64,000 bases of DNA, from assembly GCF_000012505.1 (NCBI RefSeq), contig NC_007513.1, forward strand, positions 1,798,001 to 1,862,000, in the 5' to 3' direction. Position 1 is the first letter of the stretch. Each line of letters begins with the position of its first letter. Both the position numbers and the translations under genes were made by a program. The notes beneath the pieces were generated by a model, which saw only the letters and a program-made list of their open reading frames with translations, was not told where the DNA came from and searched no databases. Below, piece by piece: positions 1 through 64,000 of this stretch. The DNA comes from Synechococcus sp. CC9902. Lineage in GTDB: Bacteria; Cyanobacteriota; Cyanobacteriia; PCC-6307; Cyanobiaceae.

Positions 1-770
1 GGAACTTGGAACGCGAATGCTGGCCAGCGCTGCTCACCCAGGCACCGTGGAAAAAACGACTCCCCGTCATTCGCGCCAGTGGAGATCAACTTGGCCAGAT
101 CTCAAAACGTCGAGCGAAGGAGCTCGGCTTACCCAGCGATGTTCAAATCATTGCTGGAACAACAGATGCCAATGCGGCGGTGCTGGCGACTGATCCTGGC
201 GATGATGACGGAGTCACCGTGTTGGGCACCACGCTGGTGATGAAGCGCTTCACAACAGTCCCGATCAGCGGACCAGGCATCACATCTCATCGCGTCGGAG
301 GACGCTGGCTCTGCGGCGGCTCATCCAATGCTGGCGCTGGGGTGCTGCGTCAATTCTTCAGCGATGAACTGCTCACTGAACTCAGCCGGCAAATTAACCC
401 AGACACCAATAGCGGCCTTGCATTTCGCCCATTGCCGCGACCTGGCGAGCGGTTCCCAGTAGATGATCCGTCCTTGATGCCCATCCTCGAGCCACGGCCC
501 GTCAGCGATGCCTTATTTCTCCAGGGCTTATTGGAGGGACTTGCCGACATCGAAGCGCAGGGATGGCACACCTTGACGGCATTGGGAGCAAAACCACCCA
601 AACGACTGATCAGCATCGGGGGTGGCGCACGAAATCCTCAATGGCGACGCATCAGGGAACGTCGTCTAGGCGTGCCAGTGATCACATCCCAACAGCAGCC
701 AGCAGCGGGAGTTGCCCGGCTCGCTCTCGCCTGGCTCGATGCATCCAGACCATCGACTCAGCAAGGCTGA
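1..770 (+). CDS. FGGY-family carbohydrate kinase (xylulo/ribulokinase-like), 3' part
   Basis: This is the C-terminal part of a sugar kinase of the FGGY family, cut by the left edge of the window; the reading frame is open through base 1, so the TTG at 6 is not a real start. The GTTDAN segment followed by LGTT, and the GGGARNPQW segment near the end, fit the ATP-binding half of the fold. Cyanobacterial members close to this one are known as D-ribulokinases, formerly called xylulokinases. The exact sugar cannot be read from this fragment. A 148-base gap separates it from mpeE, so the two are probably not co-transcribed. Confidence 0.8.
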   Translation, partial: NLERECWPALLTQAPWKKRLPVIRASGDQLGQISKRRAKELGLPSDVQIIAGTTDANAAVLATDPGDDDGVTVLGTTLVMKRFTTVPISGPGITSHRVGGRWLCGGSSNAGAGVLRQFFSDELLTELSRQINPDTNSGLAFRPLPRPGERFPVDDPSLMPILEPRPVSDALFLQGLLEGLADIEAQGWHTLTALGAKPPKRLISIGGGARNPQWRRIRERRLGVPVITSQQQPAAGVARLALAWLDASRPSTQQG

Positions 771-918
771 AGAGAATCAGCTGTTAGAGGTCATCATTTC
801 AACGAAAACGGGCTAAAAAAATTAAGTGGCAAACATTTTGTTGCAAGCCTGGGGTATCTAGGGCCTAAATAACTTCATCGCTTTATTCTCACGCCACGAA
901 TCCTTGTAAGGCTCATTA

Positions 919-1821
919 ATGGTCGTCATCAAGCCGACACGCGATTTCACCAGTCTTGACCGCGTTTCCTACGTTGCGAACAACGCTGCGAAGCCCAGAC
1001 AAAACACCGCGATCAATTTGTATCGCAGCGAGCAGGAAAGCGGCGGTCTGATTCCTAGGAAGGGCCTTGTTGGCAAAACTCCTCTTGAGTACAAGGAAAA
1101 TCTTTGCAGGGCGACTGGAATCGGCATTGGCCCGCGAATTCATAGTGAATGTCCGTTTAGCGCCGTTGCGGATGAATTCGCCTCAACAGGAAGTGAAGCT
1201 TTAGCAGCAACGATTACGGCGGCTTATCGCCAAGTCTTTGGGAATCTTGGGCCAACCGAGAATCAGCGTTGCACCGAGCTGGAGTCCCAGCTGATGAATG
1301 GAGATATCTCGGTCCGTGATTTTGTTGCAGGTCTTGCCAAATCAGACCTCTACAAACAGAACTATTACTTCAAGGTGTCGCCAATCCGTGGCATCGAACT
1401 GAACTACAAGCATCTATTGGGACGTCCGCCGCTCAACCAGGCCGAAGTGAGCGCAGCGATCACCGTGATTGCTGAGCATGGATTCGATGGTCTTGTCGAG
1501 AAGCTCACACGGTCGGGTGAATACTTGGAAGTGTTCGGAACCGATACCGTTCCCTATCTACGCGCTTGGACCTCAGCAGCAGGTGCTTACTGCTCCACCT
1601 TCGTGAACCTCGGACGCGTCACGCCAGGGAATGCTGCTTCAGACACCACGATTGAAGGGCGTAGCCAACTGGTGATGGAATTCACGAATGCCAGACGCCT
1701 GAGCACAGCGGAGGGTGGCTACGACGTTTCAAGCTTCTCCTACTCACGGGCGATGAACGATCCAACATCTAGCTCTTTTGCCAGAATGTATGGCTCAAAA
1801 AATGCCAAATCCTGGACCTAA
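919..1821 (+). CDS. mpeE: Phycoerythrin II-associated rod linker MpeE
   Basis: A 300-residue paralogue of MpeC carrying one phycobilisome linker domain (about residues 85-230). MpeE of Synechococcus WH8102 was described as a 300-residue MpeC paralogue that carries phycourobilin, and both length and sequence type match. The segment around Cys63 (ENLCRATGIGIGPR) aligns with the Cys49 region of MpeC, the known bilin site, so Cys63 is the expected attachment residue. It lacks the C-terminal CpcD domain seen in CpeC and MpeD. The gene lies about 2 kb before tRNA-Phe, outside the main rod cluster, and ends in its own strong terminator, so it forms a single-gene unit. MpeF, MpeG and MpeH are alternative family names. 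Confidence 0.85.
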   Translation: MVVIKPTRDFTSLDRVSYVANNAAKPRQNTAINLYRSEQESGGLIPRKGLVGKTPLEYKENLCRATGIGIGPRIHSECPFSAVADEFASTGSEALAATITAAYRQVFGNLGPTENQRCTELESQLMNGDISVRDFVAGLAKSDLYKQNYYFKVSPIRGIELNYKHLLGRPPLNQAEVSAAITVIAEHGFDGLVEKLTRSGEYLEVFGTDTVPYLRAWTSAAGAYCSTFVNLGRVTPGNAASDTTIEGRSQLVMEFTNARRLSTAEGGYDVSSFSYSRAMNDPTSSSFARMYGSKNAKSWT

Positions 1822-1873
1822 ATAGGGAGTCCTAAATGACTCTCTGAAGGTCTTCATTCAAACGATTATCACC

Positions 1874-1908
1874 AAAGCATCGAGACCCTCCGGTTTCGAT
1901 GCTTTTTT
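1874..1908 (+). terminator. Rho-independent terminator of mpeE
   Basis: A perfect 10-bp stem (1874-1883 with 1896-1905) with a 12-base loop, followed by a run of T. It lies 53 bases after the mpeE stop codon. Confidence 0.85.
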
Positions 1909-1921
1909 GAATTTTATCCCC

Positions 1922-2041
1922 ATGGCCATGCCAACAAAACCCCAAGAGGTCCTCTCCCTGCTGTTGTTTGTGGCGCTGTCGTGCTACGTCGCATTTAGCG
2001 GCATCCGACTTGGAGCCCTCCTTTGGCAACGGTTTAGCTAA
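1922..2041 (+). CDS. 39-residue single-span membrane peptide
   Basis: A short open frame starting at ATG 1922 (or ATG 1928) and ending with TAA. The protein starts MAMPTKPQEVL and then has about 20 hydrophobic residues (LSLLLFVALSCYVAFSGI), followed by a short basic tail, the pattern of a one-helix thylakoid subunit. It sits between the mpeE terminator and the DUF2470 gene, 26 bases before the latter. Small subunits of photosystems, cytochrome b6f or NDH-1 have this size and shape, but I do not recognise which, if any, this is. It could also be chance. Confidence 0.5.
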   Translation: MAMPTKPQEVLSLLLFVALSCYVAFSGIRLGALLWQRFS

Positions 2042-2067
2042 GACAAAAACTTTTTAGACAACTCACC

Positions 2068-2337
2068 ATGCCTGCCGATCCCCTCACCACCGCTGTAAGT
2101 ACTCGCATTTGTACTCACATGAACGATGACCACGCTGAGGCTGTTTTGGATTACGCCCGCCACTACGGCGGCATCGAGTCCCCTGAATCAGCTCGAATGG
2201 TGGCGGTGACGCCGAATTCCATGGAATTGGAAGTGGATGGGAGCAGCCTGCAAATCCCCTTCGACCACACCCTCACCGACAGCGAGGATGCTCACCGCAC
2301 ATTGGTAGCCATGTTGCGTGCCATGCCAAAAGCCTGA
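2068..2337 (+). CDS. DUF2470-type small haem-handling-like protein
   Basis: An 89-residue soluble protein resembling the DUF2470 domain found at the C-terminus of HugZ-like haem-utilisation proteins and of plant DRI1-like proteins. The motif HMNDDHAEAVLDYARHYGG near residues 17-35 is the hallmark, with two histidines and acidic residues. Cyanobacteria often carry it as a stand-alone gene. The role is not established; the family suggests binding or handling of haem or related tetrapyrroles. It precedes comF by 52 bases on the same strand. Confidence 0.7.
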   Translation: MPADPLTTAVSTRICTHMNDDHAEAVLDYARHYGGIESPESARMVAVTPNSMELEVDGSSLQIPFDHTLTDSEDAHRTLVAMLRAMPKA

Positions 2338-2389
2338 TCTGCACGGGAGCGGGGAACACTGATATCCCCCGTCAGAACCACAGTTTCCA

Positions 2390-3091
2390 ATGCACTTTGC
2401 TGAAGGCACTGGATCAAGCGGCGCAGTGATTCAGGCACTACTCCAGGCTGCTCAATCCTTCCTGATTCAACCGTCTTGTCCCATCTGCCGAGCGAGTCTC
2501 GGGGAGGGCCATCCGCCCATGGTCGCTGCCGAGCATTGGCCATGCTGCCTTTGCGCCGAGGAGTACGCCCTCGGCGGATCAGATACCAGCGGAACTGAGC
2601 CTCTTCCATGGAAAGCACTCGGCACCTATCAAGATCGGTTCCGACAACTCGTGCTGAAGATCAAACAGCAGCCTCAAAGCCGCACTGGTCGGGCAGTGAT
2701 TCAGCTGCTTGCCAAGGTTCACCCTCTCCCAAAAGGAGTTCTCTTGGTCCCGATTCCAAGCTGGAAAAAGAAGCGTGGCAACCCTCTCCCAAATCTGATT
2801 GCTGCAGGCTTTGGGCAGCCCAGCACAATGCTGCTGCACCGGACTCGGGCTGGACTTAGTCAGCATCACCTCAATCGATCCATGCGAATGCACAACCTGA
2901 AAGGCGCCTTTCACGCAGCCCCCGCCCCACAAACATCCCTGCAGTCGAAAACAACGGTTTGGCTGGTGGACGACATTCTCACGACTGGTGCAACCGCCTT
3001 GGCTGCTCAAAAAGCCCTGAACAAAGCCGGACATCCGGTCGGAGGAATCATCTGTTTAGGACGTACACCAGCGAAACGCCTCGGGCGGTGA
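2390..3091 (+). CDS. comF: ComF-family phosphoribosyltransferase-like protein
   Basis: A 233-residue ComF-type protein. An N-terminal zinc-ribbon-like part has CPIC near residue 31 and CCLC near residue 51. The C-terminal half is a type I phosphoribosyltransferase fold with the PRPP-binding loop VWLVDDILTTGAT near residue 190. ComF proteins are linked to DNA uptake in competent bacteria and are present in many cyanobacteria; the catalytic role is unclear. The ATG at 2390 is used, but a GTG at 2427 is possible. It is followed by tRNA-Phe. Confidence 0.8.
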   Translation: MHFAEGTGSSGAVIQALLQAAQSFLIQPSCPICRASLGEGHPPMVAAEHWPCCLCAEEYALGGSDTSGTEPLPWKALGTYQDRFRQLVLKIKQQPQSRTGRAVIQLLAKVHPLPKGVLLVPIPSWKKKRGNPLPNLIAAGFGQPSTMLLHRTRAGLSQHHLNRSMRMHNLKGAFHAAPAPQTSLQSKTTVWLVDDILTTGATALAAQKALNKAGHPVGGIICLGRTPAKRLGR

Positions 3092-3121
3092 TTTAAGATT
3101 GCGACGTCGCGAAAGCGGCTA

Positions 3122-3194
3122 GCCGGGATAGCTCAGTTGGTAGAGCAGGCGACTGAAAATCGCCGTGTCCCCAGTTCAAATCTGGGTCCTGGCA
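3122..3194 (+). tRNA. tRNA-Phe (GAA)
   Basis: A full cloverleaf: acceptor strand GCCGGGA, D-arm GCTCAGTTGG, anticodon loop with GAA, and T-arm with GTTCAAATC. CCA is not encoded. This tRNA marks the left end of the phycobilisome rod region, and its 3' half is repeated at 4551-4594. Confidence 0.97.
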
Positions 3195-3205
3195 TTTCCC
3201 TAAAC

Positions 3206-3266
3206 GCCATGCAAGGCACGTCATCGCAACAGAATCGTTGTGATGACGTGCCATTGCTATTTGGCA
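3206..3266. repeat. Strong inverted repeat just after tRNA-Phe
   Basis: A near-perfect stem: 3215-3230 pairs with 3237-3252 (16 pairs, one of them G-T) around a 6-base loop, and pairing continues for 4 more bases (3211-3214 with 3254-3257) past a one-base bulge. It starts about 20 bases after the tRNA end. There is no T-run after it, so it is not a typical terminator. Confidence 0.8.
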
Positions 3267-3625
3267 TCCTTCGACAAATCCGCCAATTGGGTAGGCGCTG
3301 GAGGATTGTTCAAGAGTCTTCAATCACAAGAGAAACCAGAACTCCCCGACAAGCACAAAAAAGGGAGGCCTCCCCAGACCTCCCCAAGTTCGACGCATCC
3401 CCGTTCCCAAGGACAGTTCAATTGTTGTGTATCACCAAGAACTTTTTTGTAGGGACGGACACCTGATGACTTTCATTCCAAATCATCCATTCATTCATGT
3501 TCGTACCACTTGGGCATGACTGGTCCGAACTGAGAACAAATCCGGACGTCTTTGAGTCCGGTAAAAATCGTTGCTGATTCTCAACCAGAGCGCACCTATA
3601 CAGGCATCAGATGGTTGTTATCACA
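3267..3625. other. Intergenic stretch, no gene recognised
   Basis: Only short frames without recognisable features are present. A 12-bp palindrome GGGAGGCCTCCC lies at 3365-3376, preceded by a run of A. On the reverse strand this would read as a hairpin followed by T, but no gene that it would serve is apparent. Confidence 0.5.
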
Positions 3626-3808
3626 ATGGATCAGAGCGATACGAAGCATCTCCAGAAGACCCTCAAGCGACAACTCTGGAGCGAAGCAGGTCTATGGATG
3701 CAAGACAGAGCGCAAACTCTTTGGGACAGCGGGATGCCTGATGAAGCCGCGGCGCTCTACTCAGAGTTTGCCCGAGGCCCCGCGATGGAACAAGCATCCG
3801 GAAAGTGA
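3626..3808 (+). CDS. Hypothetical small protein (60 residues)
   Basis: A short frame whose product starts MDQSDTKHLQ (ATG 3626; an upstream GTG or ATG in frame is possible). The middle part WMQDRAQTLWDSGMPDEAA resembles a single amphipathic helix pair, but no family is recognised. It lies in the gene-poor stretch between tRNA-Phe and its partial copy. No clear ribosome-binding site is seen, so the coding status is uncertain. Confidence 0.4.
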   Translation: MDQSDTKHLQKTLKRQLWSEAGLWMQDRAQTLWDSGMPDEAAALYSEFARGPAMEQASGK

Positions 3809-3857
3809 CCATCCTCCGACGACCCAGGTTTGGCATGTCCCTAGAGCGCTCATCTCG

Positions 3858-4052
3858 TTAATCGATTTCAGGTCGACGACGTCCAGCATGAATCGTTGCC
3901 ACCTCAGTGATCGACTCGATCACCAAATGCTTTCTCCAATCCTGGGAAGCATTGAGCAACTCATCGAAATCCTCAGCGGTCAACTTCTCTGCAAGGCCAC
4001 CAAGAGTGCCCTTGATGGCGCACTTGAAGATCACTTCCTGCTCATAGTTCAT
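3858..4052 (-). CDS. Hypothetical small protein (64 residues)
   Basis: A reverse-strand frame with product start MNYEQEVIFK (ATG at 4052; an upstream in-frame start at 4091 adds a low-complexity tail). The segment GTLGGLAEKLTAEDFDELLN looks like ordinary helical protein, and the composition is plausible for a real gene. No family is recognised. It lies between tRNA-Phe and the tRNA remnant, so it may be accessory cargo. Confidence 0.45.
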   Translation of the reverse strand: MNYEQEVIFKCAIKGTLGGLAEKLTAEDFDELLNASQDWRKHLVIESITEVATIHAGRRRPEID

Positions 4053-4091
4053 TGGGCTATCGCTGCTGCTTCCATTCTGTCGAGGAAGCAT

Positions 4092-4550
4092 TCAGCCAAC
4101 CTCGTAAGCCCAAAAAAAAGAGGCCCCCTCCCACAGGTTCCTCTTAAAACGTCTTTAATTGGCGATCCCGTCCAAGGAAACGCTTCACACAAGTTAATGG
4201 CAGTGTTACAAATCATTGAGGCTTTGTGGTCCAGTGACGCATCTGGCTTTAACCGAGCAACTCACGGTTGCTTCCCAGGCAAAACCGACAAAGTATCAGC
4301 CTCTTGAAAACTTGCGACCCTCGCTTCCCCTGACCTATCCGACGAGGGGGAATCATGGGCGATGTCCTGATGTTTGATGGCGCGCATTCAAGCGAGGAAT
4401 AGAGTCATGGCCCCGTGTCACCCTCCAGGAGTGACCGTACGACTGCTCGGCAAACCTCAAGGTCTGACCCTGCGGCCTAAAAGCAGCCAGACAACGCCCT
4501 CCAAGGTGTTTTCTGTACAGCTTCTAAACCGATTTGAATGCTTTAAGGGC
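4092..4550. other. Intergenic stretch, no gene recognised
   Basis: I see no convincing gene here. One weak forward frame (4374-4571) runs into the tRNA remnant and has a product rich in P, Q and S with no family resemblance. The composition is mixed and there are no clear repeats. Confidence 0.5.
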
Positions 4551-4594
4551 GAAATTGTCGTAGAGCCCTAGTTCAAATCAGGTTCCTGGCACCA
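4551..4594 (+). pseudogene. Degenerate 3' half of tRNA-Phe (possible attachment-site scar)
   Basis: The stretch from 4565 matches the 3' end of the tRNA-Phe gene. The shared core is AGTTCAAATC, then a mismatched T-stem, then TCCTGGCA, here followed by CCA. Similarity extends weakly back to the GAAA of the anticodon loop at 4551. The T-stem differs at about three positions and the 5' half is absent, so it cannot be a working tRNA. It is in the same orientation as the intact gene 1.4 kb upstream, the pattern left when an element integrates into a tRNA 3' end. Confidence 0.7.
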
Positions 4595-4612
4595 AATGAT
4601 GCTGAATTAATT

Positions 4613-4852
4613 GTGTCCTTCGTGGCGGCCAATGCAGATAGCGACCGCGTTTTTAATAATGCGGACAGCTTCGCCATGGTGTTTGATCGCACCTGGAAAA
4701 GGTTGAGTGATTCCAGCGACGCATCAAGCTCGCCGGATGAACGGATCAAAGCTGTGCTCGAAGCTATGGCTGATCATCCGTTTGTGATTAGCTCCCCTGA
4801 GATGGCCCAACAGGTCGCCATCTTCAGGATTCGTTTGCTGGATTTGTCTTAA
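4613..4852 (+). CDS. Hypothetical protein (79 residues)
   Basis: Starts with GTG 19 bases after the tRNA remnant. The product (MSFVAANADSDRVFNNADSF...) is polar and probably helical, with no recognised domain, signal peptide or membrane span. It converges on the reverse-strand gene ending at 4854, one base apart, which supports both stop codons as real gene ends. The function is unknown. Confidence 0.5.
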   Translation: MSFVAANADSDRVFNNADSFAMVFDRTWKRLSDSSDASSSPDERIKAVLEAMADHPFVISSPEMAQQVAIFRIRLLDLS

Positions 4853-4853
4853 T

Positions 4854-5363
4854 TCAAGCGGACAACAAATCAATCTGAGGATCATCCACATATTCCATCT
4901 CGTCGTCAGAAGCTGCCTCGATTGGCATCTCACCGGACGGTAAGACTGCTTCGATGGACTGATCTTCAAACGACTGATCTTCAGATGGTTGATCATCGGT
5001 GCGCTGACCTTCAATTTTCTCCTCGATGACGGCCTCAGGCTTGAAAGGCACGACTGTTGAAGGAGTCAACCGGTTACGGAGCGAACGCACTTTCAACTCA
5101 CTGGCAGACAACAATTCACCAGCCTGCTCAGCGTGCTCGAAATCTGTCTCTGCATCGAGTTGCTGACCTTCGAGCAACTGCAGACGCTCTTCCAAGTCCA
5201 GGACTCGTTCCACTAAAACTTCAACCACTTCGCTAAGACCCAGCAGCTGGACGCAGAGCTGCTGTTCGAACTCGGACCGCAGGGAGGACTTAGCCACCAG
5301 AGACAACCTCGTTTCGAGTATTTCGCTGATGGTATCGATGATGAACCTACTGTCCACGCCCAC
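4854..5363 (-). CDS. Hypothetical protein with helical N-terminus and acidic repeat tail
   Basis: A 169-residue protein. Residues about 1-80 are predicted helical, with a leucine- and valine-rich stretch (LLGLSEVVEVLVERVLDLEE) that looks like a coiled coil. Residues about 115-169 are very acidic and include a five-residue repeat of the type DDQPS/EDQSF/EDQSI. There is no signal peptide or membrane span. It lies at the left edge of the rod region. No family is recognised. An oligomeric scaffold-like role is possible, but this is only inferred from shape. Confidence 0.6.
   Translation of the reverse strand: MGVDSRFIIDTISEILETRLSLVAKSSLRSEFEQQLCVQLLGLSEVVEVLVERVLDLEERLQLLEGQQLDAETDFEHAEQAGELLSASELKVRSLRNRLTPSTVVPFKPEAVIEEKIEGQRTDDQPSEDQSFEDQSIEAVLPSGEMPIEAASDDEMEYVDDPQIDLLSA
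4957..5016. repeat. Four tandem 15-bp units inside a coding gene
   Basis: The units start at 4957, 4972, 4987 and 5002. The first two differ at a few positions (GACTGATCTTCAAAC and GACTGATCTTCAGAT), and the last two are more diverged. The 15-bp period keeps the frame and encodes five-residue repeats in the acidic tail of the reverse-strand gene. Confidence 0.75.
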
Positions 5364-5530
5364 TGGCAGAACAAGTTCCCGATAACGGGCAACACATCAA
5401 CGAGTCGTCACGCCTTCTTCTGAACTTTTGTATCTCTGAAGTGAAGTCGTTGATTGAATAAAGCGTTACCAATCAGTGGAACGTCTACCCAACTGGCCTA
5501 CAGTCATTACCAAAAGATATAGACCGACCG

Positions 5531-6175
5531 ATGCCAAGGATAAAGACCGGGATAAAAATAGCCTTGATCACTATATTATTGATTCTAATAGTATATTATC
5601 TACAAAAATATGGGATTGAGCCCCTTAAAGAAGCAGTGCAGAGTATGGGCATTTGGGCCCCACTCGGAATAGCACTTCTTCGCGGGATTAGCATCGTTTT
5701 ACCGGCATTACCCAGCTCGGTTTATTCCTTACTCGCCGGCTCATTACTGGGATTTGAAACTGGCTACCTAACTATTATTTTTGCCGATCTTGTGTTTTGC
5801 AACGCAGCATTTTTTATTGCGAGAATTTGGGGACGTTCTCCCGTAAGTCGCCTGGTAGGCCACAAGGCTATGGAGCGGATTGATGGGTTCAGCCAGAATC
5901 AACTGGAAGGGAATTTCTTTCTCATGACAGGCCTATTAATGACTGGCTTGTTTGATTTTTTAAGTTATGCGATTGGCATCAGCCAAACCCGTTGGAGAAT
6001 TTTTGCTCCAGCCCTTGTGATCAGCGTATTAATCAGTGACTCAATCCTAGTTGCCGTCGGTGCTGGGGTTACACAGGGAGCAAGCGTGATGCTGGGCATT
6101 GCCTTGCTTGCCATGTTTGCCTTGGCAACACTCACGGGATTACTAAAGAAGAAATCAGTCGAAACAAACGATTGA
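5531..6175 (+). CDS. VTT-domain (TVP38/TMEM64, DedA-like) membrane protein
   Basis: A 214-residue integral membrane protein with about five hydrophobic segments; the first (residues 9-25) is a signal-anchor. The central segment LLRGISIVLPALPSSVYSLLAGSL, with a proline-rich re-entrant-like motif, followed by LGFETGYLTI, fits the VTT (SNARE-associated) domain. Family members act in membrane homeostasis and lipid transport; substrates are not known for this one. The gene is AT-rich compared with genes right of 31 kb. It is the first larger gene of the rod region and shows no obvious link to pigment function. Confidence 0.75.
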   Translation: MPRIKTGIKIALITILLILIVYYLQKYGIEPLKEAVQSMGIWAPLGIALLRGISIVLPALPSSVYSLLAGSLLGFETGYLTIIFADLVFCNAAFFIARIWGRSPVSRLVGHKAMERIDGFSQNQLEGNFFLMTGLLMTGLFDFLSYAIGISQTRWRIFAPALVISVLISDSILVAVGAGVTQGASVMLGIALLAMFALATLTGLLKKKSVETND

Positions 6176-6461
6176 CGAGGGAAACAATCATCAATCCCGA
6201 CAAGCAAGATTCGCGAAATCGTAAATTTCCCAAAAATTATTTTGAGAGAAAATATGGAAGCTTTATCAATATGAGTTGCCATCATTCGTCACCCCAATAA
6301 ATATCAAAAATTACTTTCCACGAAATACCGTTGGGCAAGTACTTCCTCAGATAAAGACTTCAATCACACCAAGCCATTGACCCACCGCGATTTGTAATGC
6401 GACAAGTTCAAAGGGAAAGCCCCGCGGCACTGGTTAAATGAACGACTTCTGATCAGTGCGG

Positions 6462-6887
6462 ATGAGCTGTCTCGCAGATCCAAGAATCGAGGCACTTCAA
6501 GAGCATGCCGATGCCAACGGAGAGCTGAGTTTCCCTGCAGGTCCTGACTGCTTTCGCATCAACTTGCGAGACGAAAACATTGAGCTCTGGCAGGAAACAT
6601 TTGAACAAATCATCAGTCCAGCCAACCTTCTGCTGGCCTGCGCAGACAATGAAGGTGATCTCTTTGATACGACGCTTACCTGGGTCGTGGGGTCTGCAAT
6701 CCGTGGCACCAGCATCGGTTCCGCAACTGAAGCGCAGCAACTCCTGAAAGCCATGGGATTGTCCAATGAAGTGGCGCAGATCGCGATCGAACATTGCCCA
6801 GGATTAGGGGAAAACCTTGTCTGGGCTTTTTATCTAGAGCGGCAAGGTGGGCTCATTGCCACTCCCGTTTCGTCCTTTCAGGCCTGA
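6462..6887 (+). CDS. Conserved-looking hypothetical upstream of aplA
   Basis: A 141-residue soluble protein starting MSCLADPRIE (ATG 6462; GTG 6456 is also in frame). It has no recognised domain, signal peptide or membrane span. The gene ends 9 bases before aplA on the same strand, so the two are probably co-transcribed. The mix of charged and hydrophobic residues is that of a normal globular protein. Its place suggests a role linked to AplA or rod assembly, but that is inference from position alone. Confidence 0.65.
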   Translation: MSCLADPRIEALQEHADANGELSFPAGPDCFRINLRDENIELWQETFEQIISPANLLLACADNEGDLFDTTLTWVVGSAIRGTSIGSATEAQQLLKAMGLSNEVAQIAIEHCPGLGENLVWAFYLERQGGLIATPVSSFQA

Positions 6888-6896
6888 TCAAAGACG

Positions 6897-7469
6897 ATGC
6901 CAAATAATCTGGAGCTGAAGCAGTTGATCGCATCAGCTCAGGTGTTGGGTCTACAGAACGATTCTTCTCTTCCAGCTTTTGATCGCCAAATTTTGCGAAT
7001 GGCGGATGAAGAGAAACGCGCCCTATCACCCACAGAAATCCAACACATTTGTCAAACCTCGAAGGTTGATGCTCAGCTCATCGAGCAGCTCCAGAGCCAA
7101 GCCAATCACCTGGTGCAGCAAGCACGTGAGTTCCTTGTAAAAGAGCAGCCGCATCTCGTTCAATCGGGCGGTGCGCTTTTCCCATCAGAACGGGCTGAGG
7201 CCTGCTGGAGAGACTGCTGGCAGTTCTTTCGCGTGATCGTTTATGCCATTGCGTGCAAACGCCCCCTGTTCACAGACGCAGAAGGAATGGGAGCTTTGCG
7301 TGCCCTATACGCCCACGTCGGGGTGCCGATCGAAGGTCTCAATATTGCCCTCAAACAGCTGAAAGTCCTTTCAAGACAGGAGATTTCAGGCGCAATCGAA
7401 GCTCCACTCCTTAGCGAATCATTTGGGCACTTGCTCGAGGAACTCAACAAAACTGGCGTTAAGTCCTGA
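6897..7469 (+). CDS. aplA: Allophycocyanin-like protein AplA
   Basis: A 190-residue protein with a phycobiliprotein-like globin fold, more diverged than any true antenna subunit. The segment ACWRDCWQFF holds Cys103 in the same context (C-x-R-D) as the alpha-84/beta-82 bilin cysteine of phycobiliproteins, and RALYAHVGVP matches the helix that follows in that family. AplA-type genes are known in marine Synechococcus phycobilisome clusters and in other cyanobacteria as allophycocyanin-like proteins of unsettled role, possibly photosensory. It lies between a hypothetical gene and the cpcL-type linker on the same strand. A second cysteine at 107 is close enough to matter chemically. Confidence 0.75.
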   Translation: MPNNLELKQLIASAQVLGLQNDSSLPAFDRQILRMADEEKRALSPTEIQHICQTSKVDAQLIEQLQSQANHLVQQAREFLVKEQPHLVQSGGALFPSERAEACWRDCWQFFRVIVYAIACKRPLFTDAEGMGALRALYAHVGVPIEGLNIALKQLKVLSRQEISGAIEAPLLSESFGHLLEELNKTGVKS

Positions 7470-7541
7470 TACGAAATTCGTTCAAATCCCGGAGAAAGGA
7501 ACGAAGATCGCCAACGAGTATTTTTACCCATCGTCATTTCA

Positions 7542-8306
7542 ATGGCAGTGCCCCTGCAGGTGTATCCCCTCACAACACAAAACGCACGGGTGAGCAATCT
7601 GGCGGGGGATAGCAGCACGGTTCGCACGGAGCTGACGGGTTCTTCTGCGGGCGGCGCTGATGCATATCGCTCCGACGTCGACAATTTGATCGAGCAGGCA
7701 TATCAGCAGATTTTTTTCCATGCGATGCGAAGCGATCGTGAGCCGTTTCTGGAATCGCAGCTGAGAAGCGGCAACATCACGGCTCGAGATTTCATCCGGG
7801 GCTTGCTGCTCTCTGAACGGTTTCAGCAGGGCTATTACCAATGCAGCTCGAACTACCGGATGGTGGATCAAGTCGTAGGGCGTGTGCTCGGCCGCCCCGT
7901 CCATGGCGAGGCTGAGCGCTTGGCCTGGTCGATCGTGATTGGGGAGAAAGGATTCACCACCTTTGTGGACACACTCCTTGACAGCGATGAATACATGAGC
8001 AGCTTCGGCTACGACCTTGTGCCGCAGCAACGATCCCGCGTCCTGCCAGGACGCTCACTCGGCGAGAGACCGATTTATCAGAGCTTCCCCCGCTACGGAG
8101 CGGACTGGCGCGACTCTCTGCAAGAGAGAGCTCCCAGTGCTCAGTTTGACGATATGCAAGGCCAAACTTTGCAAGCCTCTGCGCTGTGGGTTAACGGACA
8201 ACCACCGGCATGGCTGCTCAAGGTCTGGTTGGGTCTCTTCGTTGTTGGAGGCTTCGAGATCACCAGGGTGCTGCTTACGATCGCGATCTCAATGGTTCGC
8301 AGCTGA
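7542..8306 (+). CDS. cpcL: Rod-core/rod-membrane linker of CpcG family with C-terminal membrane helix (CpcL-type)
   Basis: A 254-residue linker. The N-terminus (MAVPLQVYPLTTQN) has the typical start of CpcG proteins, the linker domain spans about residues 45-190, and the conserved LPGR.LGERPIYQSFPRYG element follows. The last about 35 residues are hydrophobic (LLKVWLGLFVVGG then VLLTIAISM). A C-terminal membrane helix defines CpcL (CpcG2) in Synechocystis and Anabaena, where it ties rods to photosystem I/NDH-1 rather than to the allophycocyanin core. Marine Synechococcus were described with two rod-core linkers, CpcG1 and CpcG2; this would be CpcG2. The pentapeptide gene follows 8 bases later. 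Confidence 0.8.
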   Translation: MAVPLQVYPLTTQNARVSNLAGDSSTVRTELTGSSAGGADAYRSDVDNLIEQAYQQIFFHAMRSDREPFLESQLRSGNITARDFIRGLLLSERFQQGYYQCSSNYRMVDQVVGRVLGRPVHGEAERLAWSIVIGEKGFTTFVDTLLDSDEYMSSFGYDLVPQQRSRVLPGRSLGERPIYQSFPRYGADWRDSLQERAPSAQFDDMQGQTLQASALWVNGQPPAWLLKVWLGLFVVGGFEITRVLLTIAISMVRS

Positions 8307-8313
8307 CTCTCTG

Positions 8314-9018
8314 ATGGTTGGAACGGTGGCTCTCAATCTGCGCACCTGGGTTGCACCAGAAACAGTTCGTCCACAACAATTCGAGGGCGAGTGCATCGAT
8401 GCACGGGGGGCCAACTGGAGCGAACAAGATCTTGGCGAGCAAGACCTTCGCAACGCCAATTTATGCAGATGCGACCTACGAGGCAGCAACTTAAGTCGCT
8501 GCCAACTGGAGGGAGCAGACCTGAGGCTTGCTCGTTTTGACAATGCCACGACAGTGCCCAATGGTTTTGACCTATTCACCAGCGGAGCCGTCGGCCCGGG
8601 AGCCAAGCTCAATGGGGCATTTCTGAACAATGCCGATCTACGCGGTGTTGACCTACGGGGAGCTGTCTTAATGGGGGCCTACCTCAGCGGTGCCGACCTG
8701 AGTGGTGCACTGCTCGATGGTGTGTCTTTAGCTGGATCCGACCTTCGTTTCGCCACTCTTCGCGGCGCGATGTGCCGGGCGACCCGGTTTGGCACGAGCC
8801 AACTTGATCTCGCTGATTTCCGTGGTGCTGATCTCCAAGACGCTGCTCTAGACAGCGTTGAATCCATCAAAGGGGCTGACTTCAGCCATTGCTCAGGGCT
8901 CAATGCTCAGATCACCAACCTGTTGAATCGATCGGCAATGGAACTGGATCACTGGAATCCGTTAACGCGCGGCACTACACGAACAAGCCTGGAATCGCTT
9001 CTCAGCCCCCAGCGCTGA
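8314..9018 (+). CDS. Pentapeptide-repeat protein
   Basis: A 234-residue protein starting MVGTVALNLR. From about residue 40 it holds many A(D/N)L-x-x pentapeptides (for example ADLRLARF, ADLRGVDLRG, ADLSGALLDG), predicting a right-handed quadrilateral beta helix. There is no signal peptide or membrane span. Such proteins are common in cyanobacteria and mostly of unknown role. The short gap to the cpcL-type gene suggests one transcript. The frame extends further upstream inside cpcL, but that region lacks repeats and is not used. Confidence 0.8.
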   Translation: MVGTVALNLRTWVAPETVRPQQFEGECIDARGANWSEQDLGEQDLRNANLCRCDLRGSNLSRCQLEGADLRLARFDNATTVPNGFDLFTSGAVGPGAKLNGAFLNNADLRGVDLRGAVLMGAYLSGADLSGALLDGVSLAGSDLRFATLRGAMCRATRFGTSQLDLADFRGADLQDAALDSVESIKGADFSHCSGLNAQITNLLNRSAMELDHWNPLTRGTTRTSLESLLSPQR

Positions 9019-9183
9019 ACGAACTCAAACCACTCACCCCAAAAAGGCAGCCAAAGCCCTTGCGAGGGCAAGAAATTGATGCGTCACGCAACACTTGGCA
9101 ATACTTGATTGAGGTTTATAAAGAAGCTGTTCTACATCAGCACTTCTGACTGAGTATTGCCTGGTGCTAACGCGAGAAAATTC

Positions 9184-10068
9184 ATGCCTTTTGGACCTGC
9201 CTCGCTTCTGGGGGTAGAACGCTTCTCCGAAGAAAGTGAAGCGCCACTAGAACTTCTCCCAGGCGATGACGACGCCAAGAAGGAGCAGATTATTCGCGCT
9301 GTTTATAAGCAAGTGCTTGGCAACGCCTATGTGATGGAGAGCGAGCGTCAGCTTGTTCCCGAATCGCAATTCAAGCTTGGTGAGATCAGCGTTCGGGAAT
9401 TCGTGCGCCGGATCGCCAAGAGTGATTTGTATCGCAGTCGTCTCTTCGAGACATGCGCTCGATACCGCTACATCGAGTTGGCATTCCGTCATCTCATGGG
9501 TCGCGCACCCATCGATTTCCAGGAGATGCGCGACCACTCCGAACGGCTTGATGCCAAGGGATACGACGCAGATATCGATAGCTTTCTGGATTGCGACGAC
9601 TACCAAAACGCATTCGGAGAATGGATCGTTCCCTACCAACGCGGCTGGAAAACTGAAAGCTGCACCACCCTTCAAGAATTCACCTGGAGTTTCCAACTTC
9701 TGCGGGGCAACAGCAGCAGCAGCCTGAAAGGTGATCTCGCCGGCATCAGCAGCAAGCTTGGCGGTGCTGCTTATCAAAACCGCCCTCTTGCGGTCGTTCC
9801 ACCATCCTCCAGCGAAACCTCAGGCTGGAGTTTCCGTCCGTCCCGCAATCTCCAGGACGCTCCAACCCGTCTTGGCGTGGGCGCAGGCGAAGAAGGCATG
9901 ACCTACCGCGTCGAAGTAACGGGATACAGCGCAAACAATGTGCGCCGCATCTCCCGCTATGTGCGCAGCAACCGCGTTTATTACGTGCCCTTTAACAAGC
10001 TCTCTGAGCAATTCATTCGGATTCACCGCGAAGGCGGAAAAATCGCAAGCATCACTCCGGTGACCTGA
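9184..10068 (+). CDS. cpeC: Phycoerythrin I-associated rod linker CpeC
   Basis: A 294-residue linker starting MPFGPASLLGVERF, the classic CpeC start (ATG 9184; a TTG at 9157 gives a longer but unlikely form). The linker domain covers about residues 20-165. The C-terminal CpcD domain (about 235-294) contains YRVEVTGYSANNVRRISRY and ends in EGGKIASITPVT. It connects phycoerythrin I discs in the rod. The next gene is mpeD, 58 bases on, and then cpeE, so the three linkers form an operon-like row. CpeR is known to activate such linker genes in freshwater relatives. Confidence 0.93.
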   Translation: MPFGPASLLGVERFSEESEAPLELLPGDDDAKKEQIIRAVYKQVLGNAYVMESERQLVPESQFKLGEISVREFVRRIAKSDLYRSRLFETCARYRYIELAFRHLMGRAPIDFQEMRDHSERLDAKGYDADIDSFLDCDDYQNAFGEWIVPYQRGWKTESCTTLQEFTWSFQLLRGNSSSSLKGDLAGISSKLGGAAYQNRPLAVVPPSSSETSGWSFRPSRNLQDAPTRLGVGAGEEGMTYRVEVTGYSANNVRRISRYVRSNRVYYVPFNKLSEQFIRIHREGGKIASITPVT

Positions 10069-10126
10069 ACTGTTCAGGATTTTCTTCGACGTCACTTTCC
10101 CCAACCATTCCCCCCTCCCCTGAACC

Positions 10127-11767
10127 ATGGACACAACTCAAGCTTCAAAAGGATTCGGCGCAGAAACCAAATGGAGCAGCCCCGTCAGCTTTGAGCGCAA
10201 AGGAGTCAGCAAAAAACCTGCTCTCACAATTGGTGAGTTCCTCAAGCAGTCATGCGATCAACTGGCGATCGGGGTTGGACCTCGCAGTCATGCCGATTGC
10301 CCTCACCGCGTCACCGCAGAGTGCTACAGCCCAGACGACTCGGCATCGCTGAGTGACGTCATCTCTGCCGCATACCGACAAGTCTTTGGTAATGCCCATG
10401 TGATGGATTTCGAACGTTGCGCCGAGCTTGAAGCTCAACTGCGCAATGGAGACATCGACGTTCGCAATTTTATTCGCGGACTTGCCAAATCAAGCTTTTA
10501 CAAAAGCCGCTTTTTCTTATCCGTTGCCCCTCAACGCGGCATTGAGCTGAACTTCAAACACCTGCTAGGGCGCGCACCGCACTCCCAAGCAGAAATGTCA
10601 GCAAAGATCTCCCTGCAAGCAGAGCACGGGCAAGCAGCTGTGATCGACAGCATCGTCGATTCGGCCGAATACCTCGAAGTCTTTGGGAGCAACGTGGTTC
10701 CCTATGCACGTTCATGGAGCTCCCCCGCAGATCTCTCAACAGCGGCATTCCCCATGCTGGCCGCTCTGGAGAAAAGCTTTGCGGGAAGCGACAGTGCGCG
10801 CGGCGGTAGCAGCTCACTCACGACAAGCCTGGGCCGTGGCATGGCTCCCCGGATCAGCGTCCCGTCACAACCATTTGGCGTCCGCCCATCTGCAGGGGGC
10901 GGTGCTCGCTTCGCAAGCAAAGCACCTGGCGTGACCAGCGGGAAAGACAATGCACCGATGAGGGGCGATTCCTACGTGTTCTTCGGCCTAGGCCAGCGCG
11001 AACAAGAAACCTACCAACGCTGCCCCGGCGACAGCCCCGATCAACTCGCAGCATTGATTCGCGCGTCTTACAAACAAGTGATGGGCAACCCCCATCTGAT
11101 GGAATTTGAGCGTGCCATCTCAGCGGAAAGCAAATTCATCGACGGCTACTTGAGCACCCGTGAATTTGTCCGTGCCATTGGACTGTCGGCTGAATACAAG
11201 CGCCGTTTCTTCGAAACGAACGCTCCATATCGCTTCATCGAGTTGAACTTCAAGCACTTCCTCGGTCGGGCTCCGAAGTCCCAAGCTGAAATCAGTCTGC
11301 ACACCAAAATCCTGGCCGAAGGTGGCTACGACGCAGAAATCGCAAGCTACGTCGATTGCGAGGAATACCAGAGCACCTTCGGGGAAGACACCGTTCCATT
11401 CGCCCGGATCCTGTCTGAAAACGGACGCTCTCAAGTGGCCTTCAACCGTCACCTGAAACTGGCTGAAGGCTTCGCTGCTAGCGACACCGTTCAAACCAGT
11501 TCTTCCCTCGTAACGTCCGTGGCAACTGGAACGGTTCCTGGAGGCTGGAGTTCCACAACCACACGGATTAACCGGACTGGTACACAGTCTGGTGCGCCCG
11601 ATCCCACCAAGAAGCGTTTCCGGATTGTGGTTGGTGCTCAAGCAGCCCGTGGACGCCAACGCACTGCAGGGAACACGTATTTGGTATCCGGCAAAGACAT
11701 GTCGAGCCAGATGAAATACATCCATGCCCGTGGCGGCAAGATTGTTTCCATCACTGAAGTGATGTAA
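10127..11767 (+). CDS. mpeD: Double-domain phycoerythrin linker MpeD (MpeC-like + CpeD-like fusion)
   Basis: A 546-residue linker with two linker domains and a C-terminal CpcD domain. The N-terminal half is MpeC-like, with Cys43 in the expected bilin-site context (FLKQSCDQLAIGVGPRSH) and the domain at about residues 60-195. The second half is CpeD-like (about 305-440), and the CpcD domain is at about 485-546 (ending GGKIVSITEVM). This matches the 548-residue MpeD of WH8102, described as a fusion of an MpeC paralogue with CpeD and shown to carry phycourobilin. It can bridge phycoerythrin I and II discs. A low-complexity S/G/A linker joins the halves at about residues 215-285. Confidence 0.95.
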   Translation: MDTTQASKGFGAETKWSSPVSFERKGVSKKPALTIGEFLKQSCDQLAIGVGPRSHADCPHRVTAECYSPDDSASLSDVISAAYRQVFGNAHVMDFERCAELEAQLRNGDIDVRNFIRGLAKSSFYKSRFFLSVAPQRGIELNFKHLLGRAPHSQAEMSAKISLQAEHGQAAVIDSIVDSAEYLEVFGSNVVPYARSWSSPADLSTAAFPMLAALEKSFAGSDSARGGSSSLTTSLGRGMAPRISVPSQPFGVRPSAGGGARFASKAPGVTSGKDNAPMRGDSYVFFGLGQREQETYQRCPGDSPDQLAALIRASYKQVMGNPHLMEFERAISAESKFIDGYLSTREFVRAIGLSAEYKRRFFETNAPYRFIELNFKHFLGRAPKSQAEISLHTKILAEGGYDAEIASYVDCEEYQSTFGEDTVPFARILSENGRSQVAFNRHLKLAEGFAASDTVQTSSSLVTSVATGTVPGGWSSTTTRINRTGTQSGAPDPTKKRFRIVVGAQAARGRQRTAGNTYLVSGKDMSSQMKYIHARGGKIVSITEVM

Positions 11768-11855
11768 CTGACGCATTGATCTTGCATTTCATTCAATAGC
11801 CTCTCAATTCAATGGGGGGCTAAAGCCAACACTTTCCCCCCACTTTCATCAGACA

Positions 11856-12590
11856 ATGACGGAAACCAAAACACTGGTCGCGCCTGCCAATACTGACCTC
11901 GGCCATGCCGATGAGGTTATTCAGTCGATCTACAAACAGGTTTTTGGCAACCGTCATCTGATGGAGCTAGATGTGAATAAATCACTCGAAGCCTTGTTCA
12001 TGAATGGTGATCTAACCGTTCAAGGTTTCGTCACAGCCTTGGCACAATCAGAAACCTACAGAAAGCTATTTCTTGAGCCAAACAGTCCTTACCGCTTTGT
12101 TGAGCTCAACTTCAAACACATGCTTGGACGAGCACCGCATGATCAAGCAGAACTGATGGCGCACGTTCGTTTAATGAACGATCAGGGATACGAGGCTGAA
12201 ATTGCCAGCTACACCTATAGCGATGAATATCTGCAAGTTTTCGGTGTTGATCAAGTACCCCACAACAGATCAACTCAAACCGTTAGCGGTGCCAGAACAA
12301 TTAATTTTCCGCGTGCCGCAGCTGTTGACGCTGGCTATGCAGGGTTTGATGGTGCCACTAAGGGATCAAAACTACTGAACAGCCTCTCAACAGGAAGTTC
12401 ACCAGACATCATCAACCGCAAGAGCGTCGGCAATGCCAATGCCCTCAGAATCACATGGACTTCAGGGCGGCAAATTGGCGCCAACCGGCGGGCTGTTCAG
12501 AAGTCGGTTGTAAGTCAGACCTCCATGTCGGCAACGATCCAAAGCATCCTTAAGCAGGGTGGACGGATTTCTTCTATTTCGAAGGCTTAA
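11856..12590 (+). CDS. cpeE: Phycoerythrin I-associated rod linker CpeE
   Basis: A 244-residue linker with one linker domain (about residues 15-145; conserved FVELNFKHMLGRAP) and a short CpcD-like tail ending GGRISSISKA. It is third in the cpeC-mpeD-cpeE row and ends without a clear terminator. The gap to the next gene is 127 bases. It has no MpeC-like N-terminal bilin cysteine. CpeE in relatives is a phycoerythrin linker at the outer part of the rod. Confidence 0.88.
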   Translation: MTETKTLVAPANTDLGHADEVIQSIYKQVFGNRHLMELDVNKSLEALFMNGDLTVQGFVTALAQSETYRKLFLEPNSPYRFVELNFKHMLGRAPHDQAELMAHVRLMNDQGYEAEIASYTYSDEYLQVFGVDQVPHNRSTQTVSGARTINFPRAAAVDAGYAGFDGATKGSKLLNSLSTGSSPDIINRKSVGNANALRITWTSGRQIGANRRAVQKSVVSQTSMSATIQSILKQGGRISSISKA

Positions 12591-12717
12591 CGAACCGAGC
12601 CTTTATCGGCCACATGCCAAAGAGATCGGCGATGATTTGGCATAGGCCTAGCAAGTCGATTCCCTACCAGGTTTCGATCTCTCAAGCATTTCGTCAAACG
12701 TCCTCTTAATTTTTAAA

Positions 12718-12903
12718 ATGCCCATCCTTAGCCACAACACAGGACCACAACACAATCAAAGCGCAGCCTTTAATGAATCTGTGTCATCGGTACCAATGGC
12801 CATGTCGATGATGGTCGACTCTTTGGTGAACATGATGCAAAGCAATCTGCCCAATACACAACACGACAACAGTCGATCAGCCCTCCATCAAGATGAATAT
12901 TGA
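12718..12903 (+). CDS. Small hypothetical protein upstream of cpeS
   Basis: A 61-residue frame (MPILSHNTGPQHNQ...), rich in N, Q, S and M. Its last 11 bases overlap the start of cpeS, a spacing that suggests translational coupling. The run VPMAMSMMVDSLVNMM could form a methionine-rich amphipathic helix. No family is recognised and there is no signal peptide. The overlap and operon position are the main support for coding. Confidence 0.5.
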   Translation: MPILSHNTGPQHNQSAAFNESVSSVPMAMSMMVDSLVNMMQSNLPNTQHDNSRSALHQDEY

Positions 12904-13429
12904 GCAATTTGTTGCTCAAAGCCTGGGCGAATGGCGATCGATGAGATCTGGACATTCATTGGCTTTTCAACAGTTCGAAGATGTTCTCAGCGAGATCACC
13001 ATTACGCAATTCGATACGGATAACAAAGAAATCAAAGAGGCGATAAAAAATTCATCTCAGCCAGATGACAGCACTTACATTTCTCCATTTAAAATGGAAT
13101 GGAATGCAGAGAGTGACTGGGAACCGGATGATCCAACAGCTGTATCCTCAGGTTCGTGCATTATCATCCCGATCCCTAAAGATCAAACATCAGGACATCT
13201 TCTAAGAAGCGTAGGGTATGCAGAATCATTTCCTGCAGAATCCAGCTATCGATTTCTCAATGATGGAACATTCATTCTAGAAACTAATTACGAGCAATCT
13301 ATTGCTCAAGAAAGGATTTGGTTCGTATCCGAGCATGTTCGTTGTCGCTCTTCCGTATTAAAGACATCAGAAGGATCTGGAATCCTCCAATCATCTTTCG
13401 CATCAGAAGTTCGAAGAATTAAAGTTTAG
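12893..13429 (+). CDS. cpeS: Phycoerythrin bilin lyase CpeS (beta-Cys82)
   Basis: A 178-residue S-type bilin lyase, a lipocalin-like beta barrel. The start MNIEQFVAQSLGEWRSMRSG is typical of CpeS, and the late motif ERIWFVSEHVRCRSSVL matches the family strand that lines the bilin pocket. CpeS attaches phycoerythrobilin to Cys82 of phycoerythrin beta subunits. It starts the cpeS-cpeT-cpeR row, with 14 bases to cpeT. The cpeSTR genes look clearly AT-richer than those right of 31 kb. Confidence 0.92.
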   Translation: MNIEQFVAQSLGEWRSMRSGHSLAFQQFEDVLSEITITQFDTDNKEIKEAIKNSSQPDDSTYISPFKMEWNAESDWEPDDPTAVSSGSCIIIPIPKDQTSGHLLRSVGYAESFPAESSYRFLNDGTFILETNYEQSIAQERIWFVSEHVRCRSSVLKTSEGSGILQSSFASEVRRIKV

Positions 13430-13443
13430 AAAGAGGTTGAATC

Positions 13444-14058
13444 ATGAAAATAGAACAGCAGCTTAGATTTGCCAGAACACTCGCAGGAATTTATGACAAT
13501 TACGAGCAAGCACAAGTTAATCCAAAAGATTTTGCTCGCATAAATATAGTATTTCGTCCATTACCCTGGGAAATCTTTGAAGGACCTGGATTTTATTCTG
13601 AGCAGTTCTATGATTACGCCAGATGGAACCCTTATCGCCAAGGGATTCATCGACTAAAAACAAAAGATGATACCTTCGTTGTTGAAAACTTTGATTTTGC
13701 CAATAAGGACCGATTGGCTGGCTCCGGAAGCAATCCTGAATTACTTGAATCCCTTGAAAAAACAAGTCTTAAAAGCCGTTGCGGATGCGCAATGCATTTC
13801 AAAGAAGAAAGCGACGGAAAATATATCGGATTAGTAGAACCCGGAAAAAAATGTTTAGTCCCTAGAAATGGGACTCTTACTTATTTAGTAAGCGAAGTCG
13901 AAGTTGATGCAAAAACCTGGATCAGCCGTGATCGTGGCTTTGACCCTGCAACCGATCAACCACAATGGGGTTCTGAGCATGGACCTCTTCGGTTCAAACG
14001 GATCGAGAGTTTTTCTGAACTCATTTCATCTTCCTGGATAAACCAGAAGGAATCGTGA
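13444..14058 (+). CDS. cpeT: Phycoerythrin bilin lyase CpeT (beta-Cys165 type)
   Basis: A 204-residue T-type bilin lyase. Family marks are the N-terminal AGIYDNYEQAQ, the INIVFRPLPWEIF strand, the CGCAMHF stretch near residue 115 and EPGKKCLVPRNG near 140. CpeT in Fremyella attaches phycoerythrobilin to beta-Cys165 of phycoerythrin. That site is present here as Cys165 of CpeB and Cys159 of MpeB. It is directly followed by cpeR with no gap. Confidence 0.93.
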   Translation: MKIEQQLRFARTLAGIYDNYEQAQVNPKDFARINIVFRPLPWEIFEGPGFYSEQFYDYARWNPYRQGIHRLKTKDDTFVVENFDFANKDRLAGSGSNPELLESLEKTSLKSRCGCAMHFKEESDGKYIGLVEPGKKCLVPRNGTLTYLVSEVEVDAKTWISRDRGFDPATDQPQWGSEHGPLRFKRIESFSELISSSWINQKES

Positions 14059-14364
14059 ATGCTTGATTATGGGAAGCAAATTAAAGCCTGGATTCGCTCG
14101 CAGCATTTGATATGCGACGGGACTGATTTTATTTTTGAGACTGTTGATCAAACACAATTAGAAAAATTTGAACTTTGTATTGAATCTATGGGGGGAAAAG
14201 TCCGCGCAATCAAAGCTGTTGGCAATTGGCCAATGGGTCTAAATCGATCCTTCAAAATCTTAAGAGCAATAGCCAGTGTTCCACGCCCAGGCGGAGAAGA
14301 GTTCGTTACGTATTGGGCGAAAAAAGGAAACCATCAAACGCGTTACTCGGAAATCAACAGCTGA
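14059..14364 (+). CDS. cpeR: Phycoerythrin gene activator CpeR
   Basis: A 101-residue protein starting MLDYGKQIKAWIRSQHLICDG, a clear CpeR. The ATG follows directly on the cpeT stop, so translation is probably coupled. CpeR is required for expression of phycoerythrin genes in green light in Fremyella. Its sequence shows no classic DNA-binding motif and its mechanism is unsettled. In this strain its likely targets are cpeC-mpeD-cpeE and cpeBA, by analogy. The gene converges on the reverse-strand Nif11-like gene with 2 bases between stops. Confidence 0.93.
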   Translation: MLDYGKQIKAWIRSQHLICDGTDFIFETVDQTQLEKFELCIESMGGKVRAIKAVGNWPMGLNRSFKILRAIASVPRPGGEEFVTYWAKKGNHQTRYSEINS

Positions 14365-14366
14365 TT

Positions 14367-14588
14367 TTATTCATCAAACCATCCCATCCATGTTGGTTTT
14401 GCAAAGTCGGTGTGCTTGCTCCATTTTCTTAGAATTGCCAAAGAATCCACTGCAAAACCATGACGTGCTGCAATGGAAATCACCTCATCTTGATTTAAGG
14501 CACCTTTGATTTCATCGCGAAGATTGTCATCTGTTCTAGCCAAGGCAATGAAACGCTCGAGGAGTTGATCTTGTTCTAAATCAGACAT
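14367..14588 (-). CDS. Nif11-like small protein (73 residues)
   Basis: The product fits the Nif11 (nitrogen-fixation-11-like leader) domain: LLERFIALARTDDNLRDEI, then a short variable piece, then DEVISIAARHGFAVD. After the domain comes a tail with KPTWMGWFDE. The family in marine picocyanobacteria includes leader peptides of lanthipeptides (prochlorosins), but this tail has no Cys and no Gly-Gly cleavage site, so it is not an obvious natural-product precursor. It is the last of three reverse-strand genes sitting between cpeR and mpeY. The function is unknown. Confidence 0.7.
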   Translation of the reverse strand: MSDLEQDQLLERFIALARTDDNLRDEIKGALNQDEVISIAARHGFAVDSLAILRKWSKHTDFAKPTWMGWFDE

Positions 14589-14623
14589 AAGAACAAATAA
14601 CTAGTTTGCAAAGATCGCTGGCT

Positions 14624-14920
14624 TTAGGCACTTCCATCGCCAGCACCATCCATCAGCATAGCCCTCCAAACTGTGTGTTGTCGAAATGCCCACGACCAGT
14701 GAGCTGGGTTCGCAGACAGAATTGATTGCTGAATTAAGTCTGACTGAAGCTCAAAATCCTGATTAATAAGGGTATTCCACTCACTCTCGGTGAAATCAAA
14801 CCCTTGGCTTTGGCCAAAAGCAATAATCTGATCATGACTAGACAGTGCTTTGAGTCCTGTCGCTAACTCATGAAATCGGACCACATCATTTAAAAAACAA
14901 TTTAAAGCCTCGATTGACAT
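14624..14920 (-). CDS. Second Nif11-like protein (98 residues)
   Basis: Starts MSIEALNCFLND (ATG 14920). The domain reads as FLNDVVRFHELATGLK followed by HDQIIAFGQSQGFDFTESEW, a good Nif11 fit, then a tail with NPAHWSWAFRQHTVW. Its start codon overlaps the stop of the upstream reverse-strand gene by one base (TGATG), so the two are coupled. No modification enzyme such as LanM or a radical-SAM enzyme is encoded near it in this window, which argues against a ribosomal peptide product. Confidence 0.7.
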   Translation of the reverse strand: MSIEALNCFLNDVVRFHELATGLKALSSHDQIIAFGQSQGFDFTESEWNTLINQDFELQSDLIQQSILSANPAHWSWAFRQHTVWRAMLMDGAGDGSA

Positions 14921-15240
14921 CAACAACTCTCTATCCAGATCGCAAAATTAGCCTTCTTACAGATAAGTTGCAAGACCAATGGGCCACCGGTACAACGCAA
15001 CAAACGCCAAGGCATTGCCTGAGCTGCCACACCGGAATCTACGAGAATCTTTGGGGGTCTTGTCGCTTGTTCAAGGGGAATTAATGCTGCCCCTGTGAGT
15101 GAAGACTCGACAGATTGAACAACAACACGCAGCTTCTCTAAATCGTCAACATCATTCAAATCATCCTGAACCTGAGTATTACCACACATGGTGTCAACGA
15201 AGCGTGACAGTGCCAATTCAGCTTCAGCTCCGACAGGCAT
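14920..15240 (-). CDS. Small protein of unknown family, first of the reverse-strand trio
   Basis: A 106-residue protein. Its N-terminal part (ELALSRFVDTMCGNTQVQDDL, then DLEKLRVVVQSVESSL) has the same hydrophobic pattern as a Nif11 domain but is too diverged to be sure. The C-terminal part (about 60-106) is hydrophobic with two cysteines (LLRCTG, LICKKANF). It is translationally coupled to the Nif11-like gene that follows. It is divergent from mpeY, with about 150 bases between them that must hold both promoters. Confidence 0.6.
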   Translation of the reverse strand: MPVGAEAELALSRFVDTMCGNTQVQDDLNDVDDLEKLRVVVQSVESSLTGAALIPLEQATRPPKILVDSGVAAQAMPWRLLRCTGGPLVLQLICKKANFAIWIESC

Positions 15241-15399
15241 CTCATACCAGCTGTTGGATAGAGATTAACAGATAAAACTCTTCCGCATTCATCACCTCAG
15301 AAAAATGAAATGCGACTGTGTCCACACCAAGGATCTGTTGTGGCGAAAGGGCCTTTCTACCTGAAGTGCTAATTTTATACACTGGATTCGGTGATGGTC

Positions 15400-16596
15400 A
15401 TGTCTGAGAGATTTGACATTTTGTTTGAAGGAATGCCAGAGGAAAAAGCATTATTGTTATTAACGACAAACCCTGACGATCTTCCCAATCCTGTTGACAA
15501 ATATATGGCGGCAACCAAGCTTGCTGCTTGCCAAAGCGAACGCTCTTTAGAGGGATTGATTGCAGCCGTACAACTCGATCCTGAAAACCTCATCAACAGA
15601 ATCACACGCAGAAAAGCTCTGGAAGCGCTCGGCCGCAGGAAAGACGAGAAAGCGCTACCGAGCTTATTCAGTGCGCTGCGTTTCAATGACGAACCTTCAG
15701 TGATCAACGCGCTTGACTCGATCGCGCAGATCGGATCCCCACTCACCGCAGACCAAAGCGATCAACTCCTTGAGGCACTGCAAAGCAGTGACAACCAAAA
15801 GCGATCGGCGATCCAAGCTCACACTCGGCTCAAGCTTTCAACGGGGGAAAAAGCAATCTCAGCCTTTGAGAACGATGAAAATCCCTTGGTCGCTGGAGCA
15901 GCCCGGGCCTACACCGCCAAAGTTCTTGGGAAGGTTGAATCCCTTGAGCCGCTAGTCAAGCAACTCACTGATCCCGTCGCGGGACGACGACGATCAGCTG
16001 TGATCGACCTTGGCGACGCTGGAGATGCCAGCTTGCTGCGTCATCTGGTCACTTGCCCAGTCTCAATGCCGTTGAGGGCAAAAAGCGCCTTTCAGCTGGT
16101 CGATCCCGAGAAGAGTGGTCTAATCCCTGACGACTACATGGGCCTCCTAGAGCAACTACTACGAGACGACCCTTCCACGCTCGCTTTACAGAACGATTGG
16201 ATTTGTGAGGGGGAAACTATTGAGATCGAAAAGAATCTGCAACATCGCGATGAAGGCAAGCAATACGGCGGTGCACTAAGCCTGATGAGGATGCAGAAGC
16301 AACAACAAATTGATGCGATTGAACAGATTCAGACCAAGCATTGGAGTGATTACGGCGCGAACTACCTCTTGACATCGGTTATTGGACTTCAGAAAGTTGA
16401 TGAACACAGCAATCTGGTCCGGACAGCACTTGCTGAAACACTGCCGCAGTATGCAAAGTCGAGGGTTGCAGCGGCCTGGGCTTGTCTGAGCCTGAACCTC
16501 TCAGACCAAGTCGACTTACTCAGGGAGATCCAGATCGAGAGCAAATGGACACCCCTTAGATGGAGCTGCGAACGGGTACTTCAACAGTTGTCATAA
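15400..16596 (+). CDS. mpeY: Phycoerythrin II alpha-subunit bilin lyase MpeY (or MpeQ allele)
   Basis: A 398-residue E/F-type bilin lyase made of HEAT-like helical repeats, starting MSERFDILFEGM (ATG 15400; ATG 15394 and GTG 15391 are also in frame). The place just before mpeB-mpeA is that of MpeY, which attaches phycoerythrobilin to MpeA Cys83. The allelic MpeQ occupies the same place in blue-light specialists and isomerises the bilin to phycourobilin. I cannot tell the two apart by eye. The closest relative in the window is CpeY (20.7-22.1 kb). About 190 bases separate it from mpeB. Confidence 0.8.
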   Translation: MSERFDILFEGMPEEKALLLLTTNPDDLPNPVDKYMAATKLAACQSERSLEGLIAAVQLDPENLINRITRRKALEALGRRKDEKALPSLFSALRFNDEPSVINALDSIAQIGSPLTADQSDQLLEALQSSDNQKRSAIQAHTRLKLSTGEKAISAFENDENPLVAGAARAYTAKVLGKVESLEPLVKQLTDPVAGRRRSAVIDLGDAGDASLLRHLVTCPVSMPLRAKSAFQLVDPEKSGLIPDDYMGLLEQLLRDDPSTLALQNDWICEGETIEIEKNLQHRDEGKQYGGALSLMRMQKQQQIDAIEQIQTKHWSDYGANYLLTSVIGLQKVDEHSNLVRTALAETLPQYAKSRVAAAWACLSLNLSDQVDLLREIQIESKWTPLRWSCERVLQQLS

Positions 16597-16655
16597 ACGC
16601 AAATTCCCAATCAAGCCAGGACTTCTTGAGTAAAAGCGAGATCATTTCGCTTTAA

Positions 16656-17324
<669 letters not shown>

Positions 17325-17367
17325 GCCACGTCTTTATTAAACGTCCACACCTACTTACTTCCTCAAA

Positions 17368-17865
17368 ATGAAGTCCGTCATCACCACCGTGGTCGGCGCA
17401 GCCGATAGCGCTTCCCGCTTCCCTTCTTCCTCCGACATGGAGTCAGTTCAGGGTTCAATCCAACGTGCTGCTGCACGTTTGGAAGCCGCTGAAAAGCTCT
17501 CCCAGAACTACGACGCCATCGCCCAGCGCGCTGTTGACGCCGTCTACGCCCAGTACCCCAACGGTGCAACTGGCCGTCAGCCACGCCAGTGCGCAACTGA
17601 AGGTAAAGAGAAGTGCAAGCGTGACTTTGTTCACTACCTGCGTCTGATCAACTACTGCTTGGTCACCGGCGGCACCGGCCCCCTGGATGAGCTGGCTATC
17701 AATGGCCAAAAAGAGGTCTACAAGGCGCTCAGCATCGACGCTGGCACCTATGTGGCTGGTTTCTCGCAGATGCGCAACGACGGTTGCGCCCCTCGCGACA
17801 TGAGCCCACAGGCTCTGACCTCCTACAACACCCTGCTTGACTATGTGATCAACTCACTGGGCTGA
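17368..17865 (+). CDS. mpeA: Phycoerythrin II alpha subunit
   Basis: A 165-residue class II phycoerythrin alpha subunit. Three bilin cysteines are visible: Cys75, the extra site that separates MpeA from CpeA, Cys83 ([10 protein letters not shown]) and Cys140 (NDGCAPRDM). Cys83 is the site whose bilin differs between green- and blue-adapted strains. The gene ends with a strong terminator, so mpeBA forms its own highly expressed unit. Confidence 0.97.
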
Positions 17866-17902
17866 TCATCAGCTTGGTTGTTGTTAAAACACAGCAAACA
17901 AA

Positions 17903-17930
17903 GGGGTGGGCAATGCCCACCCTTTTTTTT
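17903..17930 (+). terminator. Rho-independent terminator of mpeBA
   Basis: An 8-bp G/C-rich stem (17904-17911 with 17915-17922), a 3-base loop and eight T. It lies 38 bases after the mpeA stop. Confidence 0.92.
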
Positions 17931-18101
17931 ACCAGTTGCAAAGCAACAATCAAACATTAAAAGTCTGCACAATTTTATTTAGCCGACAAACAAAGATTGA
18001 ATCTCTAGAGAACGTCACTTTGACCAAAAGGTTTTTACAAGACCTGTAATTCCTTCAGGGAGATGTGACGAACCGTCCACAACATCACCCCCTCACAAAT
18101 C

Positions 18102-18986
18102 ATGCTCGGCACAGAAACCAGCCGGAAGTCTCTCACTTCGGCTACTCGAACCGGACCCGCTGCTTACTCCACAAAAAACAAAGCCGGTAAAAACACATCA
18201 CACAGAACAGTCGCAGGAGTTCGCGCTGAATACAAGCGGCAACACTGTGCATCAATGGGGATTGGGATTGGACCCCGGCTGCACGCCGAATGCCCCTTCG
18301 GATCAGTGTTCGATCAGTACAGTCCCGACAATGCAGAAGCTCTTGAACGAGTGATCGCGGCTGCTTATCGTCAAGTACTTGGGAACCTACACCCCAGAGA
18401 AAGCCAAAGAGAAACGTCACTTGAGGCACGTCTATTGAACGGTGAAATCACAGTTCGTGATTTCATTAATGGATTGGCCAAGTCGGATTTCTATAAGGCT
18501 AATTTCTTTCATGCCGTTGGAGCCCAACGTGGCATCGAACTGAACTTTAAACACCTTCTTGGCAGATCTCCTCTGAACCAAGGAGAAGTTCAGGAGCATA
18601 TCAAACTTCAAGCAGAACAAGGCTTTGATGCTCTGATTGACAAGCTGACCGACTCTGCTGAATACACAGAGGTTTTCGGTTCAGACATCGTTCCTTACGA
18701 AAGAACTCACGATTCTTACGCAGGAATGTTCACACGCTCCTTCAATCTGATGCGGGAACTTGGCGGCACAAAGGTTGCCGTCAGCGACAACGCACAAGGC
18801 CGCAACAGCCGAACCATCAATCCCCTTGCCATTGCAGCACGGGAAAATGTAAAACCTGCCTCCTTCTTCAGCTACGCGGCAATCACTCGGGTTCCTGCCA
18901 AACTTCCTCAACAGAAGTACACAGGGCACAACACTCCGAAGATGACGGATTACGTACCTTTCCGCCCATTTGGTTGTCACTTCTGA
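18102..18986 (+). CDS. mpeC: Phycoerythrin II-associated linker MpeC (gamma subunit)
   Basis: A 294-residue linker, the phycoerythrin II gamma subunit. Cys49 in the context RQHCASMGIGIGPR is the published phycourobilin attachment residue of MpeC. The linker domain covers about residues 75-210, with GIELNFKHLLGRSPLNQ. There is no C-terminal CpcD domain. A 236-base gap after mpeA with the mpeBA terminator means mpeC has its own promoter. It ends in its own terminator. Confidence 0.95.
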   Translation: MLGTETSRKSLTSATRTGPAAYSTKNKAGKNTSHRTVAGVRAEYKRQHCASMGIGIGPRLHAECPFGSVFDQYSPDNAEALERVIAAAYRQVLGNLHPRESQRETSLEARLLNGEITVRDFINGLAKSDFYKANFFHAVGAQRGIELNFKHLLGRSPLNQGEVQEHIKLQAEQGFDALIDKLTDSAEYTEVFGSDIVPYERTHDSYAGMFTRSFNLMRELGGTKVAVSDNAQGRNSRTINPLAIAARENVKPASFFSYAAITRVPAKLPQQKYTGHNTPKMTDYVPFRPFGCHF

Positions 18987-19023
18987 TCTGTTAAAGGTCA
19001 AGAGAAAGCAATCACACACCCTC

Positions 19024-19053
19024 AACCCTTCCATTTAAATGGAAGGGTTTTTT
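19024..19053 (+). terminator. Rho-independent terminator of mpeC
   Basis: A 12-bp stem (19024-19035 with 19038-19049) that is close to a perfect palindrome, followed by T. It starts 37 bases after the mpeC stop. Confidence 0.9.
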
Positions 19054-19134
19054 ATGGACGTCGTTCATTACAACAAAAGAGTTCGGCCTTAAAATGATGA
19101 ACTAGATTGAGTCAGAACGCCAATCAAGGGGACT

Positions 19135-20031
19135 GTGGCCGCAGAAGCATCTAGTCATCCAATCAATGCGGTAGAGCAACTTACAGAGCAAGAAGCGTAC
19201 GAACTAGCCGAAGAGTTAAAACTGAAACTCGCAGAGCAGATAGTACCAAGTTCAGATCAAGAATCAATCCAAAAGATGGTGGCTGGGCTCGGGGATCCAC
19301 GAGGTGCTCTCCGCCTCACCTTTGCACAAAGTCTTGGGAATATCGGGGCAGCAGCTATTCCCTTACTTTGCGATTCCCTAAAGAACAGCCCCAATATTTT
19401 AATCCGACGCGCATCTGCAAAAACACTGAATATTATTGGCAGTAAAGTAGCATTGCCAAATCTAATTGAAGCATTTCGAACAGATGACGACCCTGTCGTA
19501 CAAGGCTCATCAGCTGGCGCAATGGCAACTATTGGGGAACCTGCGATTGAACCACTACTAGAAATACTGACTGATAACAAGTGCAGCGCATTTCAGGTTG
19601 GCCTGATTAACCTTGCCTTGAGCTTTGCCGGATCAAAAGCTCCTAATGCATTCAACCAAGCCGCCCAATCAAATAATCCTGAGATAAGAATAGCGGCCCT
19701 TACAGCACTGGCCGAACAAGTGCATTCAGGCACGAATGATCATGCCAAAGAACTACTAATTCGAGCCTTAAATGATGACGCAAGTGAGGTACGTGCTGAG
19801 GCTGCAACAATTACTGGGAAGACTCTGGAGCTCGAGGAAATAATTAATGAACTCTGCAGGCTACTGAAAGACGAAGACAGTCAAGTAAGAATTAACACAG
19901 CCTTAGCCTTAATGAAAACAGAGGCAGTATCTTCGATTAGCAACTTACATGAAGCCCTTTCTTTAGAGGGCAATGATCAAGCCAAGTCAGTGATCAAAGT
20001 TGCAATCAATCAACTCGAAAAGATTGGATAG
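19135..20031 (+). CDS. mpeU: HEAT-repeat bilin lyase, probably MpeU
   Basis: A 298-residue E/F-type lyase with GTG start. After an N-terminal helical lead it has [19 protein letters not shown], which also occurs in the 22,954-23,883 gene, then HEAT-like repeats. The place after mpeC and the likeness to known lyase-isomerases suggest MpeU, needed for phycourobilin on phycoerythrin in blue light. Its paralogue at 22.95 kb is the other candidate for this name. It converges on cpeZ with a 6-base gap and no clear terminator between. Confidence 0.6.
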   Translation: MAAEASSHPINAVEQLTEQEAYELAEELKLKLAEQIVPSSDQESIQKMVAGLGDPRGALRLTFAQSLGNIGAAAIPLLCDSLKNSPNILIRRASAKTLNIIGSKVALPNLIEAFRTDDDPVVQGSSAGAMATIGEPAIEPLLEILTDNKCSAFQVGLINLALSFAGSKAPNAFNQAAQSNNPEIRIAALTALAEQVHSGTNDHAKELLIRALNDDASEVRAEAATITGKTLELEEIINELCRLLKDEDSQVRINTALALMKTEAVSSISNLHEALSLEGNDQAKSVIKVAINQLEKIG

Positions 20032-20037
20032 CAAGAA

Positions 20038-20667
20038 TTAAGCTAAATTGAGACTCTCTCGCCTTGCAAGACTAGCCTGTGCAACTTCTCGAATAAGTGG
20101 ATCTTTTGATTCATCGAGTGCCAACTTCTCTAAACATTCAGATACTAGAGGGGAATCGAGCTCCGCCAAAGCCATGGCAGCACCCTGCACATGTGCAATA
20201 TTTGAGCGATCACAAGCTTGCACTAGTAGAGGTACTACACGATTTTTTTCCAAATCATTTTTAGACAAATATCCAAGGGTCATCAATGCTGACTGAGCTA
20301 CAACTGGACTAGAGTCATCCAACGCTTTTTCTAACATTGGAATTACATCTGATGGGAAAGCAATTTCAGGGTAATTAACGGAAATTTGAACGAGCGCTTT
20401 AATACAACATGCTCTTATCGTTCCATTATCAGACGATTTGAAGAGTTGGATTAAATCAGGCAGCGTGCAATGACCAAGCGTGCCAAGACCCTTTACAGCA
20501 GTGCGATACACCGCTGGGTCAGGATCATGCAAAAGAGTGAAGAGATAGGGCATCGCCAGCTCTTGATAGTTCTCGGCCATCAAGACACATGCTTCATCTT
20601 TTATATTCGGATTTGGATGCTTAAGATCTTGAACTAGAGAATCAAAGGATCGTGATGAAGAGCTCAT
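20038..20667 (-). CDS. cpeZ: Bilin lyase accessory subunit CpeZ
   Basis: A 209-residue protein of HEAT-like repeats (for example DPDPAVYRTAVKGLGTLG and SSPVVAQSALMTLGYLS). CpeZ helps CpeY attach phycoerythrobilin to phycoerythrin alpha-Cys82 and acts as a chaperone for other lyases. It follows cpeY on the reverse strand with 68 bases between, so the pair is a likely operon. The length matches the roughly 205-residue family. Confidence 0.88.
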   Translation of the reverse strand: MSSSSRSFDSLVQDLKHPNPNIKDEACVLMAENYQELAMPYLFTLLHDPDPAVYRTAVKGLGTLGHCTLPDLIQLFKSSDNGTIRACCIKALVQISVNYPEIAFPSDVIPMLEKALDDSSPVVAQSALMTLGYLSKNDLEKNRVVPLLVQACDRSNIAHVQGAAMALAELDSPLVSECLEKLALDESKDPLIREVAQASLARRESLNLA

Positions 20668-20735
20668 ATCTTCAGCTATTTAAGTTATTTAGACTTTAGC
20701 AGCATGCATCATGGCCATGCCTCACGCCTACCTCA

Positions 20736-22061
20736 TCAGTCAGTTGAGTTAGCCAACGATTTGGCAGCTCGAGCCCGAACAAACGGATCAGAGTCTTCAA
20801 TAAAACGATTAAAAATCTCTTCTTTCACAACTTTATCAACACCAGAAATCCTATCAACACACATTACAGTCGCATAACGGCAATCCCAGGGTGGATCTAA
20901 CTTCTCATCAAGAAAATGAGGGAAGGAATCGATGAATAGATCAGGGCAAAGATTCTGAAAAGCCTGAATCGCAGCAGCACGACTTTTCCGAAATTGGGGC
21001 CTACGGTTAGCTATAGATTCCTTGACGATCTTAAGAACATGATCAAAGACTGGTTGTGGCCAATCTGAACGTGATCCCAACAAGTGCATAAAAAAATAAT
21101 GGGCTCCATAATCATTATGAGCTTCGCGCTCCCACGATTCCTCAATGAGTGGCCATAGATCCTCGGAAGGGCATTCACGCAATCCCATCAAAGCCAAATA
21201 ACAACGACTGAAGTCTGTATTAAACAAATCATTCAGCAGGAAATCACAACCAGGCATCTGATCATACTTATGTACAATATTAATACAAGAGGGATCATCT
21301 ACTAAAATACTATCAACCAAAGACAAAGTTGATGCATCTAAAAATTCCGAATCTGTATGACCTAACATTTTGCGAAAAGCTCGCATGCGAAATGCTGGAG
21401 AGATTGGCGCCGAAGCGATCGAAGCGAGAAAGCCTGAGGCACCTATATCAATCAGATCTTGGACAGCACATTGACGATCCATCTGATTAGGGAGAGTCAA
21501 CTGTTCGACAATCTTAAAAACATTTGATTCATCATTCGCAAGTTGTACAATTGAAGCAATTGCGGCTCCACGAACTCCTGGAATTTCAGATTCTTGAAGA
21601 GCATTTATTACATCGAGTGCACACACAACTTTCAAGCCTGTAAGGCATTGAATTAAAACACGTTGATTTTGTTTTTCGTCTGCAAGAAGGGTAAGCAACT
21701 GAGCAATTAAAGCAGGATCATCACAATTCAGCTGCTGAAGAGCCCAAACAGAGTTTTCAACCAAATAAATATCGTCAGACCACAGGCAATGCCCTATCGC
21801 TGACATAGCAGAAGAGCAGCCAAGACGTGCTAGAACTTCTACACTTTTTCGCTTCGCAATTCTCACAGCCTGCTCCTCAGAAGTATGGCGAAGCACGGCC
21901 ATAAGAGCCAACTCTGTGCGACTCCCAGGGCAATTAATTAAGTGAGATGCGGCTGTATATAGATCGCTCTGCGACTCAAGCTGTTCGATTGGAGTAGCTA
22001 AAATCTGAAGTGCATGATTACACGTGAGCTCAGGATGAATATTGTCAAAACGACCAACCAT
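20736..22061 (-). CDS. cpeY: Phycoerythrin alpha-Cys82 bilin lyase CpeY
   Basis: A 441-residue E/F-type lyase (ATG at 22061; a TTG lies one codon earlier). The start MVGRFDNIHPELTCNHALQI is close to the CpeY family, and HEAT-like repeats run through the protein. CpeY with CpeZ attaches phycoerythrobilin to CpeA Cys82. It is divergent from the small CpcD-domain gene with a 136-base AT-rich gap. A late motif NDYGAHYFFMHLLGSRSDW parallels SDYGANYLLTSV of MpeY, showing shared descent. Confidence 0.9.
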   Translation of the reverse strand: MVGRFDNIHPELTCNHALQILATPIEQLESQSDLYTAASHLINCPGSRTELALMAVLRHTSEEQAVRIAKRKSVEVLARLGCSSAMSAIGHCLWSDDIYLVENSVWALQQLNCDDPALIAQLLTLLADEKQNQRVLIQCLTGLKVVCALDVINALQESEIPGVRGAAIASIVQLANDESNVFKIVEQLTLPNQMDRQCAVQDLIDIGASGFLASIASAPISPAFRMRAFRKMLGHTDSEFLDASTLSLVDSILVDDPSCINIVHKYDQMPGCDFLLNDLFNTDFSRCYLALMGLRECPSEDLWPLIEESWEREAHNDYGAHYFFMHLLGSRSDWPQPVFDHVLKIVKESIANRRPQFRKSRAAAIQAFQNLCPDLFIDSFPHFLDEKLDPPWDCRYATVMCVDRISGVDKVVKEEIFNRFIEDSDPFVRARAAKSLANSTD

Positions 22062-22197
22062 CAAGATATAAGCTTATGTATGAATTTACTCAATCATAGC
22101 AAAATAAAGCTTTAGCAATCGCAAGGTGATTAATAAAGGTAACACTTTCTGTCTGCCACCAAATAAGCCATAAAATTATCAAAATTCAATCTGGAAG

Positions 22198-22473
22198 ATG
22201 GGACCTTTTTCCGGGACACAGTTTACCGTTCAAGTCAGTGCTTTGAACCGGTCAAGACCATCATTAGCAACACATTTCAAAGTTCCTTTTAACAATCTCA
22301 GTAGTGGCATGCGAGTGATGCATCGCACTGGTTTTCGCATTAACAGTGTTTCGACAGCCACCCAACTTGCGGCTCCTGAGGTAAAAGAGTCAAAAAAAGT
22401 TCAACCTGCTCAACAAAAAAGAGAATCAAGCAAAAAACCCGCATCTCGCCGTCGTCAACGCAAGAACTCTTGA
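22198..22473 (+). CDS. Free CpcD-domain protein with basic tail (possible rod-cap linker)
   Basis: A 91-residue protein. Residues about 8-52 fit the CpcD linker domain: GTQFTVQVSALNRSRPSL, then FKVPFNNLSSGMRVMHRTG, then FRINSVS. The C-terminal about 30 residues are strongly basic (QKRESSKKPASRRRQRKNS). In phycocyanin systems a stand-alone CpcD caps the outer end of the rod; here the neighbours (cpeY, cpeF, cpeBA) suggest a phycoerythrin rod. The basic tail is not a feature of classic CpcD. It could cap rods, or compete with CpeC and MpeD for discs. Confidence 0.7.
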   Translation: MGPFSGTQFTVQVSALNRSRPSLATHFKVPFNNLSSGMRVMHRTGFRINSVSTATQLAAPEVKESKKVQPAQQKRESSKKPASRRRQRKNS

Positions 22474-22483
22474 TGCCGAAGAT

Positions 22484-22909
22484 TTAGTATTTCACCTCAA
22501 ACACTGCATCAGAAGGACGTCCACCTTTTAAGGCATTCCAATTAATACTCTCTAAAAACGCATCGGGATCACCACATTCAACGACATCAACACCCCAACT
22601 GCCAGCCACAAGTGGTGATCCAGGACTGCCCTCTGTATCTTTCCTTCCCCCCAAAGCCAACCAATGATGCTCGGTGGAATGACCTTGGTTTAAACGATAT
22701 TGCTTCCACGCCTTCACGAGTTCATTCGCCATTTCATCCGCTGACAAAGCAGATTCGATTCTCACCAACCAATGTGGATGACTCAAAGCATCCGCTTTCG
22801 TGATCAAGCTGGAGCTACCTAAAAGGCCTTGCGCCAAATCCTCAGCAGAAATCGAGGGAACAACAGCTGACTCAAGCTGGAGATTGTGAGAGAGGACAAA
22901 AATTGTCAT
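22484..22909 (-). CDS. Hypothetical protein in phycoerythrin cluster
   Basis: A 141-residue soluble protein (MTIFVLSHNLQ...). It has the look of a compact alpha/beta fold, with HWLVRIESALSADEMANELV and a tryptophan-rich middle. No family is recognised and there is no signal peptide. It lies antisense between the CpcD-domain gene and cpeF, converging on the former with 10 bases between stops. The function is unknown. Confidence 0.6.
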   Translation of the reverse strand: MTIFVLSHNLQLESAVVPSISAEDLAQGLLGSSSLITKADALSHPHWLVRIESALSADEMANELVKAWKQYRLNQGHSTEHHWLALGGRKDTEGSPGSPLVAGSWGVDVVECGDPDAFLESINWNALKGGRPSDAVFEVKY

Positions 22910-22953
22910 GGCTAACGACTAAGGTCTGTGAAGGTAGAACAACTTGATCAAAA

Positions 22954-23883
22954 GTGGCAATAGAGCCAACCCTGAATTCGAAACAAGAGCTTGAAACTCA
23001 AATGGAGTCCGAAATACCGAATGGTGAACTGCTGAGTGAAGATGAGGCACTGGATTTAGCGTCTCATCTCAAAGAGAAATTGAAAGCGGGATTGGCGATC
23101 GAGTCAGATCCAAATTCAATTTCGTTGATGGTAGCTGGACTCGGTGATCCACGAGGTCTACTACGCCTTCGGTTTGCAGACAGCCTTGGCTCGATTGGGA
23201 AGGTCGCTGTCCCTGCTCTATGCCAGGCGATGAGAAAGAGTGACCAAGTCACCGTCAGAAGAGCCGCAGCAAAGACGCTGACATTAATTGCAGATCCATC
23301 AAGCTTGCCAGACCTTGTTGCGGCTCTTCTCTCAGATCCTGATTCCGTTGTTCAAGGATCCGCTATGGGAGCAATGGCTGCTATTGGAGCAGAAGCGGTA
23401 GGAGAAATCCTAGCAATATTGGAAAATCCTGAAAGCTCAGAGATGCAAATAGGGCTGGCAAATTGGGCTCTGGCATTTATTGGAGATCGCGCCCCTGATA
23501 CACTTCGCGAGGCTGCATGTTCAGACAATAATCGTATTCGCAAAGCCGCAATTTCGGCCCTTGGAAGTCAAATACAATCCCTCGATGACGATCAAGCAAA
23601 GGAATTACTCACCAATGCATTGGGCGACCCTTGTTCAGAAATTCGTTCTGAAGCGGCAACTTTATTAGGCAAACTCGAAGATTCTGAATGGGCCGAACCA
23701 CTACTTATTCCAGCCTTATCCGACCCTGACAATTGGGTTCGAAAAAATAGTGCTCTGGCGCTAATGAAGTTAGGCGCTATTAATTCGATTCCACACCTAA
23801 AGGGCCGGATCGCAATTGAAAACGATCAAATTATTCGCAACGTACTAGATCTTTCGATCAACCAGTTGGAAAAAATGAAGTAG
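22954..23883 (+). CDS. cpeF: HEAT-repeat bilin lyase CpeF/MpeV (doubly linked beta-subunit bilin)
   Basis: A 309-residue E/F-type lyase with GTG start. Motifs [17 protein letters not shown] and [15 protein letters not shown] pair it with the 19.1-20.0 kb gene. CpeF in Fremyella, and its marine counterpart MpeV, attach the doubly linked bilin at beta-Cys50/Cys61 of phycoerythrin; the neighbouring cpeB has both cysteines. It converges on cpeA over a shared hairpin. The names mpeV and mpeU could be swapped between this gene and its paralogue. Confidence 0.7.
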
Positions 23884-23900
23884 AGCTAAAAAATAAGGTC

Positions 23901-23929
23901 AAAAAAAATGGGGTGCTCACGCACCCCAT
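23901..23929 (-). terminator. Rho-independent terminator of cpeBA
   Basis: A 9-bp stem (23908-23916 with 23921-23929) with a 4-base loop. Eight A precede it on the forward strand, so it reads as hairpin plus T-run on the reverse strand, 25 bases past the cpeA stop. Confidence 0.9.
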
Positions 23930-23954
23930 AACGACGATTCGATGTGATATTGGC

Positions 23955-24461
<507 letters not shown>

Positions 24462-24502
24462 TTAAGAGGGAGAGTGTCTAAGAAGAAGGCGAGAAAGACC
24501 GT

Positions 24503-25427
<925 letters not shown>

Positions 25428-25657
25428 ATGACGGATCAAGCTGATCAGGCACCATCAGTAGAAGAATTGCAGGAGTCAATTGATGAACTTTCTGCTTACC
25501 GAGAGCGTCTTTATAACGATGTGATCGGCTTAGGCAAAAAGCTTCGATTATCCCAAAAGAAAATCGATGCAACGGTTAATGAGCATCCGGAATTAACGCG
25601 GATTGATGAGATCCTCAATCAACTCAAGCATCAGCGCGACAACCAGGCTCTGAGCTC

Positions 25658-25661
<4 letters not shown>
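25428..25661 (+). CDS. Small coiled-coil-like hypothetical protein, first gene of the pebAB operon
   Basis: A 77-residue, mostly helical and charged protein (VEELQESIDELSAYRERLYND...). The heptad-like spacing suggests a coiled coil. It overlaps the next gene by 4 bases (ATGA), so it is translated with the S-type lyase. No family is recognised. Position suggests an accessory role in bilin synthesis or attachment. Confidence 0.65.
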
Positions 25662-27755
<2,094 letters not shown>

Positions 27756-27895
27756 TCCTTGGTGGATCACGGAAGGCCCGCAAAATCCCTGTCTCAGAGA
27801 GGGGGTTAAGCATTATGAACAGCAGTCGAAAGGCCCCAGTCCACTTCGAGAGAATGTTGAGAGACCCAGCAGGGACCTTCTCAAGATGTCCTTCT

Positions 27896-27910
27896 GGTAT
27901 CTGTGATACC
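27896..27910 (+). promoter_or_regulatory. Hairpin in the rpcB leader
   Basis: A perfect 6-bp stem GGTATC/GATACC with a 3-base loop, about 30 bases before the rpcB ATG and about 20 bases before the AAGAGGAG ribosome-binding site. The 184-base leader after pebB also holds other imperfect repeats. A role in mRNA stability or translation of the abundant antenna transcript is possible. Confidence 0.45.
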
Positions 27911-27939
27911 CACTTAGACGCAGCCAAGAGGAGTTCAAA

Positions 27940-28458
27940 ATGTTCGACGCCTTCACCAAGGTTGTCGCCCAGGCAGACGCCCGGGGACAGTTCATCAGCA
28001 CCAGCGAGATTGATGCTCTCGCCGCCGTCGTCTCCGACAGCAACAAGCGTTTGGACGCTGTGAGCCGGATCTCCAGCAACGCTTCGACCATCGTTGCGAA
28101 TGCTGCCCGTCAGCTGTTTGCTCAACAGCCTGCGCTGATCGCTCCAGGTGGCAACGCTTACACCTCCCGTCGGATGGCTGCTTGCCTGCGCGACATGGAA
28201 ATCATCCTCCGCTACGTCACTTACTCAGTGTTCACTGGCGATGCTTCCGTCATGGAAGACCGCTGCCTGAATGGCCTGCGCGAGACCTACCTGGCACTCG
28301 GAACTCCTGGCGCATCCGTCGCATCAGGCGTAAATCTGATGAAAGACGCTGCTCTCGACATGGTGAATGACCGCAGTGGCATCACCGCTGGAGACTGCGC
28401 ATCACTCAGCAGCGAAATCGGCGTTTACTTCGACCGTGCCGCCGCTTCCGTCGCCTGA
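27940..28458 (+). CDS. rpcB: Phycocyanin beta subunit (R-phycocyanin)
   Basis: A 172-residue phycocyanin beta subunit with Cys82 ([11 protein letters not shown]), Cys153 (TAGDCASL) and Asn72, the normally methylated residue, in PGGNAY. It forms the rod base next to the core. rpcA follows after 42 bases. The symbol cpcB would be used in strains with only phycocyanobilin; rpc is chosen because the rod carries phycoerythrins and rpcE/rpcF follow. Confidence 0.95.
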
Positions 28459-28500
28459 TCAGGGCACAAGTTTTTCGTCTAAATCTTCTAACTCCCCACC

Positions 28501-28989
28501 ATGAAAACTCCCCTTACCGAAGCTGTTGCAGCGGCTGATTCCCAGGGCCGTTTCCTGAGCAACACAGAAGTCCAAGCCGCATCAGGTCGCTTTAACCGCG
28601 CCAAAGCAAGTCTTGAAGCCGCGAAAGGCCTCACCAGCAAAGCCGATGCTTTGGTGAATGGTGCAGCCCAAGCTGTTTACAGCAAGTTCCCCTACACCAC
28701 TCAGATGGATGGGGCGAACTACGCCTCCACCCCAGAAGGCAAAGCCAAGTGCTCCCGTGACGTTGGTTATTACCTGCGCATGATCACCTACTGCTTGGTA
28801 GCAGGCGGTACTGGCCCTATGGACGACTACTTGATTGCTGGTTTGAGCGAAATCAACCGCACCTTCGAGCTCTCACCTTCTTGGTATGTCGAAGCTCTGA
28901 AGCACATCAAGGCGAACCACGGCCTCAGCGGCGACGCTGCCACCGAAGCCAACAGCTACATCGACTACGCCGTCAATTCACTGACCTGA
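28501..28989 (+). CDS. rpcA: Phycocyanin alpha subunit (R-phycocyanin)
   Basis: A 162-residue phycocyanin alpha subunit with the single bilin cysteine Cys84 ([13 protein letters not shown]). The bilin at this site is set by the E/F-type lyase pair nearby: rpcE/rpcF place phycoerythrobilin, while a fused rpcG would place phycourobilin. A strong terminator follows. Confidence 0.95.
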
Positions 28990-29016
28990 TCTGATCAGGA
29001 ACCCTTGAATTCCTGG

Positions 29017-29042
29017 AAAGCCCCCTCTGGGGGCTTTTTTTT
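29017..29042 (+). terminator. Rho-independent terminator of rpcBA
   Basis: A 9-bp stem (29017-29025 with 29029-29037), a 3-base loop and a T-run, 28 bases after the rpcA stop. It partly separates rpcBA from the lyase genes. Confidence 0.93.
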
Positions 29043-29062
29043 ATTGTCAACGACTGGGATGG

Positions 29063-29674
29063 ATGAGAACCATGAACGCAACGATCACTCCAACCGTGCG
29101 GCGTTTTCTCACCCTGCTTTGTGGGGAGTACAGCAATGAGCAACAGGCCTTCGACAACCCACCTTTTTTTGCACACATCTATCTGAGATATCGACCGCTC
29201 GAACAGCTCCAACCGGGTTCCATCCTGCTCGAACAAACCTATGCAGTAGACCCCAAGAACCCTTATCGATTGCGCATGATTCGTGCGGAAGAACGTGGCC
29301 CGGGAGTGATCAAACTCTGGAACCACACCTTCCGAGATCCCAAACGCTTTGCCTCAGCAACCAAAGACGACGTCTGCCGAAGAGAGATTGAAGACAGCGA
29401 CTTGATCTGCCTCGACCAATGCCACTATCAGGTCACCGAAAAAGAAGGTGGTTATTACGGGGAGTTAGAGCCAGGTTGCCGTTGCATGGTTCAGCGCGAT
29501 GGCAGAGACACCCTCTTGCAAAGCAGCTTCAGGCTTAAGGGCGAGTGTCTGGAAACACTGGACCGAGGCCATGACCCTGAAACCAACGAACGCTGTTGGG
29601 GCTCGATCGCTGGTGAGTTCCGTTTCAAACGAAAAGCAAGTTGGTCGAACGATCTCCCAACAACCTGGGGCTAA
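29063..29674 (+). CDS. cpcT: Phycocyanin beta-Cys153 bilin lyase CpcT
   Basis: A 203-residue T-type lyase related to CpeT (13.4-14.1 kb). Family marks are LCGEYSNEQQAF, IYLRYRPLEQL and EPGCRCMVQRDG. CpcT attaches a bilin to beta-Cys153 of phycocyanin, which is present in RpcB. It lies directly after the rpcBA terminator, and its stop overlaps the rpcE start by one base. The start could also be the ATG at 29072. Confidence 0.9.
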   Translation: MRTMNATITPTVRRFLTLLCGEYSNEQQAFDNPPFFAHIYLRYRPLEQLQPGSILLEQTYAVDPKNPYRLRMIRAEERGPGVIKLWNHTFRDPKRFASATKDDVCRREIEDSDLICLDQCHYQVTEKEGGYYGELEPGCRCMVQRDGRDTLLQSSFRLKGECLETLDRGHDPETNERCWGSIAGEFRFKRKASWSNDLPTTWG

Positions 29675-30444
29675 TGGAACCGCTCAGCGAGCACCAAGTG
29701 ATCGCCAACCTGCGGCGGCAGGAGGATGCATCAGACCGGTATTACGCCGCCTGGTGGTTAGGGAAAATGCGCAGTCAGCATCCCGATGCTGTGCCGTTGC
29801 TGCTTGGAACCCTCTCAGCCTTAAGTGAAGACCCCGTGAATGAAGAGGACCGAGGCGTTGCACTCAATGCCATTCGAGCTCTTGGGCTTCTGCTCAATCC
29901 AGCCGCCAACGACCCACTGATTCAACTTCTTTCATCAACGGACTACACGGTGCGCGAAGAGGCCGCACGAAGTCTCGGCGCGATGCAAACGAAGGAGGCT
30001 CTTCCCCAAATGTGCCACCTCTTGAGAAGTGGGCCTGCCGCATCCGGAGGCGAGCAAGTGGGCTCATCAACATTGAACGAACCCTGTGAGGCCCTACTCG
30101 AAGCCTTGGGGAACATCGGCGTGAGTAGCCCAGACGTTCTCAACGTGATTACTCCGTTCACTCACCACCCTCGCCCTTTGGTTCGCGCAGCAGCCTGTCG
30201 TGCCCTCCTTCAGCTCATGAAAGAGCAGCGTTGGGCAGTTGAGTTGGAAAAGCTGCTTCAACATCCTGAGCCACTGGTTCGGCGTGGAGTGTTGTTGGAT
30301 CTAGGCGCCACTGGCTGGACAGCAGCCCTTCCAGCGATCGAATCCGCCAGCGTTGAAGCCAGTCTCAAATTGGTGGCGTTGCGAGGTCTTGCCGAACAAA
30401 GCGAAGACACCAAGGTGTTGGATGCAATGGACCGACTGCTCTGA
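29674..30444 (+). CDS. rpcE: Phycocyanin alpha-Cys84 bilin lyase subunit RpcE
   Basis: A 256-residue HEAT-repeat protein of the CpcE type (ATG 29674 overlaps the cpcT stop; a longer frame exists). Family marks are AAWWLGKMRSQHPDAVPLL and DYTVREEAARSLGAM. It acts as a dimer with RpcF to attach a bilin to RpcA Cys84. The stop overlaps the rpcF start (TGATG). cpcE is the alternative name if the bilin is phycocyanobilin. Confidence 0.85.
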   Translation: MEPLSEHQVIANLRRQEDASDRYYAAWWLGKMRSQHPDAVPLLLGTLSALSEDPVNEEDRGVALNAIRALGLLLNPAANDPLIQLLSSTDYTVREEAARSLGAMQTKEALPQMCHLLRSGPAASGGEQVGSSTLNEPCEALLEALGNIGVSSPDVLNVITPFTHHPRPLVRAAACRALLQLMKEQRWAVELEKLLQHPEPLVRRGVLLDLGATGWTAALPAIESASVEASLKLVALRGLAEQSEDTKVLDAMDRLL

Positions 30445-31076
30445 TGTCAGCATCTGCTCTCCAGAAGGCCATCCTTGCGTTGGACCGCGCAACAACGACC
30501 TCCGAACTCGTTAAGGCCACGCAAACCATTTGTGGCTTGAAGGATCTTGAAGCAGCACCCACGCTGATCAAAGTTCTTGGCTTCAACAATCCTGCTGTAG
30601 GAGCCGTTGCAACCCAGGGCCTGATCGCCCTTGGCCGTGATGTTGTGCCGATCCTGGTTGTGAATTTGGATGTTGGTAATTACGGCGCAAGGGCTTGGGT
30701 GGTGCGAGCCATCGCCACGCTGCGAGACCCTCGCGGACTCGACCTGCTGGAGCATGCGCTCAACGCCGACATTGCACCAAGCGTGCGCCGCTCCGCCACT
30801 CGTGGGTTGGCGGAGATGGAGCTCGAAGGTTCGAACGTCTCCAAAGATTTTTCAAGGTGTTGTGAAGCCCTGTTCAAAGCAGCTGCGGATGATGAGTGGA
30901 TCGTGCGTTACGCCGCGGCCTTCGGCCTTGAGCAACGATTCGGCCACAACTCAACAAATACCGGGCTGAAAACCCAAGCCATCGCTCATTTGGAGGAGCT
31001 CAGTTCGAATTCAGAGGCTGTCAAGGTGGTGAAACAGCGGGCAAAGCTCGCGTTGCAACGTCTTCAAGCCGGATGA
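30444..31076 (+). CDS. rpcF: Phycocyanin alpha-Cys84 bilin lyase subunit RpcF
   Basis: A 210-residue CpcF-type partner of RpcE, with HEAT-like repeats such as APSVRRSATRGLAEMEL and DDEWIVRYAAAFGLEQRF. The pair is made of separate genes, unlike the fused RpcG of strains with phycourobilin on phycocyanin. The stop codon overlaps the start of the phosphatase gene. Confidence 0.85.
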   Translation: MSASALQKAILALDRATTTSELVKATQTICGLKDLEAAPTLIKVLGFNNPAVGAVATQGLIALGRDVVPILVVNLDVGNYGARAWVVRAIATLRDPRGLDLLEHALNADIAPSVRRSATRGLAEMELEGSNVSKDFSRCCEALFKAAADDEWIVRYAAAFGLEQRFGHNSTNTGLKTQAIAHLEELSSNSEAVKVVKQRAKLALQRLQAG

Positions 31077-31552
31077 CCAAGACAATTCTGTTCGTCTGCC
31101 TCGGGAACATTTGCCGATCTCCCGCAGCCGAGGGGGTGTTCCTGCACTTACTCGCCGAGCGCAACCTCACCGATCAATTTGTAGTGGATTCGGCTGGAAC
31201 AGGCGGATGGCATGTGGGGAACCCAGCAGATCGCCGCATGCAGGCAGCAGCCAATCGCCGAGGGATTCAGTTACCAAGTCGAGCCCGACAAATCAGTCTT
31301 GACGACCTGGTGGATTTCGATCTCGTGCTCACCATGGACGATGCCAACTTGTCAGCGGTACGAAGTTTGTCCGATGAGATGGGCGGCCGTGCCACAGCGG
31401 AGGTGAGGCCAATGCTGAGTTTTTCTCGAAACTTCACTGAACACGAAGTACCAGACCCGTACTACGGCGGTGAAGCGGGTTTCGAGCATGTCCTCGACCT
31501 CCTCGAAGACTCCTGTTCTGCGTTACTTGATGAACTCACCGCTGGGGAGTAG
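31073..31552 (+). CDS. Low-molecular-weight protein tyrosine phosphatase
   Basis: A 159-residue enzyme of the arsenate reductase-like phosphatase fold. The P-loop CLGNICRS holds the nucleophile Cys9 and Arg15, and DPYYGG near residue 127 carries the general-acid Asp. Its ATG overlaps the rpcF stop by 4 bases (ATGA), so it is translated from the lyase operon. A phosphatase of this type is known to close the phycobilisome region in marine Synechococcus. The substrate is unknown. Its 3' end overlaps the panC/cmk stop region on the other strand. Confidence 0.9.
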   Translation: MTKTILFVCLGNICRSPAAEGVFLHLLAERNLTDQFVVDSAGTGGWHVGNPADRRMQAAANRRGIQLPSRARQISLDDLVDFDLVLTMDDANLSAVRSLSDEMGGRATAEVRPMLSFSRNFTEHEVPDPYYGGEAGFEHVLDLLEDSCSALLDELTAGE

Positions 31553-33062
31553 GCCAAGCCTCCTCGGCCACCCGTTCCCGAAACAGTCGCACCAAAGCTT
31601 CAATCACAGCATCAATGTCCATGCCATCCGTCACAAGCTCGATGGCATCATCAGCCTGCATCAGAGGTGCTTCCTCTCGAGTGCTATCAAGACGATCCCT
31701 CTCCGCGATCTGAGCTTCTAACTCCGCCCGCTCGGGCACCGCAAACCCTCGCTGCTCTAAATCCAGAGCACGACGTCGGGCTCTCTCAGTCACGGTGGCC
31801 GTCAAAAACACTTTGAGGTCAGCGTGGGGGAACACAGCGGTGCCGATATCCCGTCCTTCCGCCACCAGCCCCCCCTTCGAACCCATCGATTTCTGCTGCA
31901 CAGTCAAGGCTTGACGCACGCAACGATGGGCAGCGACGGCAGACACCGATGCTGTGACGTCTGGAGAGCGAATAGCGCTGCTCACGTCCTCTCCATTCAC
32001 AAGAACCTGCTGCACTCCACCGGGCAAAGACTGCAACTGCACATCTAAATCCTTAAGCAGAGGTTCGATGGCGACGCCATCCGATGGATTGACACCACGC
32101 TCCAGGACGAGCCAAGTGACTGAGCGATACATCGCCCCCGTGTCGAGATACACGAGCCCTAGGCGCTCCGCAAACGCCCGTGTGACCGTACTTTTTCCAG
32201 CTCCAGCCGGACCATCGATAGCAACAAGAGGCTGGCGAGTCATCAAAAACGCATGATCAATCAAACGCGTTGACCCACAACGAACAGCAGCTGCGAGCAA
32301 TGAGATTGCTGTCTCATCGCCACAGGGTTGAAGCGTGCAGGGATCAACACGTTGAACGTATTCCACCTCAAATCCTGCATCAGAAAGAGATCCCCGTAGT
32401 GCTGGGATCGGATCAGATCCATCTCCCCGGGCCGCATGCAATGCCTCGGGCAATGCCGCCGCCATGCGTCGCTGATCAGGGGAAAGGTATTGATTCCTGG
32501 AACTCAAGGCCAGTCCATCGGCCTCCCGAACGGTGGCGACACCTTGAACAATCACCGGTCGTGCCAAATGGGCAACTAACCAGCGAAGAATCACAAGCTG
32601 TTGCCAATCCTTTTCACCAAGCCAAAGCTGGCGCGGACGAACCAGATCCAACAATCTGGCCACAACCGTCACAACCCCATCGAAGTGTCCCGGTCGCGCC
32701 GCTCCACAAAGGTGCTTCTGGAGACCAGGCGGAACTTGAATTGTTGATGGATGACGCTCCCCCCCCTGTGGGTAGATCTGTTCCACCGATGGTGCCCAAA
32801 GCGCTGCAGCACCCCATCGCTCTGCCACCACCAAATCGGACTCGAGACTGCGGGGGTATCGAGCCAAGTCCTCGTCAGGGCCGAACTGCAGGGGATTCAC
32901 GAACACACTCACCAAGACCGGTCCCATCGCGGACGCGGCGCGGATTACGGTTCCATGGCCAGCATGGAGAGCACCCATCGTGGGCACAAATTGGAGATCA
33001 CCCTGCTGAGTCGTGATCCAATCGTTGAGTTGAGCAGTGGTGCGTAGGAGGGGAAAACTCAG
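31536..33062 (-). CDS. panC/cmk: Bifunctional pantothenate synthetase/cytidylate kinase
   Basis: A cyanobacterial fusion of PanC (pantoate plus beta-alanine to pantothenate) with Cmk (CMP phosphorylation). PanC motifs are PTMGALHAGHG and GEKDWQQL. Cmk begins near PLVAIDGPAGAGKSTV, its P-loop, at about residue 275, and ends with ERDRLDSTREEAPL. The first canonical start is a GTG at 32987, which lies inside the first PanC strand. The frame stays open further back and encodes family-like residues (LLRTTAQLNDWITTQQG) with no ATG, GTG or TTG. A CTG at 33062 overlaps the stop codon of rlpA and is given here as a likely coupled start (508 residues). The 3' end overlaps the phosphatase gene by 17 bases. 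Confidence 0.85.
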   Translation of the reverse strand: MSFPLLRTTAQLNDWITTQQGDLQFVPTMGALHAGHGTVIRAASAMGPVLVSVFVNPLQFGPDEDLARYPRSLESDLVVAERWGAAALWAPSVEQIYPQGGERHPSTIQVPPGLQKHLCGAARPGHFDGVVTVVARLLDLVRPRQLWLGEKDWQQLVILRWLVAHLARPVIVQGVATVREADGLALSSRNQYLSPDQRRMAAALPEALHAARGDGSDPIPALRGSLSDAGFEVEYVQRVDPCTLQPCGDETAISLLAAAVRCGSTRLIDHAFLMTRQPLVAIDGPAGAGKSTVTRAFAERLGLVYLDTGAMYRSVTWLVLERGVNPSDGVAIEPLLKDLDVQLQSLPGGVQQVLVNGEDVSSAIRSPDVTASVSAVAAHRCVRQALTVQQKSMGSKGGLVAEGRDIGTAVFPHADLKVFLTATVTERARRRALDLEQRGFAVPERAELEAQIAERDRLDSTREEAPLMQADDAIELVTDGMDIDAVIEALVRLFRERVAEEAWPTPQR

Positions 33063-33613
33063 CGCAATACCTCGAGCCGAACTTGAGCAATGCCAGAGGC
33101 AGTTAAACCAAGACTGCTGGCGGCTCCATGGCCCAAATCAATCACCCGGTGGTGCACAAAGGGGCCACGATCGTTAATCCGAATCACTTCCGAACGTCCA
33201 TTCCACAAATTGGTGACACGAACTTTGGTGCCAAACGGCAAGGTCCGATGGGCTGCGGTCATTGTTCCCCGCTGGTACACCTCACCATTAGCAGTGCGGT
33301 TCCCAAAAAACCCTGGTCCGTACCAACTGGCCTCCCCAGTGATGACGCGAACCACGGTCGGCACAACTTTGATTTTTGGTGGGGGAATGACCGCCAGCGG
33401 AGGAGCCGATTCCTCAGCCTCTTTCACATCAGCAGGGGTCAAGCTGGCCTCAATCGATGCCGATGGAATCACCGCAGGCGGTGCAATCAGATCACTTGGA
33501 TCGATGGGATCAGCCAGCCCTTGATCTAAAAAGTCCGCTGCGTCGACAGGCAGAAGGGTCGCGCTGCCAGAAATCGCTCCACAAATGAATAGCAGCGTGA
33601 AAGGAACTCGCAT
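33059..33613 (-). CDS. rlpA: RlpA-like double-psi beta-barrel protein, exported
   Basis: A 184-residue protein (ATG 33613; a TTG at 33676 gives a longer N-terminus). An N-terminal signal peptide MRVPFTLLFICGAISG is followed by a proline-rich spacer and a C-terminal barrel with GEASWYGPGFFGNRTANGE and VRINDRGPF..RVIDL. The family members are septal lytic transglycosylases or wall-associated barrels in the periplasm. It precedes panC/cmk with stop and start overlapping. Confidence 0.83.
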   Translation of the reverse strand: MRVPFTLLFICGAISGSATLLPVDAADFLDQGLADPIDPSDLIAPPAVIPSASIEASLTPADVKEAEESAPPLAVIPPPKIKVVPTVVRVITGEASWYGPGFFGNRTANGEVYQRGTMTAAHRTLPFGTKVRVTNLWNGRSEVIRINDRGPFVHHRVIDLGHGAASSLGLTASGIAQVRLEVLR

Positions 33614-33932
33614 GCCGGGCAAACCAACAGGAGCATGGGCCGAAATCACTCGGCACCAACTCCAGAGGGTTTTCAAAAGGAAATGGTTTCAAAACCTAAT
33701 CAGGGAGGAGAAGCACCTTTCTGAAAAACCAACCTCTGCCCCAGCAGGGTTAAGACGAAGCGGGAACGCCTTCAATGGCCTCAAGCACTGAACAGACGCC
33801 AAAAAGAGGCCGGCACCCATTGATAAGCAGCAGACGTGATTGGCATAAGCAGGCATGATCAGCCTGCGGACACCTGCGCACCCGGACCACCAACTTGGTG
33901 AAGGGGCAGGATCATGAAACCGGATTCAATCC

Positions 33933-34970
33933 ATGGACTACAAGAGTGCAGGTGTTGATGTAGAAGCTGGACGGGCTTTTGTTCAGCGCATCAAAGCTTC
34001 GGTAGAGGCCACCCACCGCCCAGAAGTCGTGGGAGGTCTTGGCGGATTTGGCGGCCTCATGCGCCTTCCAACTGGCCTGCGCAAACCTCTTCTCGTGTCC
34101 GGAACGGACGGAGTCGGCACCAAGCTGGAACTCGCCCAAAATCATCACTGCCATCACGGGGTGGGCATTGATCTTGTTGCGATGTGCGTCAACGACGTGA
34201 TTACGTCTGGGGCCGCTCCACTGTTTTTCCTCGACTACATGGCCACAGGCGCCCTAAGCCCAGCCGCCATGGCCGAAGTGGTCGAGGGAATCGCAGATGG
34301 ATGCCGTCAGAGCGGTTGCGCACTTCTAGGAGGCGAAACAGCAGAAATGCCCGGGTTTTATCCCCAAGGGAGATACGACCTCGCCGGCTTCTGCGTTGCC
34401 GTCGTCGAGGAAGACGACCTCATCGATGGACGATCCATTTCCCCGGGGGATCAAATCATCGGCATCGCTAGCAGTGGTGTGCACAGCAACGGATTCAGCC
34501 TCGTCAGGAAGGTTTTAGAAAAAGCAGGCATCAACGAAAACAGCCAATACGGACCAGACAACAGACGACTCCTCAACGACCTGCTCGCGCCGACAACGCT
34601 CTACGCCTCACTTGTTCAAGAACTGCTCAGCAACGCCATCAAGATCCATGGCATGGCCCACATCACTGGCGGGGGATTGCCTGAAAATTTGCCCCGCTGT
34701 CTGCCGGAGGGAATGACGGCCAAAATCGAGGCTGAGGCATGGCCTCGATCTCCTTTATTTCAGTGGCTGCAATCCGCAGGAGCGATTCCAGAACGTGATC
34801 TTTGGCATACGTTCAACATGGGAATCGGGTTCTGCCTCGTCGTTCCAAAAGAAGCGGAACAAACTGCATTAGATGTTTGTCATTTGAACAACCATCAGGC
34901 ATGGGTCATTGGTGAAGTGCTGAAGACCCCTCCAGGGGAGCATTCAGCCTTACAAGGGCTGCCCAGCTGA
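33933..34970 (+). CDS. purM: Phosphoribosylformylglycinamidine cyclo-ligase
   Basis: A 345-residue AIR synthetase of purine synthesis (FGAM + ATP to AIR). It starts [16 protein letters not shown] and has the family motifs [24 protein letters not shown] and [10 protein letters not shown]. The length is normal for the family. It is flanked by about 320 bases of non-coding DNA upstream (33,614-33,932) in which no gene is visible. Confidence 0.97.
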
Positions 34971-35088
34971 TTGCATCAGTTTCCAACCTGGTTGAATTTC
35001 AGCTCTCAACAGCTGAATTAAGTCAATATTGTGCAGTGAGCACATCGGAAAATTTCCGATAGCAACGCCGATACATCGTCTTGTTTCT

Positions 35089-35709
35089 ATGCCATTTGAT
35101 AAGCCACAGCGCCTTACTCGGCGTCGCTCATCGGCGGGCCCCGTACCACCTAGACGTCCCCTTGACTCTGGCCACGGCCATCGTCAGAGTCCACGCCCAA
35201 CGTTTTTAACCCTTCGGGACCACGGCAAAGTATTTGTGGCAGACATGCCGCATTTGTCGGACGGCCAGCTATCCCATATTCATAAGGAAGCAGACGAAGT
35301 TTTCACCAGTCTTGAGCGCCGAATCCAAGAGCTGGAACAAGAGCTCAGCCATAGTCCGCAGGATCGAGACACGTTGATCAAGGCATCAACGAAACGCGAC
35401 GTGACCCGGCGTTTTTTGCGAGCCATCCAAGAAGAGCAAGAGCAACGGCGTAACAATCCCGCAATCCGGCATGCAGCCGGTGAATCTCTTCCTCGAACGT
35501 TTCTTGAAGTTGCACGTCACCGCTTACCCGGCGCCACCTTCGATTCACTGCTTCAAGAGGCGCTCACGGCGTGCGAACAACAACAAGCTGCTGCCGCTGA
35601 AGCTGAGGCGGAGAAAGTAGCAACAGAAAAGGTCGTTCCCATTCGAAGCGACAGTGACAGCCTTCCCGTGGTTGTGAGTCCAGCCCCTGAATCGGTATCT
35701 GAAGCCTGA
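35089..35709 (+). CDS. Conserved-looking cyanobacterial protein with helical middle and acidic C-terminus
   Basis: A 206-residue protein starting MPFDKPQRLTRR (ATG 35089; the frame extends 20 codons further up without homology-like features). The N-terminus is basic and proline-rich, the middle (about 70-170) is helical with ERRIQELEQELSHSP and TRRFLRAIQEEQEQRR, and the end is A/E-rich. No enzyme motif is visible. Function is unknown. Confidence 0.65.
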   Translation: MPFDKPQRLTRRRSSAGPVPPRRPLDSGHGHRQSPRPTFLTLRDHGKVFVADMPHLSDGQLSHIHKEADEVFTSLERRIQELEQELSHSPQDRDTLIKASTKRDVTRRFLRAIQEEQEQRRNNPAIRHAAGESLPRTFLEVARHRLPGATFDSLLQEALTACEQQQAAAAEAEAEKVATEKVVPIRSDSDSLPVVVSPAPESVSEA

Positions 35710-35716
35710 ACCAACC

Positions 35717-36706
35717 TCAACGGCTTTGAAACGGATTCGAGGGCATGCGTGCAAGGCATCGCTCTCTGGCTTGGTTTAACGCAAAGCATTCAGCCTCCGA
35801 CAATTGCCAGGTGAGTGCTGCTGCCGCATCCATGGCTTGCCGGGGCGATCGAATACCGGGAATTGGTGTTGTTCCAGTGGCTCGACACCAATTCAAGGCC
35901 ACCTGAACCATCGATACCCCACGCTCTCTCGCGATAGCTGCGAGCAGCTGCCTGATTGGAAGACTCTCCGGCAAGAGTCGGCGAAACAGTCGTTGGCGTA
36001 GCCAGGTGGACGGCCGAGGTGTATCACCCGGAGTACAGCCCAGCACCCCGAAGGCCAATGGGCTGTAGGCCAACACTTCAATATCCAGCGCCTGACAAAG
36101 ATCCAACAACTCTTGCGCTGGCGCCACTCCCGGAGAGAGCAATGACCATTGGATCTGCACACTGCTGAGCTTCACCCCTCGCTCCCTCAGCCGGGCCTGC
36201 ATCCAAAGCAAACGGCGAGCCCCCACATTCGATACCCCCAGCTCGTCCACTTGCTGAGCCTGAACCAGATCAGCCAAACCATCCAAAAGCGCAGCTTCCT
36301 GCCAGGGCGCATACCGCGCTGTACTCCAGTGCAATTGCACCCGCTTCAGATAACCACCTAATCGCTTTTGGCTGGCATTAAAAGCACGATCCAGCCCCCT
36401 TCTCCCCTGACGCCAGGGGAAAGGAGCCAACTTTGTCGCCACCACTAACTGAGAGCGACGCGAAGCCGGTAAAGCCTCAATAAAGCCTCCCAGAAGACTT
36501 TCGCTGCGACCGTTTAAACGACCCGTCCCGTAAGAATCGGCCGTGTCGATGAGGTTGAGTCCTGAGCTAAGGGCTTGGCGAAACGTGGCAGCTAGGCGCC
36601 CATCGTCCCTGTTTGGGTCATACCCCCAAACAAATTCATTGCCCCAAGCCCAAGTTCCAAAACCGATGCTGTTCAACCGGCACGAGCCTTTGCCAGCCAT
36701 GATCAC
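35717..36706 (-). CDS. Aldo/keto reductase
   Basis: A 329-residue TIM-barrel oxidoreductase that uses NADPH. Family marks are IDTADSYG near the N-terminus (catalytic Asp and Tyr), LVVATKLAPFPW (catalytic Lys), LHWSTARYAPW and GTTPIPGIRSPRQ for NADPH binding. The histidine of the usual catalytic tetrad is in VQLHWS. The substrate is not known. It is divergent from the small Cys-rich gene at 36,727. Confidence 0.9.
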   Translation of the reverse strand: MIMAGKGSCRLNSIGFGTWAWGNEFVWGYDPNRDDGRLAATFRQALSSGLNLIDTADSYGTGRLNGRSESLLGGFIEALPASRRSQLVVATKLAPFPWRQGRRGLDRAFNASQKRLGGYLKRVQLHWSTARYAPWQEAALLDGLADLVQAQQVDELGVSNVGARRLLWMQARLRERGVKLSSVQIQWSLLSPGVAPAQELLDLCQALDIEVLAYSPLAFGVLGCTPGDTPRPSTWLRQRLFRRLLPESLPIRQLLAAIARERGVSMVQVALNWCRATGTTPIPGIRSPRQAMDAAAALTWQLSEAECFALNQARERCLARMPSNPFQSR

Positions 36707-36726
36707 CTTTCCAAATCAGATTTTCG

Positions 36727-36891
36727 ATGTCTGACCACAAAGCGTCGGAATCCTCTCCGTGCCTCTCAAGCCAAACCGCCAGTGAAAGCGAGCCAGCGGA
36801 GGTCGAACGAGTTCTTTGCAACCACTGCCGTCGCACGGCAAGCAACGGAATCCGTTGCTTGGGTATGTGCGTTGCCGACAACGACTACTGA
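36727..36891 (+). CDS. 54-residue Cys-rich protein with CxxC motifs
   Basis: A short frame (ATG 36727, stop TGA 36889) whose product ends CNHCRRTASNGIRCLGMCVA followed by DNDY. The pairs CNHC and CLGMC suggest a small zinc- or iron-binding knuckle. The N-terminal half is acidic and S-rich, probably disordered. I believe similar small proteins occur in marine picocyanobacteria, but this is from memory. It sits between the aldo/keto reductase (divergent) and tRNA-Cys. Confidence 0.6.
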   Translation: MSDHKASESSPCLSSQTASESEPAEVERVLCNHCRRTASNGIRCLGMCVADNDY

Positions 36892-37070
36892 TTCGGTGAT
36901 CCCGTGAAAGCCACGGGCGCCCTTGACGCGTTGATGAAAAGAGTGATTCCCAAGAAGATTTGGGAGACTGGAACCAATGAAACGGTGCCCCACCGTTAAA
37001 CCGCTTGTGGTGTCGCACCAAAGATCCCTTCAACAGCAAACCTTGCGACTCCTTCGGTCGATCTTGAAAA

Positions 37071-37141
37071 AGGCGGCACCCAGATTCGAACTGGGGATAA
37101 AGGATTTGCAATCCTCTGCCTTACCACTTGGCCATGCCGCC
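37071..37141 (-). tRNA. tRNA-Cys (GCA)
   Basis: Reverse-strand cloverleaf: acceptor GGCGGCA, D-arm GCCAAGTGGTAAGGC, anticodon GCA in a loop TTGCAAA, and T-arm with GTTCGAATC. CCA is not encoded. A forward frame runs across it, so the start of the next gene must lie beyond. Confidence 0.96.
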
Positions 37142-37201
37142 GCAGGGGAACGTCTAGTCCCTCAAAGCGATCGTATCAGCCACGGTTCAACAGCACTTCT
37201 G

Positions 37202-38410
37202 GTGATCTGCAACGGCCACGGAGAAGATTTCATCGCCCTACGCGTTCTGGAAGCGGTTCATCGCCGGCATCCTCAACTTCCCTTAGAAGTAATGCCTCTG
37301 GTGGGCCAAGGACGAGCTTTTGCAGACGCGGTGAGGGCTGGTTGGCTGCAACGGATTGGTCCAACAGCGACTCTGCCAAGTGGAGGATTTAGCAATCAAA
37401 GTCTGCGGGGACTACTCCGAGATCTTCGAGCGGGGTTACCCCTCTTGAGCTGGGGGCAATGGCGACTTGTTCAACGGCGGGCTCATCAAGGACGCTTTCT
37501 TGTGGCCGTTGGCGATCTATTGCCGCTGCTGATGGCCTGGGCCAGTGGCGCTGGCTTCGGATTCATTGGGACGCCAAAAAGTGATTACACCTGGCGAAGC
37601 GGTCCTGGTCGAAACCTGAGCGATCGATATCACCGCCTGAAGGGCAGTGAATGGGATCCCTGGGAATGGATCTTGATGCGCTCCAAACGGTGCCAATGGG
37701 TCGCGATGCGAGATCAACTCACAGCCCGAGGACTCCGTCGCCATCGGGTGGCTGCTCAAGCGCCCGGTAATCCAATGATGGATGGCCTCCAACGCAAGAC
37801 GATTCCGAAAGCACTCGAGCGTTGCCGAAGAGTGCTTGTGTTGTGTGGGAGCCGAATGCCTGAAGCCCAGGCCAACTTCGATCGTCTGTTGAAGGCGATC
37901 GGCCTTGTGCAATCCGCGGTACCGATGGGCTTCCTTGTTGCAGCGGGAGCCGAGCCCTCACCGGAAGGGTTTCGAAGAAGTTTGGAACAACAGGGCTTCA
38001 GGCGAAGTTTGCCTCCATCCGATCAACTCAACGCAGAAAGCTGTTGGGTAAAAGGCCCCTGCATGCTGCTCATTGGACGATCCTGTTTTGACAGTTGGAG
38101 CGGCTGGTCTGAAGTGGGCCTTGCCACGGCTGGAACAGCCACAGAACAGCTTGTAGGCCTTGGCATTCCAGCCCTCTCGTTACCGGGTCCTGGCCCCCAG
38201 TTCAAGGCAAGTTTTGCGCGCAGGCAAAGCCGATTGCTTGGAGGCTCAGTCGAGCCTTGTTCATCACCGATTGCGCTGGCAACGGCACTCGAACGCCTGC
38301 TGGCAGACGCAGATTTACGGAGGAGGCTGGGGCAGATTGGCCAACGACGCATGGGAGCATCAGGGGGCAGCGATCGGCTCGCCAAGCTGATCCTTGACCA
38401 CCTGCACTGA
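37202..38410 (+). CDS. Lipid-A-disaccharide synthase-like glycosyltransferase
   Basis: A 402-residue protein similar to the LpxB-related cyanobacterial family (GT-B fold). Marks are ICNGHGEDFIALRVL at the N-terminus, GFGFIGTPKSDYTW, and PALSLPGPGPQFKASFARRQ near the UDP-sugar site. GTG 37202 is the first canonical start after tRNA-Cys. The frame upstream crosses the tRNA on the other strand and is not used. Three or four family residues (ALL) before the GTG have no usable start. The acceptor is unknown. Confidence 0.75.
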   Translation: MICNGHGEDFIALRVLEAVHRRHPQLPLEVMPLVGQGRAFADAVRAGWLQRIGPTATLPSGGFSNQSLRGLLRDLRAGLPLLSWGQWRLVQRRAHQGRFLVAVGDLLPLLMAWASGAGFGFIGTPKSDYTWRSGPGRNLSDRYHRLKGSEWDPWEWILMRSKRCQWVAMRDQLTARGLRRHRVAAQAPGNPMMDGLQRKTIPKALERCRRVLVLCGSRMPEAQANFDRLLKAIGLVQSAVPMGFLVAAGAEPSPEGFRRSLEQQGFRRSLPPSDQLNAESCWVKGPCMLLIGRSCFDSWSGWSEVGLATAGTATEQLVGLGIPALSLPGPGPQFKASFARRQSRLLGGSVEPCSSPIALATALERLLADADLRRRLGQIGQRRMGASGGSDRLAKLILDHLH

Positions 38411-38435
38411 TACTGAGGAGCCCAAGAAGAGAGCG

Positions 38436-38693
38436 ATGGCGTCGATCCAAGATCCCGTATACGTAAAACTCTGCGCCCAGCTCGCCAGCAAACTGAGCAT
38501 CAGCTTGGCCAGTGCTCGGCGCCAAGTGGATCAAGCCGCCGCCAAAGAGGGCAAGCGTGATGTTGAAACGCGACGGTTGCTCGTTCAGTCGATGTTGGAC
38601 GCCCTTGATCAAGGCGACGGCGACCATGCCGCGACCCTTGACGAACTACTGAAAGACAGTGAGGGCGACGGCAACTTCATCCTTGAGGACTAA
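38436..38693 (+). CDS. Small hypothetical protein (85 residues)
   Basis: Starts MASIQDPVYVKLCAQL (ATG 38436). The protein is helical and charged, with a two-helix look (ASARRQVDQAAAKEGKRDVETRR), and ends acidic. It converges on the RNase D-like gene with 14 bases between. It has no recognised domain; the composition is typical of small conserved cyanobacterial proteins. Confidence 0.6.
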   Translation: MASIQDPVYVKLCAQLASKLSISLASARRQVDQAAAKEGKRDVETRRLLVQSMLDALDQGDGDHAATLDELLKDSEGDGNFILED

Positions 38694-38707
38694 CCACCAG
38701 CTCGAGC

Positions 38708-39352
38708 TCAATGCTCGAAGGTTTGGTTAAACCGCATCCGGTCCAATTCAGCCATCACGGGAATACAGGCAAAACAACGTTGCGCCAACTCCCAACGCCC
38801 CTCCCGACGCAGCATCGTTTCCAGCTTGTTCCTCGCTGGGAGGAGGTAACGCACATCATTAGCGGCATAGGCGAGCTGAACATCAGTGAGCTCATCCACC
38901 CGTCCCCAGTCACTACTCTGCGCTCCCTTGTCGAGCTCGACTCCCACCAGTTCCATTACGAGATCCTTGAGGCCATGTCGGGGCGTGTATGTCCGCCCCA
39001 AGCGGCTACCAACCTTGGTGCAAAACAAAGGCTGAACAGCAATATCAAGCCCAGCCGCGAGGGCTGCCACATCGAACCGAGCGAAGTGAAACACCTTCTC
39101 CACCGATGGCGCCTCAAACAAACGCTGAAGGTTGGGAGCAGTGGATTGACCCAAAGCGATGCGCACACACGCGACACGATCCTGTGCATCAGCGATCTGA
39201 ACCAAACAGAGGCGGTCGCGGCCATGGATCAGGCCCATGGCTTCGGTATCGACCGCAAGACAAGGCATTTGGAGATAACGCTCCGTCCAAGACGCATCCA
39301 AGTCCCCATCGAACACAGCGAACTCGGCAGGAATGGAAGGAGAACCGGCCAT
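38708..39352 (-). CDS. Ribonuclease D-like 3'-5' exonuclease
   Basis: A 214-residue DEDD-family exonuclease (ATG 39352; the longer frame adds 25 non-homologous residues). DEDDy residues are visible: LAVDTEAMG (D, E), FHFARFDVAAL (D) and YAANDVRYL (Y and D). It lacks the HRDC domain of full RNase D, so it is the short form common in cyanobacteria. It probably trims structured RNA. Confidence 0.85.
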   Translation of the reverse strand: MAGSPSIPAEFAVFDGDLDASWTERYLQMPCLAVDTEAMGLIHGRDRLCLVQIADAQDRVACVRIALGQSTAPNLQRLFEAPSVEKVFHFARFDVAALAAGLDIAVQPLFCTKVGSRLGRTYTPRHGLKDLVMELVGVELDKGAQSSDWGRVDELTDVQLAYAANDVRYLLPARNKLETMLRREGRWELAQRCFACIPVMAELDRMRFNQTFEH

Positions 39353-39454
39353 GGACCCAGCAGATGAATCAGCCCAGTCTCGCCGGCGGAGATCTGAAAA
39401 TCCAATCCAATCCCTCTTGAAACTCAAAATGAGATCGACTTTGATGGGGGGAGT

Positions 39455-39850
39455 GTGTTCCTCGTCGTGTTCTCTCGTAGCAAGCCCTCACGCACCTGCC
39501 TCGCAGACATCGAACAGTACTTTCATCAACCACCACCACAGTTTCTCGATCTGGAACTTGCGGTTTGCTGGATTTTGGAATGCCTTCTCAAGGACGACAG
39601 CTATCCCTCCTGCCTCCTGCAAAAGCTGATCCAAGCCGAACCCCAACTACGACTGTCTGAGACCGTGCTTCAGCAGGCATTGGACTTCCTCGAGCAACAA
39701 GGTTCGATCAGTAGCTACACCCAACGCTGTCCCTCACGCGGACGGCCACGCCGGATGTTGCACCTACAAGCTGAAGCGCGCAACGAAGCCGAACGCCTGA
39801 TGGGGCCATGGAGAACATGGCTGGATTCCCATCGATTCGCATTGAACTGA
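39455..39850 (+). CDS. Winged-helix-like small protein
   Basis: A 131-residue protein with GTG start. The pattern LELAVCWILECLLKDDSYPSC, then LRLSETVLQQALDFLEQQGSI, then GRPRRMLHL resembles a PadR-like or MarR-like winged helix: helix-turn-helix plus a basic wing. No known regulator is recognised. The gene ends at 39,850, 65 bases before the next start. Confidence 0.55.
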   Translation: MFLVVFSRSKPSRTCLADIEQYFHQPPPQFLDLELAVCWILECLLKDDSYPSCLLQKLIQAEPQLRLSETVLQQALDFLEQQGSISSYTQRCPSRGRPRRMLHLQAEARNEAERLMGPWRTWLDSHRFALN

Positions 39851-39915
39851 ATCGAATCGGACCCTCTTCGAAACGGGGCCCCTTAGAAAGGGAGCATCGA
39901 TTTGAGGGGGGATCC

Positions 39916-40473
39916 ATGCCGCCGGGGTTCCAGTCCGTCCTGCTGCTCACGATCCTCCTGGCCATTGGCCTGGTTTTTTTCTTGCGCGCTGCCAGCAAGG
40001 ACAGAACAACTGTGGTGGACATCACCTCACCGCAATCTCCACTGGCAGTCCTAGAAGGACTCAGCAACTGGCTGGAACAACGCGGCTGGAGCCGCGATGG
40101 CGGCGATGCAGAACGACAAGTTCTTCGATTTCAAGGGCAGGTGGCCTCAAGCCAACCCCTCGCTGTTTTGCTCTCTGTTCTTGGCACCATCGGCTCAGCC
40201 TGCTTTGGATTAGTGCTGCAGCAACTCGCACCACAACTGGCCTGGTGGTCACTTCTACCGCTCGTGGGGCTGGGCCCCCTGGCTGGTGTGATCTACAGCA
40301 GCCGCGCCGCTCGCACCGAAACGTTGGAACTGCGCCTCCTCGACGCACCAGCCCAAGGGGGAAGCGCCTTGAGGCTGCGAGCCCATAGGGATGAATTAAT
40401 TGCAATCGAACTCGAACTGGCCGAGACGCTCCAACTTGCCAGCGATGGATCCCTGCTGACATCACCCATCTGA
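39916..40473 (+). CDS. CCB2/CCB4-like cofactor assembly protein for cytochrome b6f
   Basis: A 185-residue membrane protein (ATG 39916; the longer frame to 39808 lacks homology). The N-terminal span SVLLLTILLAIGLVFFLRA is followed by SKDRT, a mark of the complex C cofactor assembly family B (CCB2/CCB4). Two further spans lie at about residues 77-115. In the green lineage such proteins help attach haem ci to cytochrome b6. It precedes the amidase-like gene by 5 bases. Confidence 0.7.
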   Translation: MPPGFQSVLLLTILLAIGLVFFLRAASKDRTTVVDITSPQSPLAVLEGLSNWLEQRGWSRDGGDAERQVLRFQGQVASSQPLAVLLSVLGTIGSACFGLVLQQLAPQLAWWSLLPLVGLGPLAGVIYSSRAARTETLELRLLDAPAQGGSALRLRAHRDELIAIELELAETLQLASDGSLLTSPI

Positions 40474-40478
40474 ATCAC

Positions 40479-41309
40479 ATGCCTTTCCCGAACTGGATGC
40501 GTCGCCCAACCATCACTGTTCCGTTTTCCATGGGCGTTCTGACCTTCACGGGGATGGTCTGTCATCAAGCTCAAAGCCAACAAAATTGGTTACCGGTGAC
40601 GAAGCCCGTCGCCACAGAAAGCCTTGGATCCGATCTCAAGCACTGCCCGCCAGCAGCCAACCCGGATCCCTTGCTGGGCCGTCGCACCAAACTGTCCGGA
40701 CGGTGGGTCGGCCGAGGCGCAGTGCCGTCAACCATCCCGATCGTTGTCATGGCAGGCCATGCCGACTCTCAAAACTTGGGGAGTGCTGGAACGCCTGGCT
40801 ATGCCGTGGACGTCCGCAACCAGCCGCCGATGAACGGCTCCATGCGGGACGAGCTCTACTGGAATCTGCAAGTACAAAGCGCCGTCGTGCGTCTCGGGCT
40901 GGAGCAAGGTCTGAACATCACGTCGTACATCCCGCCCTTGCTCACCATCCGAGATGACAACGACCCAAGAACCAATTGGTCGCAAGCTCGCGTTCGCTCC
41001 AGCAAAGGGCACTACATCCTTGAGATTCACTTCGATGCCTACAGCCCCTATGGATTCGGTTCAGGACTCATTCCCGCCATTAATCGCCCTCTGAATGAGC
41101 TGGATGAGTCCATCGCCCAGTCCTTCGGTCGCTTCCCAAGATTGTTTCGAGGCGGCCTCGGAGGCCCCCGACGCGGCATCGGCATCCTTGAAATTGGAAT
41201 GCTCGAGCCTCCTTTGGAGCAAAAACTTCGCGATCAAACAACACGAACCCAGACCATTGAATGCCTGGGTGCACGAGTTGTTAACGCTCTGATGAAAGGG
41301 ATTAGTTGA
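40479..41309 (+). CDS. N-acetylmuramoyl-amidase-like exported protein
   Basis: A 276-residue protein with an N-terminal hydrophobic stretch that may be a signal peptide ([18 protein letters not shown]). The central part resembles zinc amidases: [11 protein letters not shown] (His), then [10 protein letters not shown] (Glu), then [12 protein letters not shown] (second His). Possible zinc ligands are His92, Glu126 and His183. Cell-wall cleavage is inferred from this pattern only. The 3' end overlaps the hemF stop on the other strand by 8 bases. Confidence 0.6.
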
Positions 41310-42390
41310 TCGCCTGATGAGGCCGGCAACGCTCCTCAAGCGATGGATCTCCCAACCAATCTTGGGGAGTGGTGAACAAGTCGGTTAGGAGGGCTTCGCG
41401 AGAGCCAGCCTCAGCGGTGTACCCGTACTCCCAACGCACCAGAGGTGGCAACGACATCAGAATCGATTCCGTCCGACCGTTGGTTTGGAGTCCAAAAATC
41501 GTGCCGCGATCCCACACCAGGTTGAACTCCACATAGCGACCGCGGCGGTAGAGCTGAAAATCCCGCTCGCGATCGCCATAGGACGTCGCATGGCGCTTTT
41601 CGACAATCGGTGCATAGGACGGCAAAAATGCTCTGCCATTGGCTTGACCAAGGCTGAACAGTTGTTCCCAACTCAGCGGGGTTGCACCAAGTTCCGATGA
41701 AACCTTGGCTGCTGCCCCTGTTGGATCCTGCCCCTTGTAGAGCGTTCCTCTCGAATCCTGGTAGTCATAAAAAATTCCACCAACACCACGGGTTTCATTG
41801 CGGTGTTTCAAGTAAAAGTATTCGTCACACCATGGCTTAAACACCTTGTGCAGGTTGGGATGCACAGAATTGCAGGCCTGTTGATGGGTGCGATGGAAGT
41901 GACGTGCATCGTCGAGAAAGGGGTAGTAGGGCGTGAGATCCGCTCCACCTCCAAACCACCAGACGGGACCAGCCTCGAAGTAGCGGTAATTGAGATGCAC
42001 CGTCGGGATATAGGGATTACGGGGATGCAGCACCATGGACGTACCGGTGGCAAACCAAGGATGTCCCTTGGCTTCTGGCCGTTGTTTCAGGATTGAAGGC
42101 GGTAGTTCGTTTCCCTGAACCTCAGAGAAATTCACGCCCCCCTGCTCAAACACCCGCCCTTCGCGCATCACGCGGGAGCGGCCACCACCACCCTCAGGAC
42201 GAACCCAACTTTCTTCTTGGAATCGCCCCTCCCCATCCAGGGCCTCAAGACCCGCGCAGATTTCGTCTTGCAATCCCATCACCATCGAACGGGCCCGATC
42301 CCGCGAATCGGTGGGAGGCAGCTCCAGCTGGGGTGTGGATTGATCGTTCTCCTGGCGTCCGAGAACGCGGCGAATCAGGGCGCGGACCAT
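41302..42390 (-). CDS. hemF: Oxygen-dependent coproporphyrinogen III oxidase
   Basis: A 362-residue enzyme that converts coproporphyrinogen III to protoporphyrinogen IX with O2, feeding haem, chlorophyll and bilins. Family marks are [42 protein letters not shown] and [15 protein letters not shown]. The length is normal. It is divergent from mrp with a 116-base gap. Confidence 0.97.
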
Positions 42391-42506
42391 TCCTTCAAAA
42401 TGAAACCAGTGAAAAAACTTAAACAGGTCAGACCAGGCCGCGACAAGACACCGTGAGGGTCTGTCATGGGAACCCCCCTAGAATTTGGGCCTGATCAGAG
42501 CAACAG

Positions 42507-43589
42507 ATGACATCGGCCGAGCAGGCGACCAGGGCGCTCGAACAGATCAAAGACGCTGGAAGTGGCAAAACAACACTGGAACTTGGCTGGATTGATCAGG
42601 TCCGCATTAGCCCGCCACGGGCAGTCTTTCGACTCAATCTTCCTGGTTTTGCCCAAAGCCAGCGTGAACGCATTGCCGCTGAAGCTCGCGAGCTTTTGAT
42701 GGGTCTTGAGGGAATCAACGACGTCCAAATTGAAGTAGGTCAAGCGCCCACTCCCAGCCAGGGCAGCATCGGCCAGGCGGGCCATGGTCAACCGGCTGAA
42801 CGCCAATCGATTCCAGGCGTTCGTCAAGTCATCGCGGTGAGCAGCGGTAAAGGGGGCGTCGGCAAAAGCACGGTGGCCGTCAATCTCGCCTGCGCTTTGG
42901 CCCAACAGGGATTGAAGGTTGGCCTTTTAGATGCAGACATCTACGGCCCCAACGCTCCCACCATGCTGGGGATCGCCAACCAAACACCAGAAGTCACCGG
43001 CAGCGGAGACACCCAAAGAATCAAGCCGATTGAGAGTTGCGGCATCGCCATGGTGTCCATGGGACTCCTCATCGATGAACATCAGCCCGTGATCTGGCGG
43101 GGGCCGATGCTGAATGGCATCATCCGCCAGTTTTTGTATCAGGCGGAATGGGGTGAAAGGGATGTTCTCGTCGTGGATCTTCCGCCAGGTACCGGTGACG
43201 CACAGCTCTCCCTGGCGCAAGCGGTCCCCATGGCAGGCGTGATCATCGTGACGACGCCTCAACTGGTGTCGTTACAAGATGCGCGCCGTGGCTTAGCGAT
43301 GTTCCGCCAACTGGGAATCCCGGTTCTGGGTGTTGTTGAAAACATGAGCGCATTCATTCCCCCCGACATGCCCGATCGGCGATACGCCCTATTCGGCAGT
43401 GGCGGAGGGCGCCAACTGGCCGACGACTATGAGGTGCCGTTGTTAGCCCAAGTTCCGATGGAGATGCCCGTTCAGGAAGGCGGTGACAGTGGCAGTCCAA
43501 TCGTGATCAGCCGCAGCAGCTCTGCGAGTGCAAAGGAATTCACAGCCCTTGCCGAACTGGTTCAGCAACAGGTCGCCACGCCGGCCTGA
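42507..43589 (+). CDS. mrp: Mrp/ApbC family iron-sulfur carrier ATPase
   Basis: A 360-residue P-loop protein. The N-terminal part (about 1-95) is a MIP18-like domain, followed by the deviant Walker A SSGKGGVGKSTVAVNLA, then LLDADIYGPNAPTMLG and VVDLPPGTGDAQL. It carries or inserts Fe-S clusters. rodA starts 2 bases after its stop. Confidence 0.95.
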   Translation: MTSAEQATRALEQIKDAGSGKTTLELGWIDQVRISPPRAVFRLNLPGFAQSQRERIAAEARELLMGLEGINDVQIEVGQAPTPSQGSIGQAGHGQPAERQSIPGVRQVIAVSSGKGGVGKSTVAVNLACALAQQGLKVGLLDADIYGPNAPTMLGIANQTPEVTGSGDTQRIKPIESCGIAMVSMGLLIDEHQPVIWRGPMLNGIIRQFLYQAEWGERDVLVVDLPPGTGDAQLSLAQAVPMAGVIIVTTPQLVSLQDARRGLAMFRQLGIPVLGVVENMSAFIPPDMPDRRYALFGSGGGRQLADDYEVPLLAQVPMEMPVQEGGDSGSPIVISRSSSASAKEFTALAELVQQQVATPA

Positions 43590-43591
43590 GC

Positions 43592-44830
43592 ATGTTCGCC
43601 AGGAACCACCGCCAAAAACATCAATGGGAATGGATTCTCTGGGGGTTACCGATCGGCATGGTCGCCATTGCTGGTCTTCTAATTGCGAGCACTCAGCGCC
43701 AAGCGGACTACGCGGATTGGTACCACCACTGGATCACGGCGGGCGTCGGCGTTGTCGTGGCATTGATCCTGGAGCGCTTACCGCTCCAGCGCCTTAAACC
43801 ATTTCTGCTTCCAATCTTCGGGCTCACCGTCGCCAGCCTGGTTGCGGTTCGCCTGATTGGCACCACCGCCCTTGGCGCCCAACGCTGGATCAGCATTGGA
43901 GGCATTCATATTCAACCCTCGGAATTCGCCAAAATCGCGGCGATTCTTCTGCTTGCCGCTGTGCTCTCAAAGCATCCAGTGGAGCGACCTGTTGATGTCT
44001 TACGCCCGCTCGGGGTGATCTCAATTCCGTGGCTGCTGGTTTTCATCCAGCCCGATCTCGGCACCTCCCTCGTTTTCGGGGCCCTGATGCTGACGATGCT
44101 CTATTGGTCTGGGATGCCCATTGAGTGGGTCATTTTGCTCTTATCCCCGCTCGTAACAGCTCTATTCGCCGGCATTTTTCCGTGGGCGATGGTGATCTGG
44201 ATTCCATTGATGGCACTTCTGGCCTATCGGTCGTTGCCCTGGAAACGCATCGCTTCAACCATCACGATCGCGATCCACGGAGCGATGGCCATCGTGACTC
44301 CGTGGCTATGGATGCATGGTTTGAAGGACTATCAACGCGACAGGCTCGTGCTGTTTCTTGATCCCAGTCAAGATCCCCTCGGTGGTGGATACCACCTCCT
44401 CCAAAGCACCGTCGGCATTGGATCTGGAGGCCTCTTCGGGGCGGGACTTTTGCAGGGTCAACTCACAAAATTGAGATTCATACCTGAACAACACACCGAT
44501 TTCATTTTTAGTGCTCTCGGAGAAGAAACCGGCTTTATCGGATGCCTTCTCGTTGTTCTGGGCTTTGCTTTATTGATGGCACGCCTGCTTCAAGTCGCCA
44601 GACATGCACGCAGTGATTTCGAATCTCTCGTGGTGATTGGCATCGGCACGATGCTGATGTTCCAAGTGGTGGTGAACATCTTTATGACCATCGGCCTTGG
44701 CCCTGTGACCGGGATTCCCTTGCCATTTTTGAGCTATGGGCGATCAGCGATGGTCGTGAATTTCATATCCTTGGGCCTGTGCCTTTCGGTGGTCCGCCAA
44801 AGCCGTCGCTCCTTCGCTGGCCTCCGTTGA
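43592..44830 (+). CDS. rodA: Cell-shape/peptidoglycan polymerase RodA
   Basis: A 412-residue SEDS membrane protein with about ten spans. Marks include GAQRWISIGGIHIQPSEFAK, QPDLGTSLVF, GIGSGGLFGAG and FIPEQHTDFIFSALGEE, the last two typical of RodA/FtsW. RodA makes glycan strands with its class B partner along the cell side. The stop overlaps the TTG start of the sensor kinase gene. Confidence 0.93.
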   Translation: MFARNHRQKHQWEWILWGLPIGMVAIAGLLIASTQRQADYADWYHHWITAGVGVVVALILERLPLQRLKPFLLPIFGLTVASLVAVRLIGTTALGAQRWISIGGIHIQPSEFAKIAAILLLAAVLSKHPVERPVDVLRPLGVISIPWLLVFIQPDLGTSLVFGALMLTMLYWSGMPIEWVILLLSPLVTALFAGIFPWAMVIWIPLMALLAYRSLPWKRIASTITIAIHGAMAIVTPWLWMHGLKDYQRDRLVLFLDPSQDPLGGGYHLLQSTVGIGSGGLFGAGLLQGQLTKLRFIPEQHTDFIFSALGEETGFIGCLLVVLGFALLMARLLQVARHARSDFESLVVIGIGTMLMFQVVVNIFMTIGLGPVTGIPLPFLSYGRSAMVVNFISLGLCLSVVRQSRRSFAGLR

Positions 44831-46194
44831 GCTCACCCACCTTCACCGACCTGCGGGAGCGACTTGCCGAAGCCGTACAACCAGGCCAATGCGACGAAAT
44901 CGGTGTTCGTCGTTTGTGGTGGGCGGCCCTAGACACCCTCCAACAAGAACTGATTCGCCTCAACGTGAGCGAAGGGATCTGGCTCGCAGCTCCCCTTCCA
45001 GCACTGCATGAACCCGAGCTCCTTCAGCATCTTCAAGGATGGGTTTGGGCGCCTGAACATCTTGATCAACTCAGACGCGGGGTGGCCGCACTGCCGCCTC
45101 GCCTAGGACTCCCCATCAAAGGGAGCATGGACGCGAAAAGCGAGGGGCTTTTCAACTACCAACGCCTTGCCTTGCGGCATGACGATGGACAAGACCCTGT
45201 GTTGTTAGTGATCACACCCAGCTTGCAGGTGGCGCTGGCTCTCCATGGAGAACCTCAGCAACGTCAATTGCTGATGCGCTGCGACCCCACCAGCTTGGGC
45301 GACGTGTTGTCTCTGCTCGGACGACGCTTAAAAGATCAATCTCCAAACGATGCGGAGCAGCTTCATGCCGCCCTGGAAGCTCTTGGGCCTCTCCACAGCG
45401 ATGAACAATTTAAAGAGCGATTTTGGCCCGGCCTTGCTGAACGGCTCACGGTGTCTGCGCCTGCGCTAATGCTGCAACCGGTTGTCTCCGCAGAGACAAA
45501 ACCAGAGAACGCCTCAGACGACCTCAACTTGCTGGAAGCACTGACCCATGAGGTGCGAACGCCACTGGCCACGATCCGCACACTGGTCCGCTCCTTGGTC
45601 CGTCGAAAGGATCTCCCCGACCTGGTGATGAAACGCCTCCAACAAATTGATGTGGAATGCAGCGAACAAATCGATCGATTTGGATTGATTTTTCATGCCG
45701 CGGAACTCCAACGTCAGCCGACCGAAGCCAACTTGGCCCGGACCGATCTGGAGTCGATTCTTCGCAGCTTGGCTCCTGGTTGGAGCGAGCAACTCAAGCG
45801 ACGCGACATCCGCCTGAGCTTGGATCTCGATCGCGGCTTACCCACTGTGATGAGTGACTCGCACCGCTTGGAAGCGATGTTGGGCGGCTTGATTGATCGG
45901 AGCAGCCGCGGCCTCCCGGGAGGAAGTGAATTACACCTCGGACTTCAAGCCGCTGGAGCACGCGTCAAGCTTCAACTCCACGTTGTTCTTCCGGGCAGTG
46001 CCACGGGCCCAGCCAATGCCTCTCCGGCCAGGGAAGAACTGGGCACCGTGTTGAGTTGGGATCCAACTACGGGAAGCCTTCAACTCAGCCAAGACGCCAC
46101 CCGGCAAATGATGGCGAGTCTGGGAGGTCGGTATCAACCCCGTCGAGACCGAGATCTCACCGTGTTTTTTCCTGTACAGAACGACGCAGATTGA
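44827..46194 (+). CDS. Two-component sensor histidine kinase with degenerate ATPase domain
   Basis: A 455-residue protein with TTG start overlapping the rodA stop. The N-terminal about 225 residues form a sensor-like region without membrane spans. The H-box is clear: LTHEVRTPLATIRTLVRSL with His241. The ATPase part keeps the fold pattern (LEAMLGGLIDRSSRGLPGG), but the usual N-box asparagine and the DxGxG G1 box are not visible. It may be a poor kinase or a phosphatase-type sensor. No response regulator adjoins it. Confidence 0.75.
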   Translation: MSSPTFTDLRERLAEAVQPGQCDEIGVRRLWWAALDTLQQELIRLNVSEGIWLAAPLPALHEPELLQHLQGWVWAPEHLDQLRRGVAALPPRLGLPIKGSMDAKSEGLFNYQRLALRHDDGQDPVLLVITPSLQVALALHGEPQQRQLLMRCDPTSLGDVLSLLGRRLKDQSPNDAEQLHAALEALGPLHSDEQFKERFWPGLAERLTVSAPALMLQPVVSAETKPENASDDLNLLEALTHEVRTPLATIRTLVRSLVRRKDLPDLVMKRLQQIDVECSEQIDRFGLIFHAAELQRQPTEANLARTDLESILRSLAPGWSEQLKRRDIRLSLDLDRGLPTVMSDSHRLEAMLGGLIDRSSRGLPGGSELHLGLQAAGARVKLQLHVVLPGSATGPANASPAREELGTVLSWDPTTGSLQLSQDATRQMMASLGGRYQPRRDRDLTVFFPVQNDAD

Positions 46195-46307
46195 TCCCAA
46201 ACCATCGCGTTTGTTCAGGGGTGTGAAGCTTGCTATCGGCCCACTAATTACGGTCTGATCGCGGTGCTACTTTTCAGATCAATCAGCCCGTCTGGATTTT
46301 TTTAACC

Positions 46308-46739
46308 ATGACAGCATCGGCGTTGAATGGTCAGCTGCCACAGCACATCGCCAGTACTGGTGGCTTGCTGAACTCCGCGGAAACAGAGGAGAAGTACGCG
46401 ATCACCTGGAGCAGCAATTCAGCTCAGGCCTTTGAACTACCTACGGGTGGTGCCGCCATGATGAATTCGGGCGACAATCTGATGTACTTCGCCCGCAAAG
46501 AGCAGTGCCTGGCACTGGGTACTCAGTTGCGCACCAAGTTCAAGCCACGGATCGAAGATTTCAAGATTTACCGCATCTATCCCGGTGGCGATACCGAATT
46601 TCTACACCCCAAAGATGGTGTGTTCTCTGAAAAAGTGAATGAAGGTCGTCCCATGGTGGGACACAACCCACGTCGGATTGGACAGAACGTCGACCCATCC
46701 ACAATCAAATTCAGCGGTCGCAACACCTACGACGCTTAA
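46308..46739 (+). CDS. psaD: Photosystem I subunit II
   Basis: A 143-residue stromal subunit of photosystem I that docks ferredoxin. Marks are [35 protein letters not shown] and [17 protein letters not shown]. The length and start ([12 protein letters not shown]) are normal for picocyanobacteria. A hairpin after the stop (46753-46776) lacks a T-run. Confidence 0.98.
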
Positions 46740-46797
46740 GTAGGGCAGCACTTCCCAGGGGCTCTGGCTCCTGGGATAGGGCTGTAATGATGCACGC

Positions 46798-48318
46798 ATG
46801 TTCAGTCCTGATCGCGACGCCTTTCGCAAGGCTGCAGCCAACGGCGCCAATCTGATTCCCTTGGCCCAAAGTTGGCCAGCAGATCTGGAAACGCCTCTCA
46901 CCACCTGGATCAAGGTTGGAGCGAACCATCCACCTGGTGTGTTGCTGGAATCCGTTGAAGGGGGTGAAACCCTGGGGCGATGGAGTGTGATCGCCTGTGA
47001 TCCCCTATGGACAGCTTCGGCAAGGGGTAGCCAACTCGTCCGACGGTGGAGAGATGGACGTGAAGACAGTCTGGAAGGGAACCCACTCCAATCCCTACGC
47101 ACTTGGCTTAATCCTTACGAGTGCGTCAATTTGCCTGGGCTGCCGCCCCTTGGGCAGATCTACGGAATGTGGGGCTATGAACTCATCCAATGGATTGAAC
47201 CCACCGTCCCCGTTCACCCCAGGCTGAGCAGCGATCCTCCCGATGGGATCTGGATGATGATGGACGCAATCCTGATCTTCGATCAGGTAAAGCGGCAAAT
47301 CACAGCCGTGGCCTTTGGTGACCTCACAAGCGGGGCCACAGAAGATGAGGCCTGGCATAGCGCCTTAGCCCGGATCGAAGGATTGCGGGAGCGCATGAAC
47401 GCTCCACTCCCTGCGGTGGATCCCTTGCAATGGGATCCCAATGCTCGCGATCTGCCTGATGTCTCGAGCAATCGCAGCCAAGCTGAATTTGAAACGGCCG
47501 TTCGCACCGCCAAAAGCCATATTGCTGCTGGAGATGTTTTCCAGCTGGTGATCAGCCAGCGACTCGAGGCCCAGGTCCCCCAGAGCCCACTGGAGCTCTA
47601 TCGCAGCCTGCGGATGGTGAACCCCTCGCCTTACATGGCCTTCTTCGATTTCGGTGATTGGCAGCTCATCGGATCCAGCCCTGAGGTGATGGTGCAAGCG
47701 GAACCAGCCGCCAACGGCATTCAGGCCAGCTTGCGTCCCATCGCTGGGACGCGACCCCGCGGACAAACCCCACTGGAAGACCGAGAACTCGAAGTGGACC
47801 TGCTCGCCGACCCAAAAGAACGTGCCGAGCATGTGATGCTCGTTGATCTCGGGCGCAATGATCTCGGGCGCGTTTGCTTGCCCGGAAGTGTTTCCGTCAA
47901 AGACCTAATGGTGATAGAGCGTTACTCCCACGTGATGCACATCGTGAGTGAAGTGGAAGGATGCCTTGCTCCACACCATGACGTTTGGGATCTGCTCATG
48001 GCCTCATTCCCAGCAGGAACAGTGAGCGGTGCTCCAAAAATTCGAGCGATGCAACTCATCCATGCTCTGGAACCGGATGCAAGAGGTCCCTACTCAGGGG
48101 TGTATGGCTCTGTTGATTTGGCCGGCGCGTTGAATACGGCCATCACGATCCGCACGATGGTGGTGCAACCCAACGGCAGCGGAGGATGTCGTGTGAAGGT
48201 CCAAGCTGGGGCTGGCGTCGTGGCCGATTCCCAGCCAACGGCCGAATACGAAGAAACCCTCAACAAAGCCCGCGCGATGCTCACCGCCTTGGCTTGTTTA
48301 AACCCGGCGGAATCATGA
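46798..48318 (+). CDS. trpE: Anthranilate synthase component I
   Basis: A 506-residue chorismate-binding enzyme that makes anthranilate, the first step to tryptophan. Marks include IGSSPEVMVQ, RPIAGTRPRGQTPLEDRELE, FPAGTVSGAPKIRAM and PYSGVYGSVDL. The N-terminal inhibitory half (about 1-170) is present. The stop overlaps the gshA start (ATGA). Confidence 0.96.
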   Translation: MFSPDRDAFRKAAANGANLIPLAQSWPADLETPLTTWIKVGANHPPGVLLESVEGGETLGRWSVIACDPLWTASARGSQLVRRWRDGREDSLEGNPLQSLRTWLNPYECVNLPGLPPLGQIYGMWGYELIQWIEPTVPVHPRLSSDPPDGIWMMMDAILIFDQVKRQITAVAFGDLTSGATEDEAWHSALARIEGLRERMNAPLPAVDPLQWDPNARDLPDVSSNRSQAEFETAVRTAKSHIAAGDVFQLVISQRLEAQVPQSPLELYRSLRMVNPSPYMAFFDFGDWQLIGSSPEVMVQAEPAANGIQASLRPIAGTRPRGQTPLEDRELEVDLLADPKERAEHVMLVDLGRNDLGRVCLPGSVSVKDLMVIERYSHVMHIVSEVEGCLAPHHDVWDLLMASFPAGTVSGAPKIRAMQLIHALEPDARGPYSGVYGSVDLAGALNTAITIRTMVVQPNGSGGCRVKVQAGAGVVADSQPTAEYEETLNKARAMLTALACLNPAES

Positions 48319-49457
48319 CTTCACCTCTGTTGCTCAAAGGCTTCGAAGTCGAGTTGTTCACCGGATTACCTTCCGGCCAAAACGTTGGCGTCGCCAGTGA
48401 TGTGGCGGCAGCTCTCGATGATTTCGTCACCGAACCCGACTGTCGCAATGTGGAGTACATCACAGCTCCAATTGCTGATTACCACCAACTCAGCGAAGCT
48501 CTCCTCCAACCGCGTCGCCGGCTGAGAACCTGGCTCGCCTCCCGCGATCTCACCTTGCTGCCAGGCAGCACGCTCAGCCTGGGAGATAGCAGCAGCTTTG
48601 AGCGTTCCGATCCCACGAATCCATATCACAGCTTTATCGAATCGACCTATGGGACGCGGGTTGTCACCGCCAGCATTCACATCAATCTCGGCATTACTGA
48701 CCCAGAGTGGTTATTCGCAGCGGTGCGGCTTGTGCGCTGTGAAGCCGCGCTTCTCCTAGCGCTGAGCGCAAGCTCACCTTTTTTAGATGGACGGTTTACG
48801 GGACATCATTCCCAGCGTTGGCAACAATTTCCACTCACCCCCGCTCAGGTGCCCCTGTTTCGGGATCATCGCCATTACATCGAGTGGGTCGAAGCGCAAT
48901 TGGCCTGCAAGAGCATGCGCAATGAGCGACACCTATGGACGTCCGTTCGGCCGAATGGTCCTGCTCGTCCCCATGACTTAAATCGCGTCGAGCTGCGAAT
49001 TTGCGATCTCGTCACGAACCCCGATGAACTCCTCGCCATGACGGCGTTTCTCGAACTCAGATTGTTGTCGTTACGCGATCACCGTGAACGCCTCGATCCT
49101 CTGCTTGCTAGTTCCCTCTCAGCGGACGAGTTGGCAACACTCAGTGATGCCAATGATGCAGCTGTCGCTCACGCCAGCCTCGATGCTGAACTCCACCACT
49201 GGAAAGACGGTCAGAACATTCGCTGCAGGGATTGGATTCAATCGCTGATCGATGACGTCACACCATTGGCGGCACAACTCAACCTTGAATCAGTCCTCAC
49301 ACCACTTCATGCGGTCCTCAAGGACGGGAACCAAGCAATGCGCTGGGCCGCAGCACATTCAAAGGGTGTCGACATCCCGCAGTTACTTCAAAACGCCATC
49401 GAAGAGATGAAGGAGCAAGAGCTCGAACACCCCACGGCGCTCCTCTCTTTGGGATGA
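48315..49457 (+). CDS. gshA: Cyanobacterial-type glutamate-cysteine ligase
   Basis: A 380-residue enzyme of the cyanobacterial GshA group that makes gamma-glutamylcysteine, the first step to glutathione. It starts MTSPLLLKGFEVELFTGLPS (ATG 48315 in the trpE stop; the longer frame lies inside trpE). Marks are STYGTRVVTASIHINLG and RVELRICDLVTNPDELL. The ATGA overlap means it is co-translated with trpE, though the pathways differ. Confidence 0.9.
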   Translation: MTSPLLLKGFEVELFTGLPSGQNVGVASDVAAALDDFVTEPDCRNVEYITAPIADYHQLSEALLQPRRRLRTWLASRDLTLLPGSTLSLGDSSSFERSDPTNPYHSFIESTYGTRVVTASIHINLGITDPEWLFAAVRLVRCEAALLLALSASSPFLDGRFTGHHSQRWQQFPLTPAQVPLFRDHRHYIEWVEAQLACKSMRNERHLWTSVRPNGPARPHDLNRVELRICDLVTNPDELLAMTAFLELRLLSLRDHRERLDPLLASSLSADELATLSDANDAAVAHASLDAELHHWKDGQNIRCRDWIQSLIDDVTPLAAQLNLESVLTPLHAVLKDGNQAMRWAAAHSKGVDIPQLLQNAIEEMKEQELEHPTALLSLG

Positions 49458-49487
49458 TCATTGAATCCTGAGTAGCGCATAGTCTTC

Positions 49488-52475
49488 ATGCCTGAGTCCA
49501 CCGCCCATGCACTCCAAGGCGAACAGCCCAGGGAGAGCGGTGTGACTGCTGGAGCCGGCCGATTGCTGCAGAACCGCTTGGTGTTGGTCGAAGACCTTTG
49601 GCAAACGGTTCTCCGCAGCGAGTGTCCCCCAGAACAAAGTGCTCGCCTCCTCCGACTAAAACAACTGAGTGATCCCGTGGCCCTTGAGGGGCGAGACGGT
49701 GACAGCACAAGCGAGGCGATTGTTGAATTGATCCGTGCCATGGATCTTTCAGAAGCCATTGCCGCGGCCAGAGCGTTCTCGCTGTATTTCCAACTCATCA
49801 ACATCCTCGAACAACGCATCGAGGAAGACAGTTATCTCGACAGCCTGGCCCCCCGGAAATCAGCAGCAGACGACGGCCGCGACGCCTTTGACCCTTTTGC
49901 TCCTCCTTTGGCGAGTCAGACCGATCCCGCCACATTTGGAGAAGTTTTTGAACGGCTCCGGCGGATGAATGTGCCGCCAGCACAAGTCGAAGCCCTACTC
50001 CAGGAGTTGGATATCCGGTTGGTCTTTACCGCTCATCCCACAGAGATTGTTCGGCACACCGTCCGTCACAAGCAACGACGGGTCGCGAATCTTCTGCAAC
50101 AACTGCAGTCCGACTCGCCTATGGCGCTTCAAGTCAAAGACGACTTGCGTCAGCAACTGGAAGAGGAGATTCGACTCTGGTGGAGAACCGATGAGCTGCA
50201 TCAGTTCAAGCCAACGGTTCTCGATGAAGTGGATTCAACCCTTCATTACTTCCAACAAGTGTTGTTCGATGCCATGCCCCAACTACGGCGACGGCTCACA
50301 TCATCACTTCACCGGCACTATCCCGATGTCCAAGTTCCCCAGGCATCGTTCTGCACCTTTGGATCTTGGGTTGGTTCCGACCGGGATGGCAATCCCTCCG
50401 TCACAACGGACATCACCTGGCGGACCGCCTGCTATCAGCGTCAGCTCATGCTCGAGCTGTACATCAGCTCGGTCCAGGCGCTTCGTAATCAGCTGAGCAT
50501 TTCAATGCAGTGGAGCCAGGTTGCTCCTGCGTTGCTGGAGTCCTTGGAAATGGATCGGCTGCGCTTCCCAGAGATCTATGAGCGGCGCGCGGCGCGTTAC
50601 CGACTAGAGCCTTACCGACTAAAGCTGAGCTACATCCTCGAACGCCTGGAACGCACGCTTAAGCGCAACGATCAGCTCTCAGATGCGGGGTGGAAGAGTC
50701 CTAAAGATGCCATCCCAACCGATGGACCGCCTGGATCGGAAGCGCTCCACTACACCTCGGTCGATCAATTCCGAAACGACCTGGAACTGATCCGCAACAG
50801 CTTGATCGGCACTGAACTCACCTGCGAGCAGCTCGATACCTTGCTCCATCAAGTCCATATCTTTGGCTTCTCACTCGCCAGTCTCGATATTCGTCAGGAG
50901 AGCACCCGCCATAGCGATGCGATTGACGAACTCACGCGTTTTCTCGAATTACCACAGCCCTATGGCGAGATGGAAGAGTCCACGCGTGTGGCCTGGTTGA
51001 TTGAAGAGCTCCGTACCCGGCGTCCGTTGATTCCAACGGCAGTTCGATGGTCGGACACCACCGCGGAGACGATGGCCGTCTTCCGCATGTTGCATCGACT
51101 CCAAGAGGAGTTCGGCCAGCGGATCTGCCACTCGTATGTGATTTCGATGAGCCACACGGCCTCCGATCTATTGGAGGTGTTACTGCTCGCGAAGGAAGCA
51201 GGACTCGTGGATCCAGCCGCCCGCAAAGCGTCGCTGCTGGTGGTGCCACTGTTCGAAACGGTGGAAGATCTACAACGCGCACCAGCCGTCATGGACGAGC
51301 TGTTCAATACACCTCTTTATCGCGACCTACTCCCGATGGTGGGGATCCAAGGCCAGCCCCTACAGGAGCTAATGCTTGGCTACTCCGACAGCAATAAAGA
51401 CTCAGGTTTCCTCTCGAGCAACTGGGAGATTCACCAAGCTCAACTTGCCCTCCAAGAGCTGTCCAGTCGACAGGGCGTTGCCCTTCGACTGTTTCATGGT
51501 CGCGGCGGTTCCGTGAGCCGTGGCGGTGGCCCGGCGTATCAAGCCATCCTTGCCCAGCCCAGTGGCACCCTTCAGGGCCGCATCAAAATCACCGAACAAG
51601 GGGAGGTGCTGGCTTCGAAGTACAGCCTGCCGGAGCTCGCCCTCTACAACCTGGAAACAGTCACCACCGCGGTCGTTCAAAACAGCCTGGTAACCAATCA
51701 GCTCGATGCGACACCGAGCTGGAACCAACTCATGAGTCGTCTCTCTGCACGCTCCCGTGAGCACTACCGCGCGTTGGTACATGACAACCCCGACTTGGTG
51801 GCATTTTTCCAACAGGTGACACCAATCGAAGAGATCAGCAAACTGCAGATTTCCAGTCGACCTGCTCGACGTAAAACCGGAGCCAAAGATCTTTCAAGCT
51901 TGCGGGCGATTCCTTGGGTGTTTGGCTGGACGCAAAGCCGTTTTTTACTTCCCAGTTGGTTTGGCTTTGGCACAGCTTTAGCTGAAGAGGTGAAAGCAGA
52001 CCCCGATCAACTCGATCTGCTCCGGCGGCTTCACCAACGCTGGCCCTTTTTCCGCACCCTGATTTCCAAGGTGGAGATGACCCTCTCCAAAGTGGATCTC
52101 GACTTAGCGCATCACTACATGAACAGCCTGGGGAAACCCGAGCAACGTGAGGCCTTCGAGGCGATTTTTGCGGTGATTGCAACGGAATACGCGTTAACGC
52201 GGAAATTGGTTTTAGAGATCACAGGACAACCGCGCCTACTCGGGGCTGATCAAGGGCTTCAGCTCTCAGTCGACCTGAGGAATCGCACGATTGTGCCTTT
52301 GGGCTTTCTCCAGGTTGCGCTGCTCAAACGGCTGCGGGATCAAAACCGTCAGCCACCAATGAGTGAAAGTCCAGGAGCACCCGAAGACACCCGTACCTAC
52401 AGCCGCAGTGAGTTACTCCGTGGGGCCCTGCTCACGCTGAATGGGATTGCTGCTGGCATGCGCAACACAGGCTGA
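49488..52475 (+). CDS. ppc: Phosphoenolpyruvate carboxylase
   Basis: A 995-residue enzyme that fixes bicarbonate onto PEP to give oxaloacetate, the main anaplerotic route in cyanobacteria. Catalytic motifs are VFTAHPTEI (active His), [16 protein letters not shown] and [18 protein letters not shown], and the C-terminus ends MRNTG as in the family. The gene follows gshA by 30 bases. Confidence 0.98.
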
Positions 52476-52478
52476 ACC

Positions 52479-52934
52479 TTGCTTCCCTTCCTCAAACAGC
52501 CCGCTGTCCCCAAGCTGCCAAGCGGATACAGGCTCGACACCACCACAGTCCCAAGCCCAGCTGCCATCAACCGGCTGCTGGAATCGTGCCAAGAGACCAC
52601 CCACGATGAACAACGGTGGCCCCTTGCCCTGGAGCGCAGCCTCTGGCAAATCAGCATTTTTGAAGAAGCGGGAGACGAACTGGTCGGATTCGTGCGAGCC
52701 ACGAGTGACCTAGCCCTCAACGCCAATCTCTGGAACCTCTCAGCACGGCCGGGGCCCGACCAAGCCGCCATCTACGCGGTTGTTGTGCATCGAGCTCTTC
52801 ATATCCTGCGCCGCGATCTGCCGGGATGCAGCCTGTCGGTGTCCGCACCACAATCAGCCCTCGAAGCATTGCGCACCAACGGATTTGTGATTGATCCGAA
52901 TGGAATCCGAGCGATGGGACTCAGGCTGAACTAA
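52479..52934 (+). CDS. GNAT-family acetyltransferase-like protein
   Basis: A 151-residue protein, TTG start 3 bases after the ppc stop. The pattern WQISIFEEAGDELVGFVRATSD, then AAIYAVVVHRALHILRRDLPG, then SAPQSALEALRTNGF fits the acetyl-CoA-binding core of GNAT proteins. The P-loop-like region is weak, so activity is uncertain. The substrate is unknown. Confidence 0.65.
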   Translation: MLPFLKQPAVPKLPSGYRLDTTTVPSPAAINRLLESCQETTHDEQRWPLALERSLWQISIFEEAGDELVGFVRATSDLALNANLWNLSARPGPDQAAIYAVVVHRALHILRRDLPGCSLSVSAPQSALEALRTNGFVIDPNGIRAMGLRLN

Positions 52935-52951
52935 GTCGTTACGCATTAATA

Positions 52952-53025
52952 CGAGCATGGAGGGACTCGAACCCCCGACCCTCAGAACCGGAATCTGATG
53001 CTCTATCCAACTGAGCTACATGCCC
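52952..53025 (-). tRNA. tRNA-Arg (CCG)
   Basis: Reverse-strand cloverleaf: acceptor GGGCATG, D-arm GCTCAGTTGGATAGAGC, anticodon CCG in loop TTCCGGT, T-arm with GTTCGAGTC. The second acceptor pair is G-T. CCA is not encoded. Confidence 0.96.
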
Positions 53026-53110
53026 ACTGATCGGCTGGATGCCGCAGCAGAAGATCGGTCTACAGACCGGTCCTTAACAGGTACCTTAACCAAGCACCGC
53101 CTGATCACCC

Positions 53111-54226
53111 ATCCGGCTTCACAAGCTCCAACTGCAGGGGTTCCGGAACCACTCCGTTCTGCAGTTGGAGCTGACCGAGTCGCGTTTGCTTGTGATTGGC
53201 CCCAACGGGATTGGTAAATCCAACCTTCTCGAAGCAGTGGAGCTACTGGGCAGCCTGCGCTCCCATCGCTGCAGCCAAGATCGCGACCTGATCCAATGGG
53301 ATAGCCCGATGGCCCTGTTGCGGGCAGACGTGGGCGATGGCGACCGCTTAGAACTCGAATTGCGCCGGCGTGGGGGCCGCCAAGCTCGGCGAAACGGAAA
53401 GGTACTAGATCGGCAACTGGATCTGATTGGCCCACTGCGCTGTATTGGCTTTAGTGCCCTTGATCTAGACCTCGTGCGCGGCGAACCAGCCCTGCGCCGC
53501 CAATGGCTCGATCGGGTGGTGCTGCAGCTGGAACCTGTTTATGCAGACCTCATCAGCCGGTACAACCGATTACTACGGCAAAGAAGTCAGCTGTGGCGTA
53601 GCCACCGACTCAATACAGCAGAACGCAGTGGGCTCCTTGATGCCTTCGACGTTCAAATGGCCCTGATCAGCACCCGCATTCATCGACGCCGACGCAGGGC
53701 TTTGCAACGCCTTGAACCGATTGCCCAGCATTGGCAGTCGCATCTGAGCAGCGGGAAAGAACTCCTACAGCTCCACTATCAACCTGGAAGTCGGTTGGAC
53801 GGTGAGGAGGCCGAAGAACCCTGGCGATTAGCGATTGAGGAACAACTTCGCGACCAACGGGAGGACGAAGAACGTCTCGGGAACTGCCGGATCGGACCGC
53901 ATCGCGATGAGATCAACATGGTGCTTGGGGAAACCCCTGCCCGTCGTTTTGGGTCAGCAGGCCAGCAGCGTTCACTCGTCCTAGGCCTGAAGCTCGCCGA
54001 ACTCGAGTTAGTCAAGGAACTTTGTGGAGAACCACCGCTCCTACTCCTCGATGACGTGCTCGCCGAACTCGATCCAATCCGTCAACAACTTCTTTTAGAA
54101 GCCGTCGGAAATGACCACCAATGCCTGATTAGTGCCACCCATCTCGATGGTTTTCATGGGGGCTGGCGTCAGGAGGCTCAGATTCTTGGGGAAAATGAAC
54201 TCAAAGAAGCAATGAACGTCGGATAG
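53111..54226 (+). CDS. recF: DNA replication and repair protein RecF
   Basis: An SMC-like ATPase that loads RecA at gaps. The Walker A is [16 protein letters not shown], the signature is [20 protein letters not shown], and the Walker B is [14 protein letters not shown]. The first canonical start is a TTG at 53165, but family-like residues ([16 protein letters not shown]) lie before it in frame, back to an ATC at 53111, with a stop codon 9 bases further up. The full frame gives 371 residues, a usual RecF length. The real start is uncertain. Confidence 0.85.
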
Positions 54227-54256
54227 TCTCATCACCTGTTTTTCAATTTTCGCCTG

Positions 54257-54718
54257 ATGGAGCAGAGCTTGTCTGCCCTGCATCCCCACCCGGGATGGGG
54301 GGACACCTCCCTTCAAGCCACCGACATGGTGGGCAAACATTGCATTCTCGAGCTGTACGAATGTGATCCCAGCCGGCTCGACGACGAATCTTTTTTGCGG
54401 ACCACCATCACAACTGCAGCAAAACGTGCTGGTGCCACGCTGCTCAACTTGATCACCCATCGATTCGAGCCCCAGGGGGTAACTGGATTGGCCTTACTGG
54501 CTGAGTCCCACATCTCCATTCACACCTGGCCTGAATCTGGGTACGCAGCCGTTGACGTGTTTACCTGTGGTGACCACACCATGCCCGAACAGGCGTGTGC
54601 CGTGCTGTGTGAAGCCTTGCTGGCCAAGCGTCATGCCCTGAAGAGCTTTCTCAGGGAAACGCCTGCGGACATCGCAACAGGAGTTCGCGAGCCGTCTGCG
54701 GTGTCGATCACTCTTTGA
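54257..54718 (+). CDS. speD: S-adenosylmethionine decarboxylase proenzyme
   Basis: A 153-residue proenzyme that cleaves itself to form a pyruvoyl group. The cleavage site is in [14 protein letters not shown], between Glu and Ser. HISIHTWPE and the later TCGD hold other active-site residues. It supplies the aminopropyl donor for spermidine. The length is normal for the short prokaryotic class. Confidence 0.95.
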
Positions 54719-54726
54719 AGCTGGGT

Positions 54727-55641
54727 TCAGCCATCGCCGATAACAACCCGACCTGAGGGACGGTTGTTATCGGACCCATGCTTTCGATTCAGCTTTCCGC
54801 TCACGAGTCCCTCGAGGTCCAAGCTCACCGAGGTGAAACCCAGGGATTGGAAAAATGTCACCAGTCCGTCGGTGGAAGACAACGCCAAGACGGCACTGAT
54901 CTGTTCCTCGGGGACTTCAATCCGTGCAGCAAGCCCATGGCTGCGAACGCGCACACGGTTAAACCCCCGAGCCAATAACCAAGCTTCGGCTTGCCCCACC
55001 TGGTTGAGACGTTCCGCCGTAATCCCCTCGCCATAGGGAAAGCGAGACGACAAACAGGGTTGAGCAGGCTTATCCCACCAGGGAAAACCAAGGGCACGGG
55101 ATAGCTGACGAATCGTGGCCTTATCAATTTTCAATTCAGCCAGGGGAGAGCGCACTCCTGCCTGACGCGCTGCATCAATCCCTGGCCTGTGATCGCCGAG
55201 ATCGTCCAAATTCACACCATCAATCACCAATGCATCACCAGCCGCCGTTGCAATCGGCTTGAGGTGTCGATGCAATTCCCGTTTGCAGGCAAAGCAGCGA
55301 TCAACAGGATTGCTGCTGTACGCGGGATCCTCCAGTTCAGCCGTCGGCAGCTCCTGATGACGGATCCCAATCCAACCAGCTTGATGACGTGCTTCTTGCA
55401 AAAGGTGTGGCGCTAATGCCGGAGACACACCCGTCACCGCGACAGCAGATTCGCCTTTGCACTCGTAGGCAATCGCCGCAACAAGAGTGCTGTCGACCCC
55501 GCCTGAATAGGCGATGCAAAACGATGTCGACACATCCATCCATTGGCGAAGATCTGCCAGCTGCTGCTCCTGCTTTTTCGGCAATAACTCCTGCAACTGG
55601 AACATCAGCAGATGAAATGGAGTGATGTCGTTAGGCTCCAA
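54727..55641 (-). CDS. larE: LarE-like ATP-dependent sulfur transferase (PP-loop)
   Basis: A 304-residue PP-loop protein. The P-loop is AYSGGVDSTLVA near residue 40, CFACKRELH is near 115, and KPAQPCLSSRFPYG near 195 holds the cysteine that in LarE is the sacrificial sulfur donor. LarE makes the nickel-pincer cofactor of lactate racemase; many cyanobacteria carry larE without a racemase nearby, as here. The start could also be an inner ATG (near residue 13). Confidence 0.82.
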   Translation of the reverse strand: MEPNDITPFHLLMFQLQELLPKKQEQQLADLRQWMDVSTSFCIAYSGGVDSTLVAAIAYECKGESAVAVTGVSPALAPHLLQEARHQAGWIGIRHQELPTAELEDPAYSSNPVDRCFACKRELHRHLKPIATAAGDALVIDGVNLDDLGDHRPGIDAARQAGVRSPLAELKIDKATIRQLSRALGFPWWDKPAQPCLSSRFPYGEGITAERLNQVGQAEAWLLARGFNRVRVRSHGLAARIEVPEEQISAVLALSSTDGLVTFFQSLGFTSVSLDLEGLVSGKLNRKHGSDNNRPSGRVVIGDG

Positions 55642-55658
55642 CGGTAAGAGCCGGCACC

Positions 55659-56807
55659 ATGCCCCGAAGCATCGGCATTGTCACTGCCGCAGATAGCCGC
55701 GAACGCAGCCATGGTCAGCTGCACGTTTATGACGGTGAAGGCAAAGGCAAAAGCCAGGCAGCGCTAGGCGTCGTCCTGCGAACCATCGGCCTGGGGATTT
55801 GCGAACAGCGACGCACCCGTGTGCTGCTGCTGCGTTTTCTTAAAGGGCCCGGACGCGCCTACGACGAAGATGCCGCCATCGAAGCGTTGCAGCAGGGATT
55901 TCCGCACTTAATCGACCATCTACGGACGGGCAGAGCCGACCACTTCACAGCAGATGAAGCCACCCGTTTCGATCGGGATGAAGCCCAACGCGGCTGGGTG
56001 ATTGCCAAGGGAGCGATTGCCAGCGCTCTCTATTCAGTGGTGGTGCTCGATGAACTCAATCCGGTACTGGAGCTCGGCTTACTGGATATCGATGATGTCG
56101 TGCGCACCCTGAACAACCGACCGGAGGGGATGGAAATCATCGTGACCGGGCGGGCCGCCCCTGCCGCACTCGTACAAGGCGCCGATCTTCACTCGGAAAT
56201 GCGGGCCCACCGCCGTCCCGGCATGGAGGGCGACAGGGTGATTCCCCTCAGCGTGAACAGTGGGATCGAGATCTACACCGGAGAAGGAAAAGGCAAATCC
56301 ACCAGTGCCTTAGGCAAAGCACTTCAGGCCATCGGCCGAGGCATCAGCCAAGACAAAAGCCATCGCGTGTTGATCCTGCAGTGGCTGAAGGGAGGCACGG
56401 GTTACACCGAGGATGCAGCCATTGCGGCGCTTCGGGAGAGCTATCCCCACTTGGTCGACCATCTGCGATCGGGCCGTGATGCCATTGTCTGGCGCGGGCA
56501 ACAGGAACCCATCGACTACGTAGAAGCGGAACGAGCCTGGGAAATCGCCCGTGCAGCCATCTCAAGTGGTCTCTACAAGACCGTGATTTTGGATGAACTC
56601 AACCCCACCGTTGATCTAGAGCTTTTACCGGTGGAGCCGATTATGCAAACGCTGCTTCGAAAGCCAGCTGAAACCGAGGTGATCATCACAGGCCGCTGCA
56701 AGAACCAGCCCGCCTACTTCGATCTCGCCAGCATCCATTCTGAGATGGTGTGCCACAAGCACTACGCCGAACAAGGTGTTGATCTCAAGCGGGGCGTCGA
56801 TTACTGA
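55659..56807 (+). CDS. cobO: Tandem-duplicated cob(I)alamin adenosyltransferase (CobO/BtuR-type)
   Basis: A 382-residue protein made of two CobO-like domains. Domain 1 (about 20-185) has the P-loop YDGEGKGKSQAALG and VVVLDELNPVLELG. Domain 2 (about 205-380) has YTGEGKGKSTSALG and TVILDELNPTVDLE. Both halves keep the P-loop and DELN motifs. The family adenosylates corrinoids for B12. The usual enzyme is a single domain of about 200 residues. It starts 17 bases from the divergent larE. Confidence 0.85.
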   Translation: MPRSIGIVTAADSRERSHGQLHVYDGEGKGKSQAALGVVLRTIGLGICEQRRTRVLLLRFLKGPGRAYDEDAAIEALQQGFPHLIDHLRTGRADHFTADEATRFDRDEAQRGWVIAKGAIASALYSVVVLDELNPVLELGLLDIDDVVRTLNNRPEGMEIIVTGRAAPAALVQGADLHSEMRAHRRPGMEGDRVIPLSVNSGIEIYTGEGKGKSTSALGKALQAIGRGISQDKSHRVLILQWLKGGTGYTEDAAIAALRESYPHLVDHLRSGRDAIVWRGQQEPIDYVEAERAWEIARAAISSGLYKTVILDELNPTVDLELLPVEPIMQTLLRKPAETEVIITGRCKNQPAYFDLASIHSEMVCHKHYAEQGVDLKRGVDY

Positions 56808-56819
56808 AGCATAAACAAG

Positions 56820-56839
56820 GTTTGTATAAAGTTTGTATA
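56820..56839 (+). repeat. Two direct copies of GTTTGTATA
   Basis: GTTTGTATA occurs at 56820-56828 and again at 56831-56839, an 11-base spacing (one helical turn), just after the cobO stop. It opens the AT-rich gap before the unrecognised gene at 57,051. It could be a protein-binding site, or chance in AT-rich DNA. Confidence 0.5.
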
Positions 56840-57050
56840 CCGATAAGCCTCAACACAAACCAAAGGACGAAGGAACCTGCCGAGAATTAGCGCAAAATCT
56901 TTATTAGGAGAGATACGGATAGTTGTTGAGTTACTCAATATCTATCAGAATTTTAATGGTCTAGCGAACTTCTTGCTGACTCAGCAGCAGGGGCAGGTTT
57001 CTTTGACAAACTTTTGCATATGCTAATATTTAGAAGATTAAAATAAAGAG
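56840..57050. other. AT-rich leader before the unrecognised gene
   Basis: AT-rich DNA with no gene visible; it presumably carries the promoter of the gene at 57,051. TATA-like boxes are common here by composition, so none is named. Confidence 0.4.
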
Positions 57051-57806
57051 ATGCGCCAAATTCAATTTGGCATGAGAGTGAATTGCTTTGGACGTTCAGT
57101 TCTCAATTGTGCCAGCAGCCTTAAATCACTTAAAAACTCAAATTGTTGCTGGTCTTTTCCTGCTGGTCGCATAGACGGATTAGTGTCATGGTTAAATAAC
57201 TATAAATCTATGCCAAGCAACATATCTGAATTAGTTTCAAGAGATTTTGAGTCTCATCATATTGTTCACGAGCAGAGAAAACTAGAGATACCAAATATAA
57301 TTATATGTGACACATGGTCAGACCTTGTTCATCAAAAATTCCTCATAAATGGCGAAACAATATATTGCAATCATGTTGAGCTTTCGGAGCTTGGAAAATC
57401 CAAACAGTCATCACTCGGAAGACTTGATTTACGGAACAAAAAGATACTATTTGATTATTTTTGGTCTTTAATTAACTTAGGGGTTGAAGCAATAATTATG
57501 ATAGATTTTCCTGCATTGCATGACATCAGGCCAGAAATGAGAAAACGCTCTAAACAAATAACCAAATACTATTTAGAGCTCTCACAAATTAATAAAAACT
57601 TTAAGTTCGTACAAATTCCATATTCTGACATAGCTTTAAAAAATTCACTGCAAAGGCATTCTATTAAAAGATTAAATGATGAGAACCCTGTCGGGGATGT
57701 GTATCATTTTTCAGATCAAACAGTTTTGAAAATGTCTAGAAAATTTGACAATATACTTGCCGAAACTATGCTTGAATTATCGCAAAATAGATTAAAAATT
57801 ATATAG
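57051..57806 (+). CDS. Unrecognised AT-rich accessory gene product (251 residues)
   Basis: A 251-residue protein (ATG 57051, or inner ATG 57072). The middle is rich in I, N, K and S, and the fold could be alpha/beta: LEIPNIIICDTWSDL, LINLGVEAIIMIDFPALHD, FKFVQIPYSDIA. A C-terminal HFSDQTVLKMSRKF may be a conserved element. The DNA is about 30% G+C in a sampled line (57,601-57,660: 18 of 60), against clearly higher G+C in neighbours. Such islands often carry cell-surface genes in picocyanobacteria, but I do not recognise this one. Confidence 0.6.
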   Translation: MRQIQFGMRVNCFGRSVLNCASSLKSLKNSNCCWSFPAGRIDGLVSWLNNYKSMPSNISELVSRDFESHHIVHEQRKLEIPNIIICDTWSDLVHQKFLINGETIYCNHVELSELGKSKQSSLGRLDLRNKKILFDYFWSLINLGVEAIIMIDFPALHDIRPEMRKRSKQITKYYLELSQINKNFKFVQIPYSDIALKNSLQRHSIKRLNDENPVGDVYHFSDQTVLKMSRKFDNILAETMLELSQNRLKII

Positions 57807-58230
57807 TGCAAATTGGCTGCAATGCGTTATTACATTATGATCGTGTCGATTAACGTGAGTATCATTTTTGGAAGAAAATAATTTTGCGATGATGTGCGAA
57901 TTAAATTTTCAGTGGGTCAATGGAACACTAGGCTTTTTGGTGGAGAGCCCAACCGCATCTAAGCTTACCAAGAGCGTAAGCAAGCATTGAATCAGATTTA
58001 AGCCTTTTCGCCTCCATTACTCAAGTTGACAAGTAAATATTTTCCTGTTATTTAAAAAGGCTCTCGATTGTACTTAGAGAAAATCCACGATAATTATCAA
58101 GTGGATAGCAATTTACAAGCTCCTTAGCTATGGAGGCACTTTTATACACCCAATAATGGTTGTAAAAGCATGCCTTTGGTTATCAAAACTTAGTCTCAAG
58201 TGTGAGTGGATGACTGATATAACGAGACAG
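57807..58230. other. AT-rich intergenic stretch
   Basis: No gene or RNA structure is recognised. The AT-rich composition continues from the preceding gene and ends near the 3' end of the moeB-like gene, marking the right edge of the island at about 58.2 kb. Confidence 0.5.
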
Positions 58231-59397
58231 TTAGTAACGGGGCAACGTTGGATCCACCTCTTGAGCCCAGGCGTCAATACCTCCTGTCACGTTGATTGCG
58301 AAGATTCCATGCTCAGCAAGCAGTTGAGCGGCTTTCGCCGATCGCATCCCTAACTTGCAGTGCACAAAAAGACGGCGCCCTTCTGCCAAGGATCGGACTT
58401 GCTCAATCGCTTCTCCGCTTTCGATCGTGGAGAGCGGAATCAGCACCGCAGAAGGAATCACAACAATCTCTGCTTCAGCCGGGTTACGCACATCAACAAG
58501 CGCCAAATCCCCAGCATCTCCTTCAAGAAGAGCCTTGAGCTCAGTAACACTGATCGTTTCCATCACAGAAGGATCCATCTCAGTTGTGGCTGCACTACAG
58601 AACTGCGAGTAGTCAATCAGGTCCTTGATCGGAGCACGATCAAGATCCCGCCGCAGCGTGAGTTCTCGAAAACGCATAGATAGAGCATCCACCACCAGCA
58701 AACGGCCATCGAGGCAACGACCAATGCCAGTGATCAACTTGATCGTTTCAGTGGCCTGAAGGAGGCCAATCAAACCCGGCATCACACCCATCACCCCTGC
58801 CTCTGAGCATGAGGGGATCGCACCAGGCGAAGGGGGAACAGGCAACAAATCGCGGAAATTAGGACTTTCAGGATTGCAATTGAAAACAGTGACCTGACCT
58901 TCAAAGCGTTGAACAGAGCCATAAATCAATGGCTTATCTGACAACACACAGGCGTCATTGATTAAGTATCGGCTGGCGAAATTGTCGGTTCCGTCGCAGA
59001 CAACGTCGTAGTCCGCGATCAGATCCATCACATTGGTGATATCAAGCATCACGTCGTGCACATCAATCTGGCAATGAGGGTTGAGCGCATGAACACTCTC
59101 TGCGGCAGATCTGGCTTTAGAGCGACCGACAGCATCGGAGCGATGAATCACTTGACGCTGCAGATTCGAGAGCTCAACAGCATCTCCATCAACGATGCCA
59201 ATACGACCAACCCCTGCTGCAGCTAAATAAAGGAGAAGGGGGGAGCCCAAACCTCCTGCGCCAACACAGAGCACTGCTGCAGCCTTAAGCCGCTCCTGAC
59301 CAGCAAGGCCAACTTCCGGAAGAATGAGATGTCGGGCGTAACGCCCCCGCTCATCAGAGGACAGGCTCTGATTTGGGGTGGGATGACTTGGCTGCAT
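58231..59397 (-). CDS. moeB: MoeB/ThiF-like adenylyltransferase with rhodanese domain
   Basis: A 388-residue protein (ATG 59397). The N-terminal adenylyltransferase (about 10-250) has VLCVGAGGLGSPLLLYLAAAG (ATP site), CDGTDNFASRYLINDAC and the catalytic-type cysteine context. The C-terminal rhodanese domain (about 285-388) has ALVDVRNPAEAEI and VHCKLGMRSAKAA with the active Cys. Such fusions activate sulfur-carrier proteins and load sulfur on them. It overlaps the JAMM gene before it by 44 bases. Confidence 0.88.
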   Translation of the reverse strand: MQPSHPTPNQSLSSDERGRYARHLILPEVGLAGQERLKAAAVLCVGAGGLGSPLLLYLAAAGVGRIGIVDGDAVELSNLQRQVIHRSDAVGRSKARSAAESVHALNPHCQIDVHDVMLDITNVMDLIADYDVVCDGTDNFASRYLINDACVLSDKPLIYGSVQRFEGQVTVFNCNPESPNFRDLLPVPPSPGAIPSCSEAGVMGVMPGLIGLLQATETIKLITGIGRCLDGRLLVVDALSMRFRELTLRRDLDRAPIKDLIDYSQFCSAATTEMDPSVMETISVTELKALLEGDAGDLALVDVRNPAEAEIVVIPSAVLIPLSTIESGEAIEQVRSLAEGRRLFVHCKLGMRSAKAAQLLAEHGIFAINVTGGIDAWAQEVDPTLPRY

Positions 59398-59908
59398 AGG
59401 TGTGATTTTCCCAGACCTCAATCGGGATTTCGAGGGGATGCCGATCAGCACCCAACCACCAGGCACGCAGCTCTCGCATCCCAGACAAAATCAACATCAG
59501 CTGGTTGGGTTCCGCCCAAGCACAGTCCCGCGTTGACGGTTCTGGTGCCGTTTTGGGGTGGGAATGGCAGACACCCAAGACCTCCAACCCATGCACCCGG
59601 GCCCAACGCTGCGCTGCAATTTGTTCACGAGGATCCAACACAAACCGGGTCTCAAGATCTCCTAGAGCATCATTCACCCAGTCTGATTTTTTCCATGCAT
59701 TGCAGGCAGGCCAAAGAGTTACGAGCCTCAGGCGTGGGGTTCGCAGACCTGTTCCGAGGAGCAAACCACATCCTTCTTGAGGCTTCACCGCCAGCAATGA
59801 ACGCTCGAGAACAGTGAGGCATTGGAGATCCAAACCCAGGAGTGATGGCGCGAACGGCTCCCCACCGATACGCTCGGCTGAATGAGTTAAGAATTCCACC
59901 GACCCCAT
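59354..59908 (-). CDS. JAMM/Mov34-family metalloprotease
   Basis: A 184-residue JAMM metalloprotease-like protein (ATG 59908; longer frames exist). The zinc motif is HSHPKTAPEPSTRD, which fits H-x-H-(x)7-S-x-x-D, with the upstream Glu in PQEGCGLLLG. Bacterial JAMM proteins clip ubiquitin-like sulfur carriers such as ThiS- or MoaD-like proteins to expose Gly-Gly. The overlap with the moeB-like gene supports a role in sulfur-carrier activation. The carrier itself is not in the window. The start shares CATG with the divergent CAAD gene. Confidence 0.82.
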   Translation of the reverse strand: MGSVEFLTHSAERIGGEPFAPSLLGLDLQCLTVLERSLLAVKPQEGCGLLLGTGLRTPRLRLVTLWPACNAWKKSDWVNDALGDLETRFVLDPREQIAAQRWARVHGLEVLGVCHSHPKTAPEPSTRDCAWAEPNQLMLILSGMRELRAWWLGADRHPLEIPIEVWENHTYAAKSSHPKSEPVL

Positions 59909-60305
59909 GAGTGACGCCACCACAGAAGTGAAGGATGACGCCACCGGCAACACCTGGACACCCGACGTCGGCGCAGCCGCATCATCCAGTGAAGAAACCA
60001 CTTCATTTGCTGATCGCTACAGCGATGTTCTGGGAAAGGTGAATCAGACCCTTGATCAGGTCGATTGGAATCAAATGGGTCGCATCGGCAAAATCGTTGG
60101 GATTTTTGCCGCAGTGATCGTTGCCCAGATTCTGATCAAGGGAATCCTCGACACGATCAATCTGCTACCAGTCGTGCCCGGTTTGCTTGAGCTGTTGGGT
60201 GTTGTTGTTGTAGGCCAATGGAGCTGGAAAAATCTCGCAACCAGCGACAAGCGCAGTGCTCTTCTCCAACGCGTGCAAACCATTCGTCAGGAATATTTGG
60301 GCTAA
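59907..60305 (+). CDS. CAAD-domain (CURT1-like) thylakoid protein
   Basis: A 132-residue protein with an acidic disordered N-terminus (about 1-35), an amphipathic segment (DVLGKVNQTLDQVDW), two membrane spans (about 52-72 and 78-100) and a basic C-terminal helix. This layout is that of the CAAD domain, found in CURT1 proteins that bend thylakoid membranes and in cyanobacterial relatives. Its ATG overlaps the ATG of the divergent JAMM gene. Confidence 0.8.
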   Translation: MSDATTEVKDDATGNTWTPDVGAAASSSEETTSFADRYSDVLGKVNQTLDQVDWNQMGRIGKIVGIFAAVIVAQILIKGILDTINLLPVVPGLLELLGVVVVGQWSWKNLATSDKRSALLQRVQTIRQEYLG

Positions 60306-60309
60306 TCCA

Positions 60310-61209
60310 TTAGGACATCATTTGCCGAGCTAGTCCTTGAAGACAAGCTCGGCTTTGGTTGATATATCCACCGCCAAACAAGTTGGCATGGTTCAACAGG
60401 TGATAGAGGTTATAGATCTCTAAACGCTCCTCGACTCCGGGTTTCGGTGGCAAGACTGCGTCATAGGAACGGTAGAAGTGTTGTTGAAATCCACCAAACA
60501 AACGGGTCATCGCCAGATCGACCTCAGCGTCAGCCCACCATGATGCTGGGTCATAAACCGTGCCTCGGCCATCCATCAATGAACTGGCGTTGCCACCCCA
60601 AAGATCTCCATGGACCAAGGTCGGAATCACCTCTCGCTGATTGAGTCGATCCGCCACACCGTTCAAGAAAGCCTCCTCCTCAGCAGGACTCATTCCCAAC
60701 CGGTTGCACAGTTTCAGTTGCGGTCGAAGGCGTAGATCAGCAAAGGCGTCGCCCCAACGCATCCGCCACCCTCCCGGTTGCGCTCCTGCGCCGATGTATC
60801 CATCTCGGTGCCATCCAAAACGCTGGGGGTTCTGTTCTCGAGACGCCTGATGCAAAAGCGCTAAGCCACGTCCAAGAAATTGCTGATCACCTCCTCCCAA
60901 TGGCAACCAAGGCAGGAGCAAAACTGCACCATGGGGCAACTGAACCAAGGACAAAGGCTGAGGAACAACCAGGACATCTGAATCCGAGTACTGGCCAAGA
61001 GCCGTCAGCGCATCAGCCTCCACTTCAAACAGATCGAAGGCATCAGCGGTTCCGGTTTTGGCGAACAATTGACGTCCATCGCTAAGCCTGAGCTGCCAGG
61101 CCTGATGAATACAGCCTCCTCCTACCGACGAAACATCGGTGATCTTGGTTCCTGCCAAAGGTCCATCCGCCGCGACGAGATCGAGCCGGAGACCGCTATG
61201 CATCCTCAA
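60310..61209 (-). CDS. Fructosamine/ketosamine-3-kinase-like protein
   Basis: A 299-residue kinase of the aminoglycoside-phosphotransferase fold. Marks are SVGGGCIHQAWQLRLSDGRQ (N-lobe), LVHGDLWGGNASSL (catalytic loop with Asp) and YDPASWWADAEVDLAM (second Asp). The family phosphorylates sugars attached to protein amines so they fall off. It converges on the CAAD gene with 4 bases between stops. Confidence 0.88.
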   Translation of the reverse strand: MRMHSGLRLDLVAADGPLAGTKITDVSSVGGGCIHQAWQLRLSDGRQLFAKTGTADAFDLFEVEADALTALGQYSDSDVLVVPQPLSLVQLPHGAVLLLPWLPLGGGDQQFLGRGLALLHQASREQNPQRFGWHRDGYIGAGAQPGGWRMRWGDAFADLRLRPQLKLCNRLGMSPAEEEAFLNGVADRLNQREVIPTLVHGDLWGGNASSLMDGRGTVYDPASWWADAEVDLAMTRLFGGFQQHFYRSYDAVLPPKPGVEERLEIYNLYHLLNHANLFGGGYINQSRACLQGLARQMMS

Positions 61210-61253
61210 GCTTCCGTTGTTGTTGCCAGCATGGCCGCAATCAGTTCACGGTC

Positions 61254-62756
61254 TTGACGAAACACCGCGTGATTGTGATCGGTGGTGGCATCGCAGGCCT
61301 CACCGCAGCCGCCCTGTTAGCCCACGACGGGGTTGCAGTGACCTTGTTTGAGGCCCATCACCAAGCAGGAGGGTGCGCCGGCACCTTCCGCCGCGGCCCC
61401 TGGATTTTTGATGTTGGAGCCACTCAAGTGGCAGGCCTCGAACCTGGTGGCAGTCACGCAAGAGTTTTCCAGCATCTGGGATTGGCTCTGCCCAAAGCGA
61501 GCTTGCTCGATCCAGGTTGTGTCGTCGACCTTGGCGACGGTTCAGCACCCATCAGTCTTTGGCACGATCCGACGCGATGGGCAGAAGAACGGGTTCGTCA
61601 GTTCCCTGGCAGCGAGCGGTTTTGGCAACTCTGTGAGCTCTTACACAACAGCAACTGGGCATTCGCCGGGCGTGATCCAGTCGTGACACCCAGATCTTGG
61701 TGGGACCTCAGCACGCTGGTCTCAGCCTTACGACCTGAGACGTTGGCCTCAGGCCTATTTACAACGTTCTCAATCGCCAATCTCCTGCAGTTCTGTGGCT
61801 GCCAAAACGACAAGCGACTGCGACGTTTTTTAGATCTACAACTCAAGCTCTATTCCCAGGAGCCCGCAGATCGCACGGCAGCTCTCTACGGCGCCACCGT
61901 TCTGCAAATGGCTCAAGCCCCACTTGGGCTTTGGCATCTTCAGGGGTCAATGCAAGTGCTCAGTGCACAGCTCTCTCAGGCCATCGAAGCTGCTGGGGGA
62001 GAGATCCGACTCCGTCATCGCGTGCACGCTGTGCAGCCTTCAGCAGAAGGCTGGACCGTCTCAACGGCAGGGGCTAACGCGCCATCACAGGACTGGCATG
62101 CCAGCGACGTGATCTGCAGCCTGCCACCCCAATGCCTGCTGGACTTGTTACCAGCAGACGACACACCTGATCGTTACCGGCAACGGCTCACAACCCTGCC
62201 GGAACCCAGTGGAGCCCTCGTGCTGTACGGCGTCGTGCAGCGAAACGCACTGCCAATCGACTGTCCAGGCCATCTTCAACGGGGCAGCGAAAAGCCTGGT
62301 TCATTGTTTGTTTCGATTAGCCGAGAAGGCGATGGGCGCGCCCCCATCGGGCAAGCCACCTTGATCGCCAGCGTGTTCACACCGACGGCCGACTGGTGCG
62401 AGCTCGATGAACCCGACTACCAGAACCGAAAAACACAACGGCTAAAGACGATGAAGCATGAACTCAACGCGTGGCTCGGACTCAGCGATGACGATTGGCT
62501 CCATACGGAGTTGGCCACACCGCGCGGCTTCGCAGGATGGACCGGACGGCCCCGCGGAATGGTGGGTGGCCTCGGGCAGCACCCAAGCCGATTTGGACCC
62601 TTTGGCCTTGCAGGCCGCACTCCCTTGCCAGGACTGTGGTTATGCGGCGACAGTCTCTACCCCGGAGAAGGCACTGCTGGTGTGACTCTCTCCGCACTGA
62701 ATGCTTGCAGGCAGCTGATGGAGCATCGGGGACTTCAGTTGAGTTTCAATCGCTGA
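61254..62756 (+). CDS. crtD: Carotenoid desaturase CrtD-like oxidoreductase
   Basis: A 500-residue FAD-dependent phytoene-desaturase-family protein. The N-terminal Rossmann motif is VIVIGGGIAGLTAAALL, then GGCAGTFRRGPWIFDVGATQVAGLEPGG, a mark of the cyanobacterial CrtD group, and GLWLCGDSLYPGEGTAGV at the C-terminus closes the FAD site. CrtD desaturates the C-3',4' bond in myxol-type carotenoids; the exact substrate here is inferred. The 3' end overlaps tyrA on the other strand by 11 bases. Confidence 0.85.
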   Translation: MTKHRVIVIGGGIAGLTAAALLAHDGVAVTLFEAHHQAGGCAGTFRRGPWIFDVGATQVAGLEPGGSHARVFQHLGLALPKASLLDPGCVVDLGDGSAPISLWHDPTRWAEERVRQFPGSERFWQLCELLHNSNWAFAGRDPVVTPRSWWDLSTLVSALRPETLASGLFTTFSIANLLQFCGCQNDKRLRRFLDLQLKLYSQEPADRTAALYGATVLQMAQAPLGLWHLQGSMQVLSAQLSQAIEAAGGEIRLRHRVHAVQPSAEGWTVSTAGANAPSQDWHASDVICSLPPQCLLDLLPADDTPDRYRQRLTTLPEPSGALVLYGVVQRNALPIDCPGHLQRGSEKPGSLFVSISREGDGRAPIGQATLIASVFTPTADWCELDEPDYQNRKTQRLKTMKHELNAWLGLSDDDWLHTELATPRGFAGWTGRPRGMVGGLGQHPSRFGPFGLAGRTPLPGLWLCGDSLYPGEGTAGVTLSALNACRQLMEHRGLQLSFNR

Positions 62757-63621
62757 CGCCATCTGGCGTCTCCAGGAACCCCGGCCGCAAAGCCTGGGTT
62801 CTTTTCAATTCGATCTGGAGCTGAGGCCAGTTCTCCTGCAGCACAGCATCCTCAAGCTGTTCAAGACTCCATCGATACGCCGCGAGGCTCCGAAGCAACG
62901 CCCCACGATTCGTCGAAGCCATCGCCACACCGAGGTCGGGATTTCCACCACCAACCCGTGTTGTGTCGGCAAATCCACTGGACGCCAAAACAAGCGCTAA
63001 GCGTCGAATCTCTGGATCACGCTCATCTCCAACGGCCCGCAACAATGCCGCACTCACCAAAACGGGCATATGGGAGATCAGAGCCACCGCCTGGTCATGT
63101 TGTGCAGCGGCAGCCGTCAACCAATGACTCCCCAGGCTGAGGGCTAGGGACTGAACCATCGCTAACGCCGATGCATCCGTTTTTGGCTCTGGAGTGGCAA
63201 TCCAAGGACGGCCTCGAAACAAACCTTTGATCCCTGCCTCGACTCCCGCCAACGCAGTTCCCGCCATTGGATGGCTGGCCACAAATCGAGGATGACGGTC
63301 TCGCCAGGCCTCCAGCACTGGCTGTTTTACCGATCCCACATCCGTAACCACCGCCTCTGCAGGCAACGCCTCAAGCAACGAGGGCTCGGGATGCAACAAA
63401 AGGGGAATCGGCAACGCCAAGATCACCAAATCACAGCCGGCCAAACAGGCGGGATCCGTACTCACATCCGACACCAAACCGCGCTCTTTCGCCCGTTCAG
63501 CCGTCACTGAACGATGGACTAATCCCTGCACATCCCAACCCTTGGCCTGCAGATCCAAGCCCAACGATCCCCCGATGAGCCCGAGTCCAACGATGCCGAC
63601 GCGTTTTGTTTCCCTCGCCAT
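62746..63621 (-). CDS. tyrA: Prephenate/arogenate dehydrogenase
   Basis: A 291-residue enzyme of tyrosine synthesis (ATG 63621; the longer frame to 63705 is not used). The nucleotide motif is VGIVGLGLIGGSLGLDLQ, followed by VTDVGSVKQ and FVASHPMAGTALAG, with the His typical of TyrA. Cyanobacterial members prefer arogenate and NADP. It is divergent from the helicase gene with an 83-base gap. Confidence 0.93.
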   Translation of the reverse strand: MARETKRVGIVGLGLIGGSLGLDLQAKGWDVQGLVHRSVTAERAKERGLVSDVSTDPACLAGCDLVILALPIPLLLHPEPSLLEALPAEAVVTDVGSVKQPVLEAWRDRHPRFVASHPMAGTALAGVEAGIKGLFRGRPWIATPEPKTDASALAMVQSLALSLGSHWLTAAAAQHDQAVALISHMPVLVSAALLRAVGDERDPEIRRLALVLASSGFADTTRVGGGNPDLGVAMASTNRGALLRSLAAYRWSLEQLEDAVLQENWPQLQIELKRTQALRPGFLETPDGVSD

Positions 63622-63704
63622 CAAGCTTGTTTGCTCGTAACGCCATGTTGATCGATAGCTCGCAATGAGCCATCCAGAGCAACAACGCTGCTTATGGTTT
63701 CCCA

Positions 63705-64000
63705 ATGCTGGAAGCCCAGGCCCACCACCGGCTTAAGACACTGCTGAGGCAGGAAGAGTCCGACTGGCCACACCACCTAACGCTGAGTCGTCTCGTGGGT
63801 CGAAGTTTGCGGCGTCGCGACACCAGCCTGTTGCAACTGCCCCCAAGCAGCGGGGAACGCTGGTGGCTGGGCGTGTTGGTGCCGTTATGTCTAAACCCAG
63901 GTGCTGCAGCCATTGTCTTAACGCCAGCCCAGCGAAAATGGCTACTACAACTCGAACTTCCCCGACTCAAAGAGCAAGGATTGCAACTGCCCTGCTGGCA
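63705..64000 (+). CDS. DinG/Rad3-like helicase, 5' part (cut by window end)
   Basis: An open frame from ATG 63705 to the window end with no stop (98 codons visible). The product starts MLEAQAHHRLKTLLRQ. The segment LQLPPSSGERWWLGVLVPL could be a divergent nucleotide-binding region, and AAIVLTPAQRKWLLQ follows. In my recollection of picocyanobacterial genomes a Rad3/DinG-type helicase lies next to tyrA, which guides this name. The visible part lacks a clean GKT motif, so the call is tentative. Confidence 0.5.
   Translation, partial: MLEAQAHHRLKTLLRQEESDWPHHLTLSRLVGRSLRRRDTSLLQLPPSSGERWWLGVLVPLCLNPGAAAIVLTPAQRKWLLQLELPRLKEQGLQLPCW

Follow-up and report, generated by a model that had tools for sequence, protein, structure and literature searches.

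Phycoerythrin-II (PEII) is among the main light-harvesting pigments of Synechococcus in the open ocean, and the placement of its many bilins is still being resolved lyase by lyase. Proteins of the Nif11 family are usually read as leaders of RiPPs, where the leader brings the modifying enzyme to the peptide joined to it. Within the PEII region, the closest described system is the unk7-unk8-unk9 cluster. In the passages that treat it, Six et al. 2007 (PMC2246261) reported the Nif11 motif (PF07862) in two of the three genes, naming it for Unk7 and Unk8 only, a restriction to PEII strains, and a fusion in WH7803 only; the PEII link and a two-subunit idea were drawn from 11 genomes, with CC9902 included in Table 4. 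Those passages contain neither sponge symbionts nor a link to pebAB, both of which are present in this analysis. Part of a further paper (PMC5318389) refers a single time to Unk7, Unk8 and Unk9, calling them conserved hypothetical proteins. The second described system is Unk10 of the colour-acclimation islands, in which Humily et al. 2013 (PMC3877281), in the section concerned, reported a Nif11 domain; a 2024 paper (PMC10904595) still calls it, where it is introduced, a protein of unknown function. Full-text literature, with subscription papers mostly outside, was searched for links between Nif11 and phycobilisomes, phycoerythrin or pebB, as well as for the names unk7, unk8 and unk10, and no function, biochemical or mutant data were found. 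This was in line with the first-pass annotation of the DNA, which knew of no described function for Nif11 proteins in phycobilisomes.

The DNA analyzed here, referred to as the window, is the whole stretch of 64,000 nucleotides, and its genome is one contig of 2,234,828 bases. The features of interest, in window coordinates, were the following:

14059..14364, plus strand: cpeR, neighbour, 101 aa, tail-to-tail with unk7 (no Pfam match)
14367..14588, minus strand: unk7-type gene, 73 aa, Nif11 domain at residues 10-48 and a conserved Trp-rich tail, LR.WS..TDF...TW.GWF (PF07862 E 1.6e-7, 42-sequence alignment, dN/dS ~0.1)
14624..14920, minus strand: unk8-type gene, 98 aa from the ATG at 14920, Nif11 domain at residues 1-48 and a conserved C-terminal motif, HWSWAFR....WRAMLM (PF07862 E 1.6e-11, 43-sequence alignment, 9zn4 match)
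14920..15240, minus strand: unk9-type gene, 106 aa, probable diverged Nif11 helices at 3-44 and a predicted five-strand beta domain at 50-102 (profile and orthologue evidence, model)
15391..16596, plus strand: mpeY-type bilin lyase, neighbour, HEAT repeats, head-to-head with unk9 (name by place and tree)
16710..17324, plus strand: mpeB, PEII beta subunit, neighbour (PF00502 E 1.4e-50; name by place)
17368..17865, plus strand: mpeA, PEII alpha subunit, neighbour and the PEII marker in this analysis (PF00502 E 1.7e-43; name by place)
26245..27752, plus strand: pebA and pebB, stop-to-stop frames 26245-26982 and 26955-27752, about 11 kb from the trio (similarity to PebA and PebB of genome G049)

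The names cpeR, mpeY, mpeA, mpeB, cpeY and cpeZ are those we take to apply here from place and tree. The trio is flanked by cpeS-cpeT-cpeR and mpeY-mpeB-mpeA, and the CpeS, CpeT, phycobilisome-protein and HEAT-repeat domains were confirmed with Pfam. As the annotation had proposed, the three minus-strand reading frames at 14367-15240 form a coupled unit between cpeR and mpeY: unk9 and unk8 share a single base, unk7 starts 35 bases after unk8, and two bases lie between the stop codons of unk7 and the cpeR frame. The dN/dS of the trio genes was 0.09-0.29 against two close relatives; for two further, more divergent relatives, saturation of dS prevented a ratio. Given the three frames in place, the Nif11 evidence, the tight coupling and the low dN/dS, unk7, unk8 and unk9 look like real, constrained genes. 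An alignment of the unk9-mpeY intergenic region from 10 genomes showed no clear promoter motif. The trio is the published unk7-unk8-unk9 cluster, with the same row of three short genes in the PEII sub-region, two of them carrying PF07862, and presence in PEII strains only; the cluster, its motif and its PEII restriction have thus been known since 2007. The text of Six et al. leaves the order of unk7 and unk8 ambiguous, and the name unk7 is applied here to the PF07862 gene adjoining cpeR. The searches and passages covered here gave no earlier account of Unk9 as a Nif11 protein or of its beta domain, nor of how often unk8 and unk7 are fused, of an orthologue in sponge symbionts or of linkage to pebAB.

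Next, the profile search that the first-pass annotation had proposed was performed. PF07862 (curated cut-off 23.8 bits) matched Unk7 with 31.9 bits (E 1.6e-7) and Unk8 with 44.8 bits (E 1.6e-11), and the two proteins singled out as clearly Nif11-like were indeed so. The window's own Unk9 (106 aa) gave no PF07862 match at E<=1, and that of G049 gave none at E<=0.1, which counts against a Nif11 assignment. Orthologues of Unk9 from sponge symbionts matched the same family at E ~1e-10 to 1e-12 (41-49 bits). At a lenient E<=1, PF07862 was found in 36 of 64 Unk9 family members, eight of the 36 being sponge symbionts, and any other family recurred in four at most; moreover, the Unk9 N-terminus aligned with the Unk8 profile (hhalign probability 63, E 7e-5). 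Because of these orthologue matches, lenient matches and profile alignment, Unk9 is most likely a diverged Nif11 protein. The suggestion of a third member with a similar pattern was therefore borne out through the relatives of Unk9, although it has no PF07862 match of its own. The Pfam side matches of Unk9 members (E 0.015-0.3) were taken as chance. Profile matches to PDB chain 9zn4, a Nif11 leader, had E 4.8e-6 for Unk8, 3.2e-4 for Unk7 and a weak 0.5 for Unk9, this being the only PDB sequence match of the latter. The predicted structure of Unk9 contained three helices (3-44) and five strands (50-102), with pLDDT 92 and pTM 0.85. No Foldseek match at E<=0.001 was obtained, and the other fold-comparison results tied at Z ~4 (profilin, PAS), too low for use; the beta domain thus appears to be a conserved, confidently modelled one with no clear structural relative among PDB folds. 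The model of a natural Unk8-Unk7 fusion consisted of two helical domains linked by a disordered joint, and its weak pTM of 0.45 means that it gives nothing firm on Unk8/Unk7 pairing. Its Unk7 half compared to 9zn4 gave Z 4.0 (rmsd 2.6, 57 residues), a value so low that it may reflect a common arrangement only.

The distribution of the trio was then assessed in 400 genomes of the family, with thresholds of E<=1e-4 for Unk8 and E<=1e-30 for MpeA-like proteins. An Unk8 match was present in 61 genomes and an MpeA-like protein in 193. The MpeA matches, split by hand on identity, fell into 60 genomes at >=82% (two of them as contig-end fragments), 11 at 75-76%, and 122 whose best matches were weaker, as for PEI or Prochlorococcus phycoerythrin. 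All three genes were complete in 59 of the 60 close-MpeA genomes, and in the 60th (G317) the contig ends inside mpeY; that no function was found in print for so constant a gene set, almost two decades after its description, marks a clear gap. The Unk8 match in G317 (E 7.8e-5, 36% over 58 residues), found on a different contig, was judged another Nif11 gene and left uncounted. Among the 329 genomes that lack an MpeA-type gene, not one had an Unk8 match. The first-pass annotation had linked the genes to phycoerythrin by their fixed place, with presence versus pigment type as a check and a scattered distribution as the contrary outcome. The trio was not scattered and tracked MpeA, so that in these 400 genomes the link held for PEII, but not for phycoerythrin in general. 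The place was also stable, as the trio was tail-to-tail with cpeR in 57/59 genomes and head-to-head with mpeY in 53/59, five having no intact mpeY at the locus and one having it 3 kb away; the unk9-unk8 spacing varied from -7 to +6 bases. In 15 of the 59, unk8 and unk7 formed a single frame, with Unk8 first and a variable joint. Twelve of these 15 (L066-L070, L072, L073, L077, L079, L081-L083) lacked an mpeC-type linker immediately after mpeA, where most genomes with split genes have one, and L064, L071 and L075 departed from this pattern. For the alignments, duplicates and G309 rows with X were dropped, as were L044 and L092 (Unk9), L078, L092 and L106 (Unk8), and L064's Unk10 and L092 (Unk7). 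Carriage of the trio by phages was rejected, since pattern scans of viral contigs gave no relative of Unk7, Unk8 or Unk9 and 50,697 phage records gave none of Unk8.

Ten of the 11 genomes in the 75-76% MpeA band share one genus label (g8) and are Candidatus Synechococcus spongiarum-type sponge symbionts; the eleventh is G049. The presence of mpeBA in Candidatus Synechococcus spongiarum, and the position of this lineage as sister to the other picocyanobacteria, are stated in the pertinent part of PMC6363710. The sponge symbionts at first appeared to be PEII genomes without trio genes, and this was overturned by Unk9 searches, which found an orthologue in eight of the ten, the remaining two being 72-73% complete. 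In each of these eight, Unk9 was the sole Nif11 match (E<=0.01). There was no recognizable Unk7 or Unk8 in the sponge symbionts, and these two proteins are therefore not needed for every PEII. In all eight, unk9 lies behind pebA-pebB, the genes of phycoerythrobilin synthesis, within about 40 bases in seven and after about 300 in L122, whereas in the window they are about 11 kb apart; NCBIfam names PebA and PebB in L115, and PebB also in L122. In G049, pebA-pebB-unk9-unk8 follow one another directly, and an MpeY-type gene lies about 3 kb off. No Unk7-9-like frame was found within up to 1.5 kb either side of pebB in 26 PEI-only genomes and three PEII genomes of the usual type. An MpeY-type lyase was on the unk9 contig in four of the eight sponge symbionts (L114-L117) and was found on another contig in others, e.g., G008 and G149. 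In a lyase tree whose root is for drawing only, the MpeY-type sequences from six sponge symbionts and from G049, which are of unusual composition, grouped as a single clade (100/100) inside the Mpe lyases and separate from CpeY (100/100). Given the orthologues and this clade, Unk9 would date back at least to the ancestor that the sponge symbionts have in common with the other picocyanobacteria, barring a later transfer. Across the phylum, the Unk9 profile (E<=0.001) matched at least 22 of 386 sampled genomes, in many of which only 12 first-look candidates were scored; among the matches listed, 18 had a full-length Unk9 and the other four matched only within positions 3-64, the Nif11 part. Two Unk9-bearing Synechococcus-like contigs (L137, L146) were in records titled Deltaproteobacteria bacterium UBA6967 and Prochlorococcus marinus MIT 9215 bin.404, and are perhaps mis-binned or mislabelled.

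Collectively, these data led us to propose, with a probability of about 0.58, that the products of unk7, unk8 and unk9 are small Nif11 proteins of a non-RiPP kind, which would act together as accessory factors in the making of PEII. Unk8 and Unk7 would pair with each other, as suggested by the natural fusion, and would work with Unk9 as a complex helping phycoerythrobilin to reach, or attach to, MpeA/MpeB, or the loaded subunits to assemble. Docking on a subunit or a modifying enzyme may be the task of the Nif11 helices, and holding the substrate that of the conserved C-terminal regions. The unk9-pebAB linkage in the outgroups points to bilin supply or attachment, and the mpeY linkage in free-living strains agrees with this. 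If the accessory role is true, the Nif11 family gains a role in primary light harvesting, and the outgroup pebAB link with the single sponge-symbiont Unk9 offers a minimal version for testing.

A strict partnership with MpeY is unlikely. Five genomes (L045, L049, L051, L053 and L065) keep the trio with no intact mpeY between mpeB and unk9; their gap of 1.0-1.3 kb gave no MpeY match in four (tblastn E<=1e-3) and a 65-residue piece in L065. The idea of the trio as a partner of MpeY alone was therefore rejected. The same five genomes carry another Mpe-type lyase elsewhere, 47-50% identical to MpeY and falling in the MpeZ clade in the two that were placed in the tree.

The co-occurrence with PEII and the gene order would look alike for helpers of enzymes, for regulators and for components of the rods. 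Exchange of the PEII region between lineages is among the points discussed by Six et al. (PMC2246261), and the region may be inherited as a block; if so, co-occurrence and gene order overstate the independent evidence. A role of the trio in regulating PEII genes or light-color acclimation, as small signalling or anti-activator proteins beside CpeR, with the related Unk10 beside FciA/FciB, would explain the constant position adjoining cpeR. According to the section on Unk10 in PMC3877281, this Nif11 gene lies in a color-acclimation island with regulators, and like the trio it joins a Nif11 N-terminus to its own C-terminus; it is placed near an MpeZ/MpeW-type lyase. It differs in its C-terminal part and its location outside the trio, and is absent from WH7803 in the data of Six et al. 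that cover it (PMC2246261). The window's genome has 10 Nif11 matches in all, and one gene fitting the Unk10 description (G000:C1:1514004-1514135; L006, L165) lies about 3 kb from an mpeZ-type lyase. Regulation is nevertheless unlikely, since the Pfam search gave no DNA-binding domain in the trio, the stretch examined around unk9 in the sponge symbionts and G049 contained no CpeR-like frame and placed the gene with bilin synthesis, and WH7803, which also has the trio, is given as pigment type 3a and is unmarked as a chromatic adapter in Table 4 of PMC2246261.

A bolder form of the accessory role, which we regard as speculative and doubtful, is that the Nif11 domain serves as a leader in trans, separate Nif11 proteins bringing PebB and MpeY/MpeZ-type enzymes to the PEII subunits. 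On this view the set would have begun with Unk9, no later than the divergence of the sponge symbionts from the remaining picocyanobacteria, and Unk7, Unk8 and possibly Unk10 would have joined it during the diversification of pigment types. That the proteins are instead minor structural parts of PEII rods, such as small caps or linkers, seems quite improbable: their small size, conservation, PEII-only distribution and, for Unk9, a compact domain modelled with confidence would suit such parts, but Pfam gave no linker family match and the outgroup pebAB linkage fits biosynthesis better. No phycobilisome linker was among the fold matches listed, where a missing entry excludes nothing.

Finally, the trio shares the Nif11 helical domain with RiPP leaders of this type (TIGR03798; prochlorosins; the MppE leader, PDB 9zn4), and differs from them in having no LanC-like or YcaO enzyme, no variable core and, in Unk7 and Unk8, no double glycine. 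Unk8 passes the TIGR03798 leader model (36.1 bits, cut-off 32.3), whereas Unk7 stays below it (27.6 bits) and Unk9 gave no match. In the part relevant here, a genome-mining paper (PMC10783134) names a Nif11 cluster close to photosynthesis genes among possible precursors, and a pass such as that of Unk8 may explain why genes of this kind are included. The enzyme classes covered by the search were LanC-like, YcaO and C39. LanC-like and YcaO proteins were each found in 0/16 genomes, the window's included; a C39 peptidase was found in just two of the 16 (G024 and G115, both trio holders) and in none of the ten sponge symbionts. The whole genome of the window thus had no LanC-like, YcaO or C39 match, extending the earlier remark that no modification enzyme is nearby. 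Conservation of the C-terminal compared to the Nif11 half was 0.58 vs 0.56, 0.83 vs 0.67 and 0.81 vs 0.53 in the three families. The annotation had also seen no cleavage site and no Cys-rich core, which was right for Unk7 and Unk8 (GG in 0/42 and 0/43 sequences) but not for Unk9, where GG was found in 56/56 sequences and the window copy has three Cys in the C-terminal domain; these GG and Cys sit in the predicted beta domain, modelled as a folded sheet, not behind a leader. Most tests therefore speak against RiPP precursors, as LanC-like and YcaO enzymes are absent from the 16 genomes and the C-terminal parts are conserved, unlike peptide cores, which makes this reading very improbable and warns genome miners not to count the trio genes as natural-product precursors. 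Two other Nif11 proteins of the window's genome (L002, L005) carry PGEY close to their C-terminal end and in this resemble group F (GEYH/N), an unexplained group in the corresponding part of PMC10783134.
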